Source of the DNA: Epilithonimonas bovis DSM 19482
Lineage (GTDB): Bacteria; Bacteroidota; Bacteroidia; Flavobacteriales; Weeksellaceae
NCBI RefSeq assembly: GCF_900108115.1
Contig: NZ_FTPU01000012.1
Coordinates: 1-64,000 of the forward strand
Direction of reading: 5' to 3'
Length of the DNA stretch: 64,000 nucleotides
Numbering within the stretch: the stretch's first letter is position 1; every line of letters starts with the position of its first letter. Under the pieces are notes generated by a model, which had not been told where the DNA came from, did not search any database, and worked only from the letters and a program-made list of their open reading frames with translations. Shown piece by piece: positions 1-64,000 of the stretch. A program made the translations under genes and the position numbers.

Positions 1-257
<257 letters not shown>

Positions 258-376
258 TTAAAGCTCTAAGATACAAATTCTTGCAATAAAAAACAAGCTA
301 TTTTAAACCCAAAATACTAATAATCAGTAAATTATAGGTGGTTTAAGGAGGGACTATTTAAAATTAAACTTGACCC

Positions 377-1840
377 ATGTTGCAACAATTTATAAAGTTA
401 GAATTTAAAAGTTTTTTCCGGTCCAGCGCTTTGGCTGCTAATATGGTGGTAAAGATTTTCCAGATAATCGGCATACTTTATATGCTGGCGATGTTTGTAT
501 TTCTGGCTTTTGGCGCGTTTTATATCCCTAAAAAAGAATTGCATGCAGATCCCCTGCCTTTCATTAGCCAATACCTTGTCTACTGGTTAACTTTGGATCT
601 CCTGGTAAGATACTTTTTCCAGCAGATGCCAACACAGAATATCAAACCTTTTCTCACGATGAATATCAGGAAAAGCACATTGGTCAATTATCTGATTGCC
701 AAGACTCTCAGTTCCTTTTTTACTTGGGGCAATCTCTTTATTTATATCCCTTTTTTAGGTATTTTGTTATATAACGGCTATTCGGTACCCGGCAGTTTGT
801 CCTGGGTTTTCGCACTCATTTTATTCAGCCTCTGCAACAATTTTATCAACATCCTTCTTAATGGTAAAGACTGGGTCGTATGGCTGATCGCCGGCCTTGT
901 TGCCGCTGCTGCTGTGTTGGATTATTATAAGTTTATTTCTCTTTCGGCATTATCCGGTAAGGTTATGATGCTTTTTTATCATCATTGGTGGCTGATTGTT
1001 GTGCCTATGGGATTTGTAGTTACAGGTTTTGCCATTACCAAGAAATTCATCAAAAATAATTTCTACCTGGATCGTGGCCTGGAGATGAAAAAAGAAGTAG
1101 CAAAGACCGAAAATATCCGCTTCCTCAATAAGTACGGCGTGCTGGGAACCTTTATCAACAATGACGTCCGGATGATCAAACGGAGCAAAGCTGTACAATC
1201 GGTTGCCCTGGGAAGTTTTCTGTTTCTGTTCTATGGTTTATTAATGTTTAGTTCTCCCACTTACAGGACCTCTTATATGCAGTTTTTTATGGGTTTGTTT
1301 GTTACAGGTGGTTTTCTCTTTCTGTTTGGCCAGCGCGTGCCTTCGTTTGACAGCTCCTATTATCCACTGATGATGACCCGCAATGTACCATATAAAGAAT
1401 ACCTTAAGGCTAAATGGTGGCTTATTGTAAGTGCAGTGGGCCTCAGTATGATTTTGGCTTCAGTCTATGCTTTTGTGAGCTGGGAACTGTATCTTACATT
1501 TTTAGCAGCCGGGATCTATAATATTGGTGTCAATTCTCAGATCGTACTGCTGTCCGGGGCTTATAACAAAAACCCTGTTGATCTTAACTCCAGAAGCAAG
1601 GCGATGGGCAAGAAAAATAATTTCAGTTTTAGGAATATCCTGCTTATCCTGCCACAAATGGTTTTACCAATGGCAGTTTTTGGTATTTCCAAACAATTCT
1701 TAGGTACCACAGCAGCTGTTGCATCCCTCGCTGTATTGGGGATGGTTGGATTTCTTTTCCGAGAAAAATTCTTTGACTATATTGTTAAATTATACAAAAA
1801 AGAAAAATACTCTACTATAAAAGCTTTTAAAGGCAATTAA
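377..1840 (+). CDS. DUF5687 family membrane protein, ABC-2-type exporter permease
   Basis: A 487-residue, very hydrophobic protein with roughly ten or more membrane segments (for example near residues 27-50, 110-135, 165-182, 203-220, 275-292, 302-318, 350-395 and 425-460). It ends in a short basic tail. The N-terminus (LQQFIKLEFKSFFRSS) is the amphipathic start typical of the DUF5687 family, found in Bacteroidota next to ABC ATPases. It most likely forms the inner-membrane channel of an exporter whose ATPase is the next gene, 149 bp downstream on the same strand. Substrate unknown. The assignment to DUF5687 is by recognition; transport is inferred from topology and neighbour. Confidence 0.8.
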   Translation: MLQQFIKLEFKSFFRSSALAANMVVKIFQIIGILYMLAMFVFLAFGAFYIPKKELHADPLPFISQYLVYWLTLDLLVRYFFQQMPTQNIKPFLTMNIRKSTLVNYLIAKTLSSFFTWGNLFIYIPFLGILLYNGYSVPGSLSWVFALILFSLCNNFINILLNGKDWVVWLIAGLVAAAAVLDYYKFISLSALSGKVMMLFYHHWWLIVVPMGFVVTGFAITKKFIKNNFYLDRGLEMKKEVAKTENIRFLNKYGVLGTFINNDVRMIKRSKAVQSVALGSFLFLFYGLLMFSSPTYRTSYMQFFMGLFVTGGFLFLFGQRVPSFDSSYYPLMMTRNVPYKEYLKAKWWLIVSAVGLSMILASVYAFVSWELYLTFLAAGIYNIGVNSQIVLLSGAYNKNPVDLNSRSKAMGKKNNFSFRNILLILPQMVLPMAVFGISKQFLGTTAAVASLAVLGMVGFLFREKFFDYIVKLYKKEKYSTIKAFKGN

Positions 1841-1989
1841 AAGAATGTAAGCTTATCAACTTTTGGTAAGTACAGAAAACAAAGAAATAAGCTTTGGTCA
1901 TCACTTATCTGATGAACAATTTTCTTACGGCATACATCTAAAAATTCAGACACACTTTATTTAATATCTCACTCCTAATATCTTAATCA

Positions 1990-2700
1990 ATGATCACAAT
2001 CGATAATCTTTCTAAAGTCTACGAAAACAAAAAAGTGCTAGGAATTGAACATCTCGAATTCCAAAAAGGTCAAACTATTGGTTTGGTAGGTAACAATGGT
2101 GCCGGGAAAACTACATTATTCAGCTTGACTCTGGATCTGATAGAACCTACTACTGGCAATGTATCCATCGATAACGAAAAAGTGAATGTATCAGAAGGAT
2201 GGAAAAACAAGGTGGGCGCATTCATCGATGAAAGTTTTTTGATCGGATACCTTACTCCGGAAGAATATTTCTATTTTCTTGGTGAATTACGTGGACTCAC
2301 AAAAGCACAGGTGGATGAATTTGTGAAAAATTTTACCGACTTTTTTAATGGTGAAATCCTGAATGCTAAAAAATACATCCGAGATCTGTCTAAAGGAAAC
2401 ATGAAGAAAGTAGGGATTGTAGGTGCGTTGATAGGAACGCCTCCCATCATCATCCTTGACGAGCCTTTTGCCAATCTGGATCCATCGACGCAAATAAAAC
2501 TGAAAAATCTAGTAAGGGAGTGGTCGCAAAAATCAGAATCTACATTTTTGATTTCGAGCCATGATCTTGCCCATACCACCGAGGTCTGTGACAGAATTGT
2601 GGTGATCAACAAAGGTACATTGGTAAAAGATATCCAGACATCGCCGGAAACACTTCGTGATCTTGAAGCCTTTTTTGCGGATCAGGTGTTTACGCAGTAA
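1990..2700 (+). CDS. ABC transporter ATP-binding protein
   Basis: A 236-residue ATPase subunit with all the hallmarks: Walker A GNNGAGKTT (residues 34-42), an ABC signature in the variant form LSKGNMKKV (about 134), Walker B IIILDEP followed by the D-loop (about 154-164), and an H-loop SSHD (about 190). The signature Gln/Gly region reads SKGN rather than SGGQ, which is common in single-domain export ATPases of this kind. It should hydrolyse ATP on the cytoplasmic face to drive the DUF5687 permease encoded just upstream. Length is normal for the CcmA/NatA class. A strong bidirectional terminator follows. Confidence 0.9.
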   Translation: MITIDNLSKVYENKKVLGIEHLEFQKGQTIGLVGNNGAGKTTLFSLTLDLIEPTTGNVSIDNEKVNVSEGWKNKVGAFIDESFLIGYLTPEEYFYFLGELRGLTKAQVDEFVKNFTDFFNGEILNAKKYIRDLSKGNMKKVGIVGALIGTPPIIILDEPFANLDPSTQIKLKNLVREWSQKSESTFLISSHDLAHTTEVCDRIVVINKGTLVKDIQTSPETLRDLEAFFADQVFTQ

Positions 2701-2730
2701 GTAAAAAAACTTGACTCAGGTACAAATAAA

Positions 2731-2758
2731 AAAACTCCCGCCGACGGCGGGAGTTTTT
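2731..2758. terminator. Bidirectional rho-independent terminator
   Basis: Perfect 8-bp GC-rich stem CTCCCGCC / GGCGGGAG with a 3-nt loop, flanked by A4 on the left and T5 on the right. It sits between the converging ABC ATPase gene and the DUF5689 lipoprotein gene and can serve both. Confidence 0.9.
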
Positions 2759-2780
2759 GTGATATATTATAAATTACTGC

Positions 2781-4217
2781 TTACTCAATTGTGATATTAT
2801 CAATCTGAAGATCATATACCGCAGAACTACCCACTTTGAGTGCAAAAACAGTTTTACCTTCTGCCACATTGATGTCAGGTAAATCAGATAGTGTGAGTTC
2901 TACCAACTTCCAATTCCCACCTGTATCAATAGAGCCAGTATATTGGTTAAGTTGCCCATCAAAAGAGCCTAAAATTGCACCATTAGTAAACGTACCCAAG
3001 TTAAATGAATAGTATTTAGAATTGTCTGAGGCCTTGTAAACATTAAAAGAGAGTGATTTTCCAGTAGCTTTACCCTTGATATAAAAAGTAATTCTTTTTG
3101 GTGTTGCAGGCAATCCACCTGTAGCAAAACTTGTGAAAACATAGTCATTACCAGTAGGCGTTCCTTTGATCTGTAAAGAGTTTGTCCCGTTATAACCAAG
3201 ACCTACACCTTGCGTGGCATAAGATTTCAGCCCAAAGCTATTAAGGCTGCCAAGGAAATTATTCCAGTTTTCAAAATCAGACCCGTTAAATAATTTGACT
3301 GCAGAAGCAGAAGGATTTTCTGGTACCCCAGGGACAAATCTTGGATTTTTGAAATTAATATCATTCAGTCCTCTGATAATCATTTGCCAGTTTGCATTAT
3401 ACTTGCTAACTACAAATGTAAGGTCACCGCTCTCTTTAGGTAACAAGGTGGCACCAAATGTAGAGTACCCAGAACTTCTTAGTATGGTTGAGTTGTTATT
3501 TTTGTCCACAATAGAACGGTCTGTATCCTGACCTACTCCTGCAATATAGTCAATAAATGTTTTTTGTGTAGGAGTAACCAGTGATTCATTAAACTGAACA
3601 CCAGCTACTTTTACCAATGTATTAAGATATTTTGTATCCAATGCTTTGCTGAGGTTAGGAAGAACAGTCGGTACAAGCGTAGCAACATCCAATCTGTTGT
3701 TACCATTACAAACACCAGAAAGGTATCTGTTCAGTAAAACGCTTGGTATTCTTCCAATAGCGTATGTATTATCTACAGAACCAAGCTTAAGCGTTCCTCT
3801 GTCCCAACCCAAAACAAGCCCGTTAGCTTTGATACGAATATGTGCTCCTACAGGGAAATCTGCATAGTTAGAGGATTTGTCCACTTCCATCTGCATCCCA
3901 ATTGTTGGGTTTTCTTTCTTATCCTGAAAAGAAATTGTTTTAAAGAAATTACCATTTTCATCTGAAGAAACGATGTAACCATCAAAAATTACAGCAGATC
4001 CACTGGCAGGGATTTTATAAGTTGTCCCAGAATATGATCCTGATTCTGGCGCAGGAGCCAATGCAGCAAAATCTGCCATTGATATTGTGGCTGCGTCAAA
4101 CTTATTGGTACAAAGAATCTCCGGAGTGCTCCAGTCATCTTCTTTGACACACGAGCTGAATGATGTCATTACAATCGCAGACATCAATGTCGTTTTTAAA
4201 ATGTTATTTATTTTCAT
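2781..4217 (-). CDS. DUF5689 domain lipoprotein
   Basis: A 478-residue protein with a lipoprotein signal: hydrophobic N-terminus ending SFSSC, Cys23 being the lipid-attachment site. The region after it (about residues 30-290) matches the DUF5689 pattern seen in Flavobacteriia proteins partnered with TonB receptors. The C-terminal third (about 300-478) has the look of a secreted beta-sandwich, carbohydrate-binding or anchor-type domain (segments such as YVFTSFATGGL and DLQIDNITIE). The gene follows the TonB receptor by only 17 bp, so they are one transcript. It is probably an outer-membrane surface lipoprotein helping capture the receptor's substrate, as SusD does for SusC, although it is not SusD-like in sequence. 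The function is inference from context. Confidence 0.8.
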   Translation of the reverse strand: MKINNILKTTLMSAIVMTSFSSCVKEDDWSTPEILCTNKFDAATISMADFAALAPAPESGSYSGTTYKIPASGSAVIFDGYIVSSDENGNFFKTISFQDKKENPTIGMQMEVDKSSNYADFPVGAHIRIKANGLVLGWDRGTLKLGSVDNTYAIGRIPSVLLNRYLSGVCNGNNRLDVATLVPTVLPNLSKALDTKYLNTLVKVAGVQFNESLVTPTQKTFIDYIAGVGQDTDRSIVDKNNNSTILRSSGYSTFGATLLPKESGDLTFVVSKYNANWQMIIRGLNDINFKNPRFVPGVPENPSASAVKLFNGSDFENWNNFLGSLNSFGLKSYATQGVGLGYNGTNSLQIKGTPTGNDYVFTSFATGGLPATPKRITFYIKGKATGKSLSFNVYKASDNSKYYSFNLGTFTNGAILGSFDGQLNQYTGSIDTGGNWKLVELTLSDLPDINVAEGKTVFALKVGSSAVYDLQIDNITIE

Positions 4218-4234
4218 TGTTAGTTATTTATTAG

Positions 4235-7117
4235 TTAGAATCTTACTTGAAGGTTTACAAAATAGGAACGGCCCTGAGTGTACCAATATTTAGGAGCAAA
4301 CAGTGTTGTAGATCTGTCATAATCTTCTCCGAAAGAATCGTACTTACCGTTACGTGTCTGTTCAAAACCTCCTGTGATATATCTGGTGTTGTCGAGGATA
4401 TTATTAACACTTGCAGAGATAAGTAGATAATATTTACCTAATATCCAGGATTTCCCTACATTGGCGTTGAAGAAAAATGCTGATGGTAATTTATTGGGCT
4501 CTAGCAACTGTCTTAGACGAGCTTCATCCAAATCTGCATAAGGTGTATGGGATTGGCCATTTTGGACAAAAGACTCTGACCTTAGCAATGCCGACGGGTC
4601 AAGATAATTATTATCCAGATAGTTCCAGTTACCACCTATCCACCAATATTTTGGAGAACTGTATCTCAAACCTGCAGAAAAAGCAGTTTGTGGCGTTCCT
4701 CCCTGTTTGTAATTTTTGATGTATGCTTTCCCAAACTCTGTATAAGAAAGACCATTAGAGAACACACCAATATTATCTGACGCGAAATATACGTTAGGAT
4801 TATTTCTGTAAGTATATTGCCCATAACTGGCTGCACCCTGGAAGGATAATGTTGGTAATATTTTTACATCTACACCCAACTCTGCACCCATATTTCTTTT
4901 CTCCAGATTAGACATAATCTGTGTTACAAATGCACTTTGTACATATTGCCCCCCCGTATTGCTGTCGTTGTCTCCTGCCGCACCGCTATCTTCTATCTGT
5001 ATACCGTCCGCGAAAAAGCGCTGTACATTGGTCTCATTCTGTGTATCTACTAAAAAGACAGAAGCTCTGATCTTATAAAGCGGAGAATTAATAACATAGC
5101 TCAAGTCATTGGCATTAACTAAAGTGTTTTTTAGCTTAGGCGCTATAGAAGCATTAAGTCTTGGATTGATGAAAATATCGTCTAAGAATGGTGCCTGGGA
5201 AAAGAAGCTACCGTTATAGATCAAGAAATTTCTACCGTTGATCCTGTAAAGAACCTGACCTTTGATACCATAGTTCCAGAAATTCTGGTCAGCACTTTTT
5301 CCGAAAGAATCTGCATACAGATAATGTTTGAATAAACCTTCTCTACTTGATGAGGAATAACCTACCATACCGGATACAAAAACATCAAAAGCACCTGTGG
5401 AAAACTTGTAACCCGGATTCACTTTTATTTCTTGTCTTCTGAAGATATAGTTATATCCAATCCTGTCTCCTACATATTTTGCAACATTAGCTTCGCCCTC
5501 GTTAAGTAATGCAGACGTTCCTGGATTGTTGGTCGCAGCAAATGGATCTTTGTTCCATGCAAAGTCTGCCCCAAGAAGATCTTTTACTTCCCTGTAAAGT
5601 TCTGATCTATAATTCTGATAAGATACATTCAACAAAAACCTGGATGTATCTGTAAAATTATAAGTATAATGGGTTGAAGCATTCCAGATTTTATCATCAC
5701 TTACGTCATTCACCTGATAGTATAATGCTCTTCTTCCTGTTACACCATATCCTGTTACAGGTGTCTGGGAAAGGTTTTTTGCATAAAGTCTGTCCCAATT
5801 GATCTGCGTAGTTTCGGGATCTGCATTTTGCCATAATTGAGTAGAAGTCGCAATGGCCTGAACAGCCGTAATAAGGTTGCCAGGATTATTAGGATCCGCA
5901 ACCAAAGCACTTGGATTTAAAGAAGCATAGTAGCTAGGCAGGTTTCTGTAATAAGTTGGATTGGGATTGGGAACACCCTGCCAATCAAGACGGGATCCTT
6001 TTTCTTTACCAAATTGATAAGATACTGAAGTCCAGAGATTGGATCTTTTATTAATTTTCCAAAAATCCTGTAATTGGAAAATTGGCTGGAAACTTGTCTT
6101 TACACGCTCACTTCTTTTTTCCCCATTTTGCCAGCCCCAGTACGAGTTATAATGTACGTCTCTAAGGTCAAAAACCTCCTGAGTGTTAGGACTTGCAGTA
6201 GATCTTCTGGATGGTGAAGCGAATGCATTAAACGTGATCGAGTGATTATTATTGAATTTTTTCTCAACACCAAGGTAAGTACCGTATGCATCGTAGAAAG
6301 TCCCCTCCTGAATACCTTCTTCTGCCCATCGCTTTGCTCCCATTACGGTAAAAGCCCAACCTTTTTTGGACATTCCAGAAGTATATCTCAACGAAACTCT
6401 TTGGCGGTAATTCCTATTGGTAATAGAATATGTAGCTTGAAAACCTTTTCTGTAATCGCTGGCTTTTGTATTTTTGTAAATAACGCCTGTAGCACCACCA
6501 AAAGCATATTCTGAAGGAGCATGGTTAGATGCAATCTCGGGATATCTCACAATCTCGTTAAGGCCTCCCCAGTTAGAAAAATCCACATTCCCATTATCCG
6601 ATTTTACCATAGAAACACCATTGAGCATATTTTCGGATGTTCTGCCGTCAATACCTCTTGGTCTGAACCAGTAGAAACCAAGATCATAACTGGCTACTCT
6701 GTTAAAAACGTCTTGAGAAGACTGCAAAAGTCCAACTGTAGATGTTTGACCGCTGCCCTCATCATCTCCATTGTCAAGAATTGCTAATCCTTGCTCTGCC
6801 CCCGTTAAAGCCGGATATAGGGTTACAACCCCCAAGTCTTTTCTTTTCTCTGTAGTTATATCAAATTCTAAAGTTTTTGGCTCAAAATTTGGTTTGGTTA
6901 CTACAATCTGATAGTGGCCGGATTTCAGATCTACAAATTGGAAATAGCCAATTTTGTCTGCCGTCACATCATTACCTTCTCCTTTTAGGTCTACTTGTGC
7001 TTTCTCAACAGGTTTTCCGTCGGCATCTTTTAGATATGCAAAAACAGTTGTCTGTGCATAGTAAAATGTTGCGGGAAGCATTGTAAACAAGGAGATTAAT
7101 GATAATTTTTTAATCAT
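4235..7117 (-). CDS. TonB-dependent receptor with carboxypeptidase-like domain
   Basis: A 960-residue outer-membrane receptor. It has a signal peptide (residues 1-21, ending YYAQ), then a carboxypeptidase-regulatory-like beta-sandwich (about 23-100), a plug domain (about 120-235, with RPRGIDGRTSENMLNGVSM and FGGATGVIYKN) and a long beta-barrel. It ends with the aromatic outer-membrane signal FVNLQVRF. It should import a substrate across the outer membrane using TonB energy. The operon partner is a DUF5689 lipoprotein, and a secreted nuclease/phosphatase-type enzyme is divergently encoded upstream. This suggests the substrate is a nucleic-acid breakdown product, a nucleotide or a phosphate ester. 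This inference is from neighbours only. Confidence 0.9.
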   Translation of the reverse strand: MIKKLSLISLFTMLPATFYYAQTTVFAYLKDADGKPVEKAQVDLKGEGNDVTADKIGYFQFVDLKSGHYQIVVTKPNFEPKTLEFDITTEKRKDLGVVTLYPALTGAEQGLAILDNGDDEGSGQTSTVGLLQSSQDVFNRVASYDLGFYWFRPRGIDGRTSENMLNGVSMVKSDNGNVDFSNWGGLNEIVRYPEIASNHAPSEYAFGGATGVIYKNTKASDYRKGFQATYSITNRNYRQRVSLRYTSGMSKKGWAFTVMGAKRWAEEGIQEGTFYDAYGTYLGVEKKFNNNHSITFNAFASPSRRSTASPNTQEVFDLRDVHYNSYWGWQNGEKRSERVKTSFQPIFQLQDFWKINKRSNLWTSVSYQFGKEKGSRLDWQGVPNPNPTYYRNLPSYYASLNPSALVADPNNPGNLITAVQAIATSTQLWQNADPETTQINWDRLYAKNLSQTPVTGYGVTGRRALYYQVNDVSDDKIWNASTHYTYNFTDTSRFLLNVSYQNYRSELYREVKDLLGADFAWNKDPFAATNNPGTSALLNEGEANVAKYVGDRIGYNYIFRRQEIKVNPGYKFSTGAFDVFVSGMVGYSSSSREGLFKHYLYADSFGKSADQNFWNYGIKGQVLYRINGRNFLIYNGSFFSQAPFLDDIFINPRLNASIAPKLKNTLVNANDLSYVINSPLYKIRASVFLVDTQNETNVQRFFADGIQIEDSGAAGDNDSNTGGQYVQSAFVTQIMSNLEKRNMGAELGVDVKILPTLSFQGAASYGQYTYRNNPNVYFASDNIGVFSNGLSYTEFGKAYIKNYKQGGTPQTAFSAGLRYSSPKYWWIGGNWNYLDNNYLDPSALLRSESFVQNGQSHTPYADLDEARLRQLLEPNKLPSAFFFNANVGKSWILGKYYLLISASVNNILDNTRYITGGFEQTRNGKYDSFGEDYDRSTTLFAPKYWYTQGRSYFVNLQVRF

Positions 7118-7177
7118 AAATCAATTAGGTTTTGTTTGCTCTTTTTTTCTAATATACAGTGCGTTATACACGGATCG

Positions 7178-7185
7178 CAAATGTA
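7178..7185 (-). promoter_or_regulatory. -7 promoter element of the TonB receptor-lipoprotein operon
   Basis: TACATTTG on the minus strand matches the Bacteroidota consensus TAnnTTTG exactly. It lies 60 nt upstream of the receptor start codon. No clear -33 TTTG is visible at the usual distance. Confidence 0.55.
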
Positions 7186-7291
7186 ATAATTTTTTACTAA
7201 TTAGAACTTTTTAACATTTTATTTTTACTTTAACACAATATCAATTTTGAGAAATACAATCCTGTTTTTTATAAAAAACTAAAAGTTTTGT

Positions 7292-7321
7292 TTTGCATCA
7301 GTATAAAAAAATTTACTTTTG
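7292..7321 (+). promoter_or_regulatory. Sigma-ABfr-type promoter of the endonuclease gene
   Basis: TTTG at 7292-7295, 18 nt spacer, then TACTTTTG at 7314-7321. Both boxes match the Bacteroidota -33/-7 consensus perfectly. The start codon follows 19 nt later. Confidence 0.8.
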
Positions 7322-7340
7322 TAACCTTACCTAATTTATT

Positions 7341-8540
7341 ATGAAAAACAGTTTTAGCTTAATAGCATTATTAAGCATTTCTTTATTTTTTGCACAGCAG
7401 AAGCGACAGGTACGTGCCGCCACTGTTGGTTTTCTTAATGTTGAAAACCTTTGGGATACCGTGCGTTCTGCAGATTATATAGATGGCACCAAGGATGTCA
7501 ATAACCCGGCTTTCCACAGAAGTGTCCCTCTTGATTCTATCAAATATCTGGAAGTTACAGATAAAGATTACAAAGGACCGTGGAATGATGAGGCTCTTAA
7601 AGGCAAAAAAGTGGTGAGATTACAAAGCGGCTCTGAGGAATTTACACCTAAAAGTGCTAAAAACTATACTTACAAAATATACAAGCAAAAACTGGAGAAT
7701 GAGGCTAAAGTTATCTCAGAACTTGGGCGTGCCTATACCGGGACAGCACCCGCAGTCGTAGGCCTTATTGAAGTAGAAAACCGCCAGGTGATAGAAGACC
7801 TGGTAAAAGAACCTTCAATTGCCAAATATGACTATGGTGTGGTACATTACAATTCTTATGATTACAGAGGGATAGACGTTGCATTTATTTATCAGAAAAG
7901 AAGGTTTACTCCGTCAAAATCATGGAAAAAGGAGGTAAAGGTTTTTGGTGACAACGGCAACAGAGAATACACCAGGGACATTGTTGTACTGACAGGTTTT
8001 CTGGATAATGAGAAAGTGGCTTTTTTCCTTAACCACTGGCCATCAAGAAGAGGTGGCGAGGCAGCATCTCTCCCAAAACGTAATGCGGCGGCGGCAATAT
8101 TGAAGCAACAGATGGATAGTGTAAAGGCATTGGATCCATCTACAAAACTCTTTGCCATGGGTGACTTCAACGATGATCCGGTAAGCTCAAGCCTTAAGAA
8201 TTACCTAAAAGCAGTAGGTAACCCAAAAGATCTTAATGAAGAAAATCATTATCTTAACCTAATGTACCCGCTGTACAAAAAGGGTGTGGCTTCATTGGCT
8301 TATCAGGATGCACCAAACTTATTTGATCAGATCATTGTATCAGCCAATCTATATTCGCCAAACAATCAGCTGAGAAAAGATTATACGGTCTACAAAGCTG
8401 AGATCTATGCGCCATCTTATCTTGTATCAAAAGAAGGCAATTATAAAGGTTATCCTTTCCGGTCCTGGAGTGGCGACACCTTCACTGGTGGCTATTCGGA
8501 TCACTTCCCGGCTTTTGTCGTCTTGCAGAAAGAACCTTAA
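7341..8540 (+). CDS. Secreted endonuclease/exonuclease/phosphatase family protein
   Basis: A 399-residue protein with a signal peptide (ending near SLFFAQQ) followed by a single endonuclease/exonuclease/phosphatase fold. Visible catalytic motifs are the metal-binding Asn in FLNVENLWDT (about 33), EVENR (about 143), HWPSRRGG (about 231), GDFNDDP (about 274) and the terminal SDHFP (about 385). These are the residues DNase I-like enzymes use to coordinate Mg2+ and attack phosphodiesters. It is predicted to act outside the inner membrane on nucleic acid or another phosphodiester. It is divergent from the TonB receptor/DUF5689 operon with a 223-bp shared upstream region, a grouping recurrent in Flavobacteriia. 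The exact substrate cannot be read from the sequence. Confidence 0.88.
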   Translation: MKNSFSLIALLSISLFFAQQKRQVRAATVGFLNVENLWDTVRSADYIDGTKDVNNPAFHRSVPLDSIKYLEVTDKDYKGPWNDEALKGKKVVRLQSGSEEFTPKSAKNYTYKIYKQKLENEAKVISELGRAYTGTAPAVVGLIEVENRQVIEDLVKEPSIAKYDYGVVHYNSYDYRGIDVAFIYQKRRFTPSKSWKKEVKVFGDNGNREYTRDIVVLTGFLDNEKVAFFLNHWPSRRGGEAASLPKRNAAAAILKQQMDSVKALDPSTKLFAMGDFNDDPVSSSLKNYLKAVGNPKDLNEENHYLNLMYPLYKKGVASLAYQDAPNLFDQIIVSANLYSPNNQLRKDYTVYKAEIYAPSYLVSKEGNYKGYPFRSWSGDTFTGGYSDHFPAFVVLQKEP

Positions 8541-8562
8541 TTTTTTGATTTAATTAAAAATA

Positions 8563-8596
8563 AAATAAGCCGTCTCAATATTGGGACGGCTTATTT
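8563..8596. terminator. Bidirectional terminator
   Basis: A 12-bp stem AAATAAGCCGTC / GACGGCTTATTT with a short partly paired loop between the converging endonuclease and htpG genes. The A- and T-rich flanks allow it to work both ways. Confidence 0.85.
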
Positions 8597-8615
8597 ATTT
8601 TTATTAATCTAAGTT

Positions 8616-10505
8616 TTATTTCAAACTCTCAAAACTACGTTTGATAAAATCGGTCAGTTCTTTTCCTTTAAGCAAATTTTGGGATAGTTTTGCGAGATCC
8701 AAAGCCTGATTCACCAAAGCTTTTTTCTCATCGTCATTATCTTTCTTCAATAATTCTCCAGCAAAATCTGAGTTAGCATTCACAACAAGATTGTACATCT
8801 CAGGGAAACCGCCCATTGCGAACATTCCGCCGCCGCCTGTCGCCTGCATATCTTTCATTCTTCGGATAAACTCAGGCTGAGTCAGTGTAAACGGCGCATC
8901 TGTAGAATCCAGATCTTCCAGCTGAACCGTGAATTTCTGATCGTTTACAGATTCTTCGATCTCTTTTTTCAAAGTTTCTTTATCTGCATCAGTCAGTTTT
9001 GAGATCTTAGGCTCATCTTTTTTGATCAGATTATTGATGTGATCAGCATCTACCCTTACAAACGTTACGTTTTCTTTGGAACCTTCCAGTTTCTGAATCA
9101 GGTGCGGAACGATTGGCGAATCCAGCAACAAGACTTCGTAACCTTTCCCTTTGGCAGACTGGATATAGCTGTCCTGCTCATTAGCATCAGACGCATAAAG
9201 TACAACCGTTTTACCATCTTTATCCGTTTGGTTTGGTTTGATTTTATCAATCAGTTCATTCCAGAGGTAATAATGGTTGTCTGTGGTAGGGTATAGTGCA
9301 AATTTGTCAGATTTCTCATAGAATTTCTCTTCGGAAATCATTCCGTATTCGATCACGATTTTGATGTCATTCCATTTTTTCTCATAATCTTCACGGTTTT
9401 CATTGATGAGAGAAACCATCTTGTCCGCCACTTTTTTGGTGATGTAAGAAGAGATTTTCTTCACAGCGCCATCAGCCTGCAGGTAAGAACGCGAAACGTT
9501 CAACGGGATGTCCGGAGAATCGATCACACCTCTCAGCAACATTAGGAAATCCGGCACAATACCTTTTACCTCATCCGTTACAAAAACCTGATTCTGATAC
9601 AGTTGGATTTTATCTTTCTCAATGTTTAGGTTATTGCCCAATTTCGGGAAGAACAGGATACCAGTCAGGTTAAAAGGATAATCCACATTCAGATGGATAT
9701 GGAACAAAGGCTCCTCAAACTGCATTGGGTACAGCTCGTGGTAGAATTTTATATAATCTTCCTTAGTCAGATCGCTTGGCGCAATCGTCCACGCCGGGTT
9801 GGGATTATTTATGATATTATCGATCTCAACCTCCTCCGGTTTTGTACCTTCTGCAGCGCCTTCCGGCAAAGGCAACTGCTCTTTTTTGGTCCCGAATTTA
9901 ATTGGGATTTGGTTGAATTTGTTATACTTTGTCAGAAGCTCACGGATTTTGAATTCTTCCAAAAACTCGGTAGAATCTTCTGCAATATGAAGGATAATCT
10001 CTGTCCCTCTTTCAGATTTTTCTGCATCTTCCAGCGTATATTCCGGGCTTCCGTCACAGATCCAACGCACGGCTTTTGCATCATCTTTATAAGATTTAGT
10101 CAAGATTTCCACTTTTTCTGCCACCATAAAAGCCGAATAAAATCCGAGACCAAAATGCCCGATAATGCCGGAATCTTTAGCCGAATCTTTATATTTTTCC
10201 AAAAACTCTTCCGCACCGGAAAATGCGACTTGGTTGATATATTTTTCAACCTCTTCGCCGGTCATCCCAATTCCCTGATCTTTGATAGTGAGCGTTTTCG
10301 CATCTTTATCAATTTTCACCTCGATGATTGGGTTGCCATATTCCACCTTTGCTTCACCTATCGTGGTGAGGTGTTTCAGTTTGGTTGTCGCATCTGTCGC
10401 GTTAGAAATCAGCTCACGAAGAAAAATCTCGTGGTCGCTGTAAAGAAACTTTTTAATCAGCGGGAAAATATTCTCCACCGATACATTAATACTTCCTGTT
10501 GCCAT
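8616..10505 (-). CDS. htpG: Molecular chaperone HtpG (Hsp90)
   Basis: A 629-residue cytosolic Hsp90. The N-terminal GHKL ATPase motifs are clear: RELISNATDA (about 30-39), KDQGIGMTGEE (about 75-85) and IGHFGLGFYSAF (about 115-126). The middle domain holds the usual LNVSRSYLQ loop (about 340). The C-terminal dimerisation region is followed by a normal short end without the eukaryotic MEEVD. It is an ATP-driven chaperone for late folding of client proteins and stress tolerance. Length and motif order match bacterial HtpG. It is monocistronic, with a 403-bp gene-free region upstream and a strong terminator downstream. Confidence 0.97.
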   Translation of the reverse strand: MATGSINVSVENIFPLIKKFLYSDHEIFLRELISNATDATTKLKHLTTIGEAKVEYGNPIIEVKIDKDAKTLTIKDQGIGMTGEEVEKYINQVAFSGAEEFLEKYKDSAKDSGIIGHFGLGFYSAFMVAEKVEILTKSYKDDAKAVRWICDGSPEYTLEDAEKSERGTEIILHIAEDSTEFLEEFKIRELLTKYNKFNQIPIKFGTKKEQLPLPEGAAEGTKPEEVEIDNIINNPNPAWTIAPSDLTKEDYIKFYHELYPMQFEEPLFHIHLNVDYPFNLTGILFFPKLGNNLNIEKDKIQLYQNQVFVTDEVKGIVPDFLMLLRGVIDSPDIPLNVSRSYLQADGAVKKISSYITKKVADKMVSLINENREDYEKKWNDIKIVIEYGMISEEKFYEKSDKFALYPTTDNHYYLWNELIDKIKPNQTDKDGKTVVLYASDANEQDSYIQSAKGKGYEVLLLDSPIVPHLIQKLEGSKENVTFVRVDADHINNLIKKDEPKISKLTDADKETLKKEIEESVNDQKFTVQLEDLDSTDAPFTLTQPEFIRRMKDMQATGGGGMFAMGGFPEMYNLVVNANSDFAGELLKKDNDDEKKALVNQALDLAKLSQNLLKGKELTDFIKRSFESLK

Positions 10506-10908
10506 ATTATATTTTTTTTGTTTTATTAAAATTCTGGATTACAACCATTTATCATTCATTGACAATCAATTATAATCGGGGCGGCTGCCAAAAACCGAAG
10601 CTTTCCCCAAGCTATTTTGTCACCGGGCTGTTCGTTGCAATCTTTTGCTTTTCTGAACATTTTCATTCTCAACAACGCGTAAAATCTAAAAAAGCAAAAG
10701 GATTTCCACTACCATCTCTGCCGCGTGTTTTGACATCTACACACCATTTCTCAAAAAAAATACCAGTCAGCAAATAATGACAAATTGTCGCTCTCAAATA
10801 ATTTTTTTTTCATTGGTTATCTCTTACCATTCTGCCACAAACAAATAGCGCTCCTGCGGAGCGCCACATATGTATTATCTATAATTTAAAAAGATTTGGA
10901 AACGATCT
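10506..10908. other. Intergenic region with a GC-richer island (no gene called)
   Basis: This 403-bp gap lies upstream of htpG and downstream of the dsbA-like gene. Positions 10506-10560 are AT-rich and should hold the htpG promoter, but no perfect -7 box was found. Positions about 10573-10740 are conspicuously richer in GC and differ in texture from the surrounding spacer. Read on the minus strand they give a short open stretch containing KDCNEQPGDKIAWGKLRF, with no room for a proper gene. I recall similar text in spacers of related genomes, so it may be a dispersed intergenic repeat. A 7-bp palindrome at 10848-10864 completes the region. Confidence 0.5.
10848..10864. repeat. REP-like GC palindrome, possible weak terminator
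   Basis: GCGCTCC TGC GGAGCGC: a perfect 7-bp stem with a 3-nt loop, 44 bp beyond the stop of the dsbA-like gene. There is no T-run on the minus-strand exit side, so termination would be weak. It could equally be a dispersed repeat palindrome. Confidence 0.5.
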
Positions 10909-11433
10909 CTATATAAACTGTTCTATAACGGCTTTCAGAAAATCCTCGCTCCAGTCTTCGTTATATTTTTCCTCACCAATGTAGAAAGATGGTGTACCGT
11001 TTACGCCGCTTCTCAATCCGCTTTCTATATCGTTTTCAACTTTCTTGCGGATATCGTTACTTTGCAGATCTTCCAGAAATTGCTGTACATCCAGCCCTAG
11101 CTTTTCAGCGTAATATTCCAGAGCTTCCTGATCCAGCCGGTCTTGGTTTTCGTACAGAACATCGTGCATTTCCCAGAATTTGTCTTGCTTACCGGCCGCT
11201 TCTGCTGCCAACGCTGCCGAAAAAGCATCAGGATGTGCATCCTGCAAAGGAAAGTTCCTGAAAACAAACAGCAGGTCTTCTCCAAAATGCCGTTGCAGGT
11301 TTTTGACGATCGGATATGCCTCGCCACAGCTGGGACATTGATAATCGCCATATTCTGTTAAAATCACTTTTGCCTTCTCCGGATTTCCCTGAAAGTGATC
11401 CTGCTCATTAACTGGTGGTCGTAGTTTACTCAT
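10909..11433 (-). CDS. DsbA-family thiol oxidoreductase (cytosolic)
   Basis: A 174-residue thioredoxin-fold protein with the active site CPSC (about residues 33-36, in GDYQCPSCGEAYP) and a cis-proline loop NGTPSF (about 145-150), plus the helical insertion that defines DsbA/FrnE-like proteins. There is no signal peptide, so it works in the cytosol rather than as a periplasmic disulfide donor. It overlaps the upstream peroxiredoxin gene by 4 bp (ATGA), indicating translational coupling and a shared role in thiol or peroxide metabolism. It may reduce the peroxiredoxin; that partner relation is inference. Similar domains are also found fused to NhaA antiporters, but no antiporter is present here. 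Confidence 0.88.
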   Translation of the reverse strand: MSKLRPPVNEQDHFQGNPEKAKVILTEYGDYQCPSCGEAYPIVKNLQRHFGEDLLFVFRNFPLQDAHPDAFSAALAAEAAGKQDKFWEMHDVLYENQDRLDQEALEYYAEKLGLDVQQFLEDLQSNDIRKKVENDIESGLRSGVNGTPSFYIGEEKYNEDWSEDFLKAVIEQFI

Positions 11434-11897
11434 TTTTTGTCGTTTTTAAGTTGATCCAGTGCATCCAAAACACCATCTACACCAGGATTGACGCCCACTG
11501 GTGAAAGATAGTTCCATACGATTTTGCCTTCTTCGTCTATCAGATAAATTGATCTTTTGCAGAGACCGTTTTCTTCATCATAAGATTCGTAAAGTCGGGC
11601 AACCTTTCCTTTGGGTTCAAAATCTGCAAGCAAAGGAAAATGATAATGGTGCTGCTCAGAAAAAGCGGTGTGGCTCCATTTGCTGTCCACAGAAATACCG
11701 ACGACCTGTGCATTGTATTTTTCAAAAAGTTTTGCCGCTTCGTTATAGATGGTGAGTTCATCACTGCAAACGGGGCTCCAGTCCGCAGGATAAAAAACGA
11801 GGACTACTTTTTTGCCTTTCAGCTCGCTGAGCTTCAGCTTTTGATCCGGCGTGGCATACAATTCAAAGTCCGGGGCAACTGTTCCAGGGTTTAACAT
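11430..11897 (-). CDS. Peroxiredoxin (AhpC/TSA family)
   Basis: A 155-residue peroxiredoxin. The peroxidatic cysteine lies in YPADWSPVCSDE (Cys about 43), with Ser in place of the usual Thr of the PxxxTxxC motif. A second cysteine in GLCKRSIYLID (about 117) could act as the resolving residue. It should reduce hydrogen or organic peroxides in the cytosol using a thiol donor. The stop codon overlaps the start of the DsbA-family gene downstream, so the pair is co-translated. A 110-bp spacer separates it from the divergent mutase gene. Confidence 0.9.
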   Translation of the reverse strand: MLNPGTVAPDFELYATPDQKLKLSELKGKKVVLVFYPADWSPVCSDELTIYNEAAKLFEKYNAQVVGISVDSKWSHTAFSEQHHYHFPLLADFEPKGKVARLYESYDEENGLCKRSIYLIDEEGKIVWNYLSPVGVNPGVDGVLDALDQLKNDKK

Positions 11898-12007
11898 AAT
11901 TTTATTTTTTAGAGACTAAAGTTATGAACTTATATCAAGTTTTGTGACATCTTTATTCTGCTAAGTTTAAAAAATTATTAACTTTAGCTGCCACAACCCA
12001 TTATAAG

Positions 12008-14131
12008 ATGCGCCATAAAATATTAAACCAAAATCCTGATTTTCAAAATATTGAATTCAATTCCGCTTCGAAAAACTATTATTTTGAAAAAGATGGTTTG
12101 GGATTAAAATCAAAATACACCAGCAAAGATGTGAATAAGAGCCTGTGTGAGACCTCTGCCGGAATTACGCCTTATTTACGTGGCCCTTACTCTACGATGT
12201 ATGTCCAAAAACCCTGGACAATCCGTCAGTATGCCGGGTTTTCTACAGCAGAAGAATCCAATGCTTTTTACAGAAGAAACCTGGCTGCGGGACAAAAAGG
12301 GCTTTCGGTAGCATTTGATTTGGCTACGCACCGAGGCTATGATTCGGATCATCCACGAGTTGTGGGTGATGTTGGGAAAGCCGGTGTTGCCATCGATTCT
12401 GTTGAGGATATGAAGATTTTATTTGATCAAATTCCTTTGGATGAGATTTCAGTTTCGATGACGATGAACGGCGCCGTTTTACCGATCTTATCGTTCTATA
12501 TTGTCGCTGCGGAAGAGCAAGGCGTTTCTCAGGATAAACTGTCCGGAACGATTCAGAATGACATTTTGAAAGAGTTTATGGTGCGCAATACCTACATCTA
12601 TCCGCCAACACCGTCAATGAAAATCATTGCCGATATATTTGAATATACTTCTAAAAATATTCCGAAATTCAACTCTATTTCCATTTCCGGCTATCATATG
12701 CAGGAAGCTGGCGCAACGCCGGTTCTGGAAATGGCTTATACTTTAGCCGATGGTTTGGAATATGTAAGAACAGGAATCAAAGCCGGAATGAATATTGATG
12801 ATTTTGCACCACGATTATCCTTTTTCTGGGCTATCGGAATGAACCATTTTATGGAAATTGCCAAAATGCGTGCTGCAAGATATATTTGGGCCAATCTTTT
12901 GACACAATTCAATCCTCAGAATCAAAAATCTTTAGCTTTAAGAACGCATTCTCAAACTTCCGGCTGGAGCTTGACAGAGCAGGAGCCTTTCAATAATATT
13001 ACCAGAACAGCTATTGAAGCATTGTCCTCTGCTTTGGGTGGAACACAGTCGCTTCACACCAATGCTTTAGACGAAGCAATTGCATTGCCAACCGATTACT
13101 CAGCGAAAATCGCCAGAAATACGCAAATCATTCTGCAACAGGAAAGCGGAATTTGTAATGTGGTAGATCCTATGGGTGGAAGTTTTCTGGTAGAATCATT
13201 AACTCAGCAGATGATTGATGAAGCAATGAAATACATCGATGAGGTCGAAAAAGAAGGCGGAATGACCAAAGCCATCGAAGCCGGAATCCCGAAAATGAGA
13301 ATTGAAGAAGCGTCGGCAATCAAACAGGCTAAAATTGACAGCGGAGAAGAGTTTATCATCGGAGTTAATTCCTTCAGATCCAATCTTAAACAAACCGACA
13401 TTGATATCCTCGACATCGATAATACGGAAGTCCGCAGAAAACAAATCGAAAGATTAGACTCGATTAAGTCAAATCGTAATGCAGAATCTGTTGAAGAAAT
13501 TTTAAATAAAATCCGCGAAACCGCGAAAACTGGCAACGGAAACCTTCTGGAACTTTGCATAGAAGCAGCAAGAAGGCGAGTAACTTTGGGCGAAATGAGC
13601 GATGCGATGGAAGAAAGTTTCGGACGTTACAAAGCCAATATCAGAACCATATCAGGAGTTTACGCTATGAATGCAGGAAAAAACGAATACTTTGAAAAAG
13701 CAGTTTCACTAAGTCAGAAATTTGAAGACGAAGAAGGCAGAAGACCAAGAATAATGGTGGCAAAAATGGGACAAGACGGTCACGATAGAGGCGCAAAAGT
13801 AGTGGCAACAGCATTTGCAGATATGGGATTTGATGTCGATGTTGCTCCGCTCTTCCAAACGCCGGAAGAAGTGGCCAAGCAAGCTGTGGAAAATGACATT
13901 CACATTTTAGGCGTTTCGTCTTTGGCTGCTGGTCACAAAACACTCGTTCCGCAAGTGGTGGAAGAACTTAAAAAACTCGGAGCAGAAGATATCACTATTG
14001 TTGTTGGTGGCGTTATTCCGCAACAGGATTATGAATTTTTATATGCTAATGGCGCCGATTTTATTTTCGGTCCTGGAACCAATTTGCCAAAATGTGCTGT
14101 GGAGATTTTGGAGAAATTTTTAGAGAATTAA
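12008..14131 (+). CDS. Methylmalonyl-CoA mutase, catalytic subunit
   Basis: A 707-residue coenzyme-B12 mutase. The N-terminal TIM barrel carries the substrate-binding stretch [18 protein letters not shown] (about 60-77) and the [11 protein letters not shown] and [10 protein letters not shown] segments. The C-terminal B12-binding Rossmann domain has the DxHxxG cobalt-ligand motif as DGHDRG (about 588-593) and downstream SSLAAGH and GGVIPQQD. It interconverts succinyl-CoA and methylmalonyl-CoA, linking propionate metabolism to the TCA cycle. It resembles the large MutB-type subunit. No small MutA subunit lies beside it; the next upstream gene is the divergent peroxiredoxin. The maturation GTPase MeaB follows 397 bp later on the same strand. 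Confidence 0.95.
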
Positions 14132-14134
14132 TTA

Positions 14135-14440
14135 TTATTTCTTCGCATTAGCATTCACGTAAGCCAAAAGCCAATTGGTTTCTTCTGCTGTCAACTTTGC
14201 CTTTGGAGCCATGGCATCTATAATTGGTTTCCATTCTGTGGCAGTATGATCTGATGGCGAAGGCAAAGCGTGGCATCTGCCGCATCTTTGGGTGAAAAGT
14301 TCTCCTCCATTTTTAACAGCATCTGTAGTTGCAGCAACGCCAGCTGTTTGAGGCGTAACAGGTGTTGACGGTGTAGATTGTGTTTTGCACGAATAGATGA
14401 TTGCACCAATTAAACAGAGGCTGTATATGTATTTTTTCAT
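14135..14440 (-). CDS. Small cytochrome c lipoprotein
   Basis: From the ATG at 14440 this encodes 101 residues; an earlier ATG at 14464 would put eight residues before the signal and is less likely. The lipobox ends IIYSC (Cys18), followed by a Pro/Thr-rich linker, then a single class I c-type heme motif CGRCH (residues 53-57) and a candidate distal Met77 in IDAMAPK. It should be a membrane-anchored monoheme electron carrier on the periplasmic side. It lies antisense between the mutase and meaB genes, ending 3 bp from the mutase stop. No oxidase or cyt c maturation gene is nearby, so its electron partner is unknown. Confidence 0.85.
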   Translation of the reverse strand: MKKYIYSLCLIGAIIYSCKTQSTPSTPVTPQTAGVAATTDAVKNGGELFTQRCGRCHALPSPSDHTATEWKPIIDAMAPKAKLTAEETNWLLAYVNANAKK

Positions 14441-14528
14441 TATTTTTGGATTTGGTTTTACCAAAAATAGTCAATTTGAGGACAGGTAAAACCAGCCCAA
14501 TCTAATTTGTAATTATTCCAAATTCCCA

Positions 14529-15515
14529 ATGGCAAAGCAAATAGACTTGCAGGACTATATCAACGGCATCAAATCCTCGGATAAAAGGATGTTGGGTAAA
14601 GCCATCACGCTTATCGAGAGCAAAAAGCCCGAACACCGGGAAATGGCAGACTTATTACTCAAAGAAGTTTTACCATTCACAGGAAAATCGATAAGAATTG
14701 GGATCACGGGAGTTCCGGGTGCGGGAAAATCAACTTTTATAGAAAGCTTTGGAAAGTTTGCGATTGCTCAAGGAAAAAAAGTAGCCGTTTTGGCGATTGA
14801 TCCAAGTTCGTCCATCAACAAAGGAAGTATTCTTGGCGATAAAACCCGGATGGAAGAATTGGCGAAAGACCCGAATGCGTTTATCCGTCCTAGTCCAAGT
14901 TCTGGATTTCTCGGTGGCATTGCGAATACCACTTTCGAAAGTCTTTTGATTTGTGAAGCCGCTGGTTTTGATTATATTTTGATAGAAACCGTTGGTGTTG
15001 GGCAAAGTGAAACTTTAGTCAATGATATCACGGACGTTTTTCTTTTTCTGAAAGTCATCGGAACTGGCGACGAATTGCAAGGTATCAAACGCGGCATTAT
15101 GGAAATGGCAGATCTGATTTTCATTAATAAAGTGAACTCCGAGAATCTTTCGAAAGCTAAAATGACGAAAACTGAACTCTCGAGAGCTTTACAATTTATC
15201 ACACCTAGAGAGAAAAACTGGAAAATTCCCGTGATTCTTGGTTCGGCTTTGGAAAAAACCGGTTTAATAGAGATTTTTGATAAAATTGACGATTATATCG
15301 CGCTGAAAAACAAGAACGGGACTTTTCTCGAAACCAGAAAAAATCAGGCTCAGAAACGATTTGAATTTTGGGTAAGTGAATACATTCTCGAAAAAGCAAA
15401 GAATAACCATCATTTGGAAAACTCTTTTCTGGCGCATAAAAAAAAGGCTTCGGAACTGTTGTCTAATCCAAGTTCCGAAGCCAGTGAATTTGTAAATAAG
15501 TTATTCGGAAACTGA
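14529..15515 (+). CDS. meaB: Methylmalonyl-CoA mutase-associated GTPase MeaB
   Basis: A 328-residue SIMIBI-class P-loop GTPase (MeaB/ArgK family). G1 is GVPGAGKST (residues 61-69), the switch region includes DPSSSINKGSILGDKTRM (about 94-111) and G3 lies at ETVGVGQSE (about 155-163). The G4 specificity motif, normally NKxD, reads NKVN at residues 200-203. The protein protects and reloads methylmalonyl-CoA mutase with intact adenosylcobalamin. The neighbouring mutase on the same strand supports this. Its C-terminus ends against the convergent DUF4251 gene with no spacer. Confidence 0.93.
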   Translation: MAKQIDLQDYINGIKSSDKRMLGKAITLIESKKPEHREMADLLLKEVLPFTGKSIRIGITGVPGAGKSTFIESFGKFAIAQGKKVAVLAIDPSSSINKGSILGDKTRMEELAKDPNAFIRPSPSSGFLGGIANTTFESLLICEAAGFDYILIETVGVGQSETLVNDITDVFLFLKVIGTGDELQGIKRGIMEMADLIFINKVNSENLSKAKMTKTELSRALQFITPREKNWKIPVILGSALEKTGLIEIFDKIDDYIALKNKNGTFLETRKNQAQKRFEFWVSEYILEKAKNNHHLENSFLAHKKKASELLSNPSSEASEFVNKLFGN

Positions 15516-16028
15516 TTAATCAACCGAGATATTACCATCAAAACTGATAGGCTGCCTGTCATTGGAATTGATTGACAGAAAAGCACTTCCGTTTTTGAAA
15601 ATCTCAAGATTGAAGACAAAATTCGCTTTTTGATCATTCGGTGTAATGATCAAAAGAGTGTTCCCTTTTTTGGTCGTTGAGGGTTTTACGGTAAAATCTT
15701 TGGACTCAAACCTCAATCCACCATTGGTAGCATCGCCCGGATTTGCTGTATAAGCTCTTCCAAAGTAAGGCAGGTAAACACTTAACAAATCTTTTTTGAG
15801 ATTGAATCCGTAGCCAGGATCCAACCTCAGCATCCGGCTGGCCATTGCGCCCGGCATGGCATTCATCACACCAATGACATCACCACTTGTTGGATAGGCA
15901 TTGGTCGCATTAAAATTAAATTCTTTTCTGGCTATTGCGGAAGACAGCGCAGCAGGCTCTACATAAACCTGTGAACTACAGCTCAGCATACACAGGGACA
16001 CAACTAGTATTATAAGATATTTTTTCAT
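15516..16028 (-). CDS. DUF4251 lipoprotein
   Basis: A 170-residue protein with a short lipoprotein signal (LCMLSC, Cys17) and a compact beta-rich body typical of DUF4251, including the PYFGRAYTAN and GLRFESKDF segments. It is exported and lipid-anchored, probably to the outer membrane's inner face. No enzymatic motif is visible and the family function is not known to me. Its stop codon abuts that of meaB (convergent). Upstream is a 308-bp spacer shared with the divergent GNAT gene. Confidence 0.85.
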   Translation of the reverse strand: MKKYLIILVVSLCMLSCSSQVYVEPAALSSAIARKEFNFNATNAYPTSGDVIGVMNAMPGAMASRMLRLDPGYGFNLKKDLLSVYLPYFGRAYTANPGDATNGGLRFESKDFTVKPSTTKKGNTLLIITPNDQKANFVFNLEIFKNGSAFLSINSNDRQPISFDGNISVD

Positions 16029-16336
16029 ATGAAAATTTTTTAGTGTTTTATGGTCAAATGCACTCGCATCATCTTTATTGCTTTTTTATCCTTTTTAATA
16101 TTTTTAACCGGAATTCAATGATTGGATCAATTAGGTTTCCAAATCATGATTTCATAATTTAGATTTTATATATCAAAAAACATGCAATCTGTTGATTAGA
16201 TATTTTATAGCGGCAAAAGTTAACAATTTTTGCGGAAAATTGATCGTCTTAAATGTATTTTTAAAAGAAAACCTCAATATTAATCAATACTATATTAATT
16301 GTATATTTGTTTCCTCAGAAAATTTTTGCAGAGATC
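16029..16336. other. AT-rich divergent intergenic region
   Basis: A 308-bp spacer between the divergent DUF4251 lipoprotein and GNAT genes. The only clear signal is the -7 box at 16302-16309. I see no RNA gene, repeat or further open frame. Confidence 0.6.
16302..16309 (+). promoter_or_regulatory. -7 promoter element of the polysaccharide operon
   Basis: TATATTTG matches TAnnTTTG exactly. The upstream TTG codon at 16307 overlaps this box, so translation must begin downstream, at the ATG pair 16337/16340. No convincing -33 box is seen. Confidence 0.6.
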
Positions 16337-17317
16337 ATGATGGATGCTATTGAAATCCGGAGTTATAAAGATGAGGATTTTGACAAGTGGAATAACTTTG
16401 TCTCCACGGCCAAAAACGGAACTTTTCTTTTCCGGAGAGACTTTATGGATTATCACAAAGACCGGTTTGATGATTTTTCGCTACTGATTTATAATAATTC
16501 GCAGCTTGTTGCAATATTGCCCGGACATCTAAAGAATAATGAATTTCATTCTCACCAGGGGCTGACCTATGGCGGAATTATCGCTAAGCAGGATTTGCGA
16601 ATGACTGTTTTTTTTGATGTTGTTTCCGAAGTTCTTAGATTTCTTAGCCAAAAAGAAATTCCTTTTTTCTACTGGAAAGAAATCCCTTATTTTTATACCC
16701 AGTTCCCCAGTGATGAGTGGAAGTATCTGATGTTTATAACTAATGCAGAATTATACCGCAGAGATCTATGTTCGGTAGTCGATTTGAAGCGAGATTATTA
16801 TACCTCAAAATCTGTTGTCCGATATGTAAAATCCAGTGAAAAATCAGGGATTTATTACAAAAAATGTGATCTTTGGAAAGAATTCTGGAAAGAGATTCTT
16901 GAGCCGGAATTGCTGCTCAATCATAATACTTCGCCAGTGCATTCTCTGAAAGAAATTATGGCTCTTAAATCGAAATTTGAAAATAATATTCATTTATATG
17001 GTGTCTTTTCCGATGATAAGATGCTAGGCGGAACGGTAATCTTTACGGATAAAAATGTGGCTCATGCCCAATATATATGTGTAAAAACCGAATATAAAGA
17101 TAAAAAAGCATTGAATTTTTTGTTTCATAAACTTCTAAGTGAAGAATTCATAAATTATGACTACTTTGATTTTGGAATTTCTAATGAAGATAATGGTAGG
17201 AAACTCAACAAAGGACTACTGTTTTGGAAAGAAGGCTTCGGAGCACGAGGTGTATCTCAGGATTTTTATAAAATCTCAACTCACAATTACAACCTCATAG
17301 AACAGATGTATGTATGA
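16337..17317 (+). CDS. GNAT/FemAB-like acyltransferase of the polysaccharide locus
   Basis: A 326-residue protein from the ATG at 16337 (the next codon but one, 16340, is also ATG). The C-terminal half (about 160-300) has the BioF2-like/FemAB acyltransferase pattern, with [12 protein letters not shown] and the [21 protein letters not shown] stretch common in Bacteroidota polysaccharide loci. It overlaps fdtB by an ATGA, so both are translated together. Its position suggests it acylates an amino-sugar, for example the 3-amino group made by FdtB, in place of the usual hexapeptide-repeat FdtC. That role is inferred from context; the fold assignment is by pattern. Confidence 0.8.
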
Positions 17318-18414
17318 TACCATATCTTGATTTAAAAAAAATTAACGAACCTTATGAGGAAATCGTTCTTGCCAAGACAAAAAAAATGCTTGACAGCGGA
17401 TGGTACATTCTTGGGAAGGAAGTAGACCATTTTGAGAAAAATTTTGCAAAATACTGCGGAACAAACTATGCCGTGGGAGTTGGCAACGGGTTAGACGCCC
17501 TCATTCTCATATTCCGCGCCTATATAGAATTGGGCAGGCTAAAAAAAGGAGACCAGATATTAGTCTCGGCCAACACCTATATTGCCAGCGTTCTGGCCAT
17601 CATTTTGGCCGGATTAGAACCTAAACTGGTTGATACCAATCTGGATAATTATAATCTGGACCTAGATGTTATAAAAAAAGCAACAGAGCTAAGAACAAAA
17701 GGTATTTTGGCCGTTCACCTCTATGGGCAAATTACCGACGGCACCGCCATAAGGCAGTTTGCTGATGACAACGGATTACTATTGATAGAAGATGCAGCAC
17801 AGGCTCACGGCTCGGTAGAAAATGATGTAAAAGCAGGAGCAATTGGCCATGCAGCAGGATTCAGCTTTTATCCGGGGAAAAATCTTGGCTGCCTGGGCGA
17901 CGGTGGTGCCGTGACTACCAGTGATGCTGATTTGGCAGAATGTATCCGGGCACTGCGAAATTATGGTTCTGAGAAAAAATATTATAATATCTACAAGGGC
18001 ATCAACTCCAGGTTAGACGAGATCCAAGCCTCTGTTCTCGATGAAAAGTTAAAAAACCTGGATGCTGATAACAATAAAAGGAGGAATATTGCCAGGAGAT
18101 TCATCAATGAAATCAACAATGATAACGTTGCACTCCCTTATTGGGATGGTTCAGATAATCATAATTTCCACATTTTTGCGGTGAGGATAAGGGAAAGAGA
18201 AGCATTTCAGGCTTATCTTTCGAAAAATAAAATCCAAACCTTGATTCATTATCCCGTTGCGGTACATCAGCAGCAATGTATGAAGGAGTTTGCCAATCTA
18301 CAGTTACCTGTTACCGACAAAATTCATAATGAAGTATTGAGTTTACCATGCAATCAGGCCATGACTGATCAGGAGGTCCAATATATAATCGATACTATTA
18401 ACAGTTATAAATAA
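17314..18414 (+). CDS. fdtB: Sugar aminotransferase, FdtB-like (DegT/DnrJ/EryC1/StrS)
   Basis: A 366-residue PLP enzyme of the DegT family. The Schiff-base lysine lies in [17 protein letters not shown] (Lys about 188), with GVGNGLDAL near 50 and EDAAQAHG near 155 as cofactor contacts. The N-terminus [13 protein letters not shown] and overall length match the dTDP-3-keto-6-deoxyhexose C3 aminotransferases that make Fuc3N or Qui3N. FdtA, which makes the 3-keto substrate, is encoded 1.6 kb downstream. The start overlaps the GNAT stop, and the stop codon directly abuts the flippase GTG. The rmlA/rmlB genes that supply the dTDP-sugar are absent from the window. Confidence 0.88.
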
Positions 18415-19851
18415 GTGAGCAATAAGCGGCAAAAAATCATCAAAACCATGACGGCATTTGGTGGTGTACAATTTATTAATCTGGTTACAGGCGTTTTCAG
18501 ATCCAAGGTTGCTGCTATATGGTTAGGGTCTCAGGGTGTTGGTTTTTTGGGATTATTGCTTACTACTTTTAATCTTATTGTAGGGACTCTCAACCTTGGG
18601 CTGCCAACCAGTGTTGTGAAACATCTGTCTGCCTCTTCCATACAATTGTTACCCAAACGAATAAAGATTGTAAAAATACTGGCTGTAATCATTGGTATGA
18701 TCAGTGCGGCACTTTGTTTCTGCTTTGCGGCTCAGCTTTCGCTGATAACTTTTGAAACTGATGATTTTACCTGGGCTTTCCGATTGTTAGCAATTTCGGT
18801 GTTTTTTAAGCAGTTTTCCACTATCTATTCCAGTATCCTTAGGAGCACTGGCCGATTAAAACAACTTGCGAATGCTAATATTATAGCTAGCATTATCGGA
18901 ATTTTTTTTACCGTTCCGTTATATTATTATTTTCAGCTGCGTGGTATTGTTTATAACCTGATTACATTAGGCTTTGTAGAAGCTATCATATTTTACATTT
19001 ATTTTAAAAGACTCAAGATAAATAATGAAAAAGTGAACAAAACTGAGTTTTTGTCACAATCCAAAAAAATGGCTGGAGACGGCTTTTTTTATAACCTTAG
19101 CAGTTTTACAGAGTTGTTAGCTGCTTACGTTCTTCAGATGTTTATAAGTAATTATGGAGGGCTAAAAATCTTGGGACAGTATATCGCTGGTTATACGATA
19201 CTTAATTCCTATGTTGCTCTTATTTTTACCGTTATGAGTATTGATTATTTTCCTCGGCTATCAAAAAATAATACTCAAAACAACTTATTGAGTGAGGAAG
19301 TGAATCATCAGCTTTATATTGGAATCATTATTTTGTTTCCAATCTTATTACTGATGCTTCTTTTTTCCCATATTTTTATTATACTGATTTATACAAAGGA
19401 ATTTATGGCGGCAGAAGTGTATCTGCAGATTGCGATGATGGGTATTTTTTTTAAGTTATTTTCATGGACGGTGAGCTTTGTCCTTTTAGCAAAAGGCAGT
19501 CGCAGGCTAATCATACAGAATTCTATTATCTATAATATTATTTTTCTTTTCTGTCATATTTTCGGCTATTTAGCTGACGGATTAAGAGGTTTGGCAATAG
19601 GCTATACGATCTATTTTTTAATTTATCTTTTAGGAAATTACTGGCAGGCCAATCAACTTTTTAGTGTTAAAATAGAATCAAAAAATATTAAAACCTACAT
19701 AGCATGTTGTGTGATTATAATGCTATGTATCTTTATTAATTTCACGATTACAGACTCTCTGCTGAAAAAAATAATCATCTCAATGATTACAATTATAGCT
19801 TCTGCCTGGTCGTTGAGACGTCTTAATCATATTTTTAAGTGGATAAAATAA
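18415..19851 (+). CDS. O-antigen/polysaccharide flippase (Wzx family)
   Basis: A 478-residue integral membrane protein with about 12-14 hydrophobic segments. It begins at a GTG immediately after the fdtB stop codon, which supports this start and translational coupling. The N-terminus (GGVQFINLVTGVFRSKVAAIWLG) is the conserved first helix of Bacteroidota Wzx-type MATE-superfamily flippases. It should turn undecaprenyl-linked oligosaccharide units from the cytosolic to the periplasmic face. It belongs to the GNAT-fdtB-wzx transcription unit. No polymerase (Wzy) was recognised in the window. Confidence 0.85.
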   Translation: MSNKRQKIIKTMTAFGGVQFINLVTGVFRSKVAAIWLGSQGVGFLGLLLTTFNLIVGTLNLGLPTSVVKHLSASSIQLLPKRIKIVKILAVIIGMISAALCFCFAAQLSLITFETDDFTWAFRLLAISVFFKQFSTIYSSILRSTGRLKQLANANIIASIIGIFFTVPLYYYFQLRGIVYNLITLGFVEAIIFYIYFKRLKINNEKVNKTEFLSQSKKMAGDGFFYNLSSFTELLAAYVLQMFISNYGGLKILGQYIAGYTILNSYVALIFTVMSIDYFPRLSKNNTQNNLLSEEVNHQLYIGIIILFPILLLMLLFSHIFIILIYTKEFMAAEVYLQIAMMGIFFKLFSWTVSFVLLAKGSRRLIIQNSIIYNIIFLFCHIFGYLADGLRGLAIGYTIYFLIYLLGNYWQANQLFSVKIESKNIKTYIACCVIIMLCIFINFTITDSLLKKIIISMITIIASAWSLRRLNHIFKWIK

Positions 19852-20004
19852 ACCAATATTGTAAAAAAGCTGTCAGTTAGCTGGTAAAAAAACTTTTTGA
19901 AAACTGTATAAATTCTTATATTGCACAGCAACAAACTGGAACCCGAAAGTAATAAAATGTAGGAAGCTCTCAGAGAAAGCAACACGTATTTGTAATAAAT
20001 AATT

Positions 20005-20388
20005 ATGATAATCAATCTACCAAAAATAGAGGATCCTAGAGGTAATCTCTCTGTTATAGAAAATGAAACGATCCCTTTTCCTATAAAAAGAGTATACTAC
20101 CTATATGATGTTCCTAGTGGGACAGAAAGAGGCGGCCATGCACATAAAGAGCAGGAAGCATTTATCATAGCAGTTTCAGGAAGTTTTGATGTTATTTTAA
20201 ATGATGGTCAACAAAAACGAGTTTATACGCTCAATATGCCAAACCAAGGCCTTTATGTTCCTAAAATGACATGGCGTGAGTTGAAAAATTTTTCATCCGG
20301 TGCAGTTTGCCTCGTGATTTCTCCCGCAGTATATGATGAGGAAGATTATATCCGTGATTATGAAGAGTTTATAAGTTATCTAAAATAG
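20005..20388 (+). CDS. fdtA: dTDP-4-oxo-6-deoxyglucose 3,4-ketoisomerase, FdtA-like
   Basis: A 127-residue single cupin of the WxcM/FdtA class. Conserved residues visible are IEDPRGNLSVIE (8-19), the VYYLYDVP strand (30-37) and the catalytic histidine pair in RGGHAHKEQEAF (His45 and His47). It moves the keto group of dTDP-4-keto-6-deoxyglucose from C4 to C3, giving the substrate of the FdtB aminotransferase. A 153-bp spacer separates it from the flippase. Its last 13 bp overlap the convergent glycosyltransferase gene. Whether the product is the galacto (FdtA) or gluco (QdtA) epimer cannot be told from sequence alone. Confidence 0.85.
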   Translation: MIINLPKIEDPRGNLSVIENETIPFPIKRVYYLYDVPSGTERGGHAHKEQEAFIIAVSGSFDVILNDGQQKRVYTLNMPNQGLYVPKMTWRELKNFSSGAVCLVISPAVYDEEDYIRDYEEFISYLK

Positions 20389-21272
20389 ATTTTCGCTCTG
20401 CAATACATTTCCAAAAAAGAAAACTCCAACAGATCTTTCCAGTTTCTGGACCTGTAGCATTGAGCCATACTATAGTGTATTCTTTTTAAAAGCGATCTGT
20501 TTTCGGATCGGGAATTTCTTCGGATAGCCTGCTTTAAAACAATACGTAGTGAGATATTGATCCTTTCCGCAAAATCATTTTTTTTATGAAACTGGCTACC
20601 TAGGGAATTGGTAAGCTCCCTTTTTTCGACTAAAAATTTATCCAAAAAAGCAATCTTATATTCGTATGAGAGCCTTAACCAGTAGTCCAGATCTTCAAAA
20701 ACCAGGCGCTCATCATAACCTTTCAGAATATCAAACTGGTATCTTCTCATCATTGCTGAAACCGAACACATGCACAACCCCCCAGCCAAAAGGCTTTTAT
20801 AGGTGGTTTTGAAAAGATTTCTGTCCAATACTTTTTTATCCTCATCCACAGGGAAATACTGGTACTTAAAATTACCTTTCTCATCAATAACCGTAGCATT
20901 GCCGAAAATAAGTCCTACGTCCTGTGGTTGCGTCATAAAAAAACCCACCTGATTTTTGACGCAATCAGGAAGAAGCCTGTCATCACCTGACAGATCGATT
21001 AGAAAATCGCCCGAAGAAACAGCAAAAGCCTGATTAAAAGCTTTATTATGACTTGTTGCCTTTTCCAGATCTATGTAAATCACCGAAGGATGAAGCTTTA
21101 TAAAATCAGCAATCGTTTTGCCTGAATCGTCAGAACTGCCATTATTAATAACTATAAGTTCTATATTTGTGTAAGATTGATTAACGACAGAGTAAAGTGC
21201 TTCTGTGATATAAGCAGCGTGATTGTAGCAATTGCAGATAACCGTTACCAGAGGTAAATTTTCAGCAGACAT
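20376..21272 (-). CDS. Glycosyltransferase family 2
   Basis: A 298-residue GT-A fold enzyme from the ATG at 21272; an upstream ATG (21287) would overlap the divergent gene by 14 bp. The N-terminus LPLVTVICNCYNHAAYI and the NNGSSDDSG motif bind the nucleotide sugar. The metal-binding aspartates are in LSGDDRLLPD (about 90-99) and the acceptor region has FEDLDYWLRL (about 216-225). It should add a sugar to a lipid-linked or surface glycan on the cytosolic side. Its 3' end overlaps fdtA by 13 bp, and its start lies one base from that of the divergent GT4 gene. Confidence 0.87.
   Translation of the reverse strand: MSAENLPLVTVICNCYNHAAYITEALYSVVNQSYTNIELIVINNGSSDDSGKTIADFIKLHPSVIYIDLEKATSHNKAFNQAFAVSSGDFLIDLSGDDRLLPDCVKNQVGFFMTQPQDVGLIFGNATVIDEKGNFKYQYFPVDEDKKVLDRNLFKTTYKSLLAGGLCMCSVSAMMRRYQFDILKGYDERLVFEDLDYWLRLSYEYKIAFLDKFLVEKRELTNSLGSQFHKKNDFAERINISLRIVLKQAIRRNSRSENRSLLKRIHYSMAQCYRSRNWKDLLEFSFLEMYCRAKIYFR
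21255..21262 (+). promoter_or_regulatory. Candidate promoter of the GT4 gene inside the GT2 coding region
   Basis: TAAATTTT matches TAnnTTTG at 7 of 8 positions and is preceded by a TTG 20 nt upstream. It lies within the first codons of the antisense GT2 gene, 11 nt before the GT4 ATG. Confidence 0.4.
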
Positions 21273-21273
21273 T

Positions 21274-22371
21274 ATGATAAAAAACAAAAGTAGAGAAAAA
21301 AAACTTAAAATTGCTTTGGTTGGTTATACATTGTCATCGGGCGGCCTGGAACGTGTTATATCCAACATGTCGCACCTGTTCCACGACATGGGCTATGATG
21401 TTCACCTCTATATTCTTCGGTCTGAGATTGATTATTCATATGCCGGCGAATTGCATCAATATAATATAGATAAATACCATGGATTTGAGAAACTTAAACA
21501 ATATCTGAAAATCCGCAAATCACTTATAGAAAATCAGTTTGATTATATCATAGATCAGCGGTACCGGATTAATGCCTTTTCCGAACTATTCTGGCAGCGC
21601 TTCATTTATAAAGATCAAAATGTCATTAATTACATACACAGTTCTTTTTTAACACATTACTTGTTTCCACAACCGCTGATTAACCAATTGATTTTCAACA
21701 GCAGGCCGTTTTTCTGCGTATCCAAAGGCATTGAAAAAATGGTGAATTCGCAGTTTCCAAAACTTAAAACCAAAACAGTTTATAATCCCATCTCTGTAGA
21801 ATTGGATGATACTGCAATTTCTGAAAATCACTTTATACTCGCCATCACAAGAATGGACAAAAGCAATGTAAAACAGGTTGATACTCTTCTGGAATGTTAT
21901 TCCGAAAGTAATTTAGCCACAAAAGGTTATCAACTTGTAATTATAGGCTCTGGCGAACGTTTGGAAGAGATGCTGCAATATGCAGTGCAGCTCGGGATTG
22001 AGAACAACGTTATATTCAAAGGCTTTATGGTTAATCCTTACAACTACCTTAAGAATGCCTATTTTACGGTGTTAACAAGCAAATACGAAGGCTTGCCAAC
22101 TGTTTTGGCAGAATCATTGCTGGCTGGTACCCCTGTCATTTCATTTGATTGTGAAACTGGTCCAAGAGAAATTATCATTGACGGAGAAAATGGCTTGTTA
22201 GTTGAAAATCAGAATAAAAAAGCGCTGATTATGGCTATGGACAGACTGGCGAATGATGAATCGCTTTATCAAAAACTGAAAGGAAACAGCCTGACATCGG
22301 TTAAACAATTCTCCAGATCTGTGATTGAGCAGGAATGGCAACTTTTTTTCGAAAATAGATCAGGTGATTAA
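21274..22371 (+). CDS. Glycosyltransferase family 4
   Basis: A 365-residue GT-B enzyme from the ATG at 21274. An earlier ATG at 21232 would run through the divergent gene's start and adds residues that do not resemble the family. The N-terminal GYTLSSGGLERVISNMSH loop binds the acceptor or phosphate. The donor-binding EX7E motif appears as YEGLPTVLAESLLAGTPVI (about 275-293), and GSGERLEEM marks the Rossmann strand of the donor domain. It is a retaining glycosyltransferase probably adding a hexose or aminohexose to the growing repeat unit. Its stop overlaps that of the next convergent gene within a shared TTAA. Confidence 0.87.
   Translation: MIKNKSREKKLKIALVGYTLSSGGLERVISNMSHLFHDMGYDVHLYILRSEIDYSYAGELHQYNIDKYHGFEKLKQYLKIRKSLIENQFDYIIDQRYRINAFSELFWQRFIYKDQNVINYIHSSFLTHYLFPQPLINQLIFNSRPFFCVSKGIEKMVNSQFPKLKTKTVYNPISVELDDTAISENHFILAITRMDKSNVKQVDTLLECYSESNLATKGYQLVIIGSGERLEEMLQYAVQLGIENNVIFKGFMVNPYNYLKNAYFTVLTSKYEGLPTVLAESLLAGTPVISFDCETGPREIIIDGENGLLVENQNKKALIMAMDRLANDESLYQKLKGNSLTSVKQFSRSVIEQEWQLFFENRSGD
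21285..21292 (-). promoter_or_regulatory. -7 promoter element of the GT2 gene inside GT4 coding sequence
   Basis: TACTTTTG on the minus strand is a perfect TAnnTTTG. It overlaps codons 4-7 of the GT4 gene and stands 12 nt before the GT2 start, giving a very short leader. Confidence 0.55.
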
Positions 22372-23306
22372 TGATAGACACTGAAGTCTATTCCGTACCT
22401 TTTCAAATAGCGTTTTACAAAAAGAAAAAACCTTAGGATGGATGGCGGCGCTGCCAAAAGCAGGTCAACTTTCTTACTGCGGTTATGGGCATCTACTTTT
22501 TTCAAATAATAATTTTTGCGTTCATTATTACCACTAATATGAAAATGAAGCGCATACTCTATCCTGTAAATATCAAGAAATTTTTTCAGGCTGGGATTTT
22601 TTTTCTCCTCAATATCAAACTTGTCTAAGTCCGGCAGTGTCTTTTGCCCAATTTTTGTTTTTGAAAGGCTGCGATTGTCTGGTAAATAATTATAAATCAT
22701 AGTAATACCCTTACAGATTGCCACCGGGTACTTCACTACAATCCTAATCCAATAGTCCAAGTCCTGGCCACTGGAAATATTAACATCAAAACCGCCAATA
22801 TCAAGAAAAACTTTTTTGTCTATTGCTACCGCGGAGGTAAGAGCTACACGGTTGACATAGCTACTTTTAAAAAAGTCTTCTACATAACCCTGATAGTCCT
22901 CCGGTAAATCAGGCAGCCGGCATTCGGAAAAGTGGTCGTTACCAATTTTTGTTTTGTATCGGCTGCAATACATCCCGGCATTAGGAAAATTGACAATTGT
23001 CTGGTAAAGACTTTCCAGATAATCAGGCATCCACTCATCATCCGCATCCAGAAAGCAGAAGTAATTACCAAGGGCTACACTCATCCCTTTATTCCTTGCG
23101 GCTGATACACCCTGATTTTGCTGGCAAAAGATCCTGATCCTATCATCCGTAAATTGCTGAGCTTTTTCAAGGCTGTCATCCGTAGAGCCATCATTCACAA
23201 TAATAATTTCGAAATTATCAAAAGACTGTTGCAGGACATCTTCCATGGTCTGGATGATGAAATCGGATTTGTTATACAACGGAATTATGACACTGAAAAA
23301 GGGCAT
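22368..23306 (-). CDS. Glycosyltransferase family 2
   Basis: A 312-residue GT-A enzyme: FSVIIPLYNKSDFI at the N-terminus, VNDGSTDDS (about 37-45), the DXD-type FLDADDEW (about 90-97) and SGQDLDYWIRI (about 196-206). It transfers a sugar from a nucleotide donor during glycan assembly and ends in a basic stretch suited to membrane contact. It is convergent with the GT4 gene; both stop codons sit inside the same TTAA at 22368-22371. A perfect -7 box 67 nt upstream gives it an independent promoter. Confidence 0.87.
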   Translation of the reverse strand: MPFFSVIIPLYNKSDFIIQTMEDVLQQSFDNFEIIIVNDGSTDDSLEKAQQFTDDRIRIFCQQNQGVSAARNKGMSVALGNYFCFLDADDEWMPDYLESLYQTIVNFPNAGMYCSRYKTKIGNDHFSECRLPDLPEDYQGYVEDFFKSSYVNRVALTSAVAIDKKVFLDIGGFDVNISSGQDLDYWIRIVVKYPVAICKGITMIYNYLPDNRSLSKTKIGQKTLPDLDKFDIEEKKNPSLKKFLDIYRIEYALHFHISGNNERKNYYLKKVDAHNRSKKVDLLLAAPPSILRFFLFVKRYLKRYGIDFSVYH

Positions 23307-23372
23307 TTTTATAAGTTATTATTGATGAACATTCAGAGATACAGTTTTTAAAATTAGTTAAAATCTTAATTA

Positions 23373-23380
23373 CAAATCTA
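23373..23380 (-). promoter_or_regulatory. -7 promoter element of the second GT2 gene
   Basis: TAGATTTG on the minus strand matches TAnnTTTG exactly. It sits in the 90-bp spacer after the EamA gene. Confidence 0.5.
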
Positions 23381-23396
23381 CTGAACATTGTATAAA

Positions 23397-24362
23397 TTAA
23401 TGCAGACTTCTATTTTTGATTGTAATATTCATCAGAACAATCGCCATTAATATTAAGAAAATACCCAACCACTGTATCAAAAGCACTTCTTCGCCTAATA
23501 AGACATGAGCCATCGTTACAGAAACAGGCAGCTCCAGCGATGAGATAATACTACCCAAACCTAAGCCTGCTTTAGGAAAACCGAGGTTAAACAAAATGGG
23601 AGGAAGTATGGTTCCAAATAGCGCAAGTACAAAACCATAGGACCAAAAAATGGAAAAGTCAAACGCTTTTATGGGCGCTGTAGATTCGGCATAATTCTGA
23701 TAAATTTCTCTCAGACTTTCAAAGGAAAAAGGGCCAATCTGAGTAAAGAACGAAAAAAGGAAAACTACAGCTGACCCGCCTGTAACCATGATGATACTTT
23801 TTCTGAGAACCGGCAGGTTGGTCCCAATCCTGTTAGATGTAAACATTGTTATCGTAAATGAACACGCAGCTGCCAGGCCCCACAACAGGCCGCGCCAGTC
23901 TAGATCTATTTCCATATTGATAATGTTGGTGGCCAGCAATGTTCCGATAATTACTATACAAACAGCTATCACTTTTCTTAACTGAGGAAATGTTCTCGTA
24001 AGGACACTTTCTAAAACTACACTCAACCACACAGACTGCATGAGGAGTACAATTGCAATAGAAACATTAATGTACTGCACCGAGATATAGTAGAAAAGGC
24101 TTGTACAGCCCAAAGATGTTCCGGCGAGCAGGAGTTGTTTAATCTGTTTCCTGTCTGGCATTTCCAGTTTTTTCTGAGATGTGGAAGTTTGGATCACATT
24201 CAGGATCAATAATCCCAAAAACCCTATAACAAACTGGGAAACTGTAACTTCCGACGTTGTATAACCATCTTTATAGGACAACTTTACAAAAGTTGCTAAC
24301 ATCCCATATATCGCAGATCCCAGACCTACAAACAGAACACCTTTTAATATATTTTTATCCAT
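23397..24362 (-). CDS. EamA/DMT family transporter
   Basis: A 321-residue protein with about ten membrane helices in two EamA repeats (roughly residues 5-145 and 155-300). The start at 24362 (MDKNILKGVLFVG) is preferred over the ATG at 24446, because the extra 28 residues are polar and unlike the family. EamA proteins are drug/metabolite exporters of the inner membrane; the substrate cannot be predicted. It lies at the edge of the polysaccharide region on the same strand as the neighbouring GT2, but with an intervening promoter, so a role in glycan export is not implied. Confidence 0.85.
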   Translation of the reverse strand: MDKNILKGVLFVGLGSAIYGMLATFVKLSYKDGYTTSEVTVSQFVIGFLGLLILNVIQTSTSQKKLEMPDRKQIKQLLLAGTSLGCTSLFYYISVQYINVSIAIVLLMQSVWLSVVLESVLTRTFPQLRKVIAVCIVIIGTLLATNIINMEIDLDWRGLLWGLAAACSFTITMFTSNRIGTNLPVLRKSIIMVTGGSAVVFLFSFFTQIGPFSFESLREIYQNYAESTAPIKAFDFSIFWSYGFVLALFGTILPPILFNLGFPKAGLGLGSIISSLELPVSVTMAHVLLGEEVLLIQWLGIFLILMAIVLMNITIKNRSLH

Positions 24363-24614
24363 TTTTCTAATGAGCAGCCAACAATCGCCTGCTGTATTAT
24401 AAATATTATCCTCATATTTTATTGACGCCCGGCTGATCTCAGCCATCTAGAAATTTGAGGATTGCAAACCTAAACATTTTCAGATAAAAAAAAAGTCAGT
24501 CATAAAGTCAGTCTTTTTTGGTTGGCAATCATTTTGCACCAGAATTTTTAAATTTTACAATTAATTATTGTAGGATTGTTCATAAAAAACATAACTTAGT
24601 GAATATTTTTAATT

Positions 24615-27140
24615 ATGGATTATAAATTTTCAGACGGTTTGAACCGCGTGTTCAAGCAAAGCAAGAATGAAGCAAGGCGTTTGCAGAGCGAGTTTCTGAA
24701 TACAGAGCACTTCCTATTAGGAATTATCAAGACTGAAAATTCCGCGAAAGAAATCCTTGAAAACCTTAACGCAGATCTTACCCAGATAAAAAGGAAAATT
24801 GAGACCCTAAGTGCGGTTAATACCAATCCTTTTACTGCCAATATGGGCAGCATATCTTTTACAAAAATGGCTGATCAGGCTGTCAAAAGATCAGAATTAG
24901 AATGCCGACAATATCAGTCTGCCGATATCAATACCGTGCACCTTTTACTCGGCATATTATACAAGCAGGAGGATCCTTCTTCCAACATCCTGCAGGCTTA
25001 TGACGTAGATTATGATGCGGTGCAGAAGGAATACAGGAAAATGCTCAAAAATACAGATCAGCTGCCGCAAAACAGCGCGTATGATGATGACGAAGAAAAA
25101 GAAGAACCTTACAGCCAAATGAGAAAACCGGCTGGCAACCTTGGTTCTCAAAAAAGCAAAACACCTACGCTGGACAATTTTGGCCGTGACCTGACTGCAC
25201 TTGCCAGGGATGGTAAGCTGGATCCTGTTATCGGCCGTGAGAAAGAGATTGAGAGAGTTTCTCAGATCTTATCAAGAAGGAAGAAAAACAATCCGCTTCT
25301 GATTGGTGAGCCTGGTGTTGGTAAATCTGCCATTGCAGAAGGCCTTGCTTTGAGAATCCAGCAGAAAAAGGTGTCCCGGGTTCTTTATGGCAAACGGGTC
25401 ATAACACTGGATTTAGCGAGTCTGGTTGCCGGAACCAAATACCGTGGGCAGTTCGAAGAAAGGATGAAAGCAATCATGACAGAGCTGGAAAAAAACCGGG
25501 ATGTCATCCTTTTCATTGATGAATTACACACCATTGTTGGTGCAGGAAGCTCTACAGGAAGCCTGGATGCTTCTAATATGTTCAAACCCGCACTTGCAAG
25601 AGGAGAGATCCAATGCATCGGAGCAACGACTCTCGACGAATACCGTCAGTACATCGAGAAAGATGGCGCGTTGGAAAGAAGATTCCAAAAGGTAATGGTT
25701 GAGCCAACTACGATAGAAGAAACAAAGCAGATCCTTCATCAGATCAAGGATAAATACGAAGACCACCACAACGTTCATTATTCTGACGAAGCCATTAACG
25801 CCTGTGTGAACCTTACTGCAAGATATATCACAGATCGGTTCCTGCCGGACAAAGCAATTGATGCGATGGACGAGGCCGGATCCAGAGTGTATATCAAGAA
25901 TATGAAAGTGCCTACAGAAATCATCGATCACGAAAAAAGGATCGAGGAAGTGAAGGATCTTAAACAGAAAGCAGTGAAAGCTCAGGATTACCTGGAAGCC
26001 AGAAAACTGAAAGATGAAGAAGAACGCCTCCAGATTGAGCTTAACCTTGCTCAGGAGCAGTGGGACAAGGATGTGAAGGAGAAAAAAGAAGAAGTCATCG
26101 AAGAAAATGTGGCAGAAGTAGTTTCTATGATGAGTGGTGTTCCTGTAACCAAAGTAGGTAAAAATGAGTTGGACAAACTGGCTCAGATGGATGACAAACT
26201 CAACGGAAAAGTAATCGGCCAGGAAGATGCTGTTAAGAAGGTGGTGAAAGCCATACAAAGAAACAGAGCCGGGCTCAAAGATCCTAACCGACCAATTGGG
26301 ACGTTTATATTCCTTGGGACAACTGGTGTAGGTAAAACGGAACTAGCCAAAGTAATGGCCCGCGAATTATTTGATTCCGACGAAGCATTGATCCGAATTG
26401 ATATGAGCGAGTATATGGAGAAATTTGCCGTATCGAGATTAGTTGGTGCGCCTCCGGGATATGTTGGGTACGAAGAAGGCGGACAGTTGACAGAAGCGGT
26501 AAGAAGAAAACCTTACGCTGTTGTACTTCTGGACGAGATCGAAAAAGCGCATCCTGATGTCTTCAACATCTTATTACAGATTTTGGATGAAGGCCACGTT
26601 ACCGATTCCTTAGGAAGAAAAATCGATTTTAGAAATACAATCATCATCCTAACATCTAACATCGGAACCAGAGACCTCAAAGACTTTGGTGATGGTGTAG
26701 GATTTGGTACCAATGCTAAGAAAACCAATACCGATGCAAGAGCAAGAGCCACGATAGAAAGTGCGCTTAAAAAAGCATTTGCACCAGAGTTCCTCAACAG
26801 GATTGATGATATCATCATCTTCAATTCTTTGGAACAGAACGACATCAGAAGAATTATCGATCTGGAATTGGGCAAACTTTACAGCAGATTAGAAAAACTG
26901 GGCTATCAGGTTGAATTAACCGATGAGGCCAAAGATTTTATCGCAGAAAAAGGCTGGGACAAAGACTTTGGTGCAAGACCGCTTAAAAGGGCTGTCCAAA
27001 AATACATCGAGGACTTGTTAGCAGAAATGTTGGTAAACAAACAGTTCAGTGAAGGCCAAAAGGTTGTTTTGAAACTCAATGAAGCCAAAGACGGCCTGGA
27101 GGGCGAGACCCAAAAAGAAATAAAGGAAAGTGTAAAATAA
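24615..27140 (+). CDS. clpC: ATP-dependent Clp protease ATP-binding subunit ClpC
   Basis: An 841-residue class I Hsp100 unfoldase. The N-domain has two Clp_N repeats (about 1-145, with FLNTEHFLLGI). AAA1 carries Walker A GEPGVGKSA (about 234-242) and Walker B VILFIDELH. A central UVR-type coiled segment (QDYLEARKLKDEEERLQ, about 455-475) marks it as ClpC rather than ClpA. AAA2 carries GTTGVGKTE (about 569-577) and VVLLDEIEKAHPDVF. It unfolds substrates for ClpP and takes part in protein quality control. ClpP is not in the window. A strong terminator follows 15 bp after the stop. Confidence 0.96.
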   Translation: MDYKFSDGLNRVFKQSKNEARRLQSEFLNTEHFLLGIIKTENSAKEILENLNADLTQIKRKIETLSAVNTNPFTANMGSISFTKMADQAVKRSELECRQYQSADINTVHLLLGILYKQEDPSSNILQAYDVDYDAVQKEYRKMLKNTDQLPQNSAYDDDEEKEEPYSQMRKPAGNLGSQKSKTPTLDNFGRDLTALARDGKLDPVIGREKEIERVSQILSRRKKNNPLLIGEPGVGKSAIAEGLALRIQQKKVSRVLYGKRVITLDLASLVAGTKYRGQFEERMKAIMTELEKNRDVILFIDELHTIVGAGSSTGSLDASNMFKPALARGEIQCIGATTLDEYRQYIEKDGALERRFQKVMVEPTTIEETKQILHQIKDKYEDHHNVHYSDEAINACVNLTARYITDRFLPDKAIDAMDEAGSRVYIKNMKVPTEIIDHEKRIEEVKDLKQKAVKAQDYLEARKLKDEEERLQIELNLAQEQWDKDVKEKKEEVIEENVAEVVSMMSGVPVTKVGKNELDKLAQMDDKLNGKVIGQEDAVKKVVKAIQRNRAGLKDPNRPIGTFIFLGTTGVGKTELAKVMARELFDSDEALIRIDMSEYMEKFAVSRLVGAPPGYVGYEEGGQLTEAVRRKPYAVVLLDEIEKAHPDVFNILLQILDEGHVTDSLGRKIDFRNTIIILTSNIGTRDLKDFGDGVGFGTNAKKTNTDARARATIESALKKAFAPEFLNRIDDIIIFNSLEQNDIRRIIDLELGKLYSRLEKLGYQVELTDEAKDFIAEKGWDKDFGARPLKRAVQKYIEDLLAEMLVNKQFSEGQKVVLKLNEAKDGLEGETQKEIKESVK

Positions 27141-27155
27141 CTTCCGTTCAATAAT

Positions 27156-27191
27156 AAAAAAGCCACTTCAGTAATTTGAAGTGGCTTTTTT
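27156..27191 (+). terminator. clpC terminator
   Basis: A 15-bp stem AAAAAAGCCACTTCA / TGAAGTGGCTTTTTT with a 6-nt loop and a terminal T-run, starting 15 bp after the clpC stop. Confidence 0.92.
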
Positions 27192-27242
27192 ATTTCTAGA
27201 AATCAGGTGATAATTTAAAATAGGACTTCTATTGTATTCAGA

Positions 27243-27285
27243 TTCTCGCAGTGAATCTGCCTAATCTGTAAAATCAGTGAGAGAA
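27243..27285. repeat. Interspersed imperfect palindrome, copy 1
   Basis: TTCTCGCA and TGAGAGAA ends frame an interior rich in AATCTG / CTGTAAAATC words. The same words occur in a second copy at 63829-63898. It lies in the spacer after clpC and is non-coding. Confidence 0.5.
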
Positions 27286-27353
27286 ATTATTTTATTACTA
27301 ACTGGGTTTTTAATATCAGAGATTAAAAAGAAAATTCCAAATACCTATAAATT

Positions 27354-27881
27354 TTACAATCCTACCACAAAACCTACACTCGGGACAAAACCACTGCTGA
27401 AAATACTGCTCCTCTCCTTCCACAGGACGTTATACATGACCCCAAATTGTATAAAAGCATTGTTACCAATACTTTGCATATAACCGCCGCCAAGATAGAG
27501 CGCTGTCTCGTCTTTATCAAATTTATATCCCGTATATTTTTCTTCGGAATTAATAAAATACTGCTGAAGATTGGCTCCCAAAAAGAACGACCGGGCAAAA
27601 TAATAATTAACAAATGGCCCAACCCCGAACATTGTCGATTTATAATAATTAGATGTTTGCCAGGATACATTGCCTATTATCCCACCTTCCAGCTGATCTG
27701 TAATCTTATATCCAACCCTGGGAGAAACCTGCAGATTAAAATAACTGTCGCTGCCAAATCCCAAGCCTAAGCCTCCACCAAAAGTCCACCGGTTGTTTTG
27801 TGTGCCAGAGTTGACGGCAACTTGTGAAAAACCTAAAATACTTATCACTAAAAACAGGAAACTAACTAATTTTTTCATCAT
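27354..27881 (-). CDS. Outer-membrane beta-barrel (porin-like) protein
   Basis: A 175-residue protein with a signal peptide (LVSFLFLVISILGFSQVAV) and alternating hydrophobic strands rich in Gly, Tyr and Phe (for example GGGLGLGFGSDSYFNLQVSPRVGY). It ends with the strand VPSVGFVVGL. The pattern is that of a small 8-strand OmpA/OmpW-like barrel from Flavobacteriia. It should reside in the outer membrane; substrate or adhesive role unknown. It is monocistronic between clpC and the divergent mnmA. Confidence 0.8.
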   Translation of the reverse strand: MMKKLVSFLFLVISILGFSQVAVNSGTQNNRWTFGGGLGLGFGSDSYFNLQVSPRVGYKITDQLEGGIIGNVSWQTSNYYKSTMFGVGPFVNYYFARSFFLGANLQQYFINSEEKYTGYKFDKDETALYLGGGYMQSIGNNAFIQFGVMYNVLWKERSSIFSSGFVPSVGFVVGL

Positions 27882-27933
27882 ATCGATTTTTTCAATGTTT
27901 AAAATTATGGTTTTTTTGCGAAAGTTTTAATTG

Positions 27934-27941
27934 TATTTTTG
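27934..27941 (+). promoter_or_regulatory. -7 promoter element of mnmA
   Basis: TATTTTTG, an exact TAnnTTTG, with a TTTG 15 nt further upstream (27915-27918), slightly closer than the usual 18. The leader to the start codon is about 45 nt. Confidence 0.6.
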
Positions 27942-27991
27942 CATTCTCAAACTAAGGGCTCCCGTGAAGAGTTCCGTAAAATTGAAACATA

Positions 27992-29179
27992 ATGAAAATA
28001 GTAGTTGGCCTCTCCGGAGGCGTAGATTCCAGCGTAACGGCTTATCTCCTGCAACAGCAGGGCCACGAGGTTATCGGTCTTTTTATGCGTAACTGGAACG
28101 ATGCTTCGGTAACTTTGGAGGACGAATGTCCGTGGATCGAAGACAGTAATGATGCGCTTCTCGTCGCACAAAAATTAGGCATCCCTTATCAGGTTATTGA
28201 TATGAGCGAGCTTTACAAAGAGCGCATCGTAGATTATATGTTTGATGAATATCAGAAGGGGAGAACGCCCAATCCCGATGTTCTCTGCAACAGGGAAGTA
28301 AAATTTGATGTCTTTATGAAAACGGCGTTGTCGCTTGGTGCTGAGAAAGTGGCAACCGGGCATTATGCCAGAGTAGAGTCGACTTTTGACAACAATGGAA
28401 AAGAGATTTTCCACCTTTTGGCAGGAAAAGACAATAATAAAGACCAATCCTATTTCCTTTGCCAACTCAGTCAGGATCAGCTTTCCAAAGCGTTGTTTCC
28501 GATCGGGGAATTAACGAAACCAGAAGTGCGGGAAATTGCGAAAGAACAAGGCCTGGTGACGGCTGACAAAAAAGATTCTCAAGGTCTTTGCTTCATCGGG
28601 AAAGTGAGTTTACCCACTTTTCTACAACAACAATTGGTTCCAAGAGAAGGCGAAATTGTAGAAATATTCAATGATTTTGCTGAATATGCTAAACCTCAGC
28701 CCAAATTCAATTCAAAACAAGAAGAGTTGGAATATCTGTCTGCAAAAATCGATTATAAAAAGGAGGACGGAAAAGTCATCGGGAAACACCAGGGTGCACA
28801 GTTTTTCACCATTGGGCAAAGCAAAGGTTTGGGAATAGGAGGCCACAAAGAGAGTTGCTTTATCATCTCCCGAGAGATGGAAAACAACATCATCTTTGTT
28901 GGTGAAGGCAGAAACTTCCCGGGACTCTTCCGCAAAGCTTTGAAAATAGATAATGCCGAAGTGCATTGGGTAAGAGAAGATCTGAGGTTGAAAAACGGCG
29001 AATCTATGAATGTTCTGGCAAGAATCCGTTACCGCCAGGCTTTGGAAAAAGCGACCATTTATCAATATGAAGAAGGATTCTATATGGAATTTGATAATCC
29101 TCAATCAGCGATTGCCGAAGGACAATTTGCCGCGTGGTATCTGGATGATGAATTAATTGGTAGTGGTGTGATTGCCTAG
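27992..29179 (+). CDS. mnmA: tRNA 2-thiouridine(34) synthase MnmA
   Basis: A 395-residue PP-loop ATPase. It has SGGVDSSV (residues 8-15) for ATP activation, the catalytic first cysteine in [12 protein letters not shown] (Cys about 96), the second in SQGLCFIG (about 196), and the C-terminal tRNA-recognition barrel ([23 protein letters not shown]). It inserts sulfur at C2 of the wobble uridine of Lys, Glu and Gln tRNAs. Together with MnmG, encoded 20 kb away in this window, it makes the modified wobble uridine. Family length is normally about 360-370; the extra residues form an insertion near 225-255. A terminator follows. Confidence 0.96.
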
Positions 29180-29572
29180 ACAATTAGTCGAATCACAAAT
29201 AAAAATAATTGACCTTTCAGAGATTCTGAAAGGTTTTTTTTATTCATTAAACTGAAAATTCTTCGACTCCGCTCAGGATGACATTGCCAATATTATTTTC
29301 TATTCATAGTTAAGCTAGGCAGATTCGAAGCCTCAGATTATAAAATAATGATCAATAATTTCATTAAAAATTAAAAAACCTTGTTCATCTATATATTTCA
29401 ATTTTTCGTCGACAAATATCTGTCATTCTTCTATAACTTAATATTAATGGCACTTTCAGGCACAGGTATTGAACATACTAAGCAAGAACGCTAATTAAGA
29501 TTAGCAGTTAAAATAAAGATTATGAAATCGTAAGATTGCATATGACCTTTAAACCAAATAAAAATTTTGCAT
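29180..29572. other. Intergenic region with terminator and a spacer repeat
   Basis: This 393-bp gap holds the mnmA terminator at 29213-29241. It then holds a GC-richer motif at 29261-29285 (CTTCGACTCCGCTCAGGATG and following bases) that resembles a spacer repeat I know from Flavobacteriia genomes and is echoed at about 42513-42535. The remainder is AT-rich, without a supported gene or RNA, and should include the promoter of the small secreted protein. Confidence 0.5.
29213..29241 (+). terminator. mnmA terminator
   Basis: Stem CCTTTCAG / CTGAAAGG with a 5-nt loop followed by eight T residues. Confidence 0.88.
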
Positions 29573-29881
29573 ATGAAAAAGTCAGTTTTAGCAGCAAGTT
29601 TATTGATTGCATTCGCTGCTGGTGCACAACAAGGAAGAAATGATATGAGGAACGTAAAAGTTGAAACGCATCAACCTCAAAAAGATTTTGCAGGAATAAG
29701 ATTGACACCAGACCAGCAAAGAAGATTGGATGCCCTCTCAAGAGAACGATTGACCGAAAGAGAATATCAGGCAAAAATCAGAAAAATACTGAACAAGCAA
29801 CAATACGAGAATTATATGGCCTGCCAACACAAAGACTGGAAAAAAGACAGAGACTTTGCAATGAATGGCCCTAGAAGATAA
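29573..29881 (+). CDS. Small secreted hypothetical protein
   Basis: From the ATG at 29573 (MKKSVLAASLL) this is 102 residues; a second ATG 6 bp upstream is possible. A clear signal peptide ends AAGAQQ. The mature part is short, very basic and helical, with TPDQQRRLDALSRERLTEREYQAKIRKILNKQ-like repeats of charged residues that recall the Spy/CpxP or Bacteroidota periplasmic helical family (LTxxQ motif), though I cannot assign it firmly. It probably acts in the periplasm. It is flanked by its own terminator, which is shared with the convergent response regulator. Confidence 0.7.
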   Translation: MKKSVLAASLLIAFAAGAQQGRNDMRNVKVETHQPQKDFAGIRLTPDQQRRLDALSRERLTEREYQAKIRKILNKQQYENYMACQHKDWKKDRDFAMNGPRR

Positions 29882-29897
29882 ATCAAATTTCTCATGA

Positions 29898-29923
29898 AAC
29901 GCTCGGATTACCGGGCGTTTTTT
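29898..29923. terminator. Bidirectional terminator
   Basis: Stem AACGCTCGG / CCGGGCGTT (one G-T wobble) with an ATTA loop and a T-run, between the convergent small secreted protein and LytTR regulator genes. Confidence 0.8.
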
Positions 29924-29925
29924 AT

Positions 29926-30672
29926 TTAATTCCCTGCCAGCCAATCTTTAAAATCTTTCACTCTATCCCGGCTTACTGTAATCTCTTCATCTGGCTGATA
30001 TTCCAGATCTACTTTGTAAACTGGCGACGTATGAATGTTTTTGATATAATCGGAACTGATAATAAACTGTCTGTTAACCCGGAAAAATTTTGTTTCGTCC
30101 AAAACTTCTACTAATTCGTCTAAAGTGAAGTCTGTCGGAAAATTGCGCTCTTTGGTCTGCAGATACACAATTTTATTTTCGCTGTAGAAACAACTGACAT
30201 CATTGATGGAAACCACTTTGAGATTATAGCCAATTTTCACCAAAATCCTGGATAGCGTTGCTTTTTCTTTCTTAACTATTTGTCTGATTTCCTGCGAATT
30301 AACACTTCCTTCTTCCGGCAGGAAAGATTTGAATTTTTCAATCGCTTTTGCCAGATCTTCTTCTTCAATGGGTTTCAAAAGATAATCAATACTGTTTAGT
30401 TTGAAGGCTTTTAGTGTGTACTGATCAAAAGCGGTTGTGTAGATGATAAAAGCCTTGGTAGAAACTTGATCAAAAATATCAAACGATAAACCATCACCCA
30501 AAACAATATCTGAAAAAATCAGTTGTGGATGTTCATTTTCCTTAAACCAGTCTACTGCTTCTTCCACAGAATTAAGGCTTGTAACAACTTCTAAATCAGA
30601 AAACAAGCTCAATAATTTTTGCAACCTTCTGACTGCCGGTTTTTCGTCTTCGATGATGATCGTTCTTATCAT
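29926..30672 (-). CDS. LytTR-family response regulator
   Basis: A 248-residue two-component regulator. The receiver domain (1-120) has acidic residues in IIEDEKPA, the phospho-acceptor Asp55 in IFSDIVLGD and the conserved Lys in DYLLKPI (about 107). The C-terminal LytTR DNA-binding domain (about 140-245) shows the EN(K)IVYLQT and FFRVNRQFIIS segments. It is the last gene of the kinase-2TM-2TM-regulator group and presumably phosphorylated by the LytS-type kinase. LytTR domains bind two direct repeats of about 9-12 bp spaced two helical turns apart. Such pairs occur at 32723-32755 and 40341-40373, which makes this protein the likely regulator of both. Confidence 0.93.
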   Translation of the reverse strand: MIRTIIIEDEKPAVRRLQKLLSLFSDLEVVTSLNSVEEAVDWFKENEHPQLIFSDIVLGDGLSFDIFDQVSTKAFIIYTTAFDQYTLKAFKLNSIDYLLKPIEEEDLAKAIEKFKSFLPEEGSVNSQEIRQIVKKEKATLSRILVKIGYNLKVVSINDVSCFYSENKIVYLQTKERNFPTDFTLDELVEVLDETKFFRVNRQFIISSDYIKNIHTSPVYKVDLEYQPDEEITVSRDRVKDFKDWLAGN

Positions 30673-30743
30673 TTTTTTTTAAAACATTTTTTAATTAAGC
30701 CCCATAGGCACAATAGAAAAATTATTGGACTATGTTTTTAAAG

Positions 30744-31043
30744 TCATTTATACTTTTCTGTCAGTTCTTTTATTTTCCTGTCTTCCCAATCTTTTCCTAA
30801 AAAATAACCTGGGCAGAAAACGCCTGCAGCATGCGCTGCCAATCCAATTCCCCAGAAAAATGGTGTTGCCCAGATTTCCCAGCTCCAGAAGCTGTGCTCT
30901 GCACGAATCTCGCTCCAATTGGCAAAAATAAGAAATAGATTGACTAAAATATAGATGGTTAAATGGGTATAAAAACCTTTTAGCTGCTTTACTTTCCTTA
31001 CCGCCTCCAAGTAACGGATATCATTTTCGTTATAAGTTTCCAT
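30744..31043 (-). CDS. 2TM domain protein
   Basis: A 99-residue protein with the 2TM domain: a short charged N-terminus (AVRKVKQLKGFYTHLTIY), one hydrophobic segment (about 27-47), a loop with WSWEIW, and a second segment (about 58-80, FFWGIGLAAHAAGVF). It ends GKDWEDRKIKEL. Very similar domains are in the next gene upstream and at the C-terminus of the kinase. The gene start overlaps the upstream 2TM gene stop by 14 bp. It is an inner-membrane protein, probably modulating or sensing with the kinase; no biochemical role is known to me. Confidence 0.85.
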   Translation of the reverse strand: METYNENDIRYLEAVRKVKQLKGFYTHLTIYILVNLFLIFANWSEIRAEHSFWSWEIWATPFFWGIGLAAHAAGVFCPGYFLGKDWEDRKIKELTEKYK

Positions 31044-31329
31044 GGTTTTGCTTTTTGATTTCTTTATTAATCATATCATTCTCCCAATCAGTATTGAAAA
31101 AAAACAATTTAATCCCTCTAATGGCGAGAATCAATCCCCAGATGATAAAAACCCAGGAAATGTGCATCTGACCCAGATTCTCCGGAAAACCTTGCCTGAA
31201 GAACTTGATCCCATAAACGATTGCAAATACAATTGCAAATACAAGGATGCCTGTATAGAATTTTTTGATTCTTTTGACCCTTTCCACGGCCAATTCGTAA
31301 CGTTGGTTTTCTGTATTAATATTTTCCAT
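31030..31329 (-). CDS. 2TM domain protein
   Basis: A 99-residue paralogue of the neighbouring 2TM protein. The start at 31329 (MENINTENQRYELAV) is chosen because the earlier candidate at 31392 would overlap the kinase stop and add polar residues. The motif order is the same: YELAVERVKRIKKFYTGILV, first membrane segment (about 25-45), second segment (about 60-78, WVFIIWGLILAIRGI), then a basic end NTDWENDMINKEIKK. It starts 17 bp after the kinase stop, so it is co-transcribed. The role is likely linked to the two-component system and is unproven. Confidence 0.85.
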   Translation of the reverse strand: MENINTENQRYELAVERVKRIKKFYTGILVFAIVFAIVYGIKFFRQGFPENLGQMHISWVFIIWGLILAIRGIKLFFFNTDWENDMINKEIKKQNHGNL

Positions 31330-31346
31330 TGTGATCGCTTTAAAAA

Positions 31347-32666
31347 TTATTTTTGATTGTTCATGATCTCCCTGATCTTTTTCTCTTCCCAATTTTTACC
31401 GATGGCAAAAGTGTTCATCGCATGGGCTGCCAATCCAATTCCCCAGCCTAACATTGGCCAGTAAAACCAAAGCTCCTTGGGAGAAGTAATCAGATTGATA
31501 ATGATTAAAAATGGAATAACGATGCAGTAGGAGATCAGGTTTCCGTAGAAACCTTTCAGTTCTTTTACTCTTTTTACCGCTCTTTCGTAAGCGATATTTT
31601 CTGTTGGCTGTGGGGTGTAAGTTGTCATTGTTTGAGTATATTTTTCTATTAATATTGGGATTTTTACTTTGAAAGATGCTTCTGATTTTTCTATAAAAAC
31701 ATTTTCTTTGGTAAGAAGGGCATAACGCTGGACGATGTTGGCCAAACCAATACCGGCGCTCTCTTTGAGTTGCTCTCTGTGCTGAAGGTTGTTTTCGATA
31801 CAAAGAAATTTGCCTTCGGTAAAGATTCTGATATTAAGCGGTTTATTTGACGTTGCGAAGTTATGTTTGATGCAGTTTTCCAGTAATAACTGTAAAGAAA
31901 GCGGGACTACAAATCTTTGCAAATCATCTGTATTGATATCGAAAATGAAATTAACACTGTCTTCGAACCTGGTTTTCAGCAGATTGCAGTAAATTTCAGC
32001 AAATTCTACCTCATCTTCCACATGCACCATTTCTTTATCTTTCTGCTCGAGAACATAACGGTAAATTTTTGACATCGAGGTCGTGAATTTCTGTGCCTGC
32101 TCGGGATTTTCGTCAATCAAAGCGGTTAAGACATTCAGGGAATTAAAAAGAAAATGTGGATCCAACTGATTCTTGAGCGATTCGAACTGGGCGTTGGCAG
32201 ATTTGGCAATCAGTTTTTGCTCCACCACTTCTTTTTTGGTATTCTTTTTCAGCTCTTCCATAAAGCCTTTTGCATGGAGAAAAGCCGAGATCATCAGCGC
32301 AAAATTGATCATAAACCAATTCGCAAAATTGTATCTTCCGGAAAAGAATTGCGTACTGTCCGCCGCGCCCTGTATCAATACAAAATTGATATAATTGAAC
32401 AGGTAAACCAAAATAACATTCAGGATAACCGTCAAAACGATACCAAGAATCGTACGCCGTTTTGTTTGGTCAACCCAGGAAAAACGCTTATTAAGATAAT
32501 CGTTAAGAACGCCGTTGCTTATTCCCATTCCAAAAGAGTACATGGCCGAAATCAAAAAATTATAGACAAAACCTTCAAAATTCTTTTGATCAGAAAAAAA
32601 TAAAAAGAAAAATAAACTGGATCCCAGCGTTATCCAAAGTAATGTGATGAGTGATTTTCTTTCCAT
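31347..32666 (-). CDS. LytS-type sensor histidine kinase fused to a 2TM domain
   Basis: A 439-residue protein. The N-terminal membrane sensor has four hydrophobic segments (about 7-25, 35-52, 73-98, 115-132). A His_kinase domain follows, with phospho-acceptor His171 in DPHFLFNS, the N-box LLENCIKHN (261-269) and the G-box AGIGLANIVQRY (304-315). The kinase proper appears to end near residue 345. From Met347 a complete 93-residue 2TM domain follows in frame (VKRVKELKGFYGN, WGIGLAAHA, GKNWEEKKIREI), paralogous to the two downstream genes. Met347 (ATG at 31626-31628) could also serve as an internal start. Upstream are LytTR-type repeats, suggesting autoregulation. Confidence 0.92.
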   Translation of the reverse strand: MERKSLITLLWITLGSSLFFFLFFSDQKNFEGFVYNFLISAMYSFGMGISNGVLNDYLNKRFSWVDQTKRRTILGIVLTVILNVILVYLFNYINFVLIQGAADSTQFFSGRYNFANWFMINFALMISAFLHAKGFMEELKKNTKKEVVEQKLIAKSANAQFESLKNQLDPHFLFNSLNVLTALIDENPEQAQKFTTSMSKIYRYVLEQKDKEMVHVEDEVEFAEIYCNLLKTRFEDSVNFIFDINTDDLQRFVVPLSLQLLLENCIKHNFATSNKPLNIRIFTEGKFLCIENNLQHREQLKESAGIGLANIVQRYALLTKENVFIEKSEASFKVKIPILIEKYTQTMTTYTPQPTENIAYERAVKRVKELKGFYGNLISYCIVIPFLIIINLITSPKELWFYWPMLGWGIGLAAHAMNTFAIGKNWEEKKIREIMNNQK

Positions 32667-32683
32667 TTCTTAATTTCTTGGTT

Positions 32684-32691
32684 CAAAATTA
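32684..32691 (-). promoter_or_regulatory. -7 promoter element of the kinase operon
   Basis: TAATTTTG on the minus strand, an exact TAnnTTTG, 17 nt before the kinase ATG. No TTTG is present at the -33 distance, which fits activator dependence. Confidence 0.7.
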
Positions 32692-32722
32692 TTCTAATAG
32701 AAGAAGTTAAGCAATTATTACT

Positions 32723-32755
32723 GACCGAACGGTAAAAAAATCCGACTGAATGGTA
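32723..32755 (-). promoter_or_regulatory. LytTR-type direct-repeat operator of the kinase operon
   Basis: Two 12-bp direct repeats on the minus strand, TACCATTCAGTC (32744-32755) and TACCGTTCGGTC (32723-32734), with starts 21 bp apart. The core ACCGTTCGG fits the published LytTR half-site consensus [TA][AC][CA]GTTN[AG][TG] completely. The nearer repeat starts 32 bp from the -7 box. The same arrangement recurs at 40341-40373. Confidence 0.75.
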
Positions 32756-32826
32756 GAAATATTAAGATGCCCTTAAGAAAAAAAGGAACACTATTTGCTT
32801 TTGAGAGCCTGTAATAACTAATTTTT

Positions 32827-33021
32827 ATGAAGAGAAATTTTGAAATACTGTTCGCAGGATTATTCGGGACCGTTGCTGTTCTGAGTGTTATCGCTACAAG
32901 GAAATATTTTAAAAATAAATCTTACAACAGCGAATACTCGGATCATCATCTTCTTTTCGGTAATTCTTCCAAAACTTACGCGGCTCCCGGAGATGGTGTA
33001 GAATTAGACGCATTTTTATAG
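32827..33021 (+). CDS. Small single-pass membrane protein, unknown
   Basis: A 64-residue ORF: a basic N-terminus, one hydrophobic helix (about 6-24, FEILFAGLFGTVAVLSVIA), a basic cytosolic-type boundary (TRKYFKNKSYN) and a polar tail ending GDGVELDAFL. I do not recognise the family. A rho-independent terminator 33 bp downstream supports it as a real transcript. It is divergent from the kinase operon with the LytTR operator 72 bp upstream of its ATG, so it may be co-regulated. This is inference. Confidence 0.55.
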   Translation: MKRNFEILFAGLFGTVAVLSVIATRKYFKNKSYNSEYSDHHLLFGNSSKTYAAPGDGVELDAFL

Positions 33022-33053
33022 AGTTTAACATTCAATATCAATATATTTTAAGG

Positions 33054-33083
33054 TTCCGGTTCTCAAAAAGCCGGAATTTTTTT
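33054..33083 (+). terminator. Terminator after the 64-residue membrane protein gene
   Basis: TTCCGG / CCGGAA stem with an 11-nt loop followed by seven T residues. Confidence 0.75.
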
Positions 33084-33302
33084 GTGGAAAACTTTCGAAA
33101 ATTTTAAGACAGATTTTATTTTCCAAATGATACTTTTGGAACAGTAATTCCAGTCAATTTTATCGCAAATCAAAGATTCGATGAAGTCAAAGGTGGAAAT
33201 TTTTTTTCTTTATTAACTTCTTTAAGACGCAAAAATTTGCGACCTACAGGGACCAATTAACAACTTTTCCTTTTATGTTTTTGTGATAATTTTTATCAAC
33301 TT

Positions 33303-34343
33303 ATGTCAGATTTAATACCAAAAGGGCAAGGCGCCCAGCGTAATGTGACCAACCGATTCGATAGATATACCTTCGAACCGGAAGATTACGAATTGGATAA
33401 AATCAAGACTCAGGTGACAGAAGTTTTTCCGAAAACAATTATCAACATCGTTAAAAGCCCGGATCTTATGATGGATTACTCTATGAATCCCTATCAGGGC
33501 TGCGAACACGGCTGTTCCTACTGTTTTGCGCGGCCAACCCACGAATTTTGGGGTTACAGCGCAGGCGTCGATTTTGAAAGAAAACTGATGGTCAAAAAAA
33601 ACGCGCCGGAACTCCTGGAAAAAACCTTTCAAAAAAAATCGTATGTGCCCAAGCCCATCATGCTATCCGGCAATACAGACTGTTATCAGCCAATAGAACG
33701 TCAATTTGAGATTACGCGGAAACTGCTTCAGATTTGTCTGGATTACCGGCATCCGGTTTCCATTATTACAAAAAACGCTTTGATTCTGAGAGATTTGGAT
33801 ATTCTTGAAAAAATGGCAGAAAAAAACCTGATTTCGGTATCGATGAGTATTCCGACCCTGAATGAAGATTTGAGACGCGTAATGGAACCAAGAACTTCGA
33901 CAGCAAAAAACAAATTGAAGGCGATCGAAGTTTTATCTTCCCACCATATCCCGGTAAATGTGATGATTGCCCCTGTGATCCCCGCTTTGACAAGCGATGA
34001 AAGCCTCGGTATTATGAAGTCTGTCTCCGAAGCTGGCGCCAGAAGCTGCGGCTACACTTTGGTAAGGCTAAATGACACGGTTGAGCCTGTTTTTGTACAG
34101 TGGCTTGAGGCGCATTTCCCCGACAGAAAAGACAAAGTCCTGAATCTCATCCGCTCTATGCGAGGCGGGAATCTGGGAGAGAAACGTTTTTTCCAGCGAT
34201 ATCAGGGCGAAGGCAATATTGCAGAAATGATTCATAAAACCTTTGAGATTGGGAAGAAAAAATTCTTTGCCGGCAAAGAAAGGGCTCAACTTACAACAGA
34301 ACATTTTACCGGAAGCAGAACGCAACAATTACGGTTATTTTAA
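33303..34343 (+). CDS. PA0069-family radical SAM protein
   Basis: A 346-residue radical S-adenosylmethionine protein. The [4Fe-4S]-binding motif is Cx3Cx2C at Cys67, Cys71 and Cys74 (NPYQGCEHGCSYCFARPTHE). Further conserved blocks are GNTDCYQPIE (about 118-127), ITKNALILRD (about 152-161) and the C-terminal FFAGKERAQLTTEHF. It groups by pattern with the PA0069/Rv2578c branch related to spore photoproduct lyase, whose reactions are poorly known, possibly nucleic-acid related. It stands alone between the 64-residue protein and menD. Confidence 0.88.
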   Translation: MSDLIPKGQGAQRNVTNRFDRYTFEPEDYELDKIKTQVTEVFPKTIINIVKSPDLMMDYSMNPYQGCEHGCSYCFARPTHEFWGYSAGVDFERKLMVKKNAPELLEKTFQKKSYVPKPIMLSGNTDCYQPIERQFEITRKLLQICLDYRHPVSIITKNALILRDLDILEKMAEKNLISVSMSIPTLNEDLRRVMEPRTSTAKNKLKAIEVLSSHHIPVNVMIAPVIPALTSDESLGIMKSVSEAGARSCGYTLVRLNDTVEPVFVQWLEAHFPDRKDKVLNLIRSMRGGNLGEKRFFQRYQGEGNIAEMIHKTFEIGKKKFFAGKERAQLTTEHFTGSRTQQLRLF

Positions 34344-34434
34344 AGTCAAATTTTTCTCTTCAATCTAACAAATATTATTTGCTAATCAGCATAATCAGTG
34401 ATAAAACCGTTGTATTCTTTTGAAATGTTTTGAT

Positions 34435-34442
34435 TAGCTTTG
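34435..34442 (+). promoter_or_regulatory. -7 promoter element of menD
   Basis: TAGCTTTG, an exact TAnnTTTG, with a TTG 22 nt upstream. It gives a leader of about 130 nt before the menD ATG. Confidence 0.5.
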
Positions 34443-34577
34443 CGTATTAAAAACCACGAAGACACAGAAGATTTTAGAAAGTTTTTTGAAGTACAAATAG
34501 TATTTGAGCTTATCATTTTCTGTTAGAAAACTCTAATCTTTTTTTATGTGGTTGTAAAATTTATTTAGTTTTCCCCA

Positions 34578-36242
34578 ATGAAGCAATTTTCCGCAAAACG
34601 CAGCATACAGATTCTCGCCCATATCCTTGAACAATATGGCATCGATAAAATCATTATTTCCCCGGGCTCCAGGAATGCGCCTTTGGCCATTCATTTTTCG
34701 GAGATTGATGCGTTCCAGTGTTACAGTATCGTAGATGAGAGGTCTGCTGCATTTGTAGGATTAGGGATTTCCAAATCCATCAGAAAACCTGTCGCCATTA
34801 CCTGTACAAGCGGTTCTGCTGCGGCCAATTATTATCCAGCAATTGTTGAGGCTTTTTACCAGAACATCCCTCTTTTGGTCCTTACCGCAGACAGGCCATC
34901 GGACTATGTTGATATTTTTGACGGTCAGACGATCCGTCAAAAAAATATTTTCCAGCAGCATTCCTATGGTGATTTTGAATTGCTGGAAGATGATAAAGAC
35001 GGCGCGGATGATTACAACTTTGACACTATCAAAAAAGCGGTTGAACTTTGCTTTGAGAAAAGTGGCCCTGTACACATCAATATTCCTTTAGCAGAACCTT
35101 TATACAATCTGGTAGAAGAATTGCCGGTGATGCCCGCTGTGGAAAAAACCATCAAAAAGGATAATTATGAGCTGCCTTCCAGCCTGATTGCTGATTGGCA
35201 TACATCCAAAAGGATTATGATTCTTGCAGGCACGCTGTTGCCCAATCCTGAGCTGGAAACCCAGCTTTCCCAATTGGTGAAAAATCATACGGTAGTGGTG
35301 TTGACCGAAATGAATTCTAACCTGCAGCACGAGAAATTTTTTGCTCATATAGACCGTTATATCACCGATTTCTCTGAGGAAGATTACCATACTTACGCTC
35401 CCGATTTACTGATAACCATTGGCCAAAATGTGGTGTCCAAAAGAGTGAAGCAATTCCTGAGAAAAGCCAAACCAAAGCAGCATTGGCATGTTGATCCTTA
35501 CTGGCAGCCGGATACCTATTATGCCCTTAGCCAAAAGATCGAGACCAAGCCAGAAGTTTTCTTCGCCCAGTTACTGAATTCTATCAACCTAGAGCCGCGG
35601 CCTTACTTCAACCTTTGGGATATTCTTAAGGATAAAAAGGATGCAAAACATGAGGAATTCCTAAACAGGGCTCCATTTTCGGATTTTTATGTTTTCAAGA
35701 TCCTGTCAGAAAACATCCCCGAAAAATATAAAATCCATTTTTCCAACAGTTCGGCAATCCGATATGCGCAATTGTTTGATTATCAAAAATTTGATATTTT
35801 CTGCAACCGCGGGACCAGTGGGATTGATGGCTGTACTTCTACGGCCATGGGATTTGCGATGATGGAGGATGACCCCACCATCCTGATTACCGGTGATCTC
35901 TCTTTTTTCTATGATATCAATGGCCTGTGGAACAAATACATCCCGCCTTATACCAGAATAGTGATTTTTAACAATGGCGAAGGCAATATTTTCCGTATTA
36001 TCCCGGGACCAAGTGGTACTAATGCGCTGGATGAGTTTATTGCAACGGAACACCATAAAAACGCTGAGCTGTTGGCCAAAAATTTTGGCTTTGATTATAT
36101 CCGTGTAGAAGATGAACTTTCTCTGGATCGTGTTTTGCCTAATTTTTACAAGCCAGACTCAAAACCCAAAATCCTTGAGGTTATGACTGGCGAATGTAAT
36201 AATGCAGATGTCCTGAAACAGTATTTTGAAGCATTGAAATAG
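34578..36242 (+). CDS. menD: SEPHCHC synthase MenD (menaquinone biosynthesis)
   Basis: A 554-residue thiamine-diphosphate enzyme. The N-terminal Pyr domain has ISPGSRNAPLA (about 26-36) and the catalytic Glu in SIVDERSAAFVGLG (about 53-66). The C-terminal PP domain has NRGTSGIDGCTSTAMGFA (about 414-431), the GDLSFFYDINGLWN cofactor motif (about 440-453) and NNGEGNIFR. It condenses isochorismate with 2-oxoglutarate in the first committed step of menaquinone synthesis, fitting a respiring Flavobacterium relative. It is monocistronic with its own terminator; no other men genes are in the window. The chorismate-using pabB lies convergent downstream. Confidence 0.96.
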   Translation: MKQFSAKRSIQILAHILEQYGIDKIIISPGSRNAPLAIHFSEIDAFQCYSIVDERSAAFVGLGISKSIRKPVAITCTSGSAAANYYPAIVEAFYQNIPLLVLTADRPSDYVDIFDGQTIRQKNIFQQHSYGDFELLEDDKDGADDYNFDTIKKAVELCFEKSGPVHINIPLAEPLYNLVEELPVMPAVEKTIKKDNYELPSSLIADWHTSKRIMILAGTLLPNPELETQLSQLVKNHTVVVLTEMNSNLQHEKFFAHIDRYITDFSEEDYHTYAPDLLITIGQNVVSKRVKQFLRKAKPKQHWHVDPYWQPDTYYALSQKIETKPEVFFAQLLNSINLEPRPYFNLWDILKDKKDAKHEEFLNRAPFSDFYVFKILSENIPEKYKIHFSNSSAIRYAQLFDYQKFDIFCNRGTSGIDGCTSTAMGFAMMEDDPTILITGDLSFFYDINGLWNKYIPPYTRIVIFNNGEGNIFRIIPGPSGTNALDEFIATEHHKNAELLAKNFGFDYIRVEDELSLDRVLPNFYKPDSKPKILEVMTGECNNADVLKQYFEALK

Positions 36243-36248
36243 CACTTT

Positions 36249-36287
36249 AAAACGTTTAGGACTCTACTTAGCAATTCTAAACGTTTT
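36249..36287 (+). terminator. menD terminator or bidirectional stem-loop
   Basis: AAAACGTTTAG / CTAAACGTTTT, an 11-bp perfect stem with a 17-nt loop, starting 7 bp after the menD stop. The convergent pabC-like gene ends 37 bp to the right. Confidence 0.65.
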
Positions 36288-36323
36288 ATATTGTAATGTC
36301 ATTAGAAAGAGCCATTCAATTAA

Positions 36324-36950
36324 TCAAAACTCCAAATCCGTTTCTTCCTTTGGCAGATTAATGATTTTCTCAATGGGATAGATAAACATGTCATCAAAAT
36401 CATTGAGGGCATTGATGAGCTGAAAATGGCTAAATTCCTTGATATTATCAAGGCTGATGTCAGCTTCTTTTATTTTCTTTTTAGCTAGAAGATGCTGGCG
36501 CATCACACCATTTAGAAGGTAATTCTTGGGTGTATACCACTTTTTGTCTTTTAGAAAAAGCAGGTTGGAAAATGATGTATCAGTGACTTGGTTTTCTCTA
36601 ATAATGATAATCTCATCAGCCAAGCTTTTTGATTTAAGATTTTGAAACACAGTACGATCCGCATATTTAAACTGATAATCCAAATCATTGTTAACAACGA
36701 GCTCAAAACTTTCAAACTCCATAAAAGCATAAGGAAAAATCTGAGTTTTACAGTTATTATCCAGATCATACTCTATCCGGAATTTAAAAAGCCCATCCTC
36801 ATCATGTTCCAAAGACAGGTATAGGCTCCTGATATCAATAGTGCACGCTTTCCCAAAATAGGAAAATGTGTCATTCATGCGCTTCTGATGCATCTCAGCC
36901 AAAAAAAGCTTCTGATCTTCTACTTTGATACTTTCAATAAATCGGGACAT
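36324..36950 (-). CDS. pabC: Aminotransferase class IV, aminodeoxychorismate lyase-like
   Basis: A 208-residue fold-type IV PLP protein. The likely Schiff-base lysine is in YQFKYADRTVF (about 94), followed by ADEIIIIRENQVTDTSFSNLLF (about 112-133), the signature of PabC-like lyases, and LLNGVMRQHLL (about 144-154). It should split aminodeoxychorismate to p-aminobenzoate and pyruvate for folate. It overlaps pabB by 17 bp, so both steps are made from one transcript. It is short for the family (usually 250-290), typical of the compact Bacteroidota form. The symbol rests on family and operon context. Confidence 0.82.
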   Translation of the reverse strand: MSRFIESIKVEDQKLFLAEMHQKRMNDTFSYFGKACTIDIRSLYLSLEHDEDGLFKFRIEYDLDNNCKTQIFPYAFMEFESFELVVNNDLDYQFKYADRTVFQNLKSKSLADEIIIIRENQVTDTSFSNLLFLKDKKWYTPKNYLLNGVMRQHLLAKKKIKEADISLDNIKEFSHFQLINALNDFDDMFIYPIEKIINLPKEETDLEF

Positions 36951-37905
36951 AGATTTTGTTTTTCAATTCCTCATACTCGCTTATTAGATCACTCTTGTGG
37001 GTAATGCCCCCGCCGCTTTTGAAATAGAGTTTGTGCCCCCTTTTTTCTATAAAGCGTATCATAACGCAGGAATCCAGATTTTGGCCGTCAAAATAGCCTG
37101 CAATCCCTGTGTAAAAACCTCTTTGATAGTTCTCTGCCTGCCGGATTATTTCTAATGTTTTGGCCTTCGGAGCTCCTAAAATAGAGCCAGCCGGTAATAA
37201 TTTCTTAAGAACCGTTCCAATTTTTGGCCTGAATTCTGGTTTGATCTCTCCTTCTATCTCAGAACTCATTGCCAGCAGGTTTTTCTGCTGAGAGCGGATG
37301 TAATCAATACGATGGAAATCCTTCACTTTTACATCATCTGCCACCATACTAAGGTCATTTCGCAAAAGATCAACCACCGTGTAATGCTCTGCAAGTTCTT
37401 TAGGATTACTTTTCAGGACATTCTCTGCATCATCCTTACTAGCATCAATGGTGCCCTTCATAGGATGGGTAAAGATATGATTATCATTAATTTCCACAAA
37501 AGTCTCCGGGGAGAAAAATACAAATTCATCCGGAACCATCACCTTATATTTAGCTTTTGAAAACCTGAAAATTTGCCCGAGATCAAGGCTTGTCTGCAGT
37601 TCGGATTCCATCGTGTAATTAGCAAGGTAGGAATTACCTTTCATCAGATTGTCTTTAACAAAATCAAATCCTTTCTGATAAGTATGGATGTCCTGAGGAA
37701 TGCTTTGCCAACTAAAATCCGGGATTGGAGCTGGCTGATAATCAACATTTTTGATCCGAGGAAAGTCGATCAATATCTTTTGATTTTCAATATCGCTCCG
37801 ACTGTAAATTCGGACCTCATCCATCAAAAAACTGATCAGAAAAAAGAAAGCTTCTTTTTGACCAGAGAGTTTGTCCATTTGTTGAAATCCTGGATGCTGA
37901 GACAT
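36934..37905 (-). CDS. pabB: Aminodeoxychorismate synthase component I
   Basis: A 323-residue chorismate-binding enzyme from the ATG at 37905; MDKLSG at 37878 is an alternative start. A perfect -7 box TATTTTTG lies 5 nt upstream of 37905, so the transcript is almost leaderless, which argues against the longer frame beginning at 37950. Conserved C-terminal blocks are GTIDAS (about 165), VDLLRNDLSMVA (about 192-203), PAGSILGAPKAKTLEII and GFYTGIAGYF, plus FKSGGGIT. With a glutamine amidotransferase it aminates chorismate to aminodeoxychorismate. PabA is not in the window. Confidence 0.9.
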   Translation of the reverse strand: MSQHPGFQQMDKLSGQKEAFFFLISFLMDEVRIYSRSDIENQKILIDFPRIKNVDYQPAPIPDFSWQSIPQDIHTYQKGFDFVKDNLMKGNSYLANYTMESELQTSLDLGQIFRFSKAKYKVMVPDEFVFFSPETFVEINDNHIFTHPMKGTIDASKDDAENVLKSNPKELAEHYTVVDLLRNDLSMVADDVKVKDFHRIDYIRSQQKNLLAMSSEIEGEIKPEFRPKIGTVLKKLLPAGSILGAPKAKTLEIIRQAENYQRGFYTGIAGYFDGQNLDSCVMIRFIEKRGHKLYFKSGGGITHKSDLISEYEELKNKIYVPIY

Positions 37906-37909
37906 ACAG

Positions 37910-37917
37910 CAAAAATA
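37910..37917 (-). promoter_or_regulatory. -7 promoter element of pabB-pabC
   Basis: TATTTTTG on the minus strand, an exact TAnnTTTG directly before the ATG at 37905. Confidence 0.55.
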
Positions 37918-38050
37918 GATAAAAGAGCGATTGGTTATCGATATTAACAAGATTTAATAAACAAAATTGTAAAGCGATTAATCATCGCCAGTCGCCGAGG
38001 AAAACTGTTTCCAGGTAGAGTCCATTTAATTATGCATTTACTTTTATCTG

Positions 38051-40282
38051 TTAAAGATTATTATTAATGGCATCATTGGTTTTATCAACTCCGAAACTGA
38101 CAAAAACACCTACAAAAACAAATGTATTTACCGGTGGTACTAGCGCGCTTCTCAAGTGGCCGTCTGCCGAATAATTGTAGCCATATATGTTTTTGTTTCC
38201 GAGGATATTATTGACACTCAATACAAAAACCGTAGATGCTTTTGAGTCTTTTTTGCCGATACCCGGCAGATAATTGACACTGAAATTGAGAGCATTGTAA
38301 TCTCTGAGTTTCCCCTCATGACGAACAAAATTGCCATCATTAGCTGTTGCTATATCATAATATGGGCGACCTTTAGAATAAGTGTATGAGAGATTGAACC
38401 CTGTTTTCCAATCCATAACGAATTTTTTCATCACAGCATTCAGAGTATGTTTTGAGGCAAAATTAGGTGTTAGACTAAAAGGATAGTTTAAGAAATCTCT
38501 TCTGGTATCCAAATATGAATAAGTCAGCCAGTAATCGATTGATCTAATGGTTCTTGTATCCCGCCAGAACAGTTCTAATCCTTTTGCATAACCAGCACCA
38601 GCATTAGAGTCCGCCACCTGATAATACTGGTTGTTGGCAGAAGCTGAAGCGCCGGGTAATGTTTTGGTTTTTATCAACCTGTCGTAATTTTTATAGAATG
38701 CTTCAAACCGTAGTTGCCGTCCGTTCTTATTTTTCTGAATCTGGAACACATAATGATCAGCTCTCTGAAAATCGAAATTTTTACTGTAAAGATATTGGCT
38801 TTCCGGGTTCTGATAAAAGATCCCGTACGCAAAAGACGCTGTAAAACCGTTGGAAATCCTATATGCCAATGCTGCCCTCGGTGCCATATTCCACCGTTCC
38901 AGGAATGAGGAGTGCTCTGCCCTAGCACCCAGTTTTGCAGTAAGGTTATTTGTAAAAATAAGATCAGTCTCTGCGAAAACAGCTGTGTTTAGATTTTTAT
39001 AATCCCTATCAAAATGACCAAATTGCCTATTTTCGTCTGCGTTATTTAATTCAAAACCGGCCCGCACGATGCTTCGTTTGTTCAGCTTCCTTTCTGCAAC
39101 CGCTTTGGCATTGATATAATTAGATCTGGTGTTTATTGGCATTTTTGAAATCTCATTATTATCAATAATTGTTCTGATATCCAGATTATTAACATTGTAG
39201 GTGTAAGATCCGCCCAAATTGATCAGGTATTTCCCCAATTTTTCTCTGTATGACAGGTTATGATACATATTTCGGCCAGTAAGATCAACCTGATTAATAG
39301 CATCTTCTGTATCAAGACTTTCTGAGTTAACCCGCATTTTATTTTCATCTATACTCCCATAATATTTGATGAAACCGCCTTTTTTTGTTTTAATCCGGAA
39401 GTTTCCGTCAAATCCGTAACCCTGCGGGAATTTATCAAAATCTGTGTTGAAACTGAACAATTTCCCCATCAGCCCCAAATTAGAATATGCTCCGGAAAAG
39501 CCCCAGGATGCCGTCTTTTCCTGATTGAGTTTTTGATAATTGGCACTTAGAAAAATCGGAGAAACACCGAAATCAAACGATGTTGTCTCTGGCAAATCCA
39601 CACTTTCCAAAATCAAAACTGAAGACAGCGCCTGCCCATAGAGCGCAGAATAACCGCCCGTGGAAAAAATATTGCCTTTAAAAAGCGAAGTATTAAAACG
39701 GTCTCTGCCTGCAATCCCCGGAACCGAGTTGGTAAAGTAATTATTGACCATATTACCATCCATAAAGATTTTGGTTTCGGCGCCGGTACCGCCTCTCACA
39801 AAAAGGCCTTCGCTCTCTCCCACTTTCTGCACGCCCGGCAAGAAACCTAATGTAGACGTGATCTGTGCGTTGGCTCCGGCAGTGGTATAGATATCTATAG
39901 GTGTCAGTAATGTGGTCGCACGTTTTTTATCGCTGGCTTCTATGCTTCCGGCAGAGATTACCACCGCATTGATTTCGCAAATCTGTTCCTTCATGGTGGT
40001 ATTAATTGTTATGTTTGTACCATCGATCTTAACAGGCATGCTGACCTCATCATAATTTTTCCCAGAAAAAACCAAAATCTGATCGCCCGTTTCCGATGAC
40101 GGGAAAGAATAAATACCGTTGGCATCTGTAGTTGCACCATCATAGGTATCTTTGAGAGTTACACTGATATCCTTAACCGGTTTATTTTTATAGGTTACTT
40201 TCCCTGAAATGATAGTTTGAGTAAAGGCATTTAAACTAATAATGAGCAGTAATAAAGTGTAAAGTTTGCTTCCAGTATTCAT
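38051..40282 (-). CDS. TonB-dependent receptor with carboxypeptidase-like domain
   Basis: A 743-residue outer-membrane receptor. A signal peptide (ending LNAFTQ, about 22) is followed by a carboxypeptidase-regulatory-like sandwich (about 23-105), a plug (about 110-220, with LGFLPGVQKVGESEGLFVRG and GGYSALYGQALSSV) and a barrel ending FVFVGVFVSFGVDKT before a short tail. It is not of the SusC type; its size and plug resemble metal- or siderophore-type receptors, but the ligand cannot be named. It is divergent from a Cu/Zn superoxide dismutase gene. The promoter carries a LytTR-type direct-repeat operator matching that of the kinase operon at 32.7 kb, so it is a predicted target of that system. 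Confidence 0.9.
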   Translation of the reverse strand: MNTGSKLYTLLLLIISLNAFTQTIISGKVTYKNKPVKDISVTLKDTYDGATTDANGIYSFPSSETGDQILVFSGKNYDEVSMPVKIDGTNITINTTMKEQICEINAVVISAGSIEASDKKRATTLLTPIDIYTTAGANAQITSTLGFLPGVQKVGESEGLFVRGGTGAETKIFMDGNMVNNYFTNSVPGIAGRDRFNTSLFKGNIFSTGGYSALYGQALSSVLILESVDLPETTSFDFGVSPIFLSANYQKLNQEKTASWGFSGAYSNLGLMGKLFSFNTDFDKFPQGYGFDGNFRIKTKKGGFIKYYGSIDENKMRVNSESLDTEDAINQVDLTGRNMYHNLSYREKLGKYLINLGGSYTYNVNNLDIRTIIDNNEISKMPINTRSNYINAKAVAERKLNKRSIVRAGFELNNADENRQFGHFDRDYKNLNTAVFAETDLIFTNNLTAKLGARAEHSSFLERWNMAPRAALAYRISNGFTASFAYGIFYQNPESQYLYSKNFDFQRADHYVFQIQKNKNGRQLRFEAFYKNYDRLIKTKTLPGASASANNQYYQVADSNAGAGYAKGLELFWRDTRTIRSIDYWLTYSYLDTRRDFLNYPFSLTPNFASKHTLNAVMKKFVMDWKTGFNLSYTYSKGRPYYDIATANDGNFVRHEGKLRDYNALNFSVNYLPGIGKKDSKASTVFVLSVNNILGNKNIYGYNYSADGHLRSALVPPVNTFVFVGVFVSFGVDKTNDAINNNL

Positions 40283-40301
40283 CGTTTTTTAAATTTGAAA
40301 A

Positions 40302-40309
40302 CAAATATA
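40302..40309 (-). promoter_or_regulatory. -7 promoter element of the TonB receptor
   Basis: TATATTTG on the minus strand, an exact TAnnTTTG, 19 nt before the receptor ATG, with no TTTG at the -33 distance. Confidence 0.7.
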
Positions 40310-40340
40310 TTCCGGACAAATAAGCTATAAAATAATTGTT

Positions 40341-40373
40341 GACTGAATGGTAATAATCTGTGACCGAACAGTA
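40341..40373 (-). promoter_or_regulatory. LytTR-type direct-repeat operator of the TonB receptor
   Basis: Minus-strand repeats TACTGTTCGGTC (40362-40373) and TACCATTCAGTC (40341-40352), starts 21 bp apart, the nearer one starting 32 bp from the -7 box. The TACCATTCAGTC repeat is identical to one at 32744-32755. Spacing and distance to the promoter are the same as in the kinase operon. Confidence 0.75.
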
Positions 40374-40375
40374 GA

Positions 40376-40391
40376 TGTTCCACGTAAAACA
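40376..40391. other. Imperfect parS-like palindrome
   Basis: TGTTCCACGTAAAACA differs from the parS consensus TGTTNCACGTGNAACA at one defined position. It is the third and weakest such site, about 6 kb from the candidate oriC. Confidence 0.45.
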
Positions 40392-40410
40392 ATTAAGAAG
40401 ATATTGGCTC

Positions 40411-40418
40411 TAAATTTG
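40411..40418 (+). promoter_or_regulatory. -7 promoter element of the superoxide dismutase gene
   Basis: TAAATTTG, an exact TAnnTTTG, 29 nt upstream of the ATG. Confidence 0.6.
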
Positions 40419-40447
40419 CTACATCGCATGTAACAAATAAACAACTC

Positions 40448-40948
40448 ATGAAAAATTTAATACTTATTGCATTAGCAGGCCTTTCTTTGGCCTCATGCAA
40501 AACTGTTTCTAAAAACTATATCATACGACCAAAATCCCATACAGAGACTCAAGGGACAGCAAAATTCACTCAAAAAAAAGGAACTGTTGAGATGGATCTC
40601 AGTGTTTTTAACCTGACGCCTGGCCTCCATGCGGTACATATCCACGAATTTGGAGACTGTAGTGCTACTGATGCATCTTCTGCAGGCGGGCACTGGAATC
40701 CTGAAAAAGATATGCACGGCAAATGGGATTCTGCCCACTTCCACATGGGTGATATAGGTAATCTGCAGGCAGATAAAAAAGGGGAAGCAAGACTTGTATT
40801 TTCTACGGATAAATGGTGCCTGGGATGTGATGACCCTTCAAAAAATATCATCGGAAAAGCGGTTGTTATCCACTCCGGCGTAGATGATTTCCATACACAA
40901 CCTACTGGTAATGCCGGCGGCAGAGTGGGATGTGTTGAGATAAAGTAA
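40448..40948 (+). CDS. Cu/Zn superoxide dismutase lipoprotein
   Basis: A 166-residue protein with a lipobox (SLASC, Cys17), so membrane-anchored outside the cytosol. Copper ligands appear as His64, His66, His82 and His142; zinc ligands as His82, His90, His99 and Asp102. The spacing is close to that of classic Cu/Zn SODs. Cys71 and Cys162 can form the structural disulfide. A loop with WCLGCDD (about 123-129) adds two cysteines not typical of the family. It dismutates superoxide in the periplasm or at the outer membrane. It is divergent from the TonB receptor, sharing the LytTR-type operator region. Confidence 0.92.
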   Translation: MKNLILIALAGLSLASCKTVSKNYIIRPKSHTETQGTAKFTQKKGTVEMDLSVFNLTPGLHAVHIHEFGDCSATDASSAGGHWNPEKDMHGKWDSAHFHMGDIGNLQADKKGEARLVFSTDKWCLGCDDPSKNIIGKAVVIHSGVDDFHTQPTGNAGGRVGCVEIK

Positions 40949-41015
40949 ATTAGACGATTCTGATAATAGACAGACAATATTATCAGCAGGTTTATAATCT
41001 ATTCTCCTTAAGAGG

Positions 41016-41384
41016 TTATATTTCAAAACTTTGGAAAGCATCAGTGATATGATGGATTTCCAAAGTTTTTTGTTTATTAGGAAGTACTGATATTATATCA
41101 AAACGTACTTCTTTCTCAATATTATTTTCTTCTAAATAATAACTGGCAGCAGAGATTAACAGTCTGATTTTCTTCTTGTTAACTGCTTCCTGAGGCTCCA
41201 GAAAAGTATCTGTATTTCTGGCCTTGACTTCTACAATGATAATTTGATTGTCAAACTCTGCGATAATATCAACTTCGGCCTTCAGATAACGGAAATTACG
41301 AGCCAAAATCTTATATTGATTTCTTACTAAAAAATCAACTGCCAAATCTTCTGCAATTTTTCCAAAGTCGTTATGTTCAGCCAT
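41016..41384 (-). CDS. YraN family (UPF0102) nuclease-like protein
   Basis: A 122-residue protein from the ATG at 41384 (MAEHNDFGKIAEDLA). The earlier frame start at 41456 would run back into the LD-carboxypeptidase gene. It carries the restriction-endonuclease-like core of UPF0102: GKIAEDLAVDFL, then the catalytic-type Asp/Glu-Xaa-Lys in EVDIIAEFDNQIIIVEVKAR (about 43-62). The cellular role of YraN is unsettled. It lies 19 bp after the LD-carboxypeptidase gene on the same strand. Confidence 0.88.
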   Translation of the reverse strand: MAEHNDFGKIAEDLAVDFLVRNQYKILARNFRYLKAEVDIIAEFDNQIIIVEVKARNTDTFLEPQEAVNKKKIRLLISAASYYLEENNIEKEVRFDIISVLPNKQKTLEIHHITDAFQSFEI

Positions 41385-41403
41385 TTTATTATTGGTTAAT
41401 GAT

Positions 41404-42333
41404 TTAAAACTTGATTTCCACCTTATCAGAAACTTTGATTTTAACTTCTGCGCCAATAATCAAAGGTCTGTTATCATAAATGTGCCCGTTTGGAAAGGCG
41501 AAAACTGTAGGAAAATTATATTGGGCAACACGTTCCGTAATCAGTTGATAGGCAAATGGATCGTAAGGCTCTTCGTAAGCCTTATTGTCAGCTTCTTTAC
41601 CCATATTGGTCATTCCACCGACTATCAGTCCCTTTATTTTTTTGAAAACACCAGCCAACTCAAGGCTCATCAGCATCCTGTCCAAAGCGTAAAAATTCTC
41701 CCCAATTTCTTCTATAAAAAGAATTGTATCTTTAAAATCAAATGAATAAGGCGTTCCTAAAAGTGCATACAAAAGTGCCAAATTACCTCCTACCAAAACG
41801 CCGAAAGCCTCTCCTACTCTATTGTTCTTATCCGATGCAATTTCATAATTGAGCTGTTTGCCCTTTAAAATATCGAAAATCAATTCGTAGCTCTTTTCCG
41901 ATACGCCCAGGCTTGAGGTTTTTACACTTTGCCCATGGATAGACGCAAAACCTTTTTTAAAGAGAAAACTTTGTAAAACTGTCACGTCAGAATAACCAAT
42001 CAGCCATTTGGGCTGCTTTTTAAATTGATTAAGATCGATGTGCTGAAGCAATTGCTGACAGCCATATCCGCCTCTTGAGGTCCAGATTGCAGCAATATCT
42101 TTATCATTTAGGGCCCAATTAAGATCATCCAGGCGTTGTTTCTCTGTTCCGGCGTAAGAATACCCGTTCTGATAATTAGCGTACAAATTATCGCCTAATA
42201 CAGGCTCATACCCTTTTTCTTTGATTAATTCTAAAGTTGTTTCCAATTGCGCGGCTACCACAGAGCCAGCCGGCGAGATAATGGCTATTTTGTCGCCACT
42301 TTTAAGTGAATTGGGGAAAGTCATATTTTGCAT
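41404..42333 (-). CDS. LD-carboxypeptidase (peptidase S66)
   Basis: A 309-residue cytosolic serine peptidase. The nucleophile lies in WLIGYSDVTVL (Ser about 110). Other S66 landmarks are KSGDKIAIISPAG near the start, IWTSRGGYGCQQLL (about 77-90), GGNLALLYALLGTPY (about 178-192) and LFIEEIGENFYALDRML (about 202-218). It trims the terminal D-Ala from murein tetrapeptides during cell-wall recycling. The start is uncertain: TTG 42354, ATG 42333 or ATG 42324; the middle one is used here. It is in a run with YraN. Confidence 0.9.
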   Translation of the reverse strand: MQNMTFPNSLKSGDKIAIISPAGSVVAAQLETTLELIKEKGYEPVLGDNLYANYQNGYSYAGTEKQRLDDLNWALNDKDIAAIWTSRGGYGCQQLLQHIDLNQFKKQPKWLIGYSDVTVLQSFLFKKGFASIHGQSVKTSSLGVSEKSYELIFDILKGKQLNYEIASDKNNRVGEAFGVLVGGNLALLYALLGTPYSFDFKDTILFIEEIGENFYALDRMLMSLELAGVFKKIKGLIVGGMTNMGKEADNKAYEEPYDPFAYQLITERVAQYNFPTVFAFPNGHIYDNRPLIIGAEVKIKVSDKVEIKF

Positions 42334-42562
42334 CTGTGTTTGATTATGTCGCAATGCAAAGTTCGCAAAGATTTTTCTTATTAAAGAAACTATTTTACCC
42401 TGAAGCTGCGCCCCGACTTATCTCAACTTATTGTTTATTTAATTTGAATCGATGAACCACTCCGTTAGGTTTGAGTGGACTCTTCAAGAGCCTCAGACTG
42501 ACAAAGCGGGAACCCTTTGACAAGCTCAGGATAAATTACAGGCGGATAAAGGCGCCCAAATC

Positions 42563-43240
42563 TTACTTGATCTTTGGTTGTTGTTTTTCGGCTCTTTCCA
42601 GCTTTTCCTCGAAACTGTTAAACTTTTTGAAGCTTTGCAGGAAGATAAATATGCTGAAAAGAACGAGTATGCAACCCACACCTGTTCTTATTTTATTGGC
42701 TACTCTCTGGTTGAGTTTGTCATGAAACTGTTTTGCCAAAAGAATCTTTGAAAGATCTATTAACAGATAGGTGCCAATCACAATGCCTATGTATAAAACA
42801 AAATCCTGTGGCAGCGGGTACGCATTCCTTACAGAAACGACTGTTACCAGCCAAAACAGGACTACACCAATATTAAGCAGGTTGAGCAAAAAACCATTGA
42901 GGTAAGTCTTGAAATAGTTTTGATTGATTAACCTTTCTTCGCCGTCCATATGCATTTTGGTCTTGGAAATCAGCATATAAAGTGCATAAATAAAAATCAG
43001 GAAAGCCGAAATCTTATAGAAACCGGGATGTTTATCGATCAGGCTTACAAGATCGGCACTGGCATAATAGCTGACGACAATGCAGAGAATATCAGCAGAA
43101 ACCACGCCCAAGTCCAAAGCAATGGCATGGCGCGGTCCGCGGGAAAAACTGGTTTCTATCAGCAGGAAAAATATGGGGCCTATAAAGACCAGGCTTAGCA
43201 TAATTCCCAGACCGACAGCGTATAAAATAAGTTCGAGCAT
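42563..43240 (-). CDS. LysE family translocator
   Basis: A 225-residue membrane protein from the ATG at 43240 (MLELILYAVGLGIML). The upstream frame start adds 16 residues of a different character. Six hydrophobic segments and the conserved GPIFFLLIETSFSRGPRHAIALDLGV (split around residues 20-45) identify the LysE/RhtB superfamily of amino-acid or small-metabolite exporters. The C-terminus is charged (EEKLERAEKQQPK). Substrate unknown. It stands between the RNase R gene (26 bp beyond its own upstream region) and a 229-bp spacer. Confidence 0.85.
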   Translation of the reverse strand: MLELILYAVGLGIMLSLVFIGPIFFLLIETSFSRGPRHAIALDLGVVSADILCIVVSYYASADLVSLIDKHPGFYKISAFLIFIYALYMLISKTKMHMDGEERLINQNYFKTYLNGFLLNLLNIGVVLFWLVTVVSVRNAYPLPQDFVLYIGIVIGTYLLIDLSKILLAKQFHDKLNQRVANKIRTGVGCILVLFSIFIFLQSFKKFNSFEEKLERAEKQQPKIK

Positions 43241-43314
43241 TATTGTTTTTTGTAAAAAGTATAATGTTTGAGAAAGGCAAAAGTACATTTTCCTTTTAAC
43301 ATGAGAGAATTATA

Positions 43315-45465
43315 CTAGTCAACAATCCTAAAATCCAACTGTTTTGCGATAAGATTAGCTTTTACGACCTTGATTTTGACCTCATCTCCCAGCTGGAACG
43401 TTCTGCCGGTTTTTGCCCCAACAATAGCATAATTTTTTGCATCCAGATTATAAGAATCATCTACCAGATCGCGAAGCTTAATCATGCCTTCTGCCCCATT
43501 CTCAGGAATCTCAACCCAAAAACCATATTCTGCAACACCGGAGATGACACCAGTAAAAAACTCGCCAATATGTTTCTCCATAAACTTCACCTGCATAAAC
43601 TTGATCGAATCCCGCTCAGCATCTGCAGCCAGGCGTTCCATCGCAGAACAGTGTTTGGCCTTCTCTTCTACTTCTTCTCTGTTTGGCGACTTGCCACCAT
43701 CCAGATAGTGTTGTAATAATCGGTGGGCAATCAAATCCGGGTAGCGGCGTATAGGTGATGTAAAGTGGGAATAGTAATCAAATCCAAGCCCATAATGCCC
43801 GATAGGGTCAGTAGAATAAATGGCTTTACTCATACTGCGCATAGCCAGGGTCTCGATCATATTCTCTTCGCCTTTCCCTTTGACATCAGTCAATAACTGA
43901 TTAAGAGATTCGGCGACTTTTTTGCTGTTGGCCAAGTCCATTTTATATCCGAATGTATGCACAAATTCCTGAAGTGACTTTAATTTAGCAGGATCCGGAT
44001 CATCATGGATCCGATAGATAAAGGTATTGCCGGTAGGTTCTTTTCTCTTGTTAAGAGATACAAATTCTGACACTTTTTTGTTGGCGAGGAGCATAAATTC
44101 TTCTATCAAATGGTTAGAATCTTTGCTGACTTTAAAATAAACGCCAATTGGATTATGATCTTCATCAAGATTAAATCTTACTTCGCTCCTGTCAAAGGTT
44201 ATCGCACCATTTCTGATCCGCTCTGACCGAAGAATCTTTGCCAATTGATCCAGCTGAAGAATTTCGCGGGTCAGGTCACCTTCTTTGGTTTCTATCCTTT
44301 CCTGTGCTTCTTCGTAACTGAATCTCCTGTCTGAATGGATCACTGTCCTGCCAAACCACTGTTTATGGATCTTAGCATTATCATCCAGCTCAAAAACGGC
44401 AGAAAATGTGAGTTTATCCTCGTTTGGTCGCAAAGAGCAGACATCATTACTTAAAACTTCGGGCAACATAGGAACCACTCTATCTACAAGATAAACCGAA
44501 GTTGCCCTTGCATAAGCTTCATCATCCAGGATTGTTCCCGGTTTTACGTAATGCGATACATCCGCAATGTGAACGCCAATCTGCCAGTGTCCGTTTTCCA
44601 ACTGTTGGATAGATAAAGCATCATCAAAATCTTTGGCATCTTTTGGATCAATCGTGAAGGTGCATATATCACGCATATCCCAGCGTTTTGCCACTTCGTC
44701 CGCATGAATACTTCTGTCTATCTTATCCGCATCGTGTTCTACTTCCGGAGGGAAACTGTATGGCAAGCCATATTCGGCAAGGATAGAATGGATCTCGGTT
44801 TCGTGCTCGCCCGGTGCTCCAAGGACTTCGATAATTTCACCTTCCGGATTCTTGCTCCCCGGCCGCCATTCTTTCATTTTAACAATGACTTTATCCCCGT
44901 CCTGGGCATTATTGAAATGGTTTTTCGAAATAAACATATCGGTGTTCATTGACTTTTTATCAAAAACGACAAAGCCGAAATCTTTATGTTCGATTTTCTG
45001 GAAAATCCCAACAAAAGTGTCTTTTGCGCGTTCCAGGACTTCAACCACAGAACCTTCCAGTTTTTTTCCTTTAAAATTATAGGTTACCAACAACACTTTA
45101 TCGCCCTGCAGAGCATCCTTTACATTTTTCTGATGCACAAAAATATCATCATCAATACCTTCTACATCCACGTAAGCATTACCAGACTGATTAAAATCGA
45201 TAATACCGGTTAATGTTCCTTCTATATTAAGATTGATAATATATTTGCCTTTTTCTGTTTCTTTGATTTTCTGATTGGCCAACAGCCTGTGAAGCGCCTG
45301 TATTACAAGCTCTCTCTGCCTTGGGTTTTTATAGTCTATACCATCTGCAATCTGTTTATAATTATAGATCTTGGATGTTTTCTCATTCATAAAACGAAGA
45401 ATTTTTCTCCCGAGATCCAGAAGTTTCTGTTCGTTTTTATGACTTGTATGTTTATTGTTTTTCAT
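43315..45465 (-). CDS. rnr: Ribonuclease R
   Basis: A 716-residue 3'-5' exoribonuclease. N-terminal winged-helix and cold-shock domains (about 15-215), the RNB catalytic domain with acidic residues in TIDPKDAKDFDDALS (about 276-290), the HFTSPIRRYPDLIAHRLL block (about 560-577) and a C-terminal S1 domain (about 625-710, FFTGVISGVAEYGFWVEI). It degrades structured RNA in mRNA and rRNA turnover. It is transcribed from a perfect promoter 149 nt upstream, giving a leader of about 140 nt with two inverted repeats. Confidence 0.96.
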   Translation of the reverse strand: MKNNKHTSHKNEQKLLDLGRKILRFMNEKTSKIYNYKQIADGIDYKNPRQRELVIQALHRLLANQKIKETEKGKYIINLNIEGTLTGIIDFNQSGNAYVDVEGIDDDIFVHQKNVKDALQGDKVLLVTYNFKGKKLEGSVVEVLERAKDTFVGIFQKIEHKDFGFVVFDKKSMNTDMFISKNHFNNAQDGDKVIVKMKEWRPGSKNPEGEIIEVLGAPGEHETEIHSILAEYGLPYSFPPEVEHDADKIDRSIHADEVAKRWDMRDICTFTIDPKDAKDFDDALSIQQLENGHWQIGVHIADVSHYVKPGTILDDEAYARATSVYLVDRVVPMLPEVLSNDVCSLRPNEDKLTFSAVFELDDNAKIHKQWFGRTVIHSDRRFSYEEAQERIETKEGDLTREILQLDQLAKILRSERIRNGAITFDRSEVRFNLDEDHNPIGVYFKVSKDSNHLIEEFMLLANKKVSEFVSLNKRKEPTGNTFIYRIHDDPDPAKLKSLQEFVHTFGYKMDLANSKKVAESLNQLLTDVKGKGEENMIETLAMRSMSKAIYSTDPIGHYGLGFDYYSHFTSPIRRYPDLIAHRLLQHYLDGGKSPNREEVEEKAKHCSAMERLAADAERDSIKFMQVKFMEKHIGEFFTGVISGVAEYGFWVEIPENGAEGMIKLRDLVDDSYNLDAKNYAIVGAKTGRTFQLGDEVKIKVVKANLIAKQLDFRIVD

Positions 45466-45554
45466 ATAAATTCTTTGTTAATGTTGCATCTCAGTGAAAA
45501 CAACTTCTGTAAAATGTTAAATTTGAATAAAGATAAAATAAATAGGGGAGTTGT

Positions 45555-45599
45555 GGAAACCTTCGGTTAATTTTTGGTTTCCTGAGAAAGAACTTTCTC
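45555..45599 (-). other. Two inverted repeats in the rnr leader
   Basis: GGAAACC (45555-45561) pairs with GGTTTCC (45576-45582), and GAGAAAG (45584-45590) pairs with CTTTCTC (45593-45599). Both lie between the rnr promoter and its start codon and would form adjacent hairpins in the transcript. Confidence 0.5.
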
Positions 45600-45613
45600 T
45601 GTGAAATGCGGTG

Positions 45614-45643
45614 CAAAGATACAATTTTATTAATAAGCTCAAA
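45614..45643 (-). promoter_or_regulatory. Sigma-ABfr-type promoter of rnr
   Basis: On the minus strand TTTG (45640-45643), 18 nt spacer, TATCTTTG (45614-45621): a perfect Bacteroidota -33/-7 promoter. Confidence 0.82.
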
Positions 45644-45662
45644 TTTTCACCTAATTTCAAAT

Positions 45663-45693
45663 AAAAAGAACTTACAAATTGTAAGTTCTTTTT
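45663..45693 (-). terminator. rpiB terminator
   Basis: A 13-bp perfect stem AAAAAGAACTTAC / GTAAGTTCTTTTT with a 5-nt loop, starting 2 bp after the rpiB stop on the minus strand. Confidence 0.92.
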
Positions 45694-45695
45694 AT

Positions 45696-46127
45696 CTAGC
45701 AAAAGGCTATTTTGTCAACTCTGTTCTGATGTCTTCCGCCTTCAAAACTGGTGGTAAGAAATTGCTCAACGATCTCAATTGCCAGTTCTTTTGCAATAAA
45801 CCTAGCAGGCAAAGCAATCATATTAGCATCGTTGTGTTGTCTTGCCAAAGCAGCAATCTCCGGCATCCAACACAATGCACATCTTATTTTCTGATGTTTG
45901 TTGGCCGTGATAGAAACACCTTCGCCACTGCCGCAAATGAGGATTCCGAATTCATTTTCGCCGTTTTCTACAGAACTGGCAGCCGGATGTACAAAATCAG
46001 GATAATCTACGGAATCGGTAGAGTAGGTGCCAAAATCCTTTATTTCGTATTGTTTTTCCAGGTGTTTTTTTAAGATTTCTTTGTATTCGTAACCGGCATG
46101 ATCCGCGGCAATTGCAATCTTTAGCAT
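45696..46127 (-). CDS. rpiB: Ribose-5-phosphate isomerase B
   Basis: A 143-residue RpiB/LacAB sugar isomerase. AIAADHAGYEYKE (4-16) and the catalytic cysteine in GILICGSGEGVSITANK (Cys about 66) define the family, with the phosphate-binding ARQHNDANMIALPAR (about 99-113). It interconverts ribulose-5-P and ribose-5-P in the pentose-phosphate pathway. It is the gene bordering the candidate replication origin on the left, transcribed away from it. Confidence 0.94.
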   Translation of the reverse strand: MLKIAIAADHAGYEYKEILKKHLEKQYEIKDFGTYSTDSVDYPDFVHPAASSVENGENEFGILICGSGEGVSITANKHQKIRCALCWMPEIAALARQHNDANMIALPARFIAKELAIEIVEQFLTTSFEGGRHQNRVDKIAFC

Positions 46128-46324
46128 TTTATCTTTTTTTATTTATTTATTTCAGCATAAAATTAACACATATTTTATAAACGGACACATTATATTGTAA
46201 TATAATTAAAGCAGATAAATTATAATAACTCACTATCAATCAATAATATCAAAATCTCTCACCTAAAATTTTTTATTCATCTGTTAAAGATTGACAATAT
46301 ATTGTTAAATAGTGTTAGAAAACC

Positions 46325-46333
46325 TGTGGATAA
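46325..46333 (-). promoter_or_regulatory. DnaA box (perfect)
   Basis: TTATCCACA on the minus strand, the canonical strong DnaA box. Confidence 0.7.
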
Positions 46334-46481
46334 CTTTGGCGAAATAAAGCTTTTAGGAAACCTCTAAATTTTGTAATGCACTTTTTTCTAATTGGATTTA
46401 ACAGAAATTTCGAAAAACTTTTATCGCACATTCTACGGTTTTATCCGCATCAATGTTTTAAATATTAGTAAGGAATATAAT

Positions 46482-46501
46482 TTATACACATTTGTTGATA
46501 A
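46482..46501. promoter_or_regulatory. Pair of opposed DnaA boxes
   Basis: TTATACACA (46482-46490, plus, exact consensus) and TTATCAACA (46493-46501, minus, one mismatch) separated by 2 bp. Confidence 0.65.
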
Positions 46502-46534
46502 CATTGATAAATATTTAATTTACAATAACTTAAT

Positions 46535-46554
46535 ACTGTTAGCAACCTAACAGT
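46535..46554. repeat. Inverted repeat in the candidate origin
   Basis: ACTGTTAG / CTAACAGT, an 8-bp perfect stem with a 4-nt loop and no T-run, so not a terminator. It lies 34 bp right of the DnaA box pair. Confidence 0.6.
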
Positions 46555-46708
46555 TATTATCCAATTGATGTGGTAAAATATTATCTTTCTTTTTTTCCGC
46601 AAACTAGCCTCTACAACAATATACTACAATCTTATTTTTTTAATTAAAAGAAAAAAAGATGTTTATGATTGTAAAATAAGTTTGTGGATTTTTTTTGAGA
46701 ATAAAATT

Positions 46709-46738
46709 TTTGAAAGGCGGGAATTAAGTTTAAATTTG
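46709..46738 (+). promoter_or_regulatory. Sigma-ABfr-type promoter of pgk
   Basis: TTTG (46709-46712), 18 nt spacer, TAAATTTG (46731-46738), both perfect; the leader to the ATG is about 50 nt. Confidence 0.82.
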
Positions 46739-46796
46739 TGAAACAATGTAAGCAGAATAAAAAGCTGTCTCTTGTCAATTTTAAAATAATATTTGA

Positions 46797-47987
46797 ATGA
46801 AAACAATAAAGGATTTCGACTTTAAAAACAAAAAAGCTCTTGTAAGGGTAGACTTCAACGTGCCTCAGGACGAGAATCTCAATGTTACAGATAACACAAG
46901 AATCACCGCGGTGAAACCTACTGTAGATAAAATCTTAAAAGATGGCGGCTCTGTAATTCTTATGACCCACCTGGGAAGACCAAAAGGTGAAGTAAGTGAT
47001 AAGTTTTCCCTTAAGCATATTCTGGGTGAAGTTTCCAAGGTTCTGGGGCAGGATGTCAAGTTTGTAGATGATTGTGTAGGAGAGAAGGCTGAAGAAGCGG
47101 CTAGAGAACTCAAACCCGGAGAAATTTTGTTGTTGGAGAATCTTCGTTTTCATCCAGAAGAAGAGAAGGGTGATGAGAATTTTGCTAAACAGTTAGCCAA
47201 ATTAGGCGATGCCTACGTGAATGATGCTTTTGGGACCGCACACAGAGCTCATGCGTCCACAGCCGTAATTGCCCAGTTTTTTCCTTCTACTAAATTTTTC
47301 GGTTTACTGATGGAGAAGGAATTAATCGCCATTGATAAAGTTCTAAAATCTGGTGAAAAACCAGTTACAGCAATACTTGGTGGTTCTAAGGTTTCTACAA
47401 AAATTACGATTATAGAAAATATTCTTCCGGCAATCGATAACCTGATTATTGGTGGCGGAATGTCATTTACTTTTATTAAAGCACTTGGCGGTAAAATCGG
47501 AAAATCTATAGTAGAAGACGATAAGCTAACGCTTGCGCTGGAGATTCTTGAAAAAGCAAAAGAGCATAAGGTGGAAGTTTATTTACCGACAGATGTAGTG
47601 ATTGCTGATGATTTTAATAATGAAGCAGAGCGCAAAATTGCTGATATTACCGAAATTCCGGAAGAATGGCAAGGTTTGGACGCTGGCCCTAAGTCTAGAG
47701 AAATCTTCAACGATGTGTTGCTGAATTCTAAAACTATATTGTGGAATGGCCCAATCGGCGTTTTCGAAATGCCAAATTTTGCTGCCGGGACTAAGGCCTT
47801 GGGCGACAGCATTGCAGAAGCTACGAAGTTAGGAGCTTTCTCACTTGTTGGAGGTGGCGACAGTGTTGCATTTGTAAAGCAGTTTGGTTATTCTGATAAA
47901 GTGAGCTATGTCTCTACCGGAGGAGGCGCAATGCTGGAAAGTCTGGAAGGATTAGAACTTCCGGGCGTTGCTGCAATTAATAAATAA
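46797..47987 (+). CDS. pgk: Phosphoglycerate kinase
   Basis: A 396-residue glycolytic kinase. N-domain substrate residues [11 protein letters not shown] (17-27) and MTHLGRPKG (about 57-65), a central [15 protein letters not shown] block (about 110-124), and the C-domain nucleotide site with [11 protein letters not shown] (about 193-203) and [12 protein letters not shown] (about 351-362). It makes ATP from 1,3-bisphosphoglycerate. It has its own perfect promoter and a terminator directly downstream, so it is monocistronic. It is the first gene right of the candidate origin, transcribed away from it. Confidence 0.97.
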
Positions 47988-48010
47988 GAATTAATTTTCT
48001 GATAAATAAT

Positions 48011-48037
48011 AAAAACCGACAAATCTTGTCGGTTTTT
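48011..48037 (+). terminator. pgk terminator
   Basis: AAAAACCGACAA / TTGTCGGTTTTT, a 12-bp stem with a 3-nt loop, 24 bp after the pgk stop. Confidence 0.92.
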
Positions 48038-48206
48038 ATTTTGCCTATACTTGGCTGATTATAAAAATATTTTTTCTAAGCGATTCTCAGCGATTGTATT
48101 TGAAACTTTTGAAAATCCCTAATATTTATAAATTTTGAGTTTATTAACAAATTTTGCACAAAATGCATAAAAATCGGCTTTCATAAATAGGTCAAAAATC
48201 GATTTT

Positions 48207-49028
48207 CTATTTTTTTTCGATAATGTATATCAAACTGGAAAATTCGGAGTTAAAAAGAGCTTTTATGTTAGAAATCGATCCGTGAATGACTGCTTTTAAC
48301 CAAAAAAGAGGTGATTTTTTATATTTTTCACTCAGCATTGAGATATAGAAGGAGTCGAGTAGGAGAGGTTTGATTTTTCTTAATTTCCAATCTGGATTTT
48401 TTGAAATCAGGTTTTCCATGCCGTTTTTTGAAAAATGCCAGATGTGTCTTGGTACATCATATGCAGCCCAAAATTCTTTGTAATGTTTTGCATCGTGTGA
48501 TGTTGGATTAGGAACTGCAATAATCAGCAATCCTTTTTCTTTTAATTTATCATGAAAAATTGTGAGCATTTCTGTTTGGTTTTCGATATGTTCAAAAACA
48601 TGCCAAAGCGTGATTGCATCCAAACTTCCATTTTCAATTGATTTAATATCATCAACAATTTTAGTTTTTTCTGTCTTTTTGATTGCTGCATTTCTGGCAT
48701 CAAAATTAGGTTCAAACCCAAAAGTATGAAAATCGTTTTCTATATATTTTACAAATTCTCCTGCACCGCAACCATAATCCAAAACATTAGCACCTTTTTT
48801 AACTCTGTCAACAAGAATATTTTTTTTGTATTGAAGATTAAAAGACTGTAAGAATTTATAAATTTTTTCTTTTAAACTCCCCGAATCTTGGTGGTGCGAA
48901 ATATAATTTTCACTCTCATAATATTTGGAAAGATTAGAAGGAACCGGATCCGTTTTGAAAACTCCTTTTGTTTCTGTTTCTTTTATTTCAAATATCTCCT
49001 GAGTTAGAAAATGGTCTTTAATTTTCAT
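48207..49028 (-). CDS. Class I SAM-dependent methyltransferase
   Basis: A 273-residue protein with a Methyltransf_11/23-type core: motif I NVLDYGCGAGEFV (about 84-96), motif II around GFEPNFDARNAA, and AITLWHVFEHIENQ (about 138-151), which is the acceptor-side motif IV. The N-terminal part (about 1-75) includes HHQDSGSLKEKIYKF, and the C-terminus is a basic amphipathic stretch. It resembles methyltransferases of surface-glycan or quinone-like small-molecule pathways, but the acceptor cannot be predicted. It lies after mnmG with a parS site between them. Confidence 0.85.
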   Translation of the reverse strand: MKIKDHFLTQEIFEIKETETKGVFKTDPVPSNLSKYYESENYISHHQDSGSLKEKIYKFLQSFNLQYKKNILVDRVKKGANVLDYGCGAGEFVKYIENDFHTFGFEPNFDARNAAIKKTEKTKIVDDIKSIENGSLDAITLWHVFEHIENQTEMLTIFHDKLKEKGLLIIAVPNPTSHDAKHYKEFWAAYDVPRHIWHFSKNGMENLISKNPDWKLRKIKPLLLDSFYISMLSEKYKKSPLFWLKAVIHGSISNIKALFNSEFSSLIYIIEKK

Positions 49029-49088
49029 AAGGTATTGTGTACATTATTATGCACAATGTTCTCCATAATTTTCACATTGTACTTGATA

Positions 49089-49104
49089 TGTTCCACGTGG
49101 AACA
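49089..49104. other. parS site (perfect palindrome) after mnmG
   Basis: TGTTCCACGTGGAACA, an exact match to the bacterial parS consensus TGTTNCACGTGNAACA bound by ParB. It lies 7 bp beyond the mnmG stop codon. Confidence 0.85.
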
Positions 49105-49111
49105 TTAATGA

Positions 49112-50974
49112 TTATCTTCCTAAATAAACCAGTAATACATTGATATCTGCGGGTGAAACACCACTGATTCTACCTGCCTGAGCAATGGTTTTTGGTTGTA
49201 TTTTAGTCATTTTTTGCTTAGCTTCTGTGGAAAGGGAAGATATTTTTGTGTAATCAAAATCTTCAGGAATTCTGATGGTTTCTAATCTGTTGAGTTTAGC
49301 AACATTTTCCTTTTCTTTCTCTATATAACCTTTGTATTTGATATTGATTTCTGCCTGTTCTCTTACTTCATTATCATATACAGAAGTGATTTCTTTTATA
49401 GTTTCTATCGCTTCTAATTTTTCCAGGGTCATATTAGGCCTTGTTAAGATTTGAGCAGCTCTGTAAGCCTGATCAACAGGAGAGGAGTCGATTGATTCTA
49501 GAATTGGATTGATACTTCCAGGTTTAAGTGAAGTCTCCTTAAGATACATTTCTAACTGTTCGCTTTTGGCTATTTTTTCTTCAACTTTTCTGAGTCTGTC
49601 TTCTTTTGCTAAACCCAGATGATAAGATTTTTCTGTTAATCTGATATCGGCATTATCCTGTCGTAAAAGCAGTCTGTATTCTGCTCTGGAAGTGAACATC
49701 CTGTAGGGTTCTTCGGTACCTTTTGTTATTAAGTCATCGATTAAAACCCCGATATAAGCTTCATCACGATTGAGGATGAATTCCCCCTTATCGTGCACTT
49801 TGTTATGTGCATTAATTCCGGCAATTAAACCTTGTCCTGCTGCTTCTTCGTAGCCGGTTGTCCCGTTGATTTGACCCGCAAAATAGAGGTTTTCAACCAG
49901 TTTTGTCTCTAAGGTATGGTTCAGTTGGGTAGGAGGGAAGTAATCGTATTCTATGGCATAGCCAGGGCGGAATACCTTTACGTTTTCAAAACCTGGGATA
50001 TGTTTCATTGCCTTGATTTGGATGTCTTCTGGAAGGGAAGAACTGAAACCGTTGACATAGATCTCTACAGTTCTCCATCCTTCCGGTTCTACGAATAACT
50101 GATGTCTATTTCTCTCTGCAAATCGGTTGATTTTATCTTCTATACTAGGACAATATCTTGGCCCTGTACTTTGTATTGTGCCATTGAACATAGGGCTTCT
50201 GTCAAAACCAGAACGCAGGATATCGTGAACCGTTTCATTGGTGTAAACAATCTGGCAGCTTAATTGTTTGTTTAATTTTGGAGTATCTAAGTAACTGAAT
50301 TTCTGCGGATTTTCATCACCTTTTTGCTCTTCCATTTTGGAATAATCAAGGCTTCTTCCGTCTACGCGGGGTGGTGTTCCTGTCTTCATCCTTCCGGCTT
50401 CAAAGCCTAGTGAAACCAATTGTTCTGTAATGCCAAAAGCTCTGGGTTCACCCATTCTCCCGCCACCTAATTGCTTGTCACCTACGTGAATCAGGCCATT
50501 AAGAAAAGTACCGTTGGTAAGTACTACAGATTTTGATTTGATTTTGATGCCTAAGGATGTTATAACACCAACGACTTTATTGTTTTCTACAATAAGGCTC
50601 TTTACCATATCCTGGAAAAAGTCAAGGTTTGGTGTATTTTCTAAGGCCAAGCGCCATTCTTCCGCAAACAGCATCCTGTCATTTTGTGTTCTCGGAGACC
50701 ACATTGCAGGCCCTTTGGAAAGATTGAGCATTTTGAATTGAATTGCGGATTTATCTGCCACAATACCAGAGTAACCGCCCATAGCGTCGATTTCTCTTAC
50801 AATTTGCCCTTTCGCAATACCACCCATAGCCGGATTACAGCTCATTTGACCGATGGTTTGCATATTCATTGTAACAAGGAGCGTTTTAGAGCCTAAGTTG
50901 GCAGCGGCAGCGGCAGCTTCGCAACCTGCATGCCCTGCACCAACTACAATTACGTCGTATATTTCTGAAATCAT
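49112..50974 (-). CDS. mnmG: tRNA uridine-5-carboxymethylaminomethyl synthesis enzyme MnmG (GidA)
   Basis: A 620-residue FAD enzyme. The FAD-binding Rossmann motif is VIVVGAGHAGCEAA (9-22), with MGGIAKGQIVREIDAMGG (about 50-67), the conserved cysteine region near FNGTIQSTGPRYCPSIEDK (about 270-288), and the C-terminal GidA-associated helical domain ending AGRISGVSPADINVLLVYL. With MnmE it builds the cmnm5 group on wobble uridine 34. The gene is bracketed by two perfect parS palindromes, fitting the classic location of gidA near replication origins. ybeY lies 53 bp upstream on the same strand. Confidence 0.96.
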   Translation of the reverse strand: MISEIYDVIVVGAGHAGCEAAAAAANLGSKTLLVTMNMQTIGQMSCNPAMGGIAKGQIVREIDAMGGYSGIVADKSAIQFKMLNLSKGPAMWSPRTQNDRMLFAEEWRLALENTPNLDFFQDMVKSLIVENNKVVGVITSLGIKIKSKSVVLTNGTFLNGLIHVGDKQLGGGRMGEPRAFGITEQLVSLGFEAGRMKTGTPPRVDGRSLDYSKMEEQKGDENPQKFSYLDTPKLNKQLSCQIVYTNETVHDILRSGFDRSPMFNGTIQSTGPRYCPSIEDKINRFAERNRHQLFVEPEGWRTVEIYVNGFSSSLPEDIQIKAMKHIPGFENVKVFRPGYAIEYDYFPPTQLNHTLETKLVENLYFAGQINGTTGYEEAAGQGLIAGINAHNKVHDKGEFILNRDEAYIGVLIDDLITKGTEEPYRMFTSRAEYRLLLRQDNADIRLTEKSYHLGLAKEDRLRKVEEKIAKSEQLEMYLKETSLKPGSINPILESIDSSPVDQAYRAAQILTRPNMTLEKLEAIETIKEITSVYDNEVREQAEINIKYKGYIEKEKENVAKLNRLETIRIPEDFDYTKISSLSTEAKQKMTKIQPKTIAQAGRISGVSPADINVLLVYLGR

Positions 50975-50993
50975 TTTCTTAAAATTTCACAAA

Positions 50994-51009
50994 TGTTCCA
51001 CGTGGAACA
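50994..51009. other. parS site (perfect palindrome) before mnmG
   Basis: TGTTCCACGTGGAACA, identical to the site at 49089-49104, in the 53-bp gap between ybeY and mnmG, 20 bp upstream of the mnmG ATG. Confidence 0.85.
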
Positions 51010-51027
51010 TTTGCCATAGATTGTATA

Positions 51028-51450
51028 TTACATCTGAAAATCGGAGAATTTTGCTAAATAGAATTCTTCCTTCTCACGCATTTCTCTTGCATCTGCCTCG
51101 GATTTATCTTTGTATCCGCACAGGTGAAGTACACCATGGGCCAGAACCCGCCTGAATTCTCTCTCAAAATCCTGAGAAAGCAAATCAGCATTTTCTAAAA
51201 TGCGCGGCAAAGATACGAAAATATCTCCCGAGATTGTTTTGCCCTTTACATAATCAAATGTGATAACATCTGTATAGTAATCGTGATCCAAGTAATCCTG
51301 ATTAACTTTTAATAAATAGTCATCATCGCAAAAAATATAACTGATATCACCGGGTTTTTTATCCTCAGTAATAATGAGATTTTCTAACCAGGCTGTAATG
51401 TCAGGATGGATGTTCCGTGTGTCTATATTTTCGAAAAAGTAATTAATCAT
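51028..51450 (-). CDS. ybeY: rRNA maturation RNase YbeY
   Basis: A 140-residue metalloprotein of the YbeY/UPF0054 family. The metal-site motif, usually Hx3Hx5H, reads HGVLHLCGYKD (about 108-118), so the third ligand is Asp, a form I associate with Bacteroidota. The upstream segment DYYTDVITFDYVKG (about 57-70) is also conserved. It acts in 16S rRNA 3'-end processing and ribosome quality control. It sits between the patatin-like gene (4-bp gap) and mnmG in one minus-strand run. Confidence 0.92.
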   Translation of the reverse strand: MINYFFENIDTRNIHPDITAWLENLIITEDKKPGDISYIFCDDDYLLKVNQDYLDHDYYTDVITFDYVKGKTISGDIFVSLPRILENADLLSQDFEREFRRVLAHGVLHLCGYKDKSEADAREMREKEEFYLAKFSDFQM

Positions 51451-51454
51451 CTTA

Positions 51455-53611
51455 TTAAAACCAGTGTCCTAAAACAACACTGAAAATGCCTTTATGTTTG
51501 TTAAGTGAATGACTGAAGTTAAGTTTTATCTGCCCAAAAGGGGATTTGTAACCTGCGGTAATGCCAAGTGAACTGTAATTAAGGCCGACAGCATCTTCAA
51601 ATTTTATTGAGCTGAAAAGATTGGCTATGCTGAAATTACCCGTTATAAAATAGTTTTTGTTAAATCTAAACTGAAAATCATTGGAAGCTAAGAAGACATT
51701 ATTATCATTCAGTGATCCGAACTGATAACCCATAAAACTTTTGAAATTGCCGAGTGGTTGCTCAAAAATCCCTCCGATCCTGTATTGGTAAAACGTAGGG
51801 GAAATGTCACCGATTGTGATACCACCATACAGATTAAGGCGGTATGTGAAAAGCTTGGATACATAGAAGTTCATACGGATGTCAGCTTTTACTAACACAG
51901 GTTTTTTATCCAAATCTGCATTAAAAGGATCTATAATTTTACCTTCAGCATTCAGATAAAAACCTTTTGTAGGAAAATATTTATCATCTTGGTTATCGCT
52001 TTTTACAAAAACGTAAGGATTCAGGAATTTATCTACATGTACATCTGTACCATTTTTATCGCTTTCAAAATAATCATGACTCAATCCACCACCTATAGCA
52101 AATTTTTCTTTCCACACAGATTGTATAAATGCTTCGTTCCTGAGCCATTTCCAGGACTCTGTAATGTTGTTATCCGTATTTTTTATATCTAAGGTCATCC
52201 CGGAAGAATAAAGACCAAATCCGGGGATATAGCCGTTATCAATAAAATAATTAAAATAATACCGTGGAGAGTCACCAATTACTACATCCAGTGATAAATT
52301 AGAGTTCCGGAAAAGTAGCCTTTTTGCGGAGTAGTTAAGTAATAATCCTGTTTTGAAGATCTCATCATAATGCAGTCCAAATTTTAGAAAATGCCGGGTG
52401 TCATCTTCGGTAACATAAAGCTTCAGATAATAGCTGTTGTGATCCTGTACAATATCGTAATTGATGAATTTATAATTATTGGTTGCATATAATTTATCAA
52501 TCATCTTGTTAACGCTGCCATAAGTTTGCATAGAAGGTAACATCAAGCCCATCTTTCCGCGGATGTAATTAGATCCGTAGATTTTACCATTTTCAACTAC
52601 AAGACTGTCGATTTTGTAAACATTAGAGTAGATGGGGTTGATGGCAGACCTCAATCGTTCAAACTTTCTTTTGGGTAATTCTTTAAGAATATCAGCATAT
52701 TTTGCTGCTTCCACATAGCCACTGTCCAGGATACTTCGCTTATTATCATAGCTGGTGGCTGTCATACCGGTAAGGTTAGGTTTTATATTGATATCGGTAT
52801 ATCGGTATTGATTGATTGTTTCTTTTTTAATTCCAAAATCAATAATCTGATTCATGATGGCAATGACGCTGTTGAGATTATTGCGGTTGGCTAAGGGCTG
52901 ATTGAGATCTACACCAATAACGATGTCTATACCTTTATCCTTTAACGGTTTGGACGGGTAGTTGACTGTCATGGCACCGTCTACATAGATACTGTCTCCA
53001 ATTTTTACAGGCTCCAGCAGCGACGGGAAAGCAGAACTGGCCATTATCGAAGAAACGAGGTCACCTTTTTCAAAAATCTGCATATGCCCGCTTTCCAAAT
53101 TGGTGGCAACACACAAAAATGGGATTGGAAGTTTGGAAAAATCATCAATATTAGAGACATTTTTCAACAGTTCTTTTAGCAGATACACATTCCGTTGGCC
53201 GGTACTAATGGAGGAGGGCAGCGTTATCCTGCCATCTTTTAGCGGAACTGTAAAAAGATACTTATCTACATTTTTATTAAAAAAAGAAGTCTCTTGGCGT
53301 GTTTTGGGATCGGTGATTAGCGAGTAAAAATCAGTTTCCATCACAATCTTTTCTATATCCTTGCCTGTATAACCGGCCGCATACAAGCCGCCTACAATAG
53401 CACCCATGCTGGTTCCTGATATATAATCTACTTTTACACCTAACGAATCCAAAACCTTCAAAACACCAACATGGGTAAATCCTTTGGCACCTCCACCGGA
53501 CAAAGACAAGCCTATCTTGGGGTTTTTCGGTATCACGAGATTTTGCTTAACCTGTCCAAAAACGGTTAGGGAAAGTAAAAAACTGAAGGCGAAAAGAAGA
53601 TTTTTGGTCAT
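51455..53611 (-). CDS. Patatin-like phospholipase with outer-membrane barrel
   Basis: A 718-residue protein: signal peptide (ending VFGQ, about 20), then a patatin domain with the oxyanion loop SLSGGGAKGF (about 36-45), nucleophile Ser68 in SGTSMG and catalytic Asp in YVDGAM (about 211). Then a POTRA-like segment (about 310-395) and a BamA/TamA-type surface-antigen barrel to the C-terminal strand FSVVLGHWF. It resembles PlpD-type autosecreted lipases: the barrel anchors it in the outer membrane and the Ser-Asp dyad hydrolyses acyl esters. It is co-directional with ybeY and murF-alr with almost no spacing. Confidence 0.9.
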   Translation of the reverse strand: MTKNLLFAFSFLLSLTVFGQVKQNLVIPKNPKIGLSLSGGGAKGFTHVGVLKVLDSLGVKVDYISGTSMGAIVGGLYAAGYTGKDIEKIVMETDFYSLITDPKTRQETSFFNKNVDKYLFTVPLKDGRITLPSSISTGQRNVYLLKELLKNVSNIDDFSKLPIPFLCVATNLESGHMQIFEKGDLVSSIMASSAFPSLLEPVKIGDSIYVDGAMTVNYPSKPLKDKGIDIVIGVDLNQPLANRNNLNSVIAIMNQIIDFGIKKETINQYRYTDINIKPNLTGMTATSYDNKRSILDSGYVEAAKYADILKELPKRKFERLRSAINPIYSNVYKIDSLVVENGKIYGSNYIRGKMGLMLPSMQTYGSVNKMIDKLYATNNYKFINYDIVQDHNSYYLKLYVTEDDTRHFLKFGLHYDEIFKTGLLLNYSAKRLLFRNSNLSLDVVIGDSPRYYFNYFIDNGYIPGFGLYSSGMTLDIKNTDNNITESWKWLRNEAFIQSVWKEKFAIGGGLSHDYFESDKNGTDVHVDKFLNPYVFVKSDNQDDKYFPTKGFYLNAEGKIIDPFNADLDKKPVLVKADIRMNFYVSKLFTYRLNLYGGITIGDISPTFYQYRIGGIFEQPLGNFKSFMGYQFGSLNDNNVFLASNDFQFRFNKNYFITGNFSIANLFSSIKFEDAVGLNYSSLGITAGYKSPFGQIKLNFSHSLNKHKGIFSVVLGHWF

Positions 53612-53612
53612 A

Positions 53613-56057
53613 TTAGTTTTTTATGTAGATTCTTTTAACTCTGGGAGATATTGACGTCAGCACTTCATATACTATTGTATTACAATATTTTGCAAATTCT
53701 TCTAAGGTAGGTTTTTCATTGAAAACATTCACAGGATCGCCTTCTTTTGCATGGGTATTATTAACGTCAATCATCATCATATCCATACAAATGCTGCCAA
53801 CAATTGGGCACAATTGGTCATCTATTCCCACTTTTCCTACCATATTCCCGATAGAACGAGGGATACCGTCAGCATAACCAACCGGGATCGTCGCAATCTT
53901 AACGTTGTGGTCAGGCTTGTACCGTCTGCTGTATCCTACAGATTCGCCGGCTTTTACTTCTGATATTTGAGAAATAACAGTCTTGAAACTTACCGAATTC
54001 TGCAGTTGTGCTTTTATATGCCTGTCGGGATTTTCGCCAATCATACCGATACCAATTCTTACCATATCATATTGATAATCAGTGTAATTAGTTATGCCGG
54101 AAGAGTTGAGGATATGTCGTATCGGTTTGTAGCCGAGTTTACTGATAAGATAGCTTGAATTCTTATCATAAACATGGAGTTGCTGCATGGTATAATCCTT
54201 TTCTTCCGGCATATCTGCAGATGATAAATGACTGAAAATACTCTGAACTTTTACATTCATCGTATTCAATTGATCAATTAATTCATCCAGTTCAAAATCT
54301 TTAAAACCAAGACGGTGCATCCCTGTTTCTAATTTGATATGAATAGGGTATTTCTGCTGATTGCCTGATCGGATCAATTGTTCATTGAACAGTTCCAATA
54401 CTCTAATGCTGTAGATCTCGGGCTCCAGTTTGTACTCAATAATGCTGTCATAACTGTGCTGTTCCGGATTCATAACAATGATGGGTGTTGTAATGCCTTT
54501 TTTTCTCAATTCTACGCCTTCATCAGCAAATGCTACTCCCAAATAATCGATATGATGTAATTGTAGAAACTCGGAAATCTCATAACTTCCCAGACCGTAA
54601 GCATTCGCTTTTACCATGGCCATCATTTTGGTTTCCGGTTTAAGCAGCGATTTATGGAAATTAATATTATGCAAGATGGCATTCAGGTTAATTTCAAGAA
54701 CAGTATCATGCTTTCTGAGCTCAAGCAGTTCCTTGATTTTTTCTACTTCAAATTTTCTGGCGCCTTTCAGCAAAATAATCTGGTTTTCGAGGATATCTAC
54801 AGCATTACTTTCGATAAACTGGTCTGTTGTAGTAAAAGTTATAGTTTCTGCATCAAAGAGATCCTGGAAGGCACTGATGTTATCACCAATCAGAAAAATT
54901 TTATCAAACTTCTGCTCATTAACCAAATCCGCAACTTCTGTATAAAGTTCCTTTGCATTATGGCTGGAATCGATAAAGTCTGTAAGAATCAGCGATTTTT
55001 TTGGTTTGTTATATTCAGCAATGAATTGAAAAGCGATTTTTAACGAATCGAGATCCAGGTTATAAGAATCGTTGATAATCAGATTGTTTCTTACACCTTC
55101 TATACTTTCCAGGCGCATTTCTACAGCACGCAGGGCATCGATTTTTTCTTTGATCTGATCGTTCGAGAACATCAACTCTTTTAAAATCCCAATTAGTGCG
55201 AGAGCATTAGTGAGTGTGGCTTCGTCCCTTTGATAAATTGGAAGAGAAAATTCTTCATCAAAATACTTGATTCTGATGTCCTGCTTACGGTCGCTGATAT
55301 CAGAAATTATCCGGATATCATTAATATCAGATAAACCGTAAGAGATTAATTTTTTACTTGAATAGAGCTTATTAATCTGATTGCCTGTCAATAGATTATC
55401 TCCATTGTAAAAAACAACTTCTGAATGTTTAAAAAGCTTCAGTTTTTCGTCAATTAGCTGTTCTTCCGACTGAAAATTGGCCGCGTGGGCAGAACCAATA
55501 TGCGTAAGCAGGCCGATCCTGGGATGGAACACATCTTCCTGTTTATCCATCTCGCCGGGTTTGGAAATCCCTACTTCAAAGATGCCCAATTCATGCTTTT
55601 TATCAATCTGTAAAAGGGATAAAGGCAAACCAATTTGGGAATTAAAACTTTTTGGGCTCTTAACCGTAACAAACTCATTGGATAGACATTGGTAGAGCCA
55701 TTCCTTCAGGATTGTTTTTCCGTTACTGCCTGTTATTCCTATCGAATTAATATCAGAATGCTCAAAATGATATTTGGCAAGCGTCTGCAAAAACTCAACA
55801 GAATTTTCTGTAATAATTTGAGTGACAGAAGTATTATCAATTTGATGTTCCGTAATGATGGTTGTAATTCCTTTTTCTATAGCGTTATCAATATACTTCT
55901 GGCCGGAGTTTTTTTTGGTACTTATTGCGAGAAATGCTGTATTTTTTGTAGAGTAAATCGTTCTGCTGTCAAAAGCAATATTCCTGATTTTGACCTCTCC
56001 GTTACCAACAATTCTTGAGTTGGTAATTTGTGCAATTTCTTTAGCTGCGTAATTCAT
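53613..56057 (-). CDS. Bifunctional MurF (UDP-MurNAc-tripeptide:D-Ala-D-Ala ligase)/alanine racemase
   Basis: An 814-residue fusion typical of Bacteroidota. The N-terminal half (about 1-445) is a Mur ligase with the P-loop TGSNGKT (109-115) and the HIGSAHAANF segment (about 186-195). The C-terminal half (about 450-814) is a fold-type III alanine racemase with the PLP lysine in MAMVKANAYGLG (Lys about 482) and the catalytic Tyr region SVGYSRRY (about 695-702). The fusion makes D-alanine and uses D-Ala-D-Ala to finish the peptidoglycan precursor in the cytosol. One bp separates it from the patatin gene and 14 bp from tdk. Confidence 0.95.
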   Translation of the reverse strand: MNYAAKEIAQITNSRIVGNGEVKIRNIAFDSRTIYSTKNTAFLAISTKKNSGQKYIDNAIEKGITTIITEHQIDNTSVTQIITENSVEFLQTLAKYHFEHSDINSIGITGSNGKTILKEWLYQCLSNEFVTVKSPKSFNSQIGLPLSLLQIDKKHELGIFEVGISKPGEMDKQEDVFHPRIGLLTHIGSAHAANFQSEEQLIDEKLKLFKHSEVVFYNGDNLLTGNQINKLYSSKKLISYGLSDINDIRIISDISDRKQDIRIKYFDEEFSLPIYQRDEATLTNALALIGILKELMFSNDQIKEKIDALRAVEMRLESIEGVRNNLIINDSYNLDLDSLKIAFQFIAEYNKPKKSLILTDFIDSSHNAKELYTEVADLVNEQKFDKIFLIGDNISAFQDLFDAETITFTTTDQFIESNAVDILENQIILLKGARKFEVEKIKELLELRKHDTVLEINLNAILHNINFHKSLLKPETKMMAMVKANAYGLGSYEISEFLQLHHIDYLGVAFADEGVELRKKGITTPIIVMNPEQHSYDSIIEYKLEPEIYSIRVLELFNEQLIRSGNQQKYPIHIKLETGMHRLGFKDFELDELIDQLNTMNVKVQSIFSHLSSADMPEEKDYTMQQLHVYDKNSSYLISKLGYKPIRHILNSSGITNYTDYQYDMVRIGIGMIGENPDRHIKAQLQNSVSFKTVISQISEVKAGESVGYSRRYKPDHNVKIATIPVGYADGIPRSIGNMVGKVGIDDQLCPIVGSICMDMMMIDVNNTHAKEGDPVNVFNEKPTLEEFAKYCNTIVYEVLTSISPRVKRIYIKN

Positions 56058-56071
56058 TGAATGATAATAAA

Positions 56072-56671
56072 TTAACTTATTGATTTATTGTTTTTATTAA
56101 GGACTTCATCTACAAAAACCCGTCGGCTCACCGCATCGTAAGCTTCGGTTTCGCCTAATTCCACCAACTCTTTTCCTGCAGAAGTCCGCATAGAGTAGTT
56201 GGCCAGGTTGCCAGTCCTTTTGCAAATAGCGTGTACTTTGGTAACATATTCTGCCGTTGCCATCAGGTTAGGCATCGGTCCAAATGGACGGCCTAAAAAA
56301 TCCATATCCAACCCTGCAATAATAACCCTGACACCATTGTTGGCCAACTGATTAGCAACATCTACAATACTGTCATCAAAAAACTGTGCCTCATCGATAG
56401 CCACCACATCGCAGTCCGATCCCAGCAAAAGAATTTCGGAAGGGCTCTCAACAGCAGTACTCCTTATTTTGGTCTGGTTATGAGAAACCACATCGTCATC
56501 AGAATAGCGCGTATCCACTTTTGGTTTAAAGATTTCTACGTTTTGTCCGGCCATCTCGGCACGTCTCAACCTGCGGATAAGCTCTTCTGTCTTACCCGAA
56601 AACATAGATCCGCAGATCACCTCCATCCATCCGCTTTGCTTGGAATGATTAATTGTATTTTCTAAAAACAT
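56072..56671 (-). CDS. tdk: Thymidine kinase
   Basis: A 199-residue type II thymidine kinase: P-loop GSMFSGKTEELIRRL (about 21-35), FKPKVDTRYSDDDVVSH (about 50-66), the catalytic DEAQFFDD (about 93-100) and the lasso-like YVTKVHAICKRTGNLANYSMR (about 140-160). The family's four zinc-binding cysteines are largely absent: only one Cys remains in the ICKRTG segment and none near the C-terminal SRRVF. It phosphorylates thymidine in salvage. It is first in the tdk-murF-patatin-ybeY-mnmG run. Confidence 0.93.
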   Translation of the reverse strand: MFLENTINHSKQSGWMEVICGSMFSGKTEELIRRLRRAEMAGQNVEIFKPKVDTRYSDDDVVSHNQTKIRSTAVESPSEILLLGSDCDVVAIDEAQFFDDSIVDVANQLANNGVRVIIAGLDMDFLGRPFGPMPNLMATAEYVTKVHAICKRTGNLANYSMRTSAGKELVELGETEAYDAVSRRVFVDEVLNKNNKSIS

Positions 56672-56907
56672 TATTTTAGCAAAAAAATAGGTTTAATAAT
56701 TCTAACGATACATTTTCTGTCAGTTATTTTCCTCTAATTAAGAGAACAGTCTGCTGGCTACCGGAAAAAGATGTGGTTTTACGATCAAATGACGGAATGT
56801 ATAATTAAAAAATTGATATAAAAATAATCGTTGTAAAGCTTTTTGAGAGCAAAATTGTTCTTAATTTTATAAGCATCAAATTTAAGTAAAAATTAATAAG
56901 ATTTATT

Positions 56908-58026
56908 ATGCAAAATCTGCAAGATGTAAGCGAAAATATTTTTGTTGACATCAAAAATATTTTATCAGAATTATCGGCTTGTGACACGCCTGAGCAATTC
57001 CTGGCGCAGGAAGATCTGATCAATAATATGTATCAGAGATTTTCTTATCTCAAAATTGCTAAGGAAAAAGGTCTGTTGCCAAGCGCCGAAATTAGCGCAT
57101 ATGATATTGACAACCAGGAAGTAAATATCAATTCTGATATTGTTGAAGTCCATCAATATGATGAGGCTGATAAGCTGGCTGAGATTATTGTTGAGGATAC
57201 TGTGTCAGAAGATATTTTTGCCAATGTAAAAGAAGTAGAAGAGGTCAGCTCTTTCTCAGAAATTGATGAGCAGGAAGCAATACCCACTGTTGAAAATGAA
57301 GCTGTAACCCCAGATTCTCAAGATTTCTCTGACAATGATTCTGATCCTGATCAAATGGAAATTATCTCAGCAACGGAAACGGCACAAGATAATCCATTGG
57401 AACATGGCTCAGAAAAATTAGAGCCAATGCAGGACAGCCAATTTTCTTTTGCCATGGAGAAGGATGAGCCAGTGCATGAGGTTATCACAAAAGACTATGA
57501 AACCAGCATTGCAGAAAAAGAACAGAAACTGCGGGAACTGGAAGAAAACAGGAAAAAGGCGATGAGCCAGTCTGCTGAGCACTCAGAGGAAAAGCCTGCA
57601 AAAGAGGATAGCTCACTTTCAGAAACGGAAGATCAGCAGGAGAAAAAGTTCCGTCTGGCACATATCAAAGGGTTGAAGATTGCAAAATCTCTGTTTGATG
57701 ATGAACTTTTTGACAGCGAAGAAAAACCTAAGGCTGAGCCTCAATCAGGAAGCCTGCTGAAGAACAACGTTCCTACGGATTATATGGAAGCGCCAAAACC
57801 AAGGCCTGAGTTCAAACTTGATCTTAATGACAGGATTGCATTTTCGCAATATCTTTTTGATGGTAGCCAAAGTGAGCTGAATGAAGTGGTGAACAGGTTA
57901 AACGCATTTACCTCAGTAGCTGATGCACAAGAATTTTTAAGTGACATCTATTATGCAAAAGATTGGAAGAAAGTGGATAATTATGCCCAGAGACTTTGGA
58001 CTTTGGTAGAAAACAGGTTCTTGTAG
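56908..58026 (+). CDS. Acidic hypothetical protein with a conserved C-terminal region
   Basis: A 372-residue protein I do not recognise as a named family. Residues about 1-70 look folded (QDVSENIFVDIKNILSELSACD). About 75-285 is low-complexity and very rich in Glu, Asp, Ser and Gln, probably disordered with some coiled-coil (EKEQKLRELEENRKKAM). About 290-372 is a compact helical end (LDLNDRIAFSQYLFDGSQ, LNAFTSVADAQEFLSDIYYAKDWKK). There is no signal peptide, so it is cytosolic. Its stop codon is followed directly by the rsmI ATG, suggesting co-translation. It may be a cell-envelope or ribosome-associated scaffold; this is unproven. Confidence 0.8.
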   Translation: MQNLQDVSENIFVDIKNILSELSACDTPEQFLAQEDLINNMYQRFSYLKIAKEKGLLPSAEISAYDIDNQEVNINSDIVEVHQYDEADKLAEIIVEDTVSEDIFANVKEVEEVSSFSEIDEQEAIPTVENEAVTPDSQDFSDNDSDPDQMEIISATETAQDNPLEHGSEKLEPMQDSQFSFAMEKDEPVHEVITKDYETSIAEKEQKLRELEENRKKAMSQSAEHSEEKPAKEDSSLSETEDQQEKKFRLAHIKGLKIAKSLFDDELFDSEEKPKAEPQSGSLLKNNVPTDYMEAPKPRPEFKLDLNDRIAFSQYLFDGSQSELNEVVNRLNAFTSVADAQEFLSDIYYAKDWKKVDNYAQRLWTLVENRFL

Positions 58027-58698
58027 ATGAGTGGTATTCTGTATTTTGTTCCAACACCGGTTGGTAATTTGGAAGATATGACTTTCCGCGCCGTGAAGGT
58101 GCTGAAAGAAGTGGATTATATCTTATGTGAAGATACCCGAACTTCAGGAATCTTACTCAAACATTACGAGATTTCTAAACCTTTGCGCTCTTACCATTTG
58201 CATAATGAGCATCAGGCCACAGATAAAGTCGTTCAGGACCTGGAGAATGGGCAGAATATTGCCATAATCACCGATGCCGGAACGCCGGGCATTTCGGATC
58301 CGGGTTATTTGTTGGCGAAAGCCTGTGCAGATAAAAATCTGGAAATGATTTGTCTGCCTGGTGCAACAGCGTTTGTGCCGGCTTTGGTAGTTTCCGGATT
58401 ACCTAACCACGATTTTTATTTTGCCGGATTTCTTCCTCAGAAAAAGGGAAGACAGACCAAACTTAAGCAATTGGCAGAGGAGAAAAAAACAATCATCCTT
58501 TACGAGAGTCCGCACAAGATCAACACCACGCTGGAGCAGATCAAAGAATTCTTTGGTGAGGAAACAAAGATTAGCCTAAGCCGCGAGATTTCCAAAAAAT
58601 TTGAGGAAACCAAACGCGGGACTATCAGTGAGTTAATTGATTTTTCCAAAAGCAAAACTTTAAAAGGGGAGATTGTCTTGGTGGTGAATAATTCTTAA
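58027..58698 (+). CDS. rsmI: 16S rRNA 2'-O-ribose C1402 methyltransferase RsmI
   Basis: A 223-residue tetrapyrrole-methylase-fold enzyme. The N-terminus LYFVPTPVGNLEDMTFRAV (5-23), EDTRTSGILLKHYEI (about 36-50), ITDAGTPGISDPGYLL (about 80-95) and CLPGATAFVPALVVSGLP (about 111-128) are the RsmI signature. It uses SAM to methylate the 2'-OH of C1402 in 16S rRNA. The ATG follows the stop codon of the acidic protein without a gap. It is shorter than E. coli RsmI at the C-terminus, as is usual in Bacteroidota. Confidence 0.95.
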   Translation: MSGILYFVPTPVGNLEDMTFRAVKVLKEVDYILCEDTRTSGILLKHYEISKPLRSYHLHNEHQATDKVVQDLENGQNIAIITDAGTPGISDPGYLLAKACADKNLEMICLPGATAFVPALVVSGLPNHDFYFAGFLPQKKGRQTKLKQLAEEKKTIILYESPHKINTTLEQIKEFFGEETKISLSREISKKFEETKRGTISELIDFSKSKTLKGEIVLVVNNS

Positions 58699-58721
58699 TT
58701 TAATTTTAAATAAATATTATT

Positions 58722-59360
58722 ATGGGAACAACATTTTTTAAAACTATCAAAAACACAGTTAAACATTGGTATTTACCTTTAATTGTAGGTATTTTACTCG
58801 TGATTATGGGATTGTACATGTTTAGCATTCCACAAGCCACTTACCTGTCTCTGGTACTGTTTTTCAGTGCGTCATTTTTGGTTTTTGGGATTATGGAACT
58901 TGTGTTTGCAATACAAAACAAGGATAATCTGGACAATTGGGGCTGGTATCTGGTAGGTGCTTTGCTGGATCTTTTTGTAGGGATTATATTATTTTTTCAG
59001 CCGCAGGTGGCATTTGTTGCTTTGCCCTATTTTGTTGGATTTTCATTAATGTTCCGTTCTGTACAGGGGATTGGTTTTGCCTTTGATCTCAAAAGCTATG
59101 GAGTTTTGCAGTGGGGGAATCTGGCGCTGATCAGTTTTATTGGCCTTATCGGGTCTGTTATTCTTATTCTTAATCCTGTTTTAGCCGGAATTTCTCTGGT
59201 TGTTATAACAGCTGTGGCATTTATTTTTTCAGGTATCTCTGCAATAATTCTTGCATTCAATCTCAAAAAACTGAAAAACTATCCAAACAAAATCAGCAAA
59301 GAGTTGAAAGACAAAATTGAATCACTTAAAAATGAATATCATAATGAACTTAATAAATAA
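58722..59360 (+). CDS. HdeD-family membrane protein (DUF308)
   Basis: A 212-residue protein with six hydrophobic helices in pairs (about 17-60, 72-115, 130-180). The WYLPLIVGILLVIMGLYMF and WGWYLVGALLDLFVGIILF patterns are typical of the HdeD/DUF308 acid-resistance family. The C-terminus is a basic, Lys-rich cytosolic tail (KISKELKDKIESLKNEYHNEL). The biochemical role is not known; HdeD proteins are linked to acid stress. It lies 23 bp after rsmI and 131 bp before fabG. Confidence 0.85.
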   Translation: MGTTFFKTIKNTVKHWYLPLIVGILLVIMGLYMFSIPQATYLSLVLFFSASFLVFGIMELVFAIQNKDNLDNWGWYLVGALLDLFVGIILFFQPQVAFVALPYFVGFSLMFRSVQGIGFAFDLKSYGVLQWGNLALISFIGLIGSVILILNPVLAGISLVVITAVAFIFSGISAIILAFNLKKLKNYPNKISKELKDKIESLKNEYHNELNK

Positions 59361-59451
59361 AACTTTTTCATAGGCATATTTATATTTTTTTCTGAAGTCA
59401 TGCACAATCGCCTCTTCATGGGTGATTGGTTTCCAAATCATGGCGATTTCT

Positions 59452-59459
59452 TATATTTG
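59452..59459 (+). promoter_or_regulatory. -7 promoter element of fabG
   Basis: TATATTTG, an exact TAnnTTTG, with a TTG 23 nt upstream and a 32-nt leader. Confidence 0.6.
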
Positions 59460-59491
59460 CCTTTTAAAGATTAATTTATCTAACATTTCAA

Positions 59492-60235
59492 ATGGGATTA
59501 TTACAAGGTAAAGTTGCCATCATTACAGGCGCAACAAGAGGTATCGGGAAAGGTATTGCAGAAGTTTTTGCCAAAGAAGGCGCAAAAATAGCATTCACCT
59601 ACGCCGGTTCTGTAGACAAAGCAAAAGCATTAGAATCAGAATTAAGTAATATTACAGAAATCAAAGGCTATCAGTCCGATGCGTCGGATTATGATGCTGC
59701 CCAAAAGCTGGTAGAAGATGTATTGGCAGAGTTTGGGACGATTGATATTCTGGTAAACAATGCCGGGATTACCAGAGATAATCTGATGTTAAGAATGTCC
59801 AAAGACGATTGGGATACGATTATCAAAGTTAATTTGGATTCTGTTTTTAACCTGACCAAAGCGGTTATCAAGCCAATGATGAAGGCCAAATCGGGCTCAA
59901 TTATCAATATGACTTCTGTCGTTGGGGTGAAAGGGAATGCCGGGCAGGCCAATTATGCGGCTTCTAAAGCTGGTGTTATTGGTTTTTCTAAGTCGATTGC
60001 ATTAGAATTAGGATCCAGAAATATCCGTTGCAATGCCGTGGCACCAGGTTTTATAGAAACCGAAATGACGGCCGCCCTTGATGAGAAAACCGTACAGGGA
60101 TGGAGAGATGGTATCCCGTTGAAACGGGGTGGACAGCCGGAAGACGTGGCTAATGCCTGCGTTTTCCTCGGTAGCGAAATGTCGTCGTACATCACCGGAC
60201 AGGTTCTGAATGTTGACGGCGGAATGCTGACATAA
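59492..60235 (+). CDS. fabG: 3-oxoacyl-[acyl-carrier-protein] reductase
   Basis: A 247-residue short-chain dehydrogenase. The cofactor motif is TGATRGIGKG (11-20) and the catalytic tetrad is visible as NNAG (about 88-91), Ser in INMTSVVG (about 140) and Tyr-xxx-Lys in NYAASKAG (about 153-157). PGFIETEMT (about 184-192) and the C-terminal NVDGGM are conserved. It reduces 3-ketoacyl-ACP with NADPH in fatty-acid elongation; length and motifs fit FabG better than other SDRs, though acyl-CoA variants are possible. It has its own promoter and terminator. Confidence 0.93.
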   Translation: MGLLQGKVAIITGATRGIGKGIAEVFAKEGAKIAFTYAGSVDKAKALESELSNITEIKGYQSDASDYDAAQKLVEDVLAEFGTIDILVNNAGITRDNLMLRMSKDDWDTIIKVNLDSVFNLTKAVIKPMMKAKSGSIINMTSVVGVKGNAGQANYAASKAGVIGFSKSIALELGSRNIRCNAVAPGFIETEMTAALDEKTVQGWRDGIPLKRGGQPEDVANACVFLGSEMSSYITGQVLNVDGGMLT

Positions 60236-60254
60236 TAGAATTTAATATTCAGTG

Positions 60255-60286
60255 AAAAAAGACTTTTGATTTCAAAAGTCTTTTTT
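60255..60286 (+). terminator. fabG terminator
   Basis: A 13-bp stem AAAAAAGACTTTT / AAAAGTCTTTTTT with a short loop, about 19 bp after the fabG stop. Confidence 0.9.
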
Positions 60287-60414
60287 ATTGACTTAATGCC
60301 AGGTAAATTATTTTTACTCAATATAAATAACCTCTCGTATAGGCTTTTTTCATCCTAAGCATAATCAGGAAAAGAAGAAATAGTGCTAATTTAGAGTTTC
60401 TATAAAATTTTGTA

Positions 60415-61164
60415 ATGAAAGTAGCACTCTTTATCCCCTGTTATATAGATCTGATTTACCCCAAAGTCGGTATTGCCACACTTGAGCTTTTGGAGCGATT
60501 GGGCGTAGAGGTCACAGTACCTTTGCAGCAGACTTGTTGTGGACAGCCTATGGCCAATGAGGGCGATCAGAAACATTCTATAAGGACAGAAACTCAGTTT
60601 TGTGAAAATTTTAAGGATTTGAATTTTGATTATATCGTTGGGCCGGCAGGGAGTTGTGTCAAGCACGTCAAGCTCCATATGGATGCAATTCCTCAAACCG
60701 AAACTGTTACAGAAATCCGTCACAAAACCATAGAATTAGTAGAGTTTTTACACGATGTTCTCAAGATAGAAGAATTCCCTTGGGCAGATTTCCAGCATAC
60801 GGTGGCTATCCATAATTCCTGCAGTTCTATCCGCGGCTTACACATTGCATCCCGTTTTGAGTGGCAGGAACCTTACTTTAATAAAACCGAAGATCTGTTA
60901 AAGAAGGTGTCAGGAGTTAAAGTAGAAACGATTGACAGGCCACAAGAATGCTGTGGCTTTGGTGGAACGTTTTGTGTAACCGATGAAGCGGTAAGTGCCA
61001 AGATGGGGCAGGACAAAGTTGCTGATTACACAAGGCATAAAGTAGAATATGTAGTTTCGCCGGATATGTCTTGCCTGATGCATCAGGAAGGCATTGCCAA
61101 AAGAGAAAAATCAGACCTCAAATTTGTACATATTGCTCAGGTTTTGAATAACGGACCATTCTAA
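60415..61164 (+). CDS. lutA: LutA/YkgE-type (Fe-S)-binding oxidoreductase subunit
   Basis: A 249-residue protein with two CCG domains: LQQTCCGQPMAN (about 37-48) and RPQECCGFGGTFCV (about 178-191), each able to hold a cysteine-ligated Fe-S or heterodisulfide-type centre. The order lutA-lutB-lutC that follows identifies the lactate-utilisation complex, which oxidises L-lactate to pyruvate. It is a cytosolic or peripheral membrane protein. The spacing to lutB is 12 bp. Confidence 0.92.
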   Translation: MKVALFIPCYIDLIYPKVGIATLELLERLGVEVTVPLQQTCCGQPMANEGDQKHSIRTETQFCENFKDLNFDYIVGPAGSCVKHVKLHMDAIPQTETVTEIRHKTIELVEFLHDVLKIEEFPWADFQHTVAIHNSCSSIRGLHIASRFEWQEPYFNKTEDLLKKVSGVKVETIDRPQECCGFGGTFCVTDEAVSAKMGQDKVADYTRHKVEYVVSPDMSCLMHQEGIAKREKSDLKFVHIAQVLNNGPF

Positions 61165-61176
61165 AAATCACAAACA

Positions 61177-62562
61177 ATGGGAAAAGTAAACGTAGAAGAT
61201 AACGCCCGCAAGTTCATCAAGCAGGATGATGTTCACGAGGCTCAACACGACAAGAATCTTTATAATACAATTATCAAGCGTGGTAAAGTATCCTCTGAGA
61301 TCCCGGAATGGGAAGAGCTTAGGAATCTGGCTTCACAAATTAAGGAACATGCGCTGACGCATCTGGATCACTACATAGACCAGTTTGCAACAAAAGCAGA
61401 GGAAAACGGTATTACAGTTCATTTTGCAAAAGATGCCGATGAACATAATGCTATTGTTTTTGATATTTTGAATTCTCACGGCGCAAAGCGCATCATCAAA
61501 AGCAAATCGATGCTGCAGGAAGAATGCGGGATGACACCTTTTCTTGAAGAAAGAGGAATTGATGTCCTGGAGACTGATCTGGGTGAGCGAATCCAGCAGC
61601 TATCGGACGAGCGCCCAAGTCATATTGTAATGCCTGCCATCCAAAAAACAACGGAAGATATTGCCAAACTATTTGCAGATAAAATTGGTACGGATCCCAA
61701 CGATGATGATCCGCATTCTCTCGCAGAAGCAATGAGGAACAATGCCCGGCCCAAATTTTTGGTGGCAGATGCCGGGATGACAGGCGCTAATTTTGCCGTT
61801 GCCGAAACCGGTACTTTTGTAGTTTGTACTAATGAAGGTAATGCCGATCTTACCGCAAGCATTCCGCCGCTTCATATTGCCAGTATTGGTATAGAAAAGA
61901 TCCTGCCGAAGGTAGAAGATCTGGGTGTTTTTATCAGACTACTTTCCCGCAGTGCTTTAGGGACGCCGGCAACGCAGTATACTTCTCATTTTTCAGGCCC
62001 AAGAGAAGGATCTGAGATGCACATTGTACTCACAGATAATGGTAGGAGCAAACGATTGTCTATGGACAAATTCTGGCATTCTCTCAAATGTATCCGTTGT
62101 GGTGCCTGTATGAATACCTGCCCGGTGTACAGAAGGAGTGGCGGATTGTCTTATGGTGCTACTTATTCCGGCCCGATTGGGATTATTCTGGATCCTACTT
62201 TTGATGAAGATACCTATTCAGAATTACCTTTCCATTCATCGCTTTGCGGCTCCTGTACAGAGATCTGCCCCGTTCATATTAATATTTCGGACCAGATTAT
62301 CGAGTGGCGAAAAGTGATGATGGAGAAAAAGAAAACACCTTTTGGCAGAAGGCTGGCATTTGCTGCTGCTGACAGAATGCTGGGCAGTGCAACTGCTTTT
62401 AAAATGATGGAAAAGACCACTTACAATATGCTGAATATTCTCCCAAAATCTCTATTGGAAAACAGCACGTTGGATCCTTGGGTAGAAGACCGTGAATTGC
62501 CTGACGTGAAAAAAGAAACCTTCAGAGACTGGTACAAAAAAAACCGAAAAAACAATGACTAA
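61177..62562 (+). CDS. lutB: LutB lactate utilisation iron-sulfur protein
   Basis: A 461-residue protein: an N-terminal LUD domain (about 70-290, with GMTGANFAVAETGTFV), then a dicluster ferredoxin with CIRCGACMNTCPVYRRSGG (about 307-325) and CGSCTEICPVHI (about 357-368). A basic C-terminal helix carries DUF3390-type features. It passes electrons from lactate oxidation through its Fe-S clusters toward the quinone pool. The stop overlaps lutC by 8 bp, so the complex is co-translated. Confidence 0.94.
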   Translation: MGKVNVEDNARKFIKQDDVHEAQHDKNLYNTIIKRGKVSSEIPEWEELRNLASQIKEHALTHLDHYIDQFATKAEENGITVHFAKDADEHNAIVFDILNSHGAKRIIKSKSMLQEECGMTPFLEERGIDVLETDLGERIQQLSDERPSHIVMPAIQKTTEDIAKLFADKIGTDPNDDDPHSLAEAMRNNARPKFLVADAGMTGANFAVAETGTFVVCTNEGNADLTASIPPLHIASIGIEKILPKVEDLGVFIRLLSRSALGTPATQYTSHFSGPREGSEMHIVLTDNGRSKRLSMDKFWHSLKCIRCGACMNTCPVYRRSGGLSYGATYSGPIGIILDPTFDEDTYSELPFHSSLCGSCTEICPVHINISDQIIEWRKVMMEKKKTPFGRRLAFAAADRMLGSATAFKMMEKTTYNMLNILPKSLLENSTLDPWVEDRELPDVKKETFRDWYKKNRKNND

Positions 62563-63148
62563 AGAAGAATTACTGAGTTCGGTAAGAACCAATCTTGCTA
62601 ACCGCGAAAAAGTGGATTATCCCGCCATCCCGGATTATAAAAAGCCAGGGACAGATCTTAAAGCTGTTTTTGAAATTAACGCCAAAATTGCTGCCGTCGA
62701 TTTTTATGATGTCGCATCGGTAGAAGAAGCGCAGGAAATTATGCGAAAAAAGCTTCCTGATGCTAAGGTCACTTGCTCTGCAACGCCTGAATGGAGAGGG
62801 AATAAAGATATACACGTGCAAAAGCCCGCGGATCTTAATGATGTGGATTTGGGTATTTTCCGTGCAGAGTTTGGTGTGGCGGAGATGGGAATGGTCTGGG
62901 TCACCGAAAAATCTCTGGTTACCAATTCATTAGGTTATTTATCTCAACACCTCGCTGTTTTGCTGGATCCTGAAGATTTGACCGAAAATATGCATACCGC
63001 CTACAAAAGAGTAGATTTTCCACACTCACATTATGGCTGTTTTGTGATGGGGCCATCTGCAACAGCGGACATCAGCGCCGTTTTGGTACACGGTGCACAG
63101 GGCGCACGGACATTGACTTTGTTCTTTCTGAAAAAACCTGTGCCCTAA
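62555..63148 (+). CDS. lutC: LutC lactate utilisation protein (LUD domain)
   Basis: A 197-residue stand-alone LUD-domain protein. The FRAEFGVAEMGMVWVTEKS (about 94-112) and GPSATADISAVLVHGAQGARTL (about 170-191) segments are the conserved LUD/DUF162 core. It is the third component of the Lut complex. Its start lies inside the lutB coding end and its stop is 1 bp from the nucleosidase start. It is slightly shorter than B. subtilis LutC. Confidence 0.92.
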   Translation: MTKEELLSSVRTNLANREKVDYPAIPDYKKPGTDLKAVFEINAKIAAVDFYDVASVEEAQEIMRKKLPDAKVTCSATPEWRGNKDIHVQKPADLNDVDLGIFRAEFGVAEMGMVWVTEKSLVTNSLGYLSQHLAVLLDPEDLTENMHTAYKRVDFPHSHYGCFVMGPSATADISAVLVHGAQGARTLTLFFLKKPVP

Positions 63149-63149
63149 A

Positions 63150-63725
63150 ATGACAATTAACGGAAAGCTTTACAGCAACATCCTTTTGGTTTTTGCTCTG
63201 GAATCAGAAGCCGGAAAAGAATTTGAGAGTTTTAATAAATTGTTTGTTGGTGTAGGAAAAATTAAAGCGACTTATCATCTTGTAAAAGCCATTCAAAAAT
63301 CTAAGCCAGATCTCATAATCAATTTGGGAACAGCAGGAAGTACAGTTTTTGACAGAGGAAGTATTGTTAACTGTAACCGTTTTATCCAGCGGGATATGGA
63401 TGTAAGAGCATTGGGTTTTAAGAAATTTGAGACGCCATTTTCTGATGAACCAATTCTTTTGGAATATGGAATTAAAACAAGCCATCTCCTGAACGGGATC
63501 TGCGGTTCCGGCGACCAATTCGAAATGGAACATAATAACCCCGAATACAACGTTATTGATATGGAAGCCTTTGCACTTGCGAAAGTCGCCGAGCAGGAAC
63601 AAATCGATTTTCTGTGCCTCAAATATATCTCTGACGGTGCCGATGACAATGCTGCTGATGATTGGACTCAGGAAGTGAAAAAAGCGTCGAAGGCATTAAG
63701 TCAAGCATTGCAGGGTTTAACATAA
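63150..63725 (+). CDS. MTA/SAH nucleosidase-like protein (PNP/UDP superfamily)
   Basis: A 191-residue phosphorylase-superfamily protein. The family's NLGTAGS motif (about 57-63), the VIDMEAFALAKVAEQ substrate-binding segment (about 130-144) and the catalytic Asp in YISDGADDNAADDW (about 159-172) are visible. It lacks the N-terminal length of full MTA/SAH nucleosidases (about 230 residues) and may prefer another purine nucleoside. It is translated as the last gene of the lutABC run and ends at a strong terminator. The link between lactate oxidation and nucleoside cleavage is unexplained. Confidence 0.85.
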   Translation: MTINGKLYSNILLVFALESEAGKEFESFNKLFVGVGKIKATYHLVKAIQKSKPDLIINLGTAGSTVFDRGSIVNCNRFIQRDMDVRALGFKKFETPFSDEPILLEYGIKTSHLLNGICGSGDQFEMEHNNPEYNVIDMEAFALAKVAEQEQIDFLCLKYISDGADDNAADDWTQEVKKASKALSQALQGLT

Positions 63726-63752
63726 AAACCAGCCAATTCGGCTGGTTTTTTA
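63724..63752 (+). terminator. Terminator of the lutABC-nucleosidase operon
   Basis: AAAAACCAGCC / GGCTGGTTTTT, an 11-bp stem with a 5-nt loop and a T-run, directly at the stop codon. Confidence 0.93.
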
Positions 63753-63828
63753 TATCATTTTTAGAGGTCATAAGATATTTTCATATCACCAAATATTCTT
63801 TATTAAAAGGAATTCTGATCATTTTTAA

Positions 63829-63898
63829 TTCTCGCAGATTATTCGGATTATGCAGATGCTGAAATTTAAATCTGTAAAATCTGCCTCATCAGCGAGAA
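63829..63898. repeat. Interspersed imperfect palindrome, copy 2
   Basis: Ends TTCTCGC and GCGAGAA are exact complements. The interior repeats the words GCAGAT, ATCTGTAAAATCTGC and ATCAGC. It shares the ATCTGTAAAATC word and the TTCTCGCA end with the copy at 27243-27285. Confidence 0.55.
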
Positions 63899-64000
63899 CA
63901 TTATATTTTTCAATAGGTAATTAAATGATGACTTCTATATTTTATATCAAAGGCAATTCAAATATTATCCGTTAAAAACCTGATTCTCTTGTTCCTGAAC

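Follow-up and report, generated by a model that had tools for sequence, protein, structure and literature searches.

A candidate LytTR operator shared by four promoters of a Hus-like uptake system in Epilithonimonas bovis and its relatives

In gamma-proteobacteria, the LytS/LytTR systems BtsS/BtsR and YpdA/YpdB control transporter genes (PMC5552118). The sites of LytTR regulators are described, in the available part of PMC4847170, as two repeats of 9–11 nt with 11–13 nt between them and without a common consensus. In an oligonucleotide printed there, the YpdB site contains two 10-nt words in direct repeat (GGCATTTCAT) and an 11-nt spacer, which gives the same 21-bp period as that found at the locus described here.

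On the side of nutrient uptake, the closest described case is the Hus system of Porphyromonas gingivalis (HusA, the TonB receptor HusB, HusC and HusD). HusA (PG_2227; PDB 6BQS/6CRL) is haemophore-like, binds porphyrin and has HusB as its cognate receptor; HusA homologues are said to be limited to Bacteroidetes (available part of PMC6173696). The available parts of PMC6173696 and PMC10100897 mention no LytTR regulator of hus, and the word LytTR is absent from the latter. DUF6051 hydrolase genes are described as co-occurring with 2TM and LytTR genes (PMC11878206, available part). The operator reported here is absent from the available parts of PMC10197871, PMC11237479 and PMC11878206, and among the literature matches listed, which were mostly judged by title or the opening of the abstract and covered few subscription papers, the regulon is not described.

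The DNA under study (the window) is a stretch of 64,000 nt from Epilithonimonas bovis DSM 19482, and its relevant features are collected in Table 1. The locus resembles BtsS/BtsR and YpdA/YpdB in that a LytS-type kinase and a LytTR regulator would control a transporter. It differs from them in the word of the boxes, in the small 2TM proteins of the operon, in the putative autoregulation through a site of this kind, and in the putative targets, which are a TonB receptor, a HusA-like protein and a hydrolase. The best model for the regulator of the window is BtsR, at 117 bits and thus below the cut-off of 246. With the AgrA/ComE-type regulators, which belong to peptide quorum sensing, it shares the REC-LytTR architecture and repeats that lie upstream of the core promoter, whereas the promoter here is the TAnnTTTG promoter of Bacteroidota. 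To our knowledge, few LytTR regulons are known in this phylum. The likeness to the Hus system lies in the HusA homologue and the neighbouring TonB receptor, and the difference in the kinase-LytTR pair with its operators and in the additional hydrolase. The latter matches Hydrolase_4/Abhydrolase models, whereas the hydrolases of PMC11878206, as far as its available part goes, are DUF6051 proteins.

Table 1. Coordinates of the two operators, their promoters and the associated genes in the window
Feature	Position	Strand	Remark
Receptor operator, distal box TACTGTTCGGTC	40362..40373	-	pair in 21/21 receptor orthologs
Receptor operator, proximal box TACCATTCAGTC	40341..40352	-	21 bp start to start from distal box
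Receptor -7 box TATATTTG	40302..40309	-	32 bp from end of proximal box
Kinase-operon operator, distal box TACCATTCAGTC	32744..32755	-	
Kinase-operon operator, proximal box TACCGTTCGGTC	32723..32734	-	
Kinase-operon -33-like TTG	32712..32714	-	20 bp before -7 box
Kinase-operon -7 box TAATTTTG	32684..32691	-	TAnnTTTG
TonB-dependent receptor, CarboxypepD_reg domain, 743 aa	38051..40282	-	Pfam
LytS-type histidine kinase (PF06580), C-terminal 2TM domain (PF13239), 439 aa	31347..32666	-	Pfam
Small 2TM-domain protein, 99 aa	31030..31329	-	PF13239, scanned from an upstream TTG; reading frame
Second small 2TM-like protein, 99 aa	30744..31043	-	reading frame; region 30756-31067 matches the 2TM part of the kinase
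LytTR response regulator, 248 aa, proposed binder of all operators	29926..30672	-	PF00072 + PF04397 above cut-off

The original prediction placed two 12-bp words in direct repeat, with a 21-bp period and 32 bp to a TAnnTTTG box, before the receptor gene, and all of these are present at the positions claimed. The same layout was claimed for the kinase operon and was likewise found there (boxes within 32723–32755, period of 21 bp, 32 bp to the -7 box). The lack of a -33 element holds for the receptor promoter, which has no TTG 10–29 bp before its -7 box, but not for the kinase promoter, which does carry a -33-like TTG. The LytTR half-site word quoted with the prediction, [TA][AC][CA]GTTN[AG][TG], fared badly: it matches just 45 of 128 boxes, the observed word being ACNRTTCRGT. 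It is not counted here as defining, because LytTR sites are without a common consensus (PMC4847170, available part). The 10-nt boxes ACNRTTCRGT and the 11-nt spacer of all 64 promoters considered below fit the published LytTR rule. Since single boxes, allowing for 2 mismatches, are no commoner in the window than expected by chance (18 seen, 17 expected), the signal is carried by the pair and its spacing.

A different reading takes the boxes for the palindromic operators (ACCGNNCGGT-like) of a TetR-type repressor, two dimers of which would bind side by side. The kinase-proximal box, taken alone, reads GACCGAACGGTA on the plus strand and is nearly palindromic. Over the 128 boxes, however, the inner positions are asymmetric: the central TT is found in 123 and 128 boxes and C at position 7 in 119, against G in 70 and A in 55 at the mirror position 4, and position 3 is A in 68, G in 35, C in 23 and T in 2. 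Moreover, no TetR-type protein is present among the 12 window proteins scanned. The dyad-symmetric TetR-type operator was rejected on the asymmetry of the inner positions and is regarded as extremely improbable.

Some other sequence elements were observed in the vicinity. Directly upstream of the receptor operator lies the palindrome TGTTCCACGTAAAACA (40376–40391), and two copies of another, TGTTCCACGTGGAACA (49089–49104 and 50994–51009), flank mnmG (49112–50974); both palindromes are parS-like. The pattern TGTTTYACGTRRAACA is exact in 17 of 21 receptor promoters and has one mismatch in 2. The stretch TAATTGCTTAAC, at 32706–32717 between the operator and the -7 box, is found in most kinase promoters and is absent from the receptor and hydrolase promoters.

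Conservation of the LytTR-type pair was assessed in a genus sample of 23 genomes, which contains 23 kinase orthologs (71–85% identity, in 22/22 relatives), 21 full-length receptor orthologs (own included) and 20 hydrolase orthologs, the last counted at ≥79% identity to a query from G008 and missing in G011, G014 and G018. In all 64 promoters (23 kinase, 21 receptor, 20 hydrolase), the best 21-bp pair has at most 2 mismatches to ACNRTTCRGT, and TAnnTTTG starts 32 nt past the second 10-nt box. Periods of 12–20 and 22–30 bp are found in 0–3 of the 64, and 2 mismatches were never attained in 50 shuffles per upstream region. Both pair and distance are thus kept throughout the orthologous promoters of the relatives. 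In G019 and G005, only remnants of the receptor and of the HusA-like gene are left (L094 3477–3701; L095 about 450–1240), and the boxes of the receptor promoters survive in partly decayed form. Both genomes retain the kinase operon and the hydrolase, each with its operator.

The promoters differ in their -33 region. TTG-N20-TAnnTTTG is present in 23/23 kinase promoters, and no TTG is found 10–29 bp upstream of the -7 box in 14/21 receptor and 9/20 hydrolase promoters. These patterns bear on the direction of control. It might be supposed that the sites serve for repression, or that the regulator can act both as repressor and as activator, in that all kinase promoters, with their TTG-N20-TAnnTTTG, might fire unaided. 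The sites, however, stop some 32 bp short of the -7 box on its upstream side and do not overlap it in any of the 64 promoters, and the receptor and hydrolase promoters without TTG are as expected of activator dependence. Repression or switching is therefore judged unlikely, though less so than the other alternatives concerning the site itself. Activation by the regulator, which we infer from site position only, is the preferred reading.

The distribution of the pattern was determined by scans at several levels. In the 3.35-Mb own genome, the strict pair is found twice, at the receptor and the kinase sites, and its reversed control not at all. The genus scan (ACNRTTCRGT-N(10-12)-ACNRTTCRGT, allowing periods of 20–22 bp) gave 33 matches in 19/23 genomes, every one with period 21, and none with the control. 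They lie at the kinase operon (15), the receptor (10), the alpha/beta hydrolase (7) and a gene of the 213-aa type beside the receptor (1). The family scan gave 99 matches in 71/296 genomes, with none for the reversed pattern. Of the 66 matches outside the genus, 60 were traced (the other six being G097 and G075 with two each, G155 and G129), and 57 of these precede a 2TM/kinase gene, a receptor, a hydrolase or a gene of the 213-aa type; the three that do not are L127, L135 and L146, the latter two with period 22. In all, 90 of 93 traced family matches are at four gene families, so that the pattern is not scattered over unrelated genes. Chance origin of the pair was rejected by the empty reversed controls of the genome, genus and family scans and by the conservation in 64/64 promoters.

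Outside the family, the order scan gave a single match in 167 genomes (G393, period 22) versus 2 control matches, and its status as a genuine site is unproven. The G393 match (L210 1679–1710) adjoins a gene for a membrane protein with, by eye, a LytTR-like C-terminus, and a CPBP-like protein is also encoded there. The arrangement seems to us to recall LytTR regulatory systems.

A promoter model (R1), based on sequence only, was trained on 39 promoters from three families; it spans 72 bp, beginning with the first box and ending with the -7 box. On the genus it gave 86 matches at E ≤ 7e-4, all located by coordinates at the four families, the next match being at 0.002. Of these, 66 are in the training families and thus partly found by construction (two are receptor remnants). 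The other 20 are HusA-like promoters, in 20 genomes, none of which was in the training set. Partial matches in G015, G003 and G017 (E 0.005–0.013), just past the receptor and at the HusA-like gene, were not counted. In the own genome, R1 finds the kinase and receptor promoters (C38:32684–32755, 1.0e-14; C38:40302–40373, 6.4e-12), the hydrolase promoter (C80:65876–65946, 1.5e-9) and that of the 213-aa protein (C84:21732–21803, 4.6e-7); the other 8 of the 12 matches at E ≤ 1 are weaker than 0.137. The N-termini of the hydrolase and of the 213-aa protein suggest that both are secreted. The small outer-membrane uptake regulon that had been proposed is therefore supported, but it is larger than claimed, with the HusA homologue and the hydrolase on other contigs.

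The assignment of these sites to the regulator of the window, also part of the original prediction, is supported by the site before its own operon, by gene linkage and, with the caveats given below, by class-wide co-occurrence. Among 120 family genomes, the regulator is present in 87, the receptor in 60 and both in 58 (E ≤ 1e-60). The two are on one contig in 50 genomes, within 10 kb in 39 and within 50 kb in 48. In genus g10 and in G048, the genes for the receptor, the 213-aa-type protein, (the hydrolase,) a 2TM protein, the kinase, a second 2TM protein and the LytTR regulator are contiguous and make up a single cluster, which carries two to four operators (three or four in g10), and further genera have similar clusters without the hydrolase. 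Given such contiguous clusters, the 8-kb distance between regulator and receptor in the window looks like a broken-up cluster. In divergent genera, both boxes change together (ACCTTTC in both of G024, CAGC ends in both of G086).

A further possibility is that the sites are genuine LytTR sites whose reader is a different LytTR paralogue, or more than one. The genomes contain many candidate relatives of the regulator (loosely 7–39 in 13 genus genomes, and up to 65 in the class search). On the other hand, the site precedes the own operon of the window regulator in 23/23 genus genomes, other genera have the four targets in a cluster with this regulator, and the presence of the site largely tracks its presence, even where the regulator has moved away. 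A paralogue as the reader of the sites is accordingly considered quite improbable, and the regulator of the window remains the proposed binder.

The class-wide co-occurrence was examined in Bacteroidia, where HusA-like proteins are found in 69/395 genomes. Outside the family, 68 loci were annotated, own-family matches being left out (G000, G063 and two in G041), and about 230 bp per gene were scored, upstream of the receptor and the HusA-like gene only. A receptor homologue is near the HusA-like gene in 52/68 loci, and a related LytTR regulator lies within 6 kb in 28/68, in 27 of these together with a kinase. The 21-bp pair with up to 4 mismatches is present in 15/28 regulator-linked versus 3/40 unlinked loci (Fisher p 4e-5, phylogeny-naive), the shuffled expectation being 0.5–0.8% per region with at most two regions per locus. 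In the remaining 13 of the 28 linked loci, the pair has at least 5 mismatches; the word is thus not shared by all, and the regulators of these loci may read a changed one.

The regulator was searched for in 25 chosen genomes, namely the 3 with an operator at an unlinked locus, 19 unlinked ones without operator and 3 linked controls. Each of the three exceptions (G381, G323 and G360) has a regulator elsewhere, 64–70% identical to the query. Of the 19 without operator, 8 have no regulator match at E 1e-30 and 11 have matches of up to 46% identity. HusA-linked regulators in other orders show only 27–53% identity to the queries used in the annotation of the class loci, and since 46% falls within this range, distant regulator orthologs are possible in these 11 genomes.

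The unlinked loci have a distinct pattern of their own: a gene for an HTH_34 winged-helix protein is near HusA in 20/40 of them and the adjoining type of membrane protein in 19, and either is found in 0/28 linked loci. That none of the 68 HusA loci has both a LytTR regulator and HTH_34 suggests that exchangeable regulators serve one uptake module. Going further, LytS/LytTR with 2TM proteins might be a dedicated haem- or porphyrin-responsive switch of Hus-like loci in much of Bacteroidia, module-swapped with HTH_34 and its membrane protein; this generalization is put forward tentatively, as somewhat doubtful.

The 213-aa protein is, by sequence, homologous to HusA (E 2.4e-28 against PDB 6BQS/6CRL over residues 21–210, i.e. 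190 residues). Its gene lies beside the receptor gene in 22/22 genus relatives, near full length in 20 and as a remnant in 2; in the own genome the two are on different contigs (C84 and C38, respectively). The receptor is called HusB-like by neighbourhood alone. A sequence comparison of it with solved structures gave no relative at E ≤ 0.01, and a search for it among named genomes gave one locus, in Epilithonimonas mollis. The groove residues named in the available part of PMC6173696, numbered by a hand fit to the HusA alignment, are changed in the own protein at W130 (to Y), Y164 (to F), L123 (to M), V124 (to A) and F80 (to S). The W130 and Y164 positions are aromatic in 21/23 family sequences each, with the other groove positions changed, and class-wide, the W130 position is G in 38/66 HusA-like sequences. 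With the groove residues only partly kept, haem or another porphyrin is the likely but tentative cargo.

It is nearly as plausible that the regulon serves something other than haem or porphyrin uptake, for example a different ligand or a role in envelope stress, with the HusA-like protein no more than a TPR-like relative; this is given a little less than an even chance. The partly changed groove, the hydrolase without an assigned substrate, and the receptor without a solved relative at the above threshold are in its favour. Against it, the HusA homology spans nearly the whole mature protein, and the proximity of receptor homologues to HusA-like genes extends to most of the class loci.

Taken together, it is highly probable that the element is the operator of the LytTR regulator encoded at 29926–30672, governing an autoregulated four-promoter regulon of a Hus-like uptake system. 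The content of this regulon, like the sites and their spacing, conservation, linkage and co-occurrence, is read directly from the genomes compared. The following scheme is proposed for its operation. The LytS-type kinase (31347–32666), on perceiving its signal, would phosphorylate the regulator, which would bind the two direct 10-bp boxes. These are spaced by two helical turns and, if the start of the -7 box is taken as about -11, occupy roughly -43 to -76. The bound regulator would then recruit RNA polymerase to the TAnnTTTG promoter, and at the receptor and hydrolase promoters, many without a -33-like TTG, it is probably an essential activator. Its four targets would be its own operon (positive feedback), the TonB receptor, the alpha/beta hydrolase (C80) and the HusA-like gene (C84), which together would make up the Hus-like uptake system. 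Because the TTG is general in the kinase promoters and absent from the majority of the receptor promoters and from 9 of the 20 hydrolase promoters, the signalling genes may have basal expression and the uptake genes activator-dependent expression, with positive feedback.

The operator, with one word and one spacing at four promoters, provides a handle on the regulon, and it ties the 2TM proteins and the HusA-like protein to a defined circuit. It also offers a route to what a LytS-type kinase senses. With it, experiments can address how a nutrient-uptake system of Bacteroidota that has received little study is controlled.
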